A stretch of 33,513 nucleotides of DNA, from assembly GCF_030651595.1 (NCBI RefSeq), contig NZ_JAUSCH010000024.1, forward strand, positions 1 to 33,513, written 5' to 3'. Positions 1 to 33,513 of the stretch are shown piece by piece. Every line of letters begins with the position of its first letter. Positions within the stretch are counted from its first letter, which is position 1. Source of the DNA: Candidatus Oleimmundimicrobium sp. GTDB taxonomy: Bacteria; Actinomycetota; Aquicultoria; UBA3085; Oleimmundimicrobiaceae. The notes below the pieces were generated by a model. The model worked only from the letters and a program-made list of their open reading frames with translations, searched no databases and was not told the DNA's origin. Position numbers and translations under genes: made by a program.

Positions 1-9
1 TGTTATAAT
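1..9 (+). promoter_or_regulatory. Extended -10 promoter element of the rpsF operon
   Basis: TG at 1-2, one base, then a perfect TATAAT at 4-9: an extended -10 hexamer about 100 bases before rpsF. The -35 box would lie outside the window, so only half of the promoter can be judged. The distance leaves room for the structured leader that follows. Confidence 0.55.
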
Positions 10-33
10 ATCCTTCGTTTAAATTTAATAAGT

Positions 34-97
34 TGCTTACTATAAGTAAAGCATCTTCTGGTTCGTTGAAAAACAGCGAGCCCGCATTAGACCGAAG
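34..97 (+). promoter_or_regulatory. rpsF leader, probable S6:S18-binding autoregulatory RNA
   Basis: A first hairpin lies at about 34-53. The second structure matches the S6:S18 leader motif known from many rpsF operons. CTTC (55-58) and GGT (60-62) pair with ACC (91-93) and GAAG (94-97). Inside, TCGTTG (63-68) pairs with CAGCGA (74-79) around an AAAAA loop. The 3' side of the internal loop (80-90) is unpaired and holds CCG at 82-84, the trinucleotide recognised in this motif. The outer helix takes in the first bases of the SD (95-102), so binding of the S6:S18 complex would plausibly block translation of rpsF. Pairing was read by eye; the family assignment rests on the CCG bulge, helix order and position. 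Confidence 0.65.
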
Positions 98-109
98 GAG
101 GTGAAATGT

Positions 110-442
110 TTGAGAAACTACGAATTAATGGTTATAGTTGACTCCACTCTTGATGCAGAAACTTCTGAGAAAGTCATTACCAAAATCAATAAACTTATCG
201 AAAAAAATGGTGGGAAAGTTAGTAAGTCTGAAAAATGGGGCAGAAAGAAGTTGGCTTATCCCATTAAGAAATACAATGAAGGGGACTATCATCTTGTAAC
301 TTTTGAAGGTGAGAGTGAAACGGTAAGTGAACTTGAAAGGGTTTTAAGAATAACAGACCAAATTTTACGAATTATGATTGTAAAAAAACCGGCTTATGTT
401 GAGAGAAAAAAGAAGTTGCCGAGTAAAAAAAAGAGTAATTAA
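110..442 (+). CDS. rpsF: 30S ribosomal protein bS6
   Basis: Small-subunit protein bS6, which binds 16S rRNA together with bS18 on the platform of the 30S subunit. The N-terminus MRNYELMVIVD is typical, and the protein is 110 residues with a Lys-rich tail. A GTG at 101 is in frame but lies inside the SD AAGGAGGTG (95-102); the TTG at 110 has ideal spacing and gives the normal family N-terminus, so I chose it. The gene heads an operon with ssb and rpsR and is preceded by an S6:S18-type leader, which implies feedback control by its own product. Confidence 0.95.
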   Translation: MRNYELMVIVDSTLDAETSEKVITKINKLIEKNGGKVSKSEKWGRKKLAYPIKKYNEGDYHLVTFEGESETVSELERVLRITDQILRIMIVKKPAYVERKKKLPSKKKSN

Positions 443-480
443 AGTAAAGATAAAATTTTATTGAATTAGGAGTGAGGGAA

Positions 481-909
481 TTGGCTAGTCTTAATCGAGT
501 TATTTTAATTGGAAATTTAACAAGAGACCCTGAGCTTAGGTCTACTCCAAGCGGGGCAAGTGTAACTAACTTCGGCATCGCGGTAAACAGGCACTGGACC
601 AATAAACAAGGGGAGCGTGTTGAAAGCGTGGACTTTTTTAATATTGTTTGCTGGGGGAAACTTGCTGAGCTTGTATCTCAAAACATTACAAAAGGGACTC
701 CTGTGGCTATCGACGGAAGGCTTCAATATAGGGCGTGGGAGACGAGTGAAGGCCAAAAGAGGTCAACAGTAGAAGTTATAGCCGAAAATGTGCAGTTTCT
801 TGGGAGAGCATCTTCCCAAGCCAAAGACAAAGATTTTGAACCAGATTTTACATCCGATGCCGGTACTGAAAATGCCGATGTCAGTTTAGATGAAGATATT
901 CCATTTTAA
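481..909 (+). CDS. ssb: Single-stranded DNA-binding protein
   Basis: SSB coats single-stranded DNA in replication and repair and recruits partners through its C-terminal tip. It is 142 residues. The OB fold begins MASLNRVILIGNLTRDPELR and runs to about residue 105; a short acidic linker follows and the protein ends in DEDIPF, the canonical interaction peptide. The start is taken as TTG 481 after the SD AGGAGTGAGG; the in-frame GTG at 472 lies within that SD. The position between rpsF and rpsR is the usual one in many bacteria. Confidence 0.96.
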   Translation: MASLNRVILIGNLTRDPELRSTPSGASVTNFGIAVNRHWTNKQGERVESVDFFNIVCWGKLAELVSQNITKGTPVAIDGRLQYRAWETSEGQKRSTVEVIAENVQFLGRASSQAKDKDFEPDFTSDAGTENADVSLDEDIPF

Positions 910-924
910 TTAGAGGTGATTTTG

Positions 925-1200
925 TTGGCTCGTTATGCTGTTAAGAAAAACAAAGATGATAAGAAAGAAAAAAGCAATTATTTTTTTAGAAAACATCCAA
1001 AAAAAGTGTGCTTTTTTTGTAAAGAGAAGATTGATTATATTGACTACAAGGACTTAAATTTGCTACGCAGGTTCATGAATGATAAGAGTAAAATAAAGCC
1101 AAAGAGAGTGACGGGTACCTGTGTTCAACATCAAAGCAAACTTGCAACTGCTATTAAAAGAGCCAGAGAGATGGCTTTAATAAAGTACTCTGTCAAGTAA
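925..1200 (+). CDS. rpsR: 30S ribosomal protein bS18
   Basis: bS18, partner of bS6 on the 30S platform. About 91 residues, with the conserved core [21 protein letters not shown] and the motif PKRVTGTC. The two CxxC-like cysteines near the N-terminus and the cysteine of GTC resemble Zn-type S18 proteins. The SD GAGGTG (913-918) contains an in-frame GTG at 916, but spacing favours TTG 925 (or 922), giving an MARYAV start. It lies 15 bases after ssb in the same operon. Confidence 0.95.
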
Positions 1201-1237
1201 AGAGTTAAGTATCTTTTTTTAACAGGGGGCTTTTAGC

Positions 1238-2206
1238 GTGGATGAAAATAGAGTAAATACTCGAGCGCTAGTAGAGGCAGGGAAACTTTCTGCTTTAACG
1301 CTAGTTTTTGCTTTTTTATCGCTTGTTTTACCGGTATTTTCCTTTGTTACTATTCCTCTTTGCGCAGTCCCAACAGTTATTGTGTCAGTACGTTATGGTT
1401 TTAAATATGGTTTTTTAACTGCGATTACTGCAAGTTTTCTTGTTGCCGTATTTATGGAACCATCTTCTGCTGTTCCCCTTTTTTTAATCATATTATTTTT
1501 GGGGTTGAGCCAAGGGATTTCCATCCGGAGAAATTATTCGGTTTGGGGAGTCATATTGGCCGGGTTGGTCGGAGTTGTGGTGACAATTGCTTTAATGGCG
1601 CTTATCACTTATTTTCTTAGTGGAGTAAATTTATTTTACGAACAGATAAAACTTTTTAAAGAATCGATTGTAATGCAGGAGCAACTTGGTTTAAGGTATG
1701 GGTTGGGCAAAGAAGAGATTGTAAGACAGCAGCACTTATTAAACCAAATGGCTGAAAATTTTTCCAAAGTTATTCCCGCGATTATAGTCATAGTTTCTGG
1801 ATGGATTTCTGCTTTTTGCTGTTTTATCACATATCAAATTTTAAAGCGTCTTAAATTAAAGTTACCAAAAATTATTAGTTTTAAGATGCTCCAAGTGCCA
1901 TGGTTTTTTTCATGGGGGTATCTCCTTGGGTTGGCTGCTCTTTTCTTTTATAAGTGGTTTGGGAATTATTCGGGGACTGTTTCAATAATAGGTATGAATC
2001 TTCTTCTTATTTTTGGAGTTATATTTTTAATTCAGGGGTCGGCGATAATTTTCTACTTTTTTGAAAAATATAAACTTTCTCTTCCGGTTAAGATACTATT
2101 CTTCTTCCTGGCACTTTTTATCCAAATTATGTTCCAGGGTTTGACTTGGTTGGGGCTTTTTGACACATGGTTTAATTATAGAAAAGTGCCGCAAGAAGCT
2201 TATTAA
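1238..2206 (+). CDS. DUF2232 (YybS-like) integral membrane protein
   Basis: A 322-residue polytopic membrane protein with about eight hydrophobic segments. One cluster is at residues 17-130, there is a soluble loop near 130-170 with charged heptads, and the rest form a second cluster at 175-310. N-terminal features such as ALVEAGKLSAL and the repeated small-residue helices resemble DUF2232/YybS, a family found between ribosomal protein genes and rplI. Its function is not known; a substrate-binding membrane component has been suggested for relatives. The start is GTG 1238 after an AGGGGG SD. The gene follows rpsR by 37 bases and is probably cotranscribed. Confidence 0.8.
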   Translation: MDENRVNTRALVEAGKLSALTLVFAFLSLVLPVFSFVTIPLCAVPTVIVSVRYGFKYGFLTAITASFLVAVFMEPSSAVPLFLIILFLGLSQGISIRRNYSVWGVILAGLVGVVVTIALMALITYFLSGVNLFYEQIKLFKESIVMQEQLGLRYGLGKEEIVRQQHLLNQMAENFSKVIPAIIVIVSGWISAFCCFITYQILKRLKLKLPKIISFKMLQVPWFFSWGYLLGLAALFFYKWFGNYSGTVSIIGMNLLLIFGVIFLIQGSAIIFYFFEKYKLSLPVKILFFFLALFIQIMFQGLTWLGLFDTWFNYRKVPQEAY

Positions 2207-2291
2207 GTAAGAAGTTTTTTGTGCCGATAATAAAAGATATTGACGATAGATTTGTAATATTGGTAATGTTAAAAAAATGGGGGGATGAGTT

Positions 2292-3131
2292 ATGATAGAT
2301 ACTCCGGCAAAAAGGTATCATAATGTAAGTCAGCTTTTTCTTATTTTGGGCACTATTATTGCGATGTTAACCTCTTTCATTCTTTTTTACAGAGGAACGA
2401 CAATTGAAGCTTATGCTCAAATGCTATTTATCCCGATAATTGCGGGGGCAGTCTATTATGGGAAAAAGGGTGGGTTCATTGCCGCAATTGGCGCAGGCGT
2501 TGTGTACATTCTTTTGCTTTTATTTTTAGTTGAATCGCAGCTGGCTCAAGTTGTTACTTTGACAATTACTTTGAGAATTATCTTCTTCTGCTTTATGGGA
2601 ATAGTAGGAGGCCTTCTTTTCGAAAAATTTAAAGAACAAGTTATGGATTTAGAAGAGAAAGTTCTTGTTAATGAGGAGTCAGGTCTCTACACGGCACGTT
2701 ATTTTATAACGGTAATCCAACAAGAAATAGATCGTGCCACGCGTTACAAGAGTACATTTTCTATAATAACCTTCAAATTTAATTTGTTAAAGATAGGGAT
2801 ATCAAAAAGGGCTGAAAAAAAATTGATAAAAGATTTAGGGGAGATGTTCAAGCAACAGACCAGGATTGTAGATGAGATAGCATACTTAAGCCGTGGTGAT
2901 TTTGGAGTAGTTTTGCCGGAGATAGATAAGAAAGGCGCTAAGATTTTTTTGGATCGTATCAAGGAAAAATTTATTGAGATTGTTAAGAAAAAGAAGAAGG
3001 ATTTTTCTGAGAGTGATTTGAATATCAAGATGTTTACTTATCAGGATAATTTGTCGGAGATAGAAAAACTGATTTCTCAATATGCTGAGAAAATAGGAGT
3101 ATCACATATTAAGAGACCTAAAGAGCTATAA
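2292..3131 (+). CDS. Membrane protein with degenerate GGDEF domain
   Basis: This 279-residue protein has about four transmembrane helices (residues 13-115), a short linker helix and a C-terminal GGDEF-like domain. The domain entry is recognisable at residues 129-150 ([12 protein letters not shown], compare DxLTGLxNRRYF), followed by [19 protein letters not shown]. The catalytic loop at residues 200-204 reads SRGDF instead of GGDEF, so diguanylate cyclase activity is unlikely; a nucleotide-binding or scaffold role is more plausible. It lies between the DUF2232 gene and rplI, the slot held in Bacillota by gdpP (membrane, PAS, degenerate GGDEF, DHH/DHHA1), but has no DHH/DHHA1 domains. The start is ATG 2292 after a GGGGGG SD. 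Confidence 0.75.
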
Positions 3132-3142
3132 TAAGGGGGATT

Positions 3143-3589
3143 ATGAAAGTAATTTTAATTAAGGACGTTCCGTCTTTAGGCAAAGAAGGAGATATTGTAA
3201 ATGTAAGTCCGGGCTACGCGCGAAATTTTTTATTTCCTAAAGGGGTTGCCCTCGATGCGACACCGGCAAACCTAAAAGGGTTTGAGAAAAAAAGAAATAC
3301 GCTGGTGAAGAAAGAGTCTGAAACGAAAGATGAAGCTGAGTCATTAGCAAATAAGTTAAGCAAAAAAACGATAAAAATGCCGGTCAAAACCGGTGAAAAA
3401 GGCAAGTTATATGGCTCAATAACAAGTAAGGATATAGCTCAAGCTATTAAAAAAGAGCTTGATCTTTCTCTTGATAAGAGAAAGATAGATTTAAAGGAAA
3501 ATATTAAATCTTTGGGAAAATATTCTGTTAATATAAAATTACATTCACAAGTTGAAGCGAAAATGAACATTGAAGTAGTAAGCTTGTAA
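3143..3589 (+). CDS. rplI: 50S ribosomal protein bL9
   Basis: bL9 binds 23S rRNA near the base of the L1 stalk. It is 148 residues, the normal length. The N-terminal domain shows the family signature [20 protein letters not shown]; a long Lys/Glu-rich connecting helix follows and then the C-terminal domain with [14 protein letters not shown]. The start is ATG 3143 behind AAGGGGG, 11 bases after the GGDEF-like gene, and dnaB follows by 14 bases, so the genes very likely share a transcript. Confidence 0.97.
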
Positions 3590-3603
3590 GGAGTTTTATA
3601 AAT

Positions 3604-4968
3604 ATGGCCAATTTGCCTAATGCCAAAAAGGTTGTAGACGTGAATTTTTTAGAGAAAATTCCTCCTCATAACATTGAGGCCGAACAATCACTTTTAGGTT
3701 CTATGTTAATCTCGCAAGGGATAATCCCCGATATAGTGGAGAAAGTGAAACCTACAGATTTTTATCGGGGCCCCCATCAGCAAATTTATGAAGCTATTTT
3801 AAACCTTTACACTAAGGGCGAACCAGCAGATCCAATAACGGTTGCGAATGAGTTAAAGGTTAAGGGGCTGTTAGATCAAGTAGGAGGAAAATCATATATT
3901 CATACTTTGATTAATATGGTTCCTACTGCCGCAAATGCAAAGTATTACGCAGAAATAGTTGAGAAGAATGCGGTTTTGCGCTCCCTCATTAGCGCGGCTA
4001 CTGAAATTGTGGGGATGAGTTATGGCAGTCCTGAAGATATTGGATTATTAATAGATCAAGCCGAAAGCCTAATTTTTTCCGTTTCGAAGAAAAGAATATC
4101 TGAAAAATTTATTCACATTAAAGATTTGCTCACGGAGAGTTTTGAACAAATTGAAAAACTTTATGAAAAAGGTGCCAATGTTACCGGTTTGCCCACTGGC
4201 TTTATAGATCTTGACGAGAAGACTTCCGGTTTACATCCTTCAGATTTAATTGTTGTGGCAGCGCGCCCCAGCATGGGAAAGACTTCGTTAGTTCTATCAA
4301 TAGCCCAACATGTTGCTGTGAACGAAAAGATTCCCGTTGCTATATTTAGTTTGGAAATGTCTCGTCAACAGTTGGCCCAACGATTGATGTGTGCTGAAGC
4401 GCGAGTTGATGCTCAACATCTAAGAACGGGAAACTTAAAGACGGAAGATTGGCGCGAGCTATCGAATGCTGTAGGAAGATTGGCTGATGCTCCCATCTTT
4501 ATAGACGATTCCCCAAACATAACCATGATGGAGGTTCGCGCTAAAGCTCGTCGGCTTATGGCTAAACATAAACTTGGGCTCATAATTGTAGATTACCTGC
4601 AATTAATGCAAGGGAGAGGCAGAATTGAGAATCGTCAACAGGAGATTTCTGAGATATCTCGAGCTCTTAAGATATTAGGAAGAGAGCTGGAAGTTCCTGT
4701 TATTGCGGTATCGCAGCTCTCACGTGCGGTTGAACAAAGAACAGACAAGCGCCCTCTTTTGAGCGATTTAAGAGAGTCGGGAGCCATTGAACAGGATGCC
4801 GACATTGTTGTGTTTATTTATAGGGATGATTATTACAATAAAGAATCTGATGATAAAGGTATTGCCGAGATCATAATAGGCAAACATCGGAATGGACCCA
4901 CCGGCACAATACGACTGGCCTTTTTGGAACACTACACAAAGTTTGCCAATTTAGCTAAGAATGTTTAA
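3604..4968 (+). CDS. dnaB: Replicative DNA helicase DnaB
   Basis: Hexameric helicase that unwinds DNA at the replication fork. It is 454 residues, usual for the family. The N-terminal primase-interacting domain begins at about residue 17 (PPHNIEAEQSLLGSML). The RecA-like domain has Walker A ARPSMGKTS at about 220, SLEMSRQQLAQR, the Walker B strand LGLIIVDYLQLM, SQLSRAVEQRTDKRP, SDLRESGAIEQDAD and FIYRDDYY near the end. No intein is present. The start is ATG 3604 after AAGGAG. This is the last gene of the ribosomal/replication group before the hairpin at 5065. Confidence 0.97.
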   Translation: MANLPNAKKVVDVNFLEKIPPHNIEAEQSLLGSMLISQGIIPDIVEKVKPTDFYRGPHQQIYEAILNLYTKGEPADPITVANELKVKGLLDQVGGKSYIHTLINMVPTAANAKYYAEIVEKNAVLRSLISAATEIVGMSYGSPEDIGLLIDQAESLIFSVSKKRISEKFIHIKDLLTESFEQIEKLYEKGANVTGLPTGFIDLDEKTSGLHPSDLIVVAARPSMGKTSLVLSIAQHVAVNEKIPVAIFSLEMSRQQLAQRLMCAEARVDAQHLRTGNLKTEDWRELSNAVGRLADAPIFIDDSPNITMMEVRAKARRLMAKHKLGLIIVDYLQLMQGRGRIENRQQEISEISRALKILGRELEVPVIAVSQLSRAVEQRTDKRPLLSDLRESGAIEQDADIVVFIYRDDYYNKESDDKGIAEIIIGKHRNGPTGTIRLAFLEHYTKFANLAKNV

Positions 4969-5064
4969 ATTTTGGTTGTCAAGCTTTGTAATATCTTGTG
5001 TGTAGAACTTGCTTTGCTAATGGGCAAATAAGAAAAGGTGAATATGGTGGCGATTTAGGATGTG

Positions 5065-5104
5065 CTCAGATGGGAAGTTGGTTTTCCATTTGAGTCATTT
5101 TTTT
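5065..5104 (+). terminator. Rho-independent terminator or attenuator after dnaB
   Basis: CTCAGATGGGAA (5065-5076) pairs with TTTCCATTTGAG (5083-5094) as a 12-bp stem that includes two G-T pairs, with a 6-base loop. Seven T residues follow at 5098-5104. The SD of the next gene starts about 12 bases later, so no promoter fits between the hairpin and that gene. Either the hairpin ends the dnaB transcript and a promoter upstream reads through it, or it attenuates the downstream gene. Confidence 0.7.
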
Positions 5105-5125
5105 GTCGTTATCTTAGGGGGATAG

Positions 5126-6499
5126 ATGACAAAATACGATGTGATAATCATCGGGGCTGGACCAGCTGGTATATTCGCTGCTTTGGAATTGGTGAAGAGA
5201 AACAACTTAAAAGTACTTATTTTAGAAAAAGGCAAAAATATTGATGAGCGCGTGAAGCTACTCCAAAGCAAGAAAGGGGATTATCGGAATGCTGTTAATT
5301 CAGGCTGGGGCGGAGCAGGCGCTTTTAGTGACGGCAAACTAACTCTCTCTACGGAAGTTGGCGGATGGTTGGGAGAATATATATCGAGGGATGGTCTGCA
5401 AGACTTAATTGATTATGTTGATAATATTTATAGAGAATTCGGTGCCGATTCAAAAGTGCATGGTTTAGATAAGGAAAAAATTGATGAAATACATCGCAAA
5501 GCTGAACTTGCGGGGCTTGTTCTTATCCCCGCAAAGATAAGGCATATGGGGACAGAAAGAGTTCGCAATGCCATGAAGGCGATGAATAAATTTTTATGCT
5601 CGAAAATTGAAGTTAGAACAGGGGTGGAAGTTGCTCAAATTCTTACTAAAAAAGAAAAAGCAGTTGGGGTCCGAACCGTTGGCGGGGAGGAGATTAAGAG
5701 CGATTATGTTATTGTAGCTCCTGGAAGAATTGGCTCAGATTGGTTAAGTAAAGAAGCGCATCGATTGGACTTAAGGCTTCATATGAATGCCGTTGATATA
5801 GGGCTGAGGCTTGAAACGCTGGCTTCAGTGATGGAACCGGCAACAAAATTTCTTTATGAACCTAAACTTGTGTATTATTCTAAATCTTTTGATGATAAGG
5901 TGCGAACATTTTGCGTATGTCCTTATGGAGAAGTGACCAGGGAAACATATGGTGATGTTGTAACGGTGAATGGTCAAAGTTATGCTAATAAAAAGACTGA
6001 CAATACGAACTTCGCAATATTAGTTAGCACCACATTTACCGAACCGTTTAGAGAGCCCATTGCTTATGGTAAGTATATTGCTCGCTTGGCGAACTTGCTG
6101 GGTGGGGGGATTTTAGTTCAGAGATTGGGAGACCTTAAAAGAGGGAGACGCTCGACGACGGCCAGGATAACTCAGAGCACAGTTGAGGCTACCCTAAAAG
6201 ATGCTACTCCCGGTGATTTAAGTTTCGTGCTTCCTTATAGATATATATCTGATATTCTTGAAATGATAGAAGCTATTGATAAAGTGACGCCGGGGGTTAA
6301 TTCAAAAAATACACTTTTATATGGGGTGGAGGTAAAGTTTTATTCTTCCAGATTGCAACTTGGGCCCACTCTTGAGACAGAAACAAAAAATCTTTATGCA
6401 ATTGGGGACGGAGCGGGAGTGACGAGAGGGTTGGTGCAGTCATCTGCTTCGGGAATAATTGCCGCAAGAGCAATTTTAGATACGTTAGGAAAAAACTAA
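5126..6499 (+). CDS. COG2509-type FAD-dependent dehydrogenase
   Basis: A 457-residue flavoprotein of the uncharacterised family COG2509. The N-terminal Rossmann motif YDVIIIGAGPAGIFAALEL binds FAD ADP, with the acidic strand end LILEKGK. Further family features are SGWGGAGAFSDGKLTL (about residues 59-74), VIVAPGRIGSDWL, and a C-terminal FAD motif LYAIGDGAGVTRGLVQSSASGI. The substrate is unknown; relatives are predicted soluble dehydrogenases. The start is ATG 5126 after AGGGGG. It lies directly upstream of purA (35 bases), but nothing in the sequence ties it to purine synthesis. Confidence 0.85.
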   Translation: MTKYDVIIIGAGPAGIFAALELVKRNNLKVLILEKGKNIDERVKLLQSKKGDYRNAVNSGWGGAGAFSDGKLTLSTEVGGWLGEYISRDGLQDLIDYVDNIYREFGADSKVHGLDKEKIDEIHRKAELAGLVLIPAKIRHMGTERVRNAMKAMNKFLCSKIEVRTGVEVAQILTKKEKAVGVRTVGGEEIKSDYVIVAPGRIGSDWLSKEAHRLDLRLHMNAVDIGLRLETLASVMEPATKFLYEPKLVYYSKSFDDKVRTFCVCPYGEVTRETYGDVVTVNGQSYANKKTDNTNFAILVSTTFTEPFREPIAYGKYIARLANLLGGGILVQRLGDLKRGRRSTTARITQSTVEATLKDATPGDLSFVLPYRYISDILEMIEAIDKVTPGVNSKNTLLYGVEVKFYSSRLQLGPTLETETKNLYAIGDGAGVTRGLVQSSASGIIAARAILDTLGKN

Positions 6500-6510
6500 T
6501 TAAGTTTTAA

Positions 6511-7809
<1,299 letters not shown>

Positions 7810-7908
7810 TTAAAAGAAGTTCTCCCTTATTGGTTCTTAAACAAAGAGGGGTTATCTTAGGCTTTTAGAATTAAATTAACATAGGTATATCTTATTGCGG
7901 AGGATGAT

Positions 7909-9183
7909 ATGAAAGTTTTAGTTGTTGGGAGCGGTGGCAGAGAACATGCGTTAACGTGGAAATTAAGTCAGAGCTCTCTGGTTGGGAAGATTTATTGTGC
8001 TCCCGGAAATGGTGGAACGGCAAAAATTGCGGAAAATTTAAATATTTCGGTTGATGATATTGAAGCGCTTGCTAATTTTGCTGAAGAAAAAGATATAGGG
8101 CTTACTGTGGTTGGGCCCGAAGCGCCTCTTGTTATTGGCATCGTTAATTTATTTGAAAAAAGAGGATTGAAGGTATTCGGTCCGCGAAAAGAAGCGGCTC
8201 AAATGGAAGGCAGCAAAAGCTTTGCTAAAAGTATTATGCAGAAATACGGCATACCAACCGGGTTTGCTCAAACTTTTACCAATTATGAGGAAGCCTTAAA
8301 TTACACTGATGGTCATGAAGTACCTCTGGTTATCAAAGCAGACGGATTGGCGGCGGGTAAAGGTGTGTTTATCGCAGAAAACAAGGGAGAAGCTAAAAAA
8401 GCTCTCGAAGATTGTTTTGTAAATAAAAGATTTGGTTTGGCGGGAGGAAAGGTAATAATCGAAGAATATCTGGAAGGCGAGGAAGTTTCGCTGCTTGCGT
8501 TTACGGATGGGAAAACTGTTTTACCTATGGTTCCTGCTCAGGATTATAAGAGAATTTACGATGGTGATTTGGGCCCCAATACAGGGGGCATGGGTTCTTA
8601 TTCACCTGTTCCGGCAGTAACAAGCAATATGTACGATGAGATAGTCAGCAAAGTACTTAGGCCAACAATTAAAGGGTTGGCAAATGAGGGGATTGAGTAT
8701 CGCGGAGTTCTCTATGCTGGGATAGTTCTTACAAAGGACGGCCCCAAGGTTCTTGAGTTTAATTGTCGCTTTGGAGATCCTGAGACTCAGGCGATTCTTC
8801 CACGGTTAGAGAGTGATTTGGCCGAGGTAATGCTCAATGTTGCCGATGGGTGTTTGGGGCAACACGGGAACTTAAAATGGTCATCAAAGAATTGTGTAAC
8901 GGTTGTTTTGGCTTCAGATGGTTATCCGGGGAAGTATAAAAAGGGATTTGAAATAAAAGGTATAGAGGATGCTAATTTGAACGATGATATAGTTGTATTT
9001 CAGGCAGGGGCTCTCTTAAATGGTGGTAAAATAGTTACCGCGGGGGGAAGGGTTTTAAGTGTAAGTGCTCTGGGAAATAATTTTAAAGATGCTCGTGAGC
9101 GAGCATACGAAGCAGTTGAAAAAATTAATTTTGAAGGCATGTATTATCGAAAAGATATAGCCTTGAGAGCAGTGAGAAATTGA
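7909..9183 (+). CDS. purD: Phosphoribosylamine-glycine ligase (GAR synthetase)
   Basis: ATP-grasp enzyme that joins phosphoribosylamine and glycine to form GAR, step 2 of purine synthesis. It is 424 residues. Visible motifs are MKVLVVGSGGREHAL at the N-terminus, PLVIKADGLAAGKGV in the ATP-binding subdomain, EEYLEGEEVSLLAF, LGPNTGGMGSYSP and the metal-binding EFNCRFGDPETQ. The start is ATG 7909 after GGAGGATG. A 99-base gap separates it from purA; no clear promoter or terminator was found there. Confidence 0.97.
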   Translation: MKVLVVGSGGREHALTWKLSQSSLVGKIYCAPGNGGTAKIAENLNISVDDIEALANFAEEKDIGLTVVGPEAPLVIGIVNLFEKRGLKVFGPRKEAAQMEGSKSFAKSIMQKYGIPTGFAQTFTNYEEALNYTDGHEVPLVIKADGLAAGKGVFIAENKGEAKKALEDCFVNKRFGLAGGKVIIEEYLEGEEVSLLAFTDGKTVLPMVPAQDYKRIYDGDLGPNTGGMGSYSPVPAVTSNMYDEIVSKVLRPTIKGLANEGIEYRGVLYAGIVLTKDGPKVLEFNCRFGDPETQAILPRLESDLAEVMLNVADGCLGQHGNLKWSSKNCVTVVLASDGYPGKYKKGFEIKGIEDANLNDDIVVFQAGALLNGGKIVTAGGRVLSVSALGNNFKDARERAYEAVEKINFEGMYYRKDIALRAVRN

Positions 9184-9255
9184 GGGTAAAGGGTGAAGGA
9201 AAAATGAAGAATGGAGAATGAAAAAATAAAAACGGTAATTAAGAATTAAGAAAGT

Positions 9256-9285
9256 TTTTATCCAGAGGATAATTTTTTGGATTAA
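9256..9285 (+). repeat. 30-bp dispersed repeat, copy 1
   Basis: Begins TTTTATCCAGAGGAT and ends TTTGGATTAA. It matches 27836-27865 at 27 of 30 positions. The unit contains ATCC-AGA-GGAT, a small hairpin, and a second, weaker half in this copy. It lies in non-coding DNA 73 bases after the purD stop. Confidence 0.75.
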
Positions 9286-9353
9286 AAGTGTTTTAAGAAT
9301 TTTATCTTTTAGGACTTGGTTTTCGATTTTAAATTTTTCTATATCGTTTTTCC

Positions 9354-9369
9354 TGCCTGCTGGCAGGCA
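9354..9369. repeat. GC-rich palindrome, TGCCTGC/GCAGGCA
   Basis: A 7-bp perfect inverted repeat around TG, in an otherwise AT-rich spacer, followed by CGGCA and a T run (TTTTTAT). It resembles the CTGCC/GGCAG palindromic units scattered through many uncultivated genomes. It could also end the purD transcript, but the T run does not directly follow the stem. Confidence 0.5.
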
Positions 9370-9434
9370 CGGCATTTTTATAACTTATTTTTTAATTTAC
9401 TACCGACTAAGAGACTAAAAAAGGGGAAAACATA

Positions 9435-9893
9435 ATGAAGAAGCCGCTTGTTGGAATTTTAATGGGGAGTGTGTCAGATGAGCCGGTTATGAAAGTTGCC
9501 AAAGAAATTCTCGATGAGTTTGAGATATCCAATGAAGTGCACGTGATGTCCGCGCATCGTACTCCAAAGAAAGTTCAGGAGTATGCTTTAACGGCTGAAG
9601 AAAAAGGGGTAGAGGTTATAATCTGTGGAGCAGGTAAAGCAGCGCATCTTGCGGGAGCTATAGCTTCTTACACAATCTTACCTGTAATTGGAGTCCCAAT
9701 TTCTTCCAAGGATTTTGGAGGAATGGACGCCCTTCTTGCAACGGTGCAAATGCCCAATGGTGTTCCTGTTGCGACAGTTGCCATTGGAGGAGCCAAAAAC
9801 GCGGGAATTCTGGCTACCCAAATTTTAAGCATTAAATATCCAAAAATTCGTGAAGCTCTTAAGAAATATAAGGAAAATTTAGCAGCACGTTGA
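9435..9893 (+). CDS. purE: N5-carboxyaminoimidazole ribonucleotide mutase (PurE)
   Basis: Forms CAIR for the next purine step. It is 152 residues. Motifs are [16 protein letters not shown], the active-site [40 protein letters not shown] and [21 protein letters not shown]. The SAHRTP and VQMP...NAG signatures place it with class I (mutase) enzymes rather than class II AIR carboxylases. Class I normally works with PurK, and no purK is seen here. The start is ATG 9435 after AAGGGGA. Confidence 0.95.
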
Positions 9894-9931
9894 ATTTAAT
9901 TAGGTTAAATGAAGATTGAGGAGGAAGTTAA

Positions 9932-11233
9932 GTGATTGAAAGATATTCGTTACCGAAGATGAAGTCGATTTGGAGCTTGGAAAATAAGTACCAAAAATGG
10001 CTTGATATTGAGATTCTTGCCTGCGAAGCTCAAGCAAAACTTGAAATTATTCCCAACGAAGCTGTTAGTGATATAAAAAATAAGGCCCGTTTCGATATTA
10101 AGCGGATTGATGAAATCGAGGAGGAAGTTCATCACGATGTCATAGCATTTTTAACAAGTGTATCCGAAAATGTTGGGCCTGCTTCAAAGTATATCCATTA
10201 TGGTATGACGTCATCTGATGTTGTTGATACAGGTCTTTCTGTTTTAATGAAGGAAGCCATCGAATTTCTGATTGAAGATGCAAAGAATCTTAAAACAGTC
10301 TTAAAAAAGAGAGCTATTGAATATAAAGATACGATTATGATTGGCCGCTCTCATGGTGTTCATGCGGAGCCGATTACTTTTGGTTTGAAATTTGCTCTTT
10401 GGGCCTTTGAAATGGAGCGAAATATTAAGCGTCTCAAGAGCGCCAGGGATGTTATAAGTTATGGCAAGATATCGGGTGTTGTGGGAACTTATGCTAATAT
10501 TGACCCCTTTGTCGAGTCTTATGTTTGTGAGAAATTGGGTTTGAAACCAGCATCAGCTTCAACTCAGGTTCTTCAAAGAGATAGGCATGCCGAGTATATG
10601 TGTACGCTTGCGGTGGTTGCCTCGTCATTAGATAAGTTTGCCCTTGAAATAAGGCATTTACAGAGAACTGAGGTCTTGGAGGCCGAGGAGCCCTTTGCTA
10701 AAGGACAGAAGGGTTCATCGGCTATGCCGCATAAGAAAAACCCGATTATCTGTGAGCGAATTTGTGGATTGGCAAGAATTATGCGCTCAAATGCTCAGGC
10801 TGCTATGGAGAATGTAGCTCTTTGGCATGAAAGAGATATATCACATTCTTCTGTTGAGCGGGTTATCATTCCAGATAGCACTATTCTTCTCGATTATATG
10901 TTTCACAAGATGATTCAGGTAATGCAAGGTCTTAAAGTCTATCCCGAAAATATGAAAACTAACCTTGAAAAAACTCATGGGCTTTTCTTCTCGCAAAGAG
11001 TTTTACTCGCTCTCATTGAAAAAGGGATGTTAAGGGAAGACGCTTATAAAGTGGTACAGCAATGCGCGATGAAGACCTGGCAAGAGAAAGTTGATTTTAA
11101 AAAAGTTCTCCTTGCTGATGGGGAAGTTAAAAAGTTTTTAAATGAAGAAGATTTGAATAAAATTTTTGATTACTCTTATTACTTGAGAAATATCGATAAG
11201 GTTTTTGAGCGGCTTAAAAGCTTAGATGACTAA
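9932..11233 (+). CDS. purB: Adenylosuccinate lyase
   Basis: Fumarase/aspartase superfamily enzyme acting twice: SAICAR to AICAR plus fumarate, and adenylosuccinate to AMP plus fumarate. It is 433 residues. It shows EEEVHHDVIAFL, HYGMTSSDVVDTGLS, GRSHGVHAEPITFG, and the signature loop GSSAMPHKKNP near residue 260. The start is GTG 9932, 7 bases after a GAGGAGG SD. It follows purE by 38 bases and serves both the IMP pathway and the PurA branch. Confidence 0.97.
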   Translation: MIERYSLPKMKSIWSLENKYQKWLDIEILACEAQAKLEIIPNEAVSDIKNKARFDIKRIDEIEEEVHHDVIAFLTSVSENVGPASKYIHYGMTSSDVVDTGLSVLMKEAIEFLIEDAKNLKTVLKKRAIEYKDTIMIGRSHGVHAEPITFGLKFALWAFEMERNIKRLKSARDVISYGKISGVVGTYANIDPFVESYVCEKLGLKPASASTQVLQRDRHAEYMCTLAVVASSLDKFALEIRHLQRTEVLEAEEPFAKGQKGSSAMPHKKNPIICERICGLARIMRSNAQAAMENVALWHERDISHSSVERVIIPDSTILLDYMFHKMIQVMQGLKVYPENMKTNLEKTHGLFFSQRVLLALIEKGMLREDAYKVVQQCAMKTWQEKVDFKKVLLADGEVKKFLNEEDLNKIFDYSYYLRNIDKVFERLKSLDD

Positions 11234-11400
11234 ATGTTTTGAAAGAAATTATGATATTTTTTTCTGATTTTGGTGTCGGTCTTGTGACTTAATGAGTTTC
11301 AATGAAATTCCCCAAATTATTTTCAGGTTTACTGAATTCGGGCGCGGTTTTTATTGTAATTTGTTAAATATTTCACTAAACTAATTTTTCGGTGATGCTC

Positions 11401-12561
11401 ATGAATTACGATGTTATAGTTGTTGGCGCCGGAGTAGCTGGTTCAGCTGCTTCGTATTATCTTGCAAAAGCTGGGCATAAGGTCCTTTTGCTTGATAAAT
11501 GTGAATTCCCCAGGGAAAAAGTCTGTGGAGACAGCATAACACCCAGGGGGGTTAGGGTGTTAGAAGATATGGAAGTTGTTCCTAAACTGGAAGGTAGGTT
11601 TAAGGAAACAAAAGGTGTTAAAATTTATTCATCCAAAGGCGGGTGTAGCATTACCGATTTCCCCGCTTATAAGGATTATCCAAGAAGAGGTTTTGTAGTA
11701 CCGCGTATTAAATTTGATAAAATTTTAAAGGAGCATGCTGAAGAGGCCGGGGCTTGTTTTTCGGGCAACTCGCTGGTGACCGATGTTCTCATCGATTCGG
11801 GAAAAGTTGTGGGGGTTAAATATACTCGCAATGGTAAAGAGCTTGAAGAAACTGCCAAGTTTGTTGTTTGCGCGAACGGAATGGGCTCAAATATTGCAAA
11901 AAAAGTACTCAATGTTACCAAGAATGACTTTAGAGCAATAGGGATTGCCATACGCGCTTATTATGAAAATGTAAATGATATAGATGACTATATGGAAATT
12001 TACGGTGAAGATGTTATTTTGCCCGGTGTCGGATGGATTTTTCCCCAAGAAAAAGGCATTGCAAATGTGGGTGTGGGCATATATTTAAATGATTTAAAAG
12101 AAAAAGACTACAACATAATAGGAATCTTTAACGCTTTTGTAAATTCAAGCGTTTACGCGAGCAAAAAATTAAAAGGGGCAAAACGTCTTGGCCCAATTGT
12201 GGGCAAAAAACTTCATATGGGCGGGGTCAAGAGGGCGATATGTGATGGAATGGTTTTGGTTGGAGATGCTGCTGGTCTTGTGAATCCTTTAACCGGCGAA
12301 GGTATGATGTATGCGCTTGAGAGCGGAAAATATGCCGCGGAGGCAATAGGCTCTGCTCTAAGTGTTAATGATTTTAGCGAGAAATCTCTTATAGGCTATC
12401 AAAAAAATATAGATACTCTTTTTAACAGATATTTTATATTAGGCGCACTTATTGTGCGGTTTGCAAAAAACCCCTGGATTATTAATTCATCCATAAATTT
12501 AATCAAGAGAAGCAAGAAGTTAGGGGAGCTAAACTTGAGGCAGTGGATTAGCATCAACTAA
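11401..12561 (+). CDS. Geranylgeranyl reductase family FAD-dependent oxidoreductase
   Basis: A 386-residue flavoprotein beginning MNYDVIVVGAGVAGSAASYYL (FAD Rossmann motif) with DKCEFPREKVCGDSITPRG shortly after, typical of the geranylgeranyl reductase/halogenase-like group. The second FAD motif is GMVLVGDAAGLVNPLTGEGMMYALESG. Relatives saturate isoprenoid chains of membrane lipids or menaquinone, but a substrate cannot be assigned. In-frame GTG 11392 and ATG 11395 are alternative starts; GGTGA at 11391-11395 is the only SD-like match and favours ATG 11401. It interrupts the purine genes, and no shared pathway is evident. Confidence 0.82.
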   Translation: MNYDVIVVGAGVAGSAASYYLAKAGHKVLLLDKCEFPREKVCGDSITPRGVRVLEDMEVVPKLEGRFKETKGVKIYSSKGGCSITDFPAYKDYPRRGFVVPRIKFDKILKEHAEEAGACFSGNSLVTDVLIDSGKVVGVKYTRNGKELEETAKFVVCANGMGSNIAKKVLNVTKNDFRAIGIAIRAYYENVNDIDDYMEIYGEDVILPGVGWIFPQEKGIANVGVGIYLNDLKEKDYNIIGIFNAFVNSSVYASKKLKGAKRLGPIVGKKLHMGGVKRAICDGMVLVGDAAGLVNPLTGEGMMYALESGKYAAEAIGSALSVNDFSEKSLIGYQKNIDTLFNRYFILGALIVRFAKNPWIINSSINLIKRSKKLGELNLRQWISIN

Positions 12562-12710
12562 GAGATATTACAAGTGCTTGCAAAAAATTGTGTTTAAGTT
12601 GAATTGAAGTTAAACAATTATGAGCAATAAGTTGTCACATTGTTTCTTTTCACGAGAGTCATTTTTTGTTACTATTCAATCAGTAAGTAATCTTTTGTTC
12701 GGGGTGTGAA

Positions 12711-13577
12711 ATTACGCTGCTTAAACCCACTAAACAAGGAAAAGTTAGGGACATATACGATTTTGGTAACCGATTGGTTGTTGTCGCAACGGATAGAATA
12801 TCGGCATACGATTCTATCTTGCCTGATGATATACCCTATAAAGGTAAGGTCTTAACAGCTCTTTCTCTTTACTGGTTTGAACGAACCAAACACATTGTAA
12901 AAAATCACCTCATCTCCTCAGATATCAGAGATTTTCCTGATGAATTAAAAGATCAAGCTGATTATCTTAAAGGAAGAAGTATGCTTGTAAAAAAGGCCGA
13001 TGTGTATTCTGTTGAATGTATTGTTAGGGGCTATCTTTCCGGGTCGGGCTGGCGCGAGTATAAAAAAAATGGCAGAGTTTGTGGGATTGAACTCCCAAAA
13101 GGTTTAAAAGAGTCCGATAAACTTCCCAGGCCGATATTTACCCCGACCACAAAGGAAGAATCTGGTCACGATGAAAATATCTCATTTGAGGAAGCAGTTA
13201 AAGTTCTTGGGGCTGATGTTGCAGAAGAACTTCGGGATTTAAGTATTAAACTCTATGAATTTGCCGCGGCTGAGGCTGAATCCAAAGGGATAATAATCGC
13301 CGATACAAAGTTTGAATTTGGAAGATTTCAAGGCAAAACCATAATCGTTGATGAAATATTCACACCCGATTCTTCGCGATTCTGGGCGATTGATGGCTAC
13401 CAGCCCGGGGGGCCACAAAAAAGTTTTGATAAACAGTTTGTAAGGGACTATTTGGACGAGATAGGTTGGGACCACGAGCCTCCCCCTCCTCATTTATCCC
13501 CTGAAGTTATTGAAGAAACGAGTAAAAAATATATAGAAGCGTATGAACGGATAGCTGGAAAGGAATTTAAAAAGTAG
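12711..13577 (+). CDS. purC: SAICAR synthase, start codon uncertain
   Basis: Joins CAIR and aspartate with ATP to give SAICAR. The conserved N-terminal segment LKPTKQGKVRDIYDFGN (12717-12770) includes the GKVRD nucleotide-binding turn and must be coding, followed by VVVATDRISAYDSILPDDIPYKG. No ATG, GTG or TTG precedes it in frame. ATT 12711 and CTG 12717 are possible rare starts behind GGGGTG (12701-12706). TTG 12774 is too late because it removes GKVRD. Alternatively GTG 12706 is the real start and one base is missing in the short A run after it. Later motifs SVECIVRGYLSGSGWREY and DTKFEFG are intact. About 288 residues. Confidence 0.9.
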   Translation: MTLLKPTKQGKVRDIYDFGNRLVVVATDRISAYDSILPDDIPYKGKVLTALSLYWFERTKHIVKNHLISSDIRDFPDELKDQADYLKGRSMLVKKADVYSVECIVRGYLSGSGWREYKKNGRVCGIELPKGLKESDKLPRPIFTPTTKEESGHDENISFEEAVKVLGADVAEELRDLSIKLYEFAAAEAESKGIIIADTKFEFGRFQGKTIIVDEIFTPDSSRFWAIDGYQPGGPQKSFDKQFVRDYLDEIGWDHEPPPPHLSPEVIEETSKKYIEAYERIAGKEFKK

Positions 13578-16544
13578 ATGATTTGGAGAGTAGAGGTTGG
13601 CTTTAAGCCCGGAGTGGTCGATGCTTTGGGAGGGTCAGTTAAGAAATCAATTATTGAAGACTTACACATATCTGTTAATTCGGTAAAAACTGTTGATGTT
13701 TATACGATAAAGGCAAATTTAAATCAGGAGCAAGTTAACAAGATTGCAAGCGAGCTCTTAACCGATCCCATCACTCAGTTTTCCTCTTCTAATGGTACCA
13801 TTGCTAAAAATTTCTCCAAGATAATTGAGGTTGGTTACAAACCGGGCGTAACCGATAATGTGGGAAGAACTACTGTTGAGGGGATAGAAGATCTTTTAAA
13901 TGTGGAGTTTAAAGAAGATGAATCTGTTGTTCACACCTCACGGCTTTATCTGATAGAAGGGGATATTACTGATAAAGAAGCCGAGCGTATAGCTACCGGT
14001 CTTCTTGCCAACCCTATCATTGAGCATTATTCCATTTGGAGCGAGGGAAACTGGAGAGACAGAAAAAAGGAAAATAAAAAGTATTTTATGGATATCAAGT
14101 CTCGAGAGTCATTTATTGCTGAGGTAAACCTCGATGTTGATGACGACGAGCTCATGAAGATAAGCGCGGAAGGAGTTCTTTCACTTAGTTTGGACGAAAT
14201 GCGTCAAATCCGCGATTATTTTAAGGATTCAAAAATTTTAGAGGAGCGCAAGCGGGTTGGCCTTAGGGATAAACCAACCGATGTTGAATTGGAAATGCTT
14301 GCTCAAACATGGTCCGAACACTGTAAACATAAGATATTTAATGCCTTTATAGATTATGAAGAAGATGGTAAAAGAGAGAAAATCGACAGTCTTTTTAAAA
14401 CATATATTAAGCGAGCAACTGAAGAGATAGATAAAGATTGGCTGGTTTCTGTCTTTGCGGATAATGCGGGGGTTATCAGCTTCAACGAAGATTACAATTT
14501 GGTTTTTAAGGTTGAGACTCATAATCATCCTTCGGCTCTTGACCCATACGGAGGGGCGCTTACCGGAATTGTTGGGGTGAATAGGGACCCGATGGGGACT
14601 GGTTTGGGAGCAAGCTTAATCTTCAATACCGATATCTTTTGTTTTGGGCCACCGGATTTTCCTTATGAGAAATTACCTTCAAAAGTTTTACACCCAAAGC
14701 GTATTTTTAAAGGAGTAAGAAAAGGGGTTGAACACGGAGGGAATAAAATAGGTATTCCCACGGTAAATGGAACAATTATCTTCGATGAAGCTTATGTATA
14801 TAATCCGCTTGTCTATTGTGGAACTGGTGGCATAATGCCAAAGAAGATTTTAGGTAATGAAAGCCATGTTAAAATCGTTAAGCCGGGTGATTTAATCATC
14901 ATGGTTGGCGGAAGGATAGGGAAAGATGGCATTCATGGAGCCACTTTTTCTTCGACTAAATTAGAAGAAACAACTTCCCCCACAGCTGTTCAGATTGGGG
15001 CTCCCATTGTTCAGAAGAAGATGATGGACGCGTTGCTCGAGGCCCGCGACGCGGGGTTATATAATGCAATTACTGACAATGGAGCCGGTGGGCTTTCTTC
15101 TTCAGTTGGAGAAATGGCTGAGTTTTGTAACGGGTGCGTTGTTGATTTAGAGAAAACTCCTACGAAATATCCCGGCTTAGATCCATGGGAGATATGGGTT
15201 TCGGAGTCGCAGGAAAGGATGACGCTTGCAGTTCCTCCCGATAAAATTGATGATTTTATGGAGATTTGTAAAAAATGGGATGTGGAAGCGACCGTAATCG
15301 GCGAGTTTCAGCCCAATGGAAAGATTCACGTAAAATACAAAGGGAAAACGGTTCTCTATCTTAATATGGCTTTTGTGCATGAAGGGCTTTTTCAGCTAAA
15401 ACTTAAGGCAATTTGGAAGCAGCCCAATTTTTCCTTCCCAAATTTTTCTCAACCCAATGACTTAGCGCCGGATTTAAAGAGGATTCTTTCTTCGCTTAAT
15501 GTTTGCAGTAAAGAATGGGTGATTCGTCAGTATGACCACGAAGTTCAAGGAACTAGTGTTGTTAAACCCCTTGTTGGAAAAGCTGAAGACGGTCCCTCTG
15601 ATGCCGCTGTCCTAAAACTTTTGCCCGATAAAAAAGAGGGAGTTGTTGTATCAAACGGAATAAATCCAAAGTTTGGTGAAGTTGATACTTACTGGATGGC
15701 TGCCTCTGTTATAGATGAAGCCATAAGAAACTGCGTTGCGGTTGGGGCAAATCCGAGCCATATTGCAATTCTTGATAATTTTTGCTGGGGAAACCCAATT
15801 TTATCTGATGAGAATCCAGACGGCGATTTTAAATTAGCTCAACTTGTAAGAGCTGCTCAAGGTTGTTATTATGCGGCGGTTGGGTTAGGGGTACCCTTTA
15901 TATCGGGTAAGGATAGTTTTCATAACGAATATCAGGTGGGAGATAAGACTATCTCGATACCGCCAACTTTACTTATATCAGCTATGGGGGTAACCGAAGA
16001 TACAGAAAAGGCTGTTACAATGGATGCTAAACGAGAAGGAGATTTGGTATATATTTTAGGGGTAACTCGAAATGAACTAGGTGGTTCTCATTACCTGATG
16101 ACGAAGAATTTGGTTGGAAATTCCGTTCCTGTTCTGAATGCTGAGGTTGCAAAAAAGCTTTATGAATCACTTAATAAGGCGATTATGGAAGGAATGATTT
16201 CCTCTTGTCATGATTGCTCCGAGGGGGGTCTTGCCGTTGCGGCGGCCGAAACTGCTTTTGCCGGTGGTTTGGGGATGGACTTAAATTTAACAGACGTTCC
16301 AACGGAAAATTCTTTGAGAGACGATGAAATTTTGTTTTCGGAAACGAATAGTCGGTTTATTGTAACGGTTTCGCCTAACAAGAAAGCTGATTTTGAACGA
16401 ATATTAAAAGGAAACGTCTTTGCTCAAATTGGCAAGGTGAGGGCGGATGATAATTTTAAAGTTATCGGAAAAGATAAAAAATTTGTTATAAATGTTAACA
16501 TTTATGATTTAAAAGAAGTTTGGCAAAAGCCGCTTCGTTGGTAG
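13578..16544 (+). CDS. purL: FGAM synthase: tandem PurS-PurS fused to PurL
   Basis: Converts FGAR, glutamine-derived ammonia and ATP to FGAM. It is 988 residues, far longer than the roughly 730 of small PurL. Residues 1-80 (VEVGFKPGVVDALGGSV) and 85-155 (IEVGYKPGVTDNVGRTTVEG) are two PurS-like repeats; the PurL part follows from about 175. It carries QTWSEHCKHKIF, ETHNHPSALDPYGGALTG, GMG-type nucleotide loops and FISGKDSFHNEY. The glutaminase is separate (purQ next). The ATG abuts the purC TAG. In Bacillota-type complexes two PurS serve one PurL and one PurQ, which this fusion would hardwire. I recall PurSL-type annotations elsewhere, so the fusion itself may not be new. Confidence 0.93.
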   Translation: MIWRVEVGFKPGVVDALGGSVKKSIIEDLHISVNSVKTVDVYTIKANLNQEQVNKIASELLTDPITQFSSSNGTIAKNFSKIIEVGYKPGVTDNVGRTTVEGIEDLLNVEFKEDESVVHTSRLYLIEGDITDKEAERIATGLLANPIIEHYSIWSEGNWRDRKKENKKYFMDIKSRESFIAEVNLDVDDDELMKISAEGVLSLSLDEMRQIRDYFKDSKILEERKRVGLRDKPTDVELEMLAQTWSEHCKHKIFNAFIDYEEDGKREKIDSLFKTYIKRATEEIDKDWLVSVFADNAGVISFNEDYNLVFKVETHNHPSALDPYGGALTGIVGVNRDPMGTGLGASLIFNTDIFCFGPPDFPYEKLPSKVLHPKRIFKGVRKGVEHGGNKIGIPTVNGTIIFDEAYVYNPLVYCGTGGIMPKKILGNESHVKIVKPGDLIIMVGGRIGKDGIHGATFSSTKLEETTSPTAVQIGAPIVQKKMMDALLEARDAGLYNAITDNGAGGLSSSVGEMAEFCNGCVVDLEKTPTKYPGLDPWEIWVSESQERMTLAVPPDKIDDFMEICKKWDVEATVIGEFQPNGKIHVKYKGKTVLYLNMAFVHEGLFQLKLKAIWKQPNFSFPNFSQPNDLAPDLKRILSSLNVCSKEWVIRQYDHEVQGTSVVKPLVGKAEDGPSDAAVLKLLPDKKEGVVVSNGINPKFGEVDTYWMAASVIDEAIRNCVAVGANPSHIAILDNFCWGNPILSDENPDGDFKLAQLVRAAQGCYYAAVGLGVPFISGKDSFHNEYQVGDKTISIPPTLLISAMGVTEDTEKAVTMDAKREGDLVYILGVTRNELGGSHYLMTKNLVGNSVPVLNAEVAKKLYESLNKAIMEGMISSCHDCSEGGLAVAAAETAFAGGLGMDLNLTDVPTENSLRDDEILFSETNSRFIVTVSPNKKADFERILKGNVFAQIGKVRADDNFKVIGKDKKFVINVNIYDLKEVWQKPLRW

Positions 16545-16597
16545 TTAGTAAATGGCGAATAGAGTATGGAATATGGCGGATGGAGCGTGGGAACTGA
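16545..16597. repeat. Degenerate word repeat between purL and purQ
   Basis: A 53-base spacer made of variants of one word: ATGGCGAAT, GTATGGAAT, ATGGCGGATGGAG, CGTGGGAACTGAATGG. It replaces the tight spacing seen elsewhere in the operon and gives only a weak SD for purQ. It resembles minisatellite-like intergenic DNA also seen near 9190 and 22870. Confidence 0.45.
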
Positions 16598-17401
16598 ATG
16601 GTGAATAAACCTAAAGTATGCGTGCTTTTAGCAGCGGGGATAAATAGGGATTATGATGCGAAACATGCTTTTGAAAAAGCGGGTGCCCAGGTTGAAAGGG
16701 TGCACGTTAACACCCTTGCTTCCCGTGAAAAAATACTAAAAGAATATCAAATTTTAATGCTTCCCGGCGGTTTTTCTTTTGGTGATGATATTGCTTCTGG
16801 GAAAGTTTTAGCAAATAAATTAAAATATAAAGTGCTTGATCAGATACTTGAGTTTATATCTGACAGGAAGTTAATTTTTGGTGTATGTAACGGGTTCCAA
16901 GTGATGGTTAAACTTGGGCTTCTCCCAGGATTTAATGATGATTACAAAACCCAGTTGACGACGCTTACTTTCAATGATTCAGGTAAGTTTGAGGATCGTT
17001 GGGTGCATTTGAAAGTTAATTCAAATTCAAATTGTATTTTTACCAAAGGGATTAATGAACTTCTCTACGTGCCGGTATGTCATGGAGAAGGCAAGTTTGT
17101 CGTTGAAGACAAAGAAGTTTTAAAAAAGATATCTTTAAATAAGCAAGTTGTTGTTCAATATGTAGATACGGAGGGCAGTTTTGCGGGCTATCCTTTTAAT
17201 CCCAATGGCTCCGTTAATAATATTGCCGGCATTTGCGATGAGACGGGCAGGGTATTTGGGATGATGCCGCATCCCGAAGATTTTATTCGAAAAACACATC
17301 ACCCCGGCTGGACGCGGGAAAATGTACTCGAAAGTGGTTCGGGTTTGAAGTTTTTTATAAACGCTGTTGGATATGCTCGAGAAAACCTTTCATCTTTATG
17401 A
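16598..17401 (+). CDS. purQ: FGAM synthase glutaminase subunit
   Basis: Class I glutamine amidotransferase that releases ammonia from glutamine for the PurS-PurS-PurL protein encoded just upstream. It is 267 residues, longer than the 225-230 of common PurQ. Motifs are VCVLLAAGINRDYDAKHAFEKAG, LMLPGGFSFGDDIASGK, the nucleophile elbow FGVCNGFQVM, HGEGKFV, and the catalytic His-Glu pair in MMPHPEDF. The start is ATG 16598 or GTG 16601; no strong SD supports either. Confidence 0.95.
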   Translation: MVNKPKVCVLLAAGINRDYDAKHAFEKAGAQVERVHVNTLASREKILKEYQILMLPGGFSFGDDIASGKVLANKLKYKVLDQILEFISDRKLIFGVCNGFQVMVKLGLLPGFNDDYKTQLTTLTFNDSGKFEDRWVHLKVNSNSNCIFTKGINELLYVPVCHGEGKFVVEDKEVLKKISLNKQVVVQYVDTEGSFAGYPFNPNGSVNNIAGICDETGRVFGMMPHPEDFIRKTHHPGWTRENVLESGSGLKFFINAVGYARENLSSL

Positions 17402-17427
17402 TAAAAAAGAGGATGTGAAAAAGAGGA

Positions 17428-18885
17428 TTGGATAAAAAATGTTCTGGTGGATGTAAATTTGATTGTTTTACCCCCGACCGTTTTGAGGAAGCTTGCGGAG
17501 TTTTTGGAATTTACGCGCCTGAAACAGATGTGGCCAGACTCACTTATTTTGGATTGTATGCTTTACAGCACAGAGGCCAAGAGAGTGCGGGCATTGCTGT
17601 CTCTGATGGCACCAATGTGCTGGTTTTTAAAGATATGGGACTGGTTCCCCAAGTTTTCAATGAACAAATTTTATCTACTCTCACAGGTAAAATTGCCATA
17701 GGACATACCAGGTATTCAACAACGGGCTCTAACCGTTGGGAAAACGCCCAACCCATTCATAAAACATATCATGATGGGACACTTGCCTTAGCTCATAATG
17801 GCAATCTTGTTAATTCGAGAGAACTAAGAAAGATGCTTACTTCAAACGGTAACAAATTTAGGTCAACGAGTGATAGCGAAATCATTGCAGGATTGATTGC
17901 TAATTTTTCTAAGGAGAGCATAGAAGATGGCATTAAGAAAACTATGGAGTTGCTTAAAGGAGGGTACTCCGTAACCGTTGTCACTGAGGATAAATTGATA
18001 GGGTTTAGGGATCCTTATGGAATTAGGCCGCTTTCATTAGGAAAACTTGAGGGAAATTACGTTATATCTTCTGAAACATGTGGTTTCGATATTGTCGGGG
18101 CTGAATTTTTAAGGGATATTGAGCCGGGAGAAATAGTCGTAATAGATGAAGAAGGTCTTCATTCGGAAAAAATTATTTCTAAAACACATCCTTCTCTATG
18201 TATTTTTGAGTTTGTATATTTTGCGAGGCCAGATAGCTTACTTTATGGAAAACTTCTTCATAATGCTCGTAATGAGATGGGAAAAAAATTGGCAAAAGAG
18301 TGCCCGGCCGAGGCCGATCTCGTTATTCCTGTTCCGGACTCAGGAATCTCAGCGGCGGTGGGTTACGCTCAAAGTTCAGGAATTCCTTTTGGAGAAGGGA
18401 TGATAAAGAATCGCTATGTGGGAAGAACTTTTATCCAACCGGCTCAAAGTAGCAGGCAAATTGGTGTCAAAATGAAGCTTAACCCTCTTAAAGAAATTAT
18501 AAAGGGCAAGCGCCTGGTTGTTGTGGATGATTCTATTGTAAGGGGAACTACGAGTAAGCAGATTGTAAGCATGTTAAGGGATGCGGGGGCAAAAGAAATC
18601 CATATGAGGATAAGCTCGCCTCCCATTGAGTGGCCATGTTTTTATGGAATAGATACAGCTAAAAGAAATGAGTTGGTTGCTTTCTCTAAGAGTGTAGATG
18701 AAATTAAGGATTTTGTTGGTGCAGATACCCTTGGTTATTTAAGCTTGGAAGGACTGGTTAGTTCTACCGGAAAACCGCGGGACTTATTTTGTACAGCTTG
18801 TTTTGACGGGATCTATCCAATTGAAATTCCTGAAGAGTATAAATTAAACAAGCAAATGTTAGAGACTCCGGTAAAATATAAATAA
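17428..18885 (+). CDS. purF: Amidophosphoribosyltransferase
   Basis: First committed step: PRPP plus glutamine to phosphoribosylamine. It is 485 residues. The mature N-terminal nucleophile is Cys23 in [13 protein letters not shown], so residues 1-22 are a propeptide with three cysteines (CSGGCKFDC). The PRPP-binding loop is [16 protein letters not shown]. Fe-S ligands of the Bacillus type are all visible: [19 protein letters not shown] and FCTACFDG. The start is TTG 17428, the only in-frame start before the nucleophile; the nearest AGAGGA touches it, so spacing is poor and an earlier AGAGG (17408) may act as the SD. Confidence 0.95.
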
Positions 18886-18895
18886 GGTTGGGGTT

Positions 18896-19936
18896 ATGGA
18901 AAAATCGGAAAAATTTGGTTACAAACAGGCCGGTGTGGATATCGAGGCGGGAGCGAAAGCGGTTGAGCTCATGAAGAAAGAGGTAAAATCCACATTTCGT
19001 CCTGAGGTGCTCACTGAAATAGGAGGCTTCGGTGGGCTTTTTAGTTTTGATAAAGACAAATATAAAGAGCCTGTTTTAGTTTCCGGGACAGACGGGGTGG
19101 GAACCAAATTAAAGATTGCTCAAATAATGGATAAGCATGATACCGTTGGTATAGATTTGGTTGCTATGTGTGTTGACGATATTGTTGTATCGGGGGCGGA
19201 GCCACTTTTCTTTTTAGATTATATTGCCATAGGCAAACTTATTCCGGAGAAGGTTGCTCGGATTGTTGCTGGAGTAGCTTCTGGTTGTAGGATGGCTGGT
19301 TGTGCTCTTTTAGGAGGGGAAACAGCCGAGCATCCCGGAGTTATGCCTCCCAATGATTACGATTTGGCTGGTTTTTGTGTAGGGGTTGTTGAAAAAAGCA
19401 AAATTATTGATGGTTCTAAAATCAAAGAAGGGGATATAATTCTTGGCCTTGCTTCGTCCGGGCTTCACAGTAATGGATATTCGTTAGTCAGAAAGCTCTT
19501 TCTCGAAAAAGGAAATTATTCGTTAGAAGAAAGTGTTCCCGGGCTCGATTGTGCTTTGGGAGAAGAACTTCTTAAGCCAACTAAAATCTATGCCTCTTCA
19601 ATTTTAAAAATTACTAAGTTGTTTAGTATTAAAGGTATAGCTCATATCACCGGTGGTGGAATTACCGAAAATATTCCCAGAGTTTTACCCGAAGGTTGTG
19701 ACGCGAAAATTGACTTATCTTCTTGGAGCATCCCCCCTATATTTAAGCTTATACAAAAAGAGGCGGACATTGATAAGGAAGAAATGTTTAAGACTTTTAA
19801 TATGGGGATAGGTATGGCGGTGACAGTCTCTCCTAAAGAAGTGGATTCGGTGGAAGAGTTGTTGAGCAAAGAAGGAGAGAGAGTTTTTAAAATAGGCGAA
19901 GTTGTTTTGGGTAGAAGGGAAGTGGCCTATGTCTAA
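18896..19936 (+). CDS. purM: AIR synthetase (FGAM cyclo-ligase)
   Basis: Closes the imidazole ring: FGAM plus ATP to AIR. It is 346 residues with [20 protein letters not shown] at the start, [15 protein letters not shown] near residue 65, [59 protein letters not shown] and [16 protein letters not shown]. The start is ATG 18896, 10 bases after purF. The end overlaps purN by 8 bases, pointing to coupled translation. Confidence 0.97.
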
Positions 19937-20567
19937 AAGAATCAGGTTGGGCATTTTGGCCTCGGGCAGTGGGACCAATCTTCAAGCAATTATCGATGCG
20001 TGTGAATCAGGGGATATCCTCGCGGACGTGGTTGTGGTTATAAGCAATGTTTCTGATGCTTATGCTTTGGAGCGTGCGCGGAAACATAATATAAAAACGG
20101 TTTTTATTGATAAAAAAAACTTTAAATCAAGACAGGATTATGATAAAGAGCTTGTATTTATTTTAAAGGAAAATCAAGTTGATTTAGTGGTTTTGGCAGG
20201 GTATATGCTGTTAGTGGGACCGGAATTTGTGCGGGCCTTCAGGGGAAGGATAATGAATATTCATCCAGCGTTGCTTCCTTCTTTTCCCGGCACGCACAGT
20301 GTTAAGGATGCACTTGATTACGGCGTTAAAGTGTCTGGGGTAACAGTGCATTTTGTTGATGAAGGCCTGGATACGGGGCCTATAATATTACAAGAAGCTG
20401 TTCCTGTTATGGAGAATGATACAGTTGAAACTCTTCACAATCGGATTCATCAAGCTGAGTATAAGATTTATCCTGCGTCTATTAAACTTTTTGCTGAAGG
20501 GAGACTTAAGATAGAAGGAAGAAAAGTGAGAATATTAGAGAAAGGGGAGAATCGATGGAGGAGATAA
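19929..20567 (+). CDS. purN: GAR formyltransferase
   Basis: Transfers a formyl group from 10-formyltetrahydrofolate to GAR. It is 212 residues. It starts [21 protein letters not shown], with the catalytic region [17 protein letters not shown] and the aspartate motif [18 protein letters not shown] 19929 overlaps the purM end and has AGAAGGGAAG upstream. The last 13 bases overlap purH. Confidence 0.96.
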
Positions 20568-22108
20568 AAGTAAAGCGCGTACTGGTAAGTGTCTCTAATA
20601 AAGAGGGCATAGTGGATTTTGTGAAAGGTTTAAAGAGTTTTGGCGCTGAAATTATTTCAACTGGTGGCACGGCAAAGGTTTTAAGAAATGCCGGGGTAGA
20701 GGTTATGGGAATTTCCGAGGTGACAAAGTTTCCGGAAATGTTAGACGGCCGTGTAAAAACGCTCCACCCTGCTATTCACGCCGGCCTTTTGGCGATAAGA
20801 GATAAAAAGGAGCACATGGAGCAGATAGAAAAAGAGGGGATAAGCCCCATTGATATGGTGGTAGTAAATCTCTATCCATTTGCTGAAACAATAGCAAAAA
20901 AAGGAGTAACCATGGCTGAGGCCGTTGAGCAGATTGATATAGGTGGGCCCTCAATGTTGCGCTCGGCGGCAAAGAATTTTGAGGGTGTTGCGGTTGTGGC
21001 TAACCCGGAAAGATATGATGAAATTATTTCGGAGATGAAAAAAAATAATGGATGTACATCGAGGAAAACAAGATTGGAATTGGCAAAAGAAGTTTTTAGA
21101 TTGACAGCAGAATATGACACAATAATTAGTCAATATCTTTGTGATAAAGAAGATTTTCCATCTTTATTGAATTTAAAGTTTGAAAAAATTCAAGATTTAC
21201 GCTATGGAGAGAATCCTCACCAAAGAGCGGCTTATTATCGTGAGCTTAACCCCCCAAAACATTCTTTGGTTTTTGCGAATAAACTTCATGGAAAAGACCT
21301 TTCATTTAATAATATTATTGATCTTGACGCGGCTTGGTCGCTCTGCTGTGAATTTACTGTACCGGCGGCGGTTGTTGTTAAACACACCAATCCTTGCGGG
21401 GTGGCTCTTGCGGACGATATTGCTACTGCTTACGAAAAAGCCCATGCTGTTGACTCGGTTTCTGCTTTTGGCAGTGTGGTAGCTTTAAATAGAGTAGTTG
21501 ATGTATCAGTAGCGGAAAAGATTGCATCCACTTTTGTTGAAGCGGTAATCGCCCCGGCTTTTTTAGAGGAAGCGTTGGAGATACTTACGAAGAAGAAAAA
21601 TATCCGCCTAATGCATATGGGAGAAGAAAGAGAAAAACTTACTCCCGCAATGGACATTAAACGTGTGGATGGCGGTATTCTGCTCCAGGATATGGACACG
21701 GGGCACGATGATAGAAAGGATATGAAAGTTGTAACCGAAACCAAACCAACAGAGAAAGAGTGGGAAGACCTTTTATTTGCCTGGAGGGTTGCTAAGCACA
21801 TAAAATCTAATGCAATTTTGATAGCTAAAGACTTAAAAGCTGTTGGGGTGGGCGCCGGTCAAATGAGCAGAGTGGACTCTTCGGAACTGGCTATAAAGAA
21901 AGCGGGAGGGGTCAAGGCCTGCAAGGATGCAGTGGTTGCGTCGGATGCTTTCTTTCCTTTTAGAGACTCTATAGATGCTCTGGCCAAAGTTGGAATTAAA
22001 GCAATTATTCAGCCGGGTGGCTCAATGCGTGACGAAGAGGTTGTTGCTGCTGCCAATGAGCATGGTATTGCGATGATCTTTACAGGCAAAAGACATTTCC
22101 GTCATTAA
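20555..22108 (+). CDS. purH: Bifunctional AICAR transformylase/IMP cyclohydrolase
   Basis: Carries out the last two steps to IMP. It is 517 residues. The N-terminal cyclohydrolase (MGS-like) domain has [32 protein letters not shown] and [16 protein letters not shown]. The transformylase domain begins near residue 200 with [15 protein letters not shown] and holds [33 protein letters not shown] and [19 protein letters not shown] 20555 lies inside purN behind AAGGGGAGA. It is the last gene of the purine run; no clear hairpin terminator follows. Confidence 0.97.
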
Positions 22109-22142
22109 TTTTTAGCAAGTTATCTTCAACTGCAAAAATTTC

Positions 22143-22171
22143 TTGACAGCATAAGTTAAGGTTGATACCCT
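22143..22171 (+). promoter_or_regulatory. Possible promoter for the tRNA cluster
   Basis: A perfect -35 TTGACA (22143-22148), a 17-base spacer and TACCCT (22166-22171) as a weak -10 (3 of 6). It lies after purH and about 140 bases before the first tRNA-like sequence. The remainder of 22109-22310 is AT-rich with word-like repeats (TAGGTAATAGGTAG, TTAATAACTAACAACTAG) and no gene. Confidence 0.4.
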
Positions 22172-22310
22172 GTTCTCTGCTGTGTAAAATAAAAGCAGTA
22201 GGTAATAGGTAGTTTATGGTTGGTGTTTTTTTATTTTAGTAGCAATTGCTTTTAACTATTGGCTGTAATTTTTTAGATTTTGACTAATGATTAATAACTA
22301 ACAACTAGAT

Positions 22311-22429
22311 GGGCCATTAGCTCAGTTGGCCCCTTGGCCTGGTAAGGCCTCCGGGGTCCCGTAGGTCAAAGACCGAGGGATAGAGCACTTCATTTACGGT
22401 AGTGTTAAAGTTGTCGGGTAGTTGAATTT
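22311..22429 (+). pseudogene. tRNA-Val(TAC) pseudogene with 51-bp hairpin insert
   Basis: The 5' part GGGCCATTAGCTCAGTTGG (22311-22329) and the continuation TAGAGCACTTCATTTAC (22381-22397) together form the acceptor strand, D arm and anticodon half of a tRNA with anticodon TAC. Between them, in the D loop, sits a 51-bp insert. After the anticodon the sequence decays: TAGTG replaces the expected TGAAG strand, and a T-arm remnant (GTCGGGTAGTTGAAT) may survive near 22413-22427. With no matching acceptor 3' strand it cannot fold as a tRNA. An intact tRNA-Val(TAC) is at 22801. Confidence 0.7.
22330..22380 (+). repeat. Double-hairpin element inserted in the tRNA-Val D loop
   Basis: Hairpin A: CCCC (22330-22333) with GGGG (22353-22356), and inside it GGCCT (22336-22340) with AGGCC (22345-22349) around GGTA. 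Hairpin B: TCCC (22357-22360) with GGGA (22377-22380), and inside it GGTC with GACC around AAA. The two hairpins use the insert from end to end, as expected for a miniature palindromic element. No second copy was found in the window. Confidence 0.6.
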
Positions 22430-22505
22430 GGGCCGTTAGCTCAGTTGGTAGAGCACCGGACTTTTAATCCGGGTGTCGAAGGTTCGAGTCCTTCACGGCT
22501 CACCA
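22430..22505 (+). tRNA. tRNA-Lys (TTT)
   Basis: 76 bases including an encoded CCA. Acceptor GGGCCGT pairs with ACGGCTC (one G-T). Anticodon stem CCGGA/TCCGG encloses CTTTTAA, giving anticodon TTT. T loop TTCGAGT is normal. Confidence 0.96.
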
Positions 22506-22565
22506 TTTTTAGTGATATGGAATTAAGTAACCATATTGCTATGTTAGTAGCTAAGTATCGAGCAT

Positions 22566-22641
22566 GCCCCCATCGTCTAGGGGCCTAGGACACAGCCCTT
22601 TCAAGGCTGCGGCGGGGATTCGAATTCCCCTGGGGGCACCA
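22566..22641 (+). tRNA. tRNA-Glu (TTC)
   Basis: 76 bases with encoded CCA. Acceptor GCCCCCA/TGGGGGC is perfect. Anticodon stem CAGCC/GGCTG encloses CTTTCAA, giving anticodon TTC. T arm GGGGA-TTCGAAT-TCCCC. Confidence 0.96.
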
Positions 22642-22645
22642 ATTT

Positions 22646-22697
22646 AGGGAATTGAAATGGGTGACGCCAGGCATTCCTCCTGGTGGGGCACCAATTT
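22646..22697 (+). pseudogene. Remnant of a tRNA 3' end after tRNA-Glu
   Basis: GGGGCACCAATTT occurs at 22633-22645 (end of tRNA-Glu) and again at 22685-22697. The second copy is preceded by CCAGG-CATTCCT-CCTGG, a 5-7-5 stem-loop with T-arm geometry but a wrong loop sequence. No 5' half is present. It could be a decayed duplicate of the tRNA-Glu 3' half or an old integration scar. Nothing else is recognised up to 22800. Confidence 0.5.
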
Positions 22698-22800
22698 GAA
22701 TAGTCGGGTGTACGGAGTCGATAGTAAAATTAAAATAAGGTTTTATAATAATAAAAAAGCTTTCACTCTTGACTTTGAACTAATAAACTATAGATTAATG

Positions 22801-22875
22801 GGGCGATTGGCTCAGCGGGAGAGCACCTGCCTTACAAGCAGGGGGTCGCAGGTTCAAATCCTGCATCGCCCACCA
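22801..22875 (+). tRNA. tRNA-Val (TAC)
   Basis: 75 bases with encoded CCA. Acceptor GGGCGAT/ATCGCCC is perfect. Anticodon stem CCTGC/GCAGG encloses CTTACAA, giving anticodon TAC. T arm GCAGG-TTCAAAT-CCTGC. Confidence 0.96.
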
Positions 22876-22970
22876 AAAAGGCAGTTTATGGTTAGTGGTT
22901 TATGGTAAAAGAGCATTTAAGAGTTTTTGTTTATGAACTATCAACTATTTTCACTATTAACCAAAGTTTT

Positions 22971-23049
22971 GGGGGCGTGGTGTAGCCTGGTTTAACACAC
23001 TGGCCTGTCAAGCCAGAGATCGCGGGTTCAAATCCCGTCGCTCCCGCCA
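22971..23049 (+). tRNA. tRNA-Asp (GTC)
   Basis: 79 bases with encoded CCA. Acceptor GGGGGCG/CGCTCCC with one G-T pair. Anticodon stem CTGGC/GCCAG encloses CTGTCAA, giving anticodon GTC. Discriminator G73 fits tRNA-Asp. Confidence 0.96.
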
Positions 23050-23138
23050 CATTAGTTACATAGATACATAGTAACTTGCTAACATAGTTTTTTATAGTTC
23101 AATGTCACTATGTTGCTATGTGGCCAGGTATCTTTTAC

Positions 23139-23214
<76 letters not shown>

Positions 23215-23293
23215 CCGTTTCTCCAGCTCGGAATATATATTTTTGAATATCTGTCATTGGACACATCGTTCTGAAAATTCCCTTAGAAAAATA

Positions 23294-23322
23294 TTGACAA
23301 AAGAGATAAATTTTACTATTAT
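23294..23322 (+). promoter_or_regulatory. Promoter of the arsR-trx-permease operon
   Basis: TTGACA (23294-23299), 17 bases, TATTAT (23317-23322; 5 of 6 to consensus). It lies 41 bases before the arsR start and its -10 touches the operator repeat, as expected for a repressed promoter. Confidence 0.75.
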
Positions 23323-23355
23323 ATCAATGTGTGTTGATACAATAGTAATTGATAT
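23321..23355. promoter_or_regulatory. ArsR-type operator, inverted repeat with third half-site
   Basis: TATCAA (23322-23327) and TTGATA (23334-23339) form a perfect inverted repeat around 6 bases, overlapping the -10 end and the expected transcription start. A further half-site at 23349-23354 makes an 8-bp perfect pair, ATATCAAT (23321-23328) with ATTGATAT (23348-23355). ArsR/SmtB repressors bind such AT-rich repeats, so binding of the product encoded at 23364 is the natural inference. Confidence 0.65.
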
Positions 23356-23363
23356 GAGGTGTT

Positions 23364-23687
23364 ATGGAAGACTTGCAAGTTGGTTGTGGGATTAAAACAA
23401 AAAAATTAAAGGAACTGGCGGAGTATTTGAAAATCATTTCCGATGAAAATCGATTGAAAATTTTGTGTTTCCTAAAACACGGAGAACATTGCGTGTGTAA
23501 AATTAACGAGGTTCTTAATCTTCCCCAGAATCTCACATCACATCATTTAAAAATCTTACGTGAAGCGGATTTTGTAATTGCCAGGCGTGAAGGTAGATGG
23601 ATTCATTATCGTTTAAACAATAAAAAAATCCGTTATTTAATGGAGCTTTGTCAAAAGAATATTTTGGGAGGGAAAAGTGGAGATTAA
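23364..23687 (+). CDS. ArsR/SmtB family metal(loid)-responsive repressor
   Basis: A 107-residue winged-helix repressor. The fold runs KELAEYLKIISDENRLKILCFLKHGEHCVCKINEVLNLPQNLTSHHLKILREADFV. Cys43 and Cys45 in HCVCKI occupy the helix-3 position of the ELCVC metal site used for arsenic, antimony, lead or cadmium; Cys8 near the N-terminus is a possible third ligand. RRREGRW-like wing residues (ARREGRWIHYRL) follow. The start is ATG 23364 after GAGGTG. It overlaps the next gene by 11 bases and presumably represses its own operon through the repeat at 23321-23355. Confidence 0.9.
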   Translation: MEDLQVGCGIKTKKLKELAEYLKIISDENRLKILCFLKHGEHCVCKINEVLNLPQNLTSHHLKILREADFVIARREGRWIHYRLNNKKIRYLMELCQKNILGGKSGD

Positions 23688-23910
23688 ATTATTGGGAACG
23701 GGCTGTTTAAACTGTAAAAAACTTGAGGCAAATACCGTCGAGGCGATTACAAAACTTGGAATTGATGCAGAGGTTGAGAAGGTAACCGATATTGTCGAGA
23801 TAATGAGCTATGGTATTCTTTCGGTCCCCGCGCTTGTGGTTGACGGGGAAGTTAAAGTAAGTGGCCGGATACCTAGCGTTAATGAAATTATGAATCTTTT
23901 AAAGGTATAA
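23677..23910 (+). CDS. Small thioredoxin-like CxxC protein (MTH895/TM0996 type)
   Basis: A 77-residue single-domain redox protein with the active-site motif GTGCLNCKK (Cys10, Cys13) after the first strand and the cis-Pro segment LSVPALVVDGEV. It is the size of the redox-active disulfide protein 2 family rather than of full thioredoxin. GTG 23677 overlaps the end of arsR and has GGGAGGG upstream. Between an ArsR repressor and an ArsP-like permease, a role in reducing the metal(loid) or the permease cysteines is plausible but not shown. Confidence 0.88.
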   Translation: MEIKLLGTGCLNCKKLEANTVEAITKLGIDAEVEKVTDIVEIMSYGILSVPALVVDGEVKVSGRIPSVNEIMNLLKV

Positions 23911-23912
23911 TT

Positions 23913-24866
23913 ATGTGGCAGAATGCAGTTAATTGGTTAATTTATGATTTGTTGGGATTAGATAAAAGCTCACTTTTTGGCGGAGCGGTAAATTTTTTCA
24001 TCTACGATGTTGTGAAAATTATTTTCTTACTTTTCGTAATCATATTTAGTGTTAATATAATTCGCTCGTTTTTGCCACCCGAAAAAATCAAGGAGATGCT
24101 TGCCGGTAAAAATAAGTATGTTGGGAATGTGCTTGCGGCTCTCTTTGGGATAGTGACCCCGTTTTGTTCATGCTCAGCGGTACCCCTTTTTATAGGATTT
24201 GTTGAGTCAGGGATACCTCTTGGAGCAACATTTTCTTTTCTTATTGCTTCGCCGGTAATTAACGAGATTGCTCTCGGACTCTTATGGAATTACTTTGGCT
24301 TAAAGATTGCCCTTATATACATTGTCTCGGGTTTACTTATCGCCATATTTGGAGGCGTTGTTATCGGTAAGCTTGGTCTCGAGGATTGGGTTGAGGATTT
24401 TGTATATCAAATTAAAGTAGGTAAAAGCGTAAGCCGGGCCGCAAAACTTACTTTTAAAAAGCGCTCTAAGGATGCTTGGATTTACACATTTGGATTGGTT
24501 AAGAAAATCCTTCCTTATATTGTGCTCGGAGTAGGCGTAGGCGCTTTTATTCACGGTTACGCGCCGGAGGATTTGCTGGTGCGTATTGCGTCAAAATCAA
24601 ATCCATTCACTGTGCCGGCTGCGGTTTTAATCGGTGTCCCGCTCTACTCAAATGCTGCCGGGACCATTCCGATTGTGGTGGCCCTCATAGAGAAAGGGGT
24701 CCCTATGGGCACAGCGCTTGCTTTCATGATGGCGGTAACTGCTTTAAGTCTTCCTGAGATGATAATTTTGCGCAAAGTCTTGAAGAAGCCGTTGCTCGCG
24801 ACATTTTTTGGCATCGTCACAATCGCCATTATTTTTACCGGTTATCTCTTTAATATGTTGATTTAA
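23913..24866 (+). CDS. ArsP-like permease (COG0701, DUF318)
   Basis: A 317-residue integral membrane protein with about eight helices in two halves. The first half holds the family signature TPFCSCSAVPLFIGFVESG (about residues 82-100), with two conserved cysteines of ArsP-type permeases; the second half holds VLIGVPLYSNAAGTIPIV. ArsP members export trivalent organoarsenicals; others in this broad family have unknown substrates. It starts 2 bases after the mini-thioredoxin. With the arsR-type regulator this makes a metalloid resistance unit likely, but the exact substrate is open. Confidence 0.87.
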   Translation: MWQNAVNWLIYDLLGLDKSSLFGGAVNFFIYDVVKIIFLLFVIIFSVNIIRSFLPPEKIKEMLAGKNKYVGNVLAALFGIVTPFCSCSAVPLFIGFVESGIPLGATFSFLIASPVINEIALGLLWNYFGLKIALIYIVSGLLIAIFGGVVIGKLGLEDWVEDFVYQIKVGKSVSRAAKLTFKKRSKDAWIYTFGLVKKILPYIVLGVGVGAFIHGYAPEDLLVRIASKSNPFTVPAAVLIGVPLYSNAAGTIPIVVALIEKGVPMGTALAFMMAVTALSLPEMIILRKVLKKPLLATFFGIVTIAIIFTGYLFNMLI

Positions 24867-24912
24867 ACTCCGATATGTTTATAAAACCTAAAAATTTCTT
24901 TAACCCTCTTAT

Positions 24913-24941
24913 TTGACACAAGACTCTTTTTCGGGTTAAAT
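24913..24941 (+). promoter_or_regulatory. Promoter of the Fur-family operon
   Basis: TTGACA (24913-24918), 17 bases, TTAAAT (24936-24941; 4 of 6). It is immediately followed by the Fur box and sits 37 bases before the regulator start. Confidence 0.65.
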
Positions 24942-24960
24942 AATAATGAGAATCATTATC
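24942..24960. promoter_or_regulatory. Fur box
   Basis: AATAATGAGAATCATTATC matches the classical 19-base Fur consensus at 17 of 19 positions (mismatches at positions 1 and 9). It directly follows the -10 hexamer, over the expected transcription start, so iron-loaded regulator would repress the operon. Confidence 0.85.
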
Positions 24961-24977
24961 AATAAAGGAGACAAGAG

Positions 24978-25430
24978 ATGCCAGGTCCGAGATGGAGAGG
25001 AAACTTTAAAGAACGTGGTCATAGAATAACCGCTTCAAGGAGTGCTATTTTAGACGTTTTAAGTAAAAAGCGTGGTCATCTAACTGCCGAAGATGTTTTT
25101 TTTGAAGTGAGAAAAATACAGAGAGGGATAGGTATTGCAACCGTTTATAGGACATTAGACCTTCTGGTGCAGATGGGTTTGGTTTGTAAGTTCGATTTTG
25201 GTGATGGCAGAGCCAGGTATGAGCTTGCCTCTGGCAAAAAAGGGCATCACCACCATCTCATATGTAGAAATTGTGGTCGGATAATTAATTACGATGATTT
25301 TTTAACCGAGGAAACCGGCCTTGTTAAAAAAATAGAGAAGGAATTGAGTCAAAAACATGGTTTTAAGATAGACGCTCATCAATTGGATTTTTATGGTTTG
25401 TGCAAGGATTGCCAAAAGGAGGTGAAATAA
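24978..25430 (+). CDS. Fur-family metalloregulator
   Basis: A 150-residue Fur/PerR/Zur family repressor. The winged helix spans about residues 10-80 (GHRITASRSAILDVL, HLTAEDVFFEVR, GIGIATVYRTLDLLVQMGLV). The dimerisation/metal domain starts with HHHHLICRNCG: His90-93, Cys96 and Cys99, paired with Cys142 and Cys145 (CKDC) as the structural zinc site. The start is ATG 24978 after AAGGAG. The Fur box at its own promoter suggests autoregulation and iron sensing, although sequence alone does not separate Fur from PerR or Zur. The ATG of the next gene follows its stop directly. Confidence 0.92.
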   Translation: MPGPRWRGNFKERGHRITASRSAILDVLSKKRGHLTAEDVFFEVRKIQRGIGIATVYRTLDLLVQMGLVCKFDFGDGRARYELASGKKGHHHHLICRNCGRIINYDDFLTEETGLVKKIEKELSQKHGFKIDAHQLDFYGLCKDCQKEVK

Positions 25431-25670
25431 ATGTCTGGATTCAATGGAACGGGACCAAGGGGTGAAGGGCCAATGACGGGCGGAGCAAGAGGATATTGCG
25501 CGCTACCGTATGAAAGCTATGCTGCCTCAGGGGGTGCTTATCCCGTTAGGCCGATGTCTTCGTTGCTTGGCGCGCCAAGACCGTATTCATACGCAAGGCC
25601 TCGTTTAGGTCTCGGTTTTCGTCGAGGCGGAGGTTTTGGACGCCGAGGTGGTTGTGGAAGACGGTTTTAA
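25431..25670 (+). CDS. DUF5320-type Gly/Arg-rich small protein
   Basis: 79 residues, beginning with the family motif FNGTGPRGEGPMTGG and a conserved RGYC. The rest is low-complexity: Tyr/Pro/Ala in the middle and a Gly/Arg tail GGGFGRRGGCGRRF. No signal peptide or membrane segment. The function of DUF5320 is unknown; members occur in anaerobes. It starts at the base after the Fur-family stop and so belongs to the same transcript. The first 70 or so bases are closely similar in DNA to those of the next gene, indicating duplication. Confidence 0.8.
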   Translation: MSGFNGTGPRGEGPMTGGARGYCALPYESYAASGGAYPVRPMSSLLGAPRPYSYARPRLGLGFRRGGGFGRRGGCGRRF

Positions 25671-25701
25671 ACTTATTTAATAATTAAAGGAGGCGATTTT
25701 T

Positions 25702-26037
25702 ATGCCAGGATTCAATGGAACAGGGCCAAGAGGCGAAGGGCCTATGACGGGCGGAAGACGAGGAAATTGCTCACCGTCTTACGGAGCAGATTATCCAAGC
25801 AGACCCCGCGGAGGTTTTGCGCCGGGAGGCAGGGGATATAGAAACATGTATTACGCAACAGGCCAACCGGGTTGGGCGCGTTTTGGCTACAGTCCCGGCC
25901 GGGGTCAAGGAGCGGGAGCAGTTTCTCAAGAGCCGGGAACAGAAAAAGAACTTCTTAAAGAAGAGGCGAGTTTGTTAAAAGAGCGTTTGGATGTGATAGA
26001 AAAACGTCTAAATGAAATCAAGGAAAGTGCCGAATGA
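25702..26037 (+). CDS. DUF5320 protein with C-terminal coiled coil
   Basis: 111 residues. It begins with the same FNGTGPRGEGPMTGG motif, followed by RRGNC and a Gly/Tyr/Arg-rich stretch up to about residue 70. The C-terminus (about 78-108) is a charged helix, KELLKEEASLLKERLDVIEKR, with heptad Leu/Ile spacing, typical of the longer DUF5320 members. The start is ATG 25702 after AAAGGAGGCG. Its stop overlaps the radical SAM start by 4 bases (ATGA). The function is unknown; the coiled coil suggests it oligomerises. Confidence 0.85.
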   Translation: MPGFNGTGPRGEGPMTGGRRGNCSPSYGADYPSRPRGGFAPGGRGYRNMYYATGQPGWARFGYSPGRGQGAGAVSQEPGTEKELLKEEASLLKERLDVIEKRLNEIKESAE

Positions 26038-26963
26038 ACTATGTTTACGGCCCTGTTCCTTCCAGAAGATTAGGGTTCTCGCTCGGTGTTGATATAATTC
26101 CCTTCAAAATTTGCAGTTATGATTGTATTTATTGTCAGCTTGGCAAAACTACTTTAAAGACGGTTGAGCGGAAAGCATATGTTTCTTCTCAAGATGTTTT
26201 AGAAGAATTAGCTCTTTATTCGTCTGAATTTAAGGGACAAATTGATTATATTGCTTTTTCCGGGAGCGGGGAACCCACATTAAATAGCGAGATAGGAAAG
26301 ATGATAAGAGGGGCTAAAAACCTAACTTCCATTCCGGTTGCCGTGCTCACAAACGGATCCATTTTCTTCAACAAAGATGTGCGAGAAGATTTAATGGAGG
26401 CCGATGTTGTGCTCCCTTCTTTAGACGCGATTACATCTTCGATTTTTCAAGCGGTAAATGTGCCTTGTCCATCTCTTAAAATAAGGGATATTATCGAAGG
26501 GTTGTGCTCTTTTATCAGAGAATTTAAGGGCGAAGTTTGGCTGGAGGTTCTTCTTTGCCGAGGGATAAACGATGGCGAAAAGGAGCTTGAGAGAATTAAA
26601 GAAGCTGTAGAATTGATAAAACCCAATAAAGTTCAGTTGAACACAGTTGTTCGACCATCGGGTCGAGGAGAAGTTTATCCTCTTAACTATGCGGAATTAG
26701 AAATCGCAAGAGAAATTATCGGGAATAATTGTGAGATTATAGCTGATTTTAAGGGTATGTCCGAGAGATTGTTTACAAAAGATGTTAGAGAAGAAGAAGT
26801 TTTAGCTCTTCTCAGACGAAGGCCTTGCACGATTGGAGATATTTCAAAAGTTTTAGGGGTTAATAGGTTGGAATTGATTAAGTATATTGAAATGCTAAAT
26901 AAAAAAGGCAAATTAAAAAGCATTACTAAAGACGGAAAAATATATTATTATTCTAAGGGTTAA
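26034..26963 (+). CDS. Radical SAM protein (COG0731 type) with C-terminal winged helix
   Basis: 309 residues. After YGPVPSRRLGFSLGVD comes the Fe4S4 motif CSYDCIYC with Cys27, Cys31 and Cys34, followed by QLGKTT. The barrel continues with IAFSGSGEPTLN (the GGE-like SAM motif), VAVLTNGS, LPSLDA, EVLLCRGIND and KVQLNTVVRPSGRG. From about residue 250 an added domain (EEEVLALLRRRPCTIGDISKVLGVNRLELIKYIEML) looks like a helix-turn-helix. The family is related to TYW1 in the core but its bacterial substrate is unknown. Translational coupling to the DUF5320 gene suggests a joint task. Confidence 0.88.
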   Translation: MNYVYGPVPSRRLGFSLGVDIIPFKICSYDCIYCQLGKTTLKTVERKAYVSSQDVLEELALYSSEFKGQIDYIAFSGSGEPTLNSEIGKMIRGAKNLTSIPVAVLTNGSIFFNKDVREDLMEADVVLPSLDAITSSIFQAVNVPCPSLKIRDIIEGLCSFIREFKGEVWLEVLLCRGINDGEKELERIKEAVELIKPNKVQLNTVVRPSGRGEVYPLNYAELEIAREIIGNNCEIIADFKGMSERLFTKDVREEEVLALLRRRPCTIGDISKVLGVNRLELIKYIEMLNKKGKLKSITKDGKIYYYSKG

Positions 26964-27000
26964 AAAAGTAACTTAAAAATTTTATTAAAGGAGAATTTAA

Positions 27001-27852
27001 TTGAAAACGTGTTTAGACTGCATTTCGTGCTTTTTTAGGCAGGCGCTGGAAGCTTCCAGGATGGTTTCCGATGATGAAGCTCTTCATAAGGAAATTTTGC
27101 AAGAGGTTGCTAAAGAGTTTTCAAATATTTGTCTCGATGAATCACCTCCTTCAATTTCGCGGCGGGTACATAAAATAGTTCGCGATTTAACGGGAAATCC
27201 CGATCCTTATAAGGAAGTTAAACGTAAATATAATCAGATGGCTCTGGGGCTTTACCCTCAATTAAGAGAAAGAGTTTTAAAATCGGACGATCCTCTCCTT
27301 ACTTCAATAAGGATGGCAATTGCGGGAAACATCATAGATTTTGGGGTTGGAAATTCTTTTGATGTTGAAAAAGAAGTTGAAGAAGCTTTTCATAAAGAAT
27401 TTGCTACGCTCGACTATTCTGAATTTTGTGATTTCATTGAAGATTCTGAAGAAATACTTTATCTTGGCGATAATGCCGGCGAGGTTGTATTTGACCGGCT
27501 TTTGATTGAGGTTATTGAGAGTATGAATAAGCGGGTAGTTTATGCGGCGCGGGGCGCGCCTATCATAAACGATGCTACATTGGATGACGCTAAAGAGTGT
27601 GGAATTCATGAAAATGCAACTGAGTTGATTTCAACCGGTTCGGATGCGCCGGCCACTGTTCTTGAGTTTTGCTCACCCGATTTTATTGATAGGTATGAAA
27701 ATGCCCAGATGATAATAAGTAAGGGCCAGGGTAATTTTGAGGCGTTGTCTGGTGAAAAGAAGCCAATCCTTTTCCTTTTTAAAGTCAAGTGTCCCGTTGT
27801 CGCTAAAAATATAAATCATAAGGTTGGCGACATGGTTTTATCCAGAGGATGA
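27001..27852 (+). CDS. DUF89 (ARMT1-like/COG1578) protein
   Basis: 283 residues. The N-terminus MKTCLDCISCFFRQ carries Cys4, Cys7 and Cys10, usual in the prokaryotic DUF89 subgroup. The core shows SIRMAIAGNIIDFG, YLGDNAGEVVFDRLLIE, AARGAPIINDATLDDA and MIISKGQGNFEAL, the residues that bind metal and phosphate. DUF89 proteins are proposed metal-dependent phosphatases of damaged metabolites. The start is TTG 27001 after AAAGGAG, 37 bases after the radical SAM gene. The final residues (LSRG) and stop come from a 30-bp repeat, so the original C-terminus may have been replaced. Confidence 0.88.
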   Translation: MKTCLDCISCFFRQALEASRMVSDDEALHKEILQEVAKEFSNICLDESPPSISRRVHKIVRDLTGNPDPYKEVKRKYNQMALGLYPQLRERVLKSDDPLLTSIRMAIAGNIIDFGVGNSFDVEKEVEEAFHKEFATLDYSEFCDFIEDSEEILYLGDNAGEVVFDRLLIEVIESMNKRVVYAARGAPIINDATLDDAKECGIHENATELISTGSDAPATVLEFCSPDFIDRYENAQMIISKGQGNFEALSGEKKPILFLFKVKCPVVAKNINHKVGDMVLSRG

Positions 27853-27865
27853 TCCTTTGGATTAA
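27836..27865 (+). repeat. 30-bp dispersed repeat, copy 2, overlapping the DUF89 stop
   Basis: 27 of 30 bases match 9256-9285. This copy holds two small hairpins, ATCC-AGA-GGAT and ATCC-TTT-GGAT. Its bases 15-17 are the TGA stop of the DUF89 gene, so the element lies across the gene end. Confidence 0.75.
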
Positions 27866-27968
27866 TGGGTCAGAAGTTTTAAAATAGGCATAAAATATAG
27901 CACTTAAAAATAGTTTATCAGGGCAAGTTTTTGTTCTGGTTTTCTTGTTTTTTTTAGAGCTGTTATTA

Positions 27969-27998
27969 TTGGCGTAAGCTCTTCTGTTAAAATATATT
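27969..27998 (+). promoter_or_regulatory. Possible promoter of the amino acid permease gene
   Basis: TTGGCG (27969-27974), 18 bases, TATATT (27993-27998), 60 bases before the permease start. An inverted repeat AGAGCT/AGCTCT spans the -35 region (about 27956-27982) and could be an operator. Neither part is strong alone. Confidence 0.35.
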
Positions 27999-28058
27999 AA
28001 TTAGCTTAATTGCTTATTAATAAGGGTCCAAAAGCATTGTTGGAGTTGATGCGTTCTT

Positions 28059-29396
28059 ATGAAAAATAAAATCACGGGTAAACTGAAAAGAAATGTGGGT
28101 TTTATGTCAGCGGTTTCCATAAGTATGGGGACGATGATAGGGGCCGGAATTTTTGTTCTTCCTGGAATCGCAATAGCTAAAGCGGGGTCTGGTGCCATAA
28201 TTTCCTTTGCTATTGCCGGACTAATTGCTCTAACCGCTGCTTTATCGGCAAGCGAGCTTGCGTCGGGAATGCCTAAAGCCGGTGGAAGCTATCACATTAT
28301 CAATCGGAGTTTGGGGCCGGCTATCGGTTCTGTAGCGGGTTGGGGGAGCTGGGTAGGTCTGGTTTTTAAAGGTTCTTTTGCCGTAGTTGGTTTTGCTTAT
28401 TATTTTGCACTTTTTGTCCACTTACCCGTGGTTCCTGTGGCAATAGCGGCAATTGTTTTTTTGACTTTCATAAATGTCGTGGGAGCAAAAGAAAGTGGAA
28501 CCACCCAAATTCTAATGGTTATCGGGTTGCTGATTATATTGGTTGTTTTTACCGGTTGGGGTTTTTTTGAAGTTAATTTTTCTAATTATAAACCTTTTCT
28601 TCCCTATGGTTGGGATTCTGTCTTTATGGTGGCCGGTCTGGTTTTTGTTTCTTATGTCGGGCTTATAGAAGCTTCGGCAATAGCTGAAGAGATAAAGAAC
28701 CCTCGAGAAACAATTCCCAAAGCAATTATTCTGTCTACAATTATAGTTATTCTCCTTTACGTTTTGGTAATGTTTGTGGTTGCGGGCGTTGCTCCCCACG
28801 GATTTTTTGCGGGGACGGAGACCCCTGTTGTGAAGGCGGCTGAGATTTTTATGGGAAATACCGGCATGACGATTTTGGCCTTTGCAGGTCTTTTGGCGAC
28901 CCTTTCTACGGGGAACGCTGTAATTTTATGTTCACCGAGGTATTCGTTTGCAATGAGCAGAGATGGATTGATGCCGGATTGGCTGAGTGAAGTTCACGGC
29001 AAATTTTATACGCCGTATAAATCTATTCTTGTAACCGCAGGGGCGATGATTTTATTGGTTCTTTTTGTCGATGTTATCGGTTTGGCGGAGCTTGCCAGCG
29101 CTTTTAACTTGGTGCTCTTTTCACTCATCAACGTCTCGGTAATATTAATGAGAGTCAACAAACCCCTCTGGTTTAAGCCCTCGTTCAGGTCTCCGGGTTA
29201 TCCCTTGGTGCAGACTATAGGAACGATTGCCTCTTTGAGTTTAATACCGGCGATGGGAGCAATGCCAACGATTGCGGCCCTCCTGTTCATTTTTGGTGGC
29301 TTGAGCTGGTATTATCTGTGGGGTAGAGACAGGATAGAAAATAAGAGCGTGGCTTTGGATATCTCCAGGGGTCTAAGAGCCAGGATGGCGTTGTGA
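28059..29396 (+). CDS. APC superfamily amino acid permease
   Basis: 445 residues with about 12 transmembrane helices. The N-terminus VGFMSAVSISMGTMIGAGIFVLPG is the unwound helix-1 substrate site of APC transporters, followed by FAIAGLIALTAALSASELASGMPKAGGSYHII, and helix 6 region VSYVGLIEASAIAEEIKNPRETIP. The C-terminus is short. The substrate is probably an amino acid or amine; specificity cannot be read. The start is ATG 28059. It is followed after 3 bases by a universal stress protein gene, a pairing known for APC transporters, which may carry Usp domains or partners as regulators. Confidence 0.9.
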   Translation: MKNKITGKLKRNVGFMSAVSISMGTMIGAGIFVLPGIAIAKAGSGAIISFAIAGLIALTAALSASELASGMPKAGGSYHIINRSLGPAIGSVAGWGSWVGLVFKGSFAVVGFAYYFALFVHLPVVPVAIAAIVFLTFINVVGAKESGTTQILMVIGLLIILVVFTGWGFFEVNFSNYKPFLPYGWDSVFMVAGLVFVSYVGLIEASAIAEEIKNPRETIPKAIILSTIIVILLYVLVMFVVAGVAPHGFFAGTETPVVKAAEIFMGNTGMTILAFAGLLATLSTGNAVILCSPRYSFAMSRDGLMPDWLSEVHGKFYTPYKSILVTAGAMILLVLFVDVIGLAELASAFNLVLFSLINVSVILMRVNKPLWFKPSFRSPGYPLVQTIGTIASLSLIPAMGAMPTIAALLFIFGGLSWYYLWGRDRIENKSVALDISRGLRARMAL

Positions 29397-29399
29397 AGA

Positions 29400-30305
29400 A
29401 TGGATGAAATTAAAAACTGCCCGGTTGATGAAGGACATTACAAGATTTTGCTTCCGCTTAGAGGGACAAAATATAGTAAACATTTAATCTCCATAGCGTG
29501 CGCGATTGCTAAAAAAAGGAATGGGAGAATTTTGGCCGTAAAAATGATGAAGTTATCTCCCTCGGTTTCTTTCTCTTCACGAATGGGGATGTTGGGGGAC
29601 GAATTAAGAGAGACTGAAGAGATGTTGAACCAAATTGTTGAGGACTGCCGGGGATTTGGTGTTGAGGCCGAAGCCACATTAATTTCTTCTTATTCTCCAA
29701 AGAAAGACATATTAGAGCTGGCCGAAAAAGAAGGTTGTAATCTGATAGTGCTTGAATGGAAGGGGAAACTTGGAAGGGTTAAGGTGCTGGAAAACGTGGA
29801 AGAGTGGATTATGCAGCATGCTTCTTTCGACGTTGTGGCATTTAAAAATAATAAGGGAATAAAAGAGATAAATAAAGTGTTGGTGTCAACCCCCATTGGA
29901 CCGCATGCGGAGTTTACTGTTTCAATTGCGGGTAGCATTGCTGAACTTGTCGGTGCCGAGATTTCTTTCTTTAGGGTTATAAACCCAAGGGCCAATAAGG
30001 AAGAGGTTAAAATAATTGAAGGTTACCAAAACAAACTTGCAAATGTGTCTGGTGTATCGACCGACACGGGAAGTCGTAAGAGTTCAAAAGTAGCTGAGGA
30101 GATAGTTCGCGAAACGGAAGGACATGACCTTGTGGTCATGTCCGCTTCGGGCGATTGGGTTTTTAAAAGCATTGGTTTTGGCTCATTGCCCGATGAGGTT
30201 ATCAGAAAAGCTAAAAGTTCCGTCATTATAGTTAGAAAAGGGATATCAAAGCGTGAAAGTTGGTTTAGAAGGATTAGATATACCATCTGGAAGAAGATAT
30301 TTTGA
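29400..30305 (+). CDS. Tandem universal stress protein (two Usp domains)
   Basis: 301 residues. The first Usp-like domain is about residues 15-150 (ILLPLRGTKYSKHLISIACAIAKKRNGRILAVK) and the second about 158-290 (VLVSTPIGPHAEFTVSIAGSIAELVGAEISFFRV), ending with HDLVVMSASGDWVFKSIGFGSLPDEVIRKAKSSVIIVRKG. The GxxG-9x-G(S/T) ATP loop is only partly kept (GDWVFKSIGFGS), and the first domain lacks it. With the preceding permease it probably forms a bicistronic unit and may regulate transport. The last residues, ESWFRRIRYTIWKKIF, are encoded by a direct repeat starting at 30263, so the C-terminus may be a secondary extension. Confidence 0.85.
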   Translation: MDEIKNCPVDEGHYKILLPLRGTKYSKHLISIACAIAKKRNGRILAVKMMKLSPSVSFSSRMGMLGDELRETEEMLNQIVEDCRGFGVEAEATLISSYSPKKDILELAEKEGCNLIVLEWKGKLGRVKVLENVEEWIMQHASFDVVAFKNNKGIKEINKVLVSTPIGPHAEFTVSIAGSIAELVGAEISFFRVINPRANKEEVKIIEGYQNKLANVSGVSTDTGSRKSSKVAEEIVRETEGHDLVVMSASGDWVFKSIGFGSLPDEVIRKAKSSVIIVRKGISKRESWFRRIRYTIWKKIF

Positions 30306-30360
30306 AATTTTAGACATGAAACCAAAAAGTTTAAAAGGATTAGGTATACCATCTGGAAAC
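30263..30360. repeat. Two 32-bp direct repeats with a 34-bp spacer, CRISPR-like
   Basis: Copy 1 is 30263-30294 and copy 2 is 30329-30360; they match at 28 of 32 positions. Copy 2 begins GTTTAAAAGG and ends CTGGAAAC, the GTTT...GAAAC pattern of many CRISPR repeats; copy 1 differs at positions 6, 16, 31 and 32. The period is 66 bases. No third copy and no cas gene is in the window, so I call it a repeat and not an array. Copy 1 lies inside the stress protein gene end. Confidence 0.6.
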
Positions 30361-30461
30361 CATCGAGATTTAACTGGTAATAGAAGTGAAGATGTGATTG
30401 GGAAGATTAAGAGGGGAAAAATTAAAGGTAAAGCAGCTTATTTCCTCTTCTTATTTGAAAT

Positions 30462-30824
30462 TTGGGACATCTTTTTTATGTTTGGCTTTGGGTTTTGCTG
30501 CGTTGGCCAGCTATTCTCTTTGATTTAGATTTGCTCTTTATTATTCCCGTTCCATGGATTACTCCTATTATCACTCCCCTTTTTATATCTGTTCTTTTTC
30601 TTACCGGTGCCTTTTTGATTTTTTCCAGAGATAGAATCGTTTTTGGTCTTTTGGATTTGGTTTTTGAAACTTTGGCGGCTTTTATCGTCATTTTGTCTTT
30701 TACCCTTAATTATACTGCGGTTTTTAAATCCCCAATGGTGTACGCTTTTCCCGGGTGGTTTTTCTTTCTCGGTGTTATTTTGGGAGTTTTTGTTTTTGTA
30801 AGGAGATTGATAGTTGGCTCGTAA
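30462..30824 (+). CDS. Small membrane protein, probably 5'-truncated
   Basis: An open frame of about 120 residues with three to four hydrophobic segments: WLWVLLRWPAILFDLDLLFIIPVPW, FISVLFLTGAFLIF, DLVFETLAAFIVILSFTL and PGWFFFLGVILGVFVFVRR. The Trp/Pro-rich composition and clean helices look like a real membrane protein family, but I do not recognise it. The only upstream start is TTG 30462 with no SD; a stop lies just before it at 30456. It may be the remnant of a longer gene disrupted by the repeat region upstream. The segment 30361-30461 holds nothing I recognise. Confidence 0.45.
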   Translation: MGHLFYVWLWVLLRWPAILFDLDLLFIIPVPWITPIITPLFISVLFLTGAFLIFSRDRIVFGLLDLVFETLAAFIVILSFTLNYTAVFKSPMVYAFPGWFFFLGVILGVFVFVRRLIVGS

Positions 30825-30867
30825 GTTGGATGGCGGGTTTGCTAGTTTGTTATATTGCTGAGGCATC

Positions 30868-30938
30868 ATTGCGAGCCACCTGCCCGCCAATATTGGCATA
30901 ATAGGCGTAGGCAGGCGGGTCAACGGGAGCGTGGCAAT
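30868..30938. repeat. Nested palindromic intergenic repeat upstream of hypF
   Basis: Outer arms ATTGCGAGCCAC (30868-30879) and GTGGCAAT (30931-30938) are largely complementary. Inside them, CCCGCC (30883-30888) pairs with GGCGGG (30914-30919) within a CTGCC/GGCAGG-type unit related to the palindrome at 9354. It looks like one repeat family inserted in another. It occupies most of the gap before hypF, and no promoter is clear. Confidence 0.55.
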
Positions 30939-30992
30939 CTCCGATGTATCCTTTGTGGTTTTTTTCACTGGAACCTGCTAAAATTTTCCATT

Positions 30993-33308
30993 ATGACAAG
31001 GCCGGTTACAACCATTCAAAGAGCAAGGTTGCTTATCAAAGGTGTCGTTCAAGGCGTTGGCTTCAGACCTTTTATCTACCAGCTTGCGCACGATTTCTCT
31101 TTAAACGGCTGGGTGTTAAATTCATCTAAGGGTGTTGTAATTGAAGTCGAAGGGATAACGGAGGATGTTAACGGTTTTATCAAAGAGATCGAGATAAAAC
31201 CTCCCCCGCTTGCTCTGATAGAGAGTCTTGAATGTGAGGTTTTGCCTCCCGCTGGCTATGAGTCTTTTATTATCAAGTCGAGCCTGCAAGAAGATGAAAA
31301 GTTTTTATTAATCTCCCCCGATATAAGTATCTGTGATGATTGCTTGCGTGAGTTATTTGACCCAAAGGATGGACGTTACCGCTATCCCTTTATAAATTGT
31401 ACCAACTGTGGGCCACGGTTCACCATAATTGAGGATATCCCTTATGACAGAGAAAAGACGACCATGAAGAAGTTCAAGATGTGTGAGCGTTGTCAAAAGG
31501 AGTATGATGATCCCGCAAATCGCAGATTTCACGCTCAGCCGAATGCTTGCGCGGATTGTGGCCCCAAGCTTACGCTAGTGAGGAGTCGGGAGCTAGGAGT
31601 CGGTAGTGAAGAAATTAATTCTGATGACCTAGTTAAGGGAACAATCACATTGCTCAAAAAAGGAAGAATTGTAGCCATCAAGGGTTTGGGCGGATTTCAC
31701 CTCGCTTGCGACGCGGAAAACGATGAGGCGATCTCCAGGTTAAGGGAAAGAAAAAGGCGCTTTGGCAAACCGCTGGCGGTTATGATGTCCGATATCGACA
31801 CAGTTAAAAAATTTTGCTTTGTGAATGAAAAAGAAGAGAAATTGCTTTTAAGCTACAGACGGCCGATAGTTCTTTTAAAGATGTTTCCCAGCTCAACCAT
31901 CTCCGATTTGGTCGCTCCAAATAACAACTATCTTGGGGTCATGCTTCCCTATACGCCGCTTCATTATCTGATTTTAAAGGAATCGAATATGGTTTTGGTC
32001 ATGACAAGCGGGAATTTGAGCGAGGAGCCAATTGCCTTTGAAAATGATGAGGCCATGGAAAGACTGGGCGATATTGCCGATTACTTCTTGCTTCACGACA
32101 GGGACGTATATTCGAGGTATGACGATTCAGTGGCGAGGGTGTCGGACGGCAAAGAGGTGATGATAAGGCGGGCCAGAGGATACGCTCCCCTTCCCATACA
32201 TCTACCCTTTGAATCAAAGGAAATACTTGCCTGTGGACCGGAGCTTAAAAATACATTTTGTTTAACTAAAGGCAAACACGCTTTCATAAGCCAGCATATC
32301 GGTGATATGGAAAACCAGGATACTTTGGAGCATTTTGAGCAAACCCTGGCACTTTATAAAAGGTTGTTTAGAATCGAGCCAAAAATTATCGCCTATGATC
32401 TTCACCCCGAGTATTTGTCAACTAAATTTGCGAAATCTCTAGAAGGCATGAAACTTATAGGGGTTCAGCATCACCACGCCCACATAGTCAGCTGCATGGT
32501 GGAAAATGGCATCGAGGATAAGGTTATCGGGGTGTCTTTCGACGGGACGGGTTATGGTACCGATGGAACAATTTGGGGAGGGGAATTTTTAGTTGCCGAC
32601 TGGAAGAGCTTTGAAAGGTATGCTCATCTTCGCTATGTGCCTATGCCAGGTGGAGAGGGAGCCATAAAGAAGCCCTACAGGATGGCCTTGGGATATCTAT
32701 ATAGTTTCTTCGGGGGCAAAATTGAGGAACTTGATATAGATTTTTTAAAGGGATTAGATGAAGTCGAGCTCAAAAATATTAGGATTCAAATCGAGAAAGA
32801 TCTGAATTCTCCCATGACATCAAGCTGCGGTCGCTTTTTTGACGCGGTCTCTGCTCTTGTGGGCGTATGTGATGTGGTTGATTATGAAGGTCAGGCGGCT
32901 ATAGAATTGGAAATGGTTGCGCAAGCAGATGTTGACGAGAGGTACGATTTTAAATTGGAAGAAAATTCAAGAAAAACACAGTTATCTTCGCTAATCGTAG
33001 ATACGAAACCTATTATTATGGGAGTGATCGACGATTTAAAAATTGGTCTATCAAATTCAGAAATATCTGCCAAATTTCACAATACCGTCGCTGCTTTCGT
33101 GATTGCCGTTTGCAATAAGTTGAGAGAAGAGAAGGGAATAAATAAGGTGGTTTTGAGCGGAGGGGTCTTCCAAAATTTGTTTTTAAGTAATAAACTTATG
33201 CGAGAGTTGCGCGATAAAGGTTTTAAAGTATATTTTCAAAGGAAGGTGCCCTGCAATGATGGTGGCATCTCTTTGGGGCAGGCGGTCATCGCCAATTTTT
33301 CCGTTTAG
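30993..33308 (+). CDS. hypF: Carbamoyltransferase HypF, [NiFe]-hydrogenase maturation
   Basis: Makes the carbamoyl group that becomes the CN ligands of the [NiFe] site, using carbamoyl phosphate and ATP and passing it to HypE. It is 771 residues, normal length. The acylphosphatase domain has KGVVQGVGFRPFIYQLA near residue 16. Two C4 zinc fingers start at Cys114 (CDDC...CTNC and CERC...CADC). The YrdC-like domain has GRIVAIKGLGGFHLACDA and TSGNLSEEP; the Kae1-like domain has GVQHHHAHIVSCM, FDGTGYGTDGTIWGGEFL and LSGGVFQNLFLSNKL. ATG 30993 lacks a good SD but gives the family N-terminus. An unusual repeat is inserted near residue 200. Confidence 0.95.
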   Translation: MTRPVTTIQRARLLIKGVVQGVGFRPFIYQLAHDFSLNGWVLNSSKGVVIEVEGITEDVNGFIKEIEIKPPPLALIESLECEVLPPAGYESFIIKSSLQEDEKFLLISPDISICDDCLRELFDPKDGRYRYPFINCTNCGPRFTIIEDIPYDREKTTMKKFKMCERCQKEYDDPANRRFHAQPNACADCGPKLTLVRSRELGVGSEEINSDDLVKGTITLLKKGRIVAIKGLGGFHLACDAENDEAISRLRERKRRFGKPLAVMMSDIDTVKKFCFVNEKEEKLLLSYRRPIVLLKMFPSSTISDLVAPNNNYLGVMLPYTPLHYLILKESNMVLVMTSGNLSEEPIAFENDEAMERLGDIADYFLLHDRDVYSRYDDSVARVSDGKEVMIRRARGYAPLPIHLPFESKEILACGPELKNTFCLTKGKHAFISQHIGDMENQDTLEHFEQTLALYKRLFRIEPKIIAYDLHPEYLSTKFAKSLEGMKLIGVQHHHAHIVSCMVENGIEDKVIGVSFDGTGYGTDGTIWGGEFLVADWKSFERYAHLRYVPMPGGEGAIKKPYRMALGYLYSFFGGKIEELDIDFLKGLDEVELKNIRIQIEKDLNSPMTSSCGRFFDAVSALVGVCDVVDYEGQAAIELEMVAQADVDERYDFKLEENSRKTQLSSLIVDTKPIIMGVIDDLKIGLSNSEISAKFHNTVAAFVIAVCNKLREEKGINKVVLSGGVFQNLFLSNKLMRELRDKGFKVYFQRKVPCNDGGISLGQAVIANFSV
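31581..31604. repeat. Minisatellite-like word repeat inside hypF
   Basis: AGGAGTCGG occurs at 31581-31589 and 31595-31603 with a 14-base period, encoding roughly RSRELGVGS in the linker between the zinc finger and YrdC domains. The same kind of word repeat is usually intergenic. Confidence 0.5.
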
Positions 33309-33320
33309 GAGGTTTTTTCT

Positions 33321-33513
33321 ATGTGTTTGGCTGTTCCCGGGAAGGTTGTTCGACTGAAGGATTTAGACATGGCTGATGTGGAAATTGGAGGTATTGAAAC
33401 AGAGGTTGGCCTTCAACTGGTTTCCGATGTTAAAATTGGTGAATATGTTCTCGTTCACGCCGGCTATGCTATCAATAAGATAGACGAAGAGGGTGCTAAA
33501 GAGATGATGAAAC
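33321..33513 (+). CDS. hypC: HypC/HybG/HupF family hydrogenase chaperone, 3' end outside the window
   Basis: The start of a HypC chaperone, which with HypD carries the Fe(CN)2CO unit to the hydrogenase large subunit. The first residues MCLAVPGKVVRL hold the essential Cys2 exposed after Met removal. The reading frame continues with DMADVEIGGIETEVGLQLVSD and GEYVLVHAGYAINKID, all typical, and is open for 64 codons to the window end. The start is ATG 33321, 8 bases after an AGGAGG SD that overlaps the hypF stop region. The order hypF-hypC suggests that hypD and hypE follow. Confidence 0.95.
   Translation, partial: MCLAVPGKVVRLKDLDMADVEIGGIETEVGLQLVSDVKIGEYVLVHAGYAINKIDEEGAKEMMK

Follow-up and report, generated by a model that had tools for sequence, protein, structure and literature searches.

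Organization of the gene cluster and its promoter

The window, i.e. the whole stretch of 33,513 nucleotides analysed from Candidatus Oleimmundimicrobium sp., harbours five genes on the forward strand, coding for a Fur-family regulator, two proteins of the DUF5320 type (DUF5320a and DUF5320b), a radical SAM protein and a DUF89/ARMT1-like phosphatase (Table 1). The layout described in the initial annotation was confirmed by the coordinates: the ATG of DUF5320a directly abuts the stop codon of the Fur gene, the radical SAM gene overlaps the end of DUF5320b by 4 bases, and the DUF89/ARMT1 gene starts with TTG 37 bases after the radical SAM gene. A separate promoter for DUF89, which that annotation had named as evidence against its own reading, was not apparent, as no promoter-like site was found in the gap between the last two genes (26964-27000). 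Candidate ribosome-binding sites lie upstream of the genes, the weakest being that of the radical SAM gene, and the identical gene order is kept with tight spacing in four family members. We infer that the genes from Fur to DUF89 are co-transcribed as one operon. The hairpin located 3' of DUF89 may mark the end of the transcription unit, but such pattern matches (2 found versus 5.1 expected) are no evidence by themselves. An Rfam search of the region returned only tRNAs.

Table 1. Coordinates of the genes and of the putative transcription signals in the window.
Feature	Position	Strand	Remarks
-35 hexamer TTGACA	24913..24918	+	matches the consensus exactly; unchanged in four family members
Putative -10 TTAAAT	about 24936-24941	+	inferred
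Predicted Fur box AATAATGAGAATCATTATC	24942..24960	+	17/19
Fur regulator to DUF89/ARMT1 (five genes)	24978-27852	+	Fur, DUF5320a, DUF5320b, radical SAM, DUF89/ARMT1
Fur-family regulator	24978..25430	+	PF01475, 118 bits (curated cut-off 23.1)
DUF5320a	25431..25670	+	PF17253, 21.7 bits, under the cut-off of 27; motif as in DUF5320b
DUF5320b	25702..26037	+	PF17253, 69.8 bits (cut-off 27)
Radical SAM protein	26034..26963	+	PF04055; single CX3CX2C cluster site; C-terminal winged helix
DUF89/ARMT1-like metal-dependent phosphatase	27001..27852	+	PF01937, 242 bits, full-length, over cut-off
Weak terminator-like hairpin	27917..27940	+	pattern match only

The Fur box previously noted on the promoter was confirmed as a near-consensus site that is unique in the genome: shuffling predicts 0.04 matches per window, and no second box with two or fewer mismatches was found in the whole 1.6 Mb. 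Three relatives carry a 16-17/19 box at the same position, and a block formed by TTGACA, TTAATAAT and the Fur box has been retained in four genomes that differ in the spacer and flanks. Because of this uniqueness and of the conservation of the block, the box is considered real beyond chance. A site with three mismatches on contig C56, inside a serine acetyltransferase-like gene, was discarded as a further Fur target and treated as a chance match, since a reversed-pattern control also gave one match. At the FeoAB/Fur2 cluster on contig C120, no Fur box above 14/19 was found.

Features of the encoded proteins

In comparisons with NCBIfam-type models, the regulator is closer to Fur (127.9 bits with the Bacillus-type model) than to PerR (89) or Zur (47), yet it remains under the Fur equivalog cut-off of 220. 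As in Fur-autoregulated iron operons, the fur gene lies behind its own near-consensus Fur box, whereas the genes co-regulated here are not involved in iron uptake and the regulator belongs to a Fur subgroup with a short Gly/Arg/Trp N-terminal tail (MPGPRWRGNF). This tail is common to other DUF5320-linked Fur proteins, some of which carry the GTGP tag of the DUF5320 N-terminus itself.

DUF5320a, a divergent relative of PF17253 that shares the whole N-terminal motif with DUF5320b, combines the GTGP tag with a Gly/Arg/aromatic cationic tail (pI 11.1; 20 Gly, 12 Arg and 10 aromatic residues of 79) and has no coiled coil. DUF5320b (pI 9.2) displays the GTGP tag, a Gly/Arg stretch, the YYATGQPGWARFG motif and a coiled-coil-like helix at its C-terminus. 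Profile searches found no NifX domain (PF02579/IPR003731) in either protein. No paper on DUF5320 function was found in the openly accessible literature, in which the family is mentioned only in two irrelevant papers, and to our knowledge there is no direct biochemistry for any DUF5320 protein.

Across 60 homologs of the radical SAM protein, C27, C31 and C34 were the only universal cysteines, and auxiliary-cluster cysteines of the SPASM/RiPP type were not found. Residues 253-307 of its AlphaFold model (pLDDT 91) form a winged helix (H-H-H-E-E); no PqqD-like RRE domain was found, the C-terminal domain being predicted as a-a-a-b-b. A sequence search found no solved relative. Fold comparison placed NifB (7JMB, 7BI7, 6Y1X) among the top matches, with viperin and PFL-activase scoring equally (TM about 0.55-0.6); assignments as NifB, TYW1, MoaA or viperin were rejected, as NCBIfam scores were far under the cut-offs and the fold matches generic. 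The phosphatase is related to 2FFJ and 2G8L and resembles ARMT1-like/DUF89 damage-control phosphatases over its full length. We know of no tie between these phosphatases and iron-sulfur handling.

Recurrence of DUF5320 and its partners across lineages

A survey anchored on DUF5320 alone retrieved 46 loci in two other phyla, to which one Thermodesulfovibrionales genome and one Spirochaetales genome belong. Fur lies directly upstream of DUF5320 in 14 of these loci, and a Fur box of at least 15/19 within 300 bp upstream in 15, compared with 0.18 expected from shuffles. Since both the adjacency and the boxes recur, in Actinomycetota as well as in these phyla, DUF5320 appears to be recurrently Fur-controlled, although the absence of a box at more than half of the surveyed loci counts against the reading as a Fur-controlled module. 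The gene set is a real and evolutionarily recurrent one under a predicted iron-sensing switch, and the earlier proposal of an iron-responsive system without described function seems well supported at the sequence level by the recurrent Fur association and by the literature search on DUF5320. The survey of neighbourhoods then suggested also bore out its expectation: radical SAM and DUF89 recur together in other genomes, and several lineages have DUF89 directly beside radical SAM or DUF5320.

Among 197 relatives, PF02579 was present in all 16 genomes with DUF5320 and in all 18 with the radical SAM protein, against 57-59 overall. Thirteen of the 16 also code for the radical SAM protein, of which no homolog was detectable in G039, G098 and G180; G039 is 98% complete, and its sister G141 has otherwise the same cluster with an inserted Mrp-MBL-radical SAM. 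In the two other phyla, the radical SAM protein was undetectable in 8 of 44 genomes with DUF5320 and encoded no more than 15 kb away from DUF5320 in 11, far above chance. In the phylum of G198 it occurs in 31/36 genomes with DUF5320 versus 19/28 without, and many contexts of the family are unrelated to DUF5320. Each family thus occurs without the other, with no obligatory enzyme-precursor co-occurrence.

The partners of DUF5320 are NifX/IssA-type proteins (PF02579) and Mrp/MinD-type iron-sulfur carriers. Neighbours of the radical SAM and DUF5320 genes code for Mrp/MinD ATPases, NifX, a PF01883 iron-sulfur assembly protein, zinc ribbons and DUF134. NifX-DUF5320 fusions, with both domains over Pfam cut-offs, were found in L019, L057, L165 and L049, and DUF5320 is fused to a 2[4Fe-4S] ferredoxin in L184. 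In the close relatives G003 and G001, an IssA-like, Gly/Arg-tailed NifX, its PF02579 domain confirmed, is encoded inside the same operon, directly before the radical SAM gene. The genome studied here bears a second cluster, on contig C120, with DUF134, two NifX, two ferredoxin-type MinD ATPases, Fur, FeoAB and Mrp. No paper joining Fur, DUF134 and NifX clusters was found in the openly accessible literature.

Discussion

The DUF5320 proteins had initially been proposed either as substrates of the radical SAM enzyme or as handlers of metal. As RiPP-like substrates, they would use the GTGP N-terminus as a recognition leader and be modified at the Gly/Arg/Cys tail, and an N-terminus that stays constant, followed by a Gly-rich part that varies, is reminiscent of leader and core; the 4-base overlap between DUF5320b and the radical SAM gene and the presence of the enzyme in most DUF5320-bearing relatives agree with this role. 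We nevertheless judge it decidedly improbable, as DUF5320 persists without the enzyme both in three relatives and in other phyla, the three cluster-site cysteines are the only universal ones, the predicted C-terminal domain is not PqqD-like and in G003 and G001 it is NifX, not DUF5320, that adjoins the radical SAM gene. The constant NifX/Mrp partners and the fusions to NifX and ferredoxin likewise disfavour substrates and argue for metal handling.

A split pathway of the NifB/NifX kind seems quite unlikely. By analogy with NifB and nitrogenase, the radical SAM protein would here build or modify a complex iron-sulfur cofactor, a NifX-type protein serving as scaffold and DUF5320 as carrier. The window protein shares with NifB a radical SAM core with CX3CX2C and NifX as a partner, NifB is among its best fold matches, every relative with the enzyme has NifX, and the two genes adjoin in G003 and G001. 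However, the fold match is generic, and the requirement for NifX is explained equally by shared iron-sulfur handling. NifB uses extra cysteines to hold precursor clusters; the window protein has neither further conserved cysteines nor a NifX fusion, and possesses an extra C-terminal winged helix. It is also unlikely that the locus is a general metal-stress or iron-sulfur repair island in which Fur controls only itself and DUF5320, with radical SAM and DUF89 as unrelated passengers: in the phylum of G198, radical SAM proteins of this family are common irrespective of DUF5320, and many contexts of the family have no tie to it, but the tight identical order in four family members, the excess of radical SAM genes near DUF5320 and the recurrent position of DUF89 beside either gene speak against such independence.

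From the architecture, predicted Fur boxes, recurrence, co-occurrence and fusions seen in the sequences, we consider it probable that the cluster codes for a Fur-controlled module handling iron-sulfur or a related metallocluster, in which DUF5320 proteins are free-standing counterparts of the Gly/Arg/aromatic cationic tail of IssA-type NifX. They would hold anionic iron-sulfide or cluster species by electrostatic attraction, multimerise through the C-terminal helix and cooperate with the NifX and Mrp/MinD-type carriers encoded beside FeoAB on the other contig. With plentiful iron, Fur-Fe, bound to the box that covers the transcription start, would presumably repress the module, which would be expressed when iron is scarce; the radical SAM protein and the ARMT1-type phosphatase would be optional accessory enzymes, and the host is probably an anaerobe. 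Counting against this explanation, the window operon itself has no NifX gene, and an Arg/Gly tail could bind other anionic ligands, including nucleic acid.

IssA proteins are characterised by thioferrate binding and nanoparticle formation. In IssA (IssA/IssX, Pyrococcus furiosus PF2025), iron and sulfur bind to the NifX domain, the cationic tail has been proposed to wrap thioferrate, and the protein accumulates under excess iron and sulfur/sulfide (PMC5524996). The window DUF5320 proteins share the cationic tail and the NifX partner, which several relatives have as a covalent fusion and G003 and G001 as a gene of the operon, but differ by the missing NifX domain, the conserved GTGP N-terminus and, in DUF5320b, the coiled-coil-like helix. 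Storage by DUF5320 itself fits poorly, because a module under predicted Fur repression would be made in scarcity, whereas IssA is made in excess of iron and sulfide. The Desulfovibrio ORP/MrpORP system for Fe-S and Mo-Cu clusters shows a further likeness, as Mrp/NBP35, ferredoxin-containing MinD-type ATPases and NifX-type proteins are also found in the clusters of relatives and on contig C120, where MinD-type ATPases, NifX and Mrp stand together, a set absent from the window operon. MrpORP, which binds an Fe-S cluster in its Di-Nase domain, transfers such clusters (PMC6345978), and the orp operons are controlled by sigma54/DVU2106/IHF and not by Fur. In the accessible portions of the papers on that system, DUF5320, radical SAM proteins of the window type and ARMT1 are not mentioned (PMC6345978, PMC3897727).

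Beyond this iron-sulfur handling module, it is conceivable, though doubtful, that DUF5320 is a modular iron-sulfide-binding tail placed on or beside the NifX/IssA scaffold, ferredoxin, zinc ribbon and Fur, so that Fur would read scaffold-held iron-sulfur, and not free iron, via its Gly/Arg/Trp or GTGP tail. If the tail were a module shared even by Fur, there would be a physical link between sensing iron sulfide and handling it. Our results provide the uncharacterised Pfam family DUF5320 with a testable role and a regulator, tie the IssA/NifX and Mrp iron-sulfur systems of anaerobes to predicted direct Fur control in several lineages, and bear on the storage, trafficking and sensing of iron-sulfur in strict anaerobes.

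Structure of the putative operon and the radical SAM enzyme

Re-reading of the frames bore out the gene order and junctions described in the initial annotation, namely the abutment, the 4-base overlap and the 37-base gap within a putative operon coding for a Fur regulator, two DUF5320 (PF17253) proteins, a radical SAM enzyme and an ARMT1-like DUF89 protein.

Operon genes in the window, and Fur genes elsewhere whose products carry a DUF5320-type N-terminus (MPWRDGTGPPW or close to it)
Feature	Location	Strand	Remarks
Fur	24978-25430	+	FUR, 118 bits (Pfam); abuts DUF5320a
DUF5320a	25431-25670	+	Pfam 21.7 bits, under 27-bit cut-off; N-terminal motif as in DUF5320b
DUF5320b	25702-26037	+	69.8 bits (Pfam)
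Radical SAM	26034-26963	+	Radical_SAM 53.5 bits (Pfam); 4-base overlap with DUF5320b
DUF89/ARMT1	27001-27852	+	ARMT1-like 242 bits (Pfam); 37 bases after radical SAM gene
Fur, DUF5320-type N-terminus	L040:371-844		
Fur, DUF5320-type N-terminus	L170:2713-3183		
Fur, DUF5320-type N-terminus	L171:941-1414		
Fur, DUF5320-type N-terminus	L172:1871-2380		

The same order is found in the Actinomycetota MAGs G001, G002 and G003, while another, G004, the fifth family member, has neither radical SAM nor DUF5320. In G003 and G001, DUF5320b is followed by two additional genes before the radical SAM gene is reached: the first codes for a small conserved uncharacterised protein of about 75 residues (L016:1900-2181, L018:10913-11203), and the second for a NifX-type protein (PF02579) whose Gly/Arg-rich C-terminus (…FPGGGRGGGMGHGKGRGRF; …FGGGRGMGRGGGKGRRGF) closely resembles the end of DUF5320a (…FRRGGGFGRRGGCGRRF). 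This pair is absent from that position in the window and G002.

The CX3CX2C cysteines are the sole universal ones among 60 radical SAM homologs. In the AlphaFold model (pLDDT 91), the C-terminal domain is a winged helix (helix-helix-helix-strand-strand) and not a PqqD-like RRE. Similarity at the fold level is generic, with viperin, PFL-activase, NifB and TYW1 scoring at TM about 0.55-0.6, and no specific NCBIfam family fits the window enzyme. Over its full length, the DUF89 protein matches archaeal homologs of solved structure.

Immediately 5' of the operon, as in G002, lie genes for an ArsR-family regulator, an MTH895/ArsE-type thioredoxin and an ArsP-type permease (23364-24866), preceded by five consecutive plus-strand tRNA genes (22430-23211). 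An amino-acid permease (28059-29396) and a universal stress protein (29400-30305) occupy two frames in the window and a single ORF of 751-752 aa in G003 and G001 (L016, L018), the two-frame state being either a recent split in the window's genome or an assembly error.

Genomic context and nature of DUF5320

Across 84 loci with radical SAM homologs, two groups of Mrp/MinD-type ATPases each occurred in 30, metallo-beta-lactamase-fold (MBL) proteins in 21, an FmdB-like zinc ribbon in 19, DUF89 in 16 (in nine of these as the same-strand neighbour of the radical SAM gene), NifX in 16 and the PF01883 iron–sulfur assembly protein in seven; many remaining contexts were unrelated, so the radical SAM family is broad. 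Other Actinomycetota carry a cluster of DUF134, DUF5320, Mrp, MBL, radical SAM, NifX, DUF5320/zinc ribbon, NifX and two ferredoxin-type MinD ATPases, to which DUF89 is sometimes added. Contig C120 of the window's genome (L022:7738-14390) codes for DUF134, two NifX proteins, two ferredoxin-type MinD ATPases, a second Fur, FeoA, FeoB and Mrp, and is probably the in-trans partner of the operon.

The initial annotation had speculated that DUF5320 proteins are modified by the neighbouring radical SAM enzyme. In raw counts ignoring kinship, DUF5320 exceeded the cut-off in 16 of 197 relatives, of which 13 have the radical SAM enzyme (18/197 overall) and all 16 have PF02579 over cut-off (57/197 overall), as do all 18 radical SAM-positive genomes. 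DUF5320 nevertheless occurs without the enzyme in G039, G098 and G180; G039 is 98% complete, and its sister G141 carries the same cluster plus an Mrp-MBL-radical SAM insertion. Across the phyla of G197 and G198, again ignoring kinship, eight of 44 DUF5320-positive genomes lack a radical SAM homolog, and DUF5320 lies less than 15 kb from one in 11. The substrate idea is weakened.

Among 88 distinct proteins matching a local DUF5320 profile, [DN]xTGP is present in 76, GxC in 75 and a single Cys in 56, and long forms end in a coiled-coil-like C-terminal helix. A NifX domain is fused to a DUF5320 region in L019, L057, L165 and L049 (both over Pfam cut-off) and, just under it, in L091, while L184:1572-1913 is a 2[4Fe-4S] ferredoxin with an N-terminal DUF5320 tag; these fusions provide the strongest evidence for what DUF5320 may be. 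The tag also occurs on small zinc-ribbon proteins. DUF5320a (pI 11.1; 20 Gly, 12 Arg and 10 aromatic of 79 residues) resembles in composition the tail of Pyrococcus furiosus IssA. In that protein a NifX domain bears a Gly/aromatic tail that is cationic (pI 10.7) and for which wrapping of anionic thioferrate has been proposed (PMC5524996). We infer that DUF5320 is a tail of this kind in free-standing form.

Predicted Fur control

The promoter Fur box was confirmed as a 17/19 match at 24942-24960 (0.04 expected per window), the sole site with at most two mismatches in the 1.63 Mb genome. When the upstream regions of four family members are aligned, the box, TTGACA and the TTAATAAT stretch prove to be kept, and spacer and flanks differ. 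The -10 element is placed putatively, and the box would span the transcription start, a repressor position; this points to repression when iron is plentiful and expression when it is scarce.

All sites of at least 16/19 in 1.2 Mb of neighbourhood sequence lie directly 5' of a DUF5320-linked Fur gene or of DUF5320. A survey that took DUF5320 alone as its anchor covered 47 loci in two phyla, of which 46 were scorable. Fur was the immediately upstream same-strand gene in 14 of them, and 15 had a box of at least 15/19 within 300 bp 5' of DUF5320, where dinucleotide shuffles predict 0.18; several loci (L180, L193, L198, L199, L207) have boxes 5' of both genes. DUF5320-linked Furs bear a short N-tail rich in Gly/Arg/Trp, close to the DUF5320 tag in several G197-phylum loci (e.g. 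MPWRDGTGPPWWHGKF) and absent from the window genome's second Fur, beside FeoAB. The recurrent boxes and Fur-DUF5320 adjacency strengthen the earlier reading of a putatively iron-responsive system.

Discussion

An IscU-dependent [2Fe-2S] cluster is reported to activate E. coli Fur (PMC11001641), and we speculate that similar charging could occur in a Fur that has NifX/DUF5320 partners encoded alongside it. Our preferred reading of the module is a variant of IssA/ORP-type iron–sulfur handling that is under the control of Fur. IssA reconstitutes ferredoxin clusters and is produced when iron and sulfide are abundant (PMC5524996), whereas the window module, judging from its Fur box position, would be expressed in scarcity, which would suit cluster assembly or trafficking under iron limitation more than storage.
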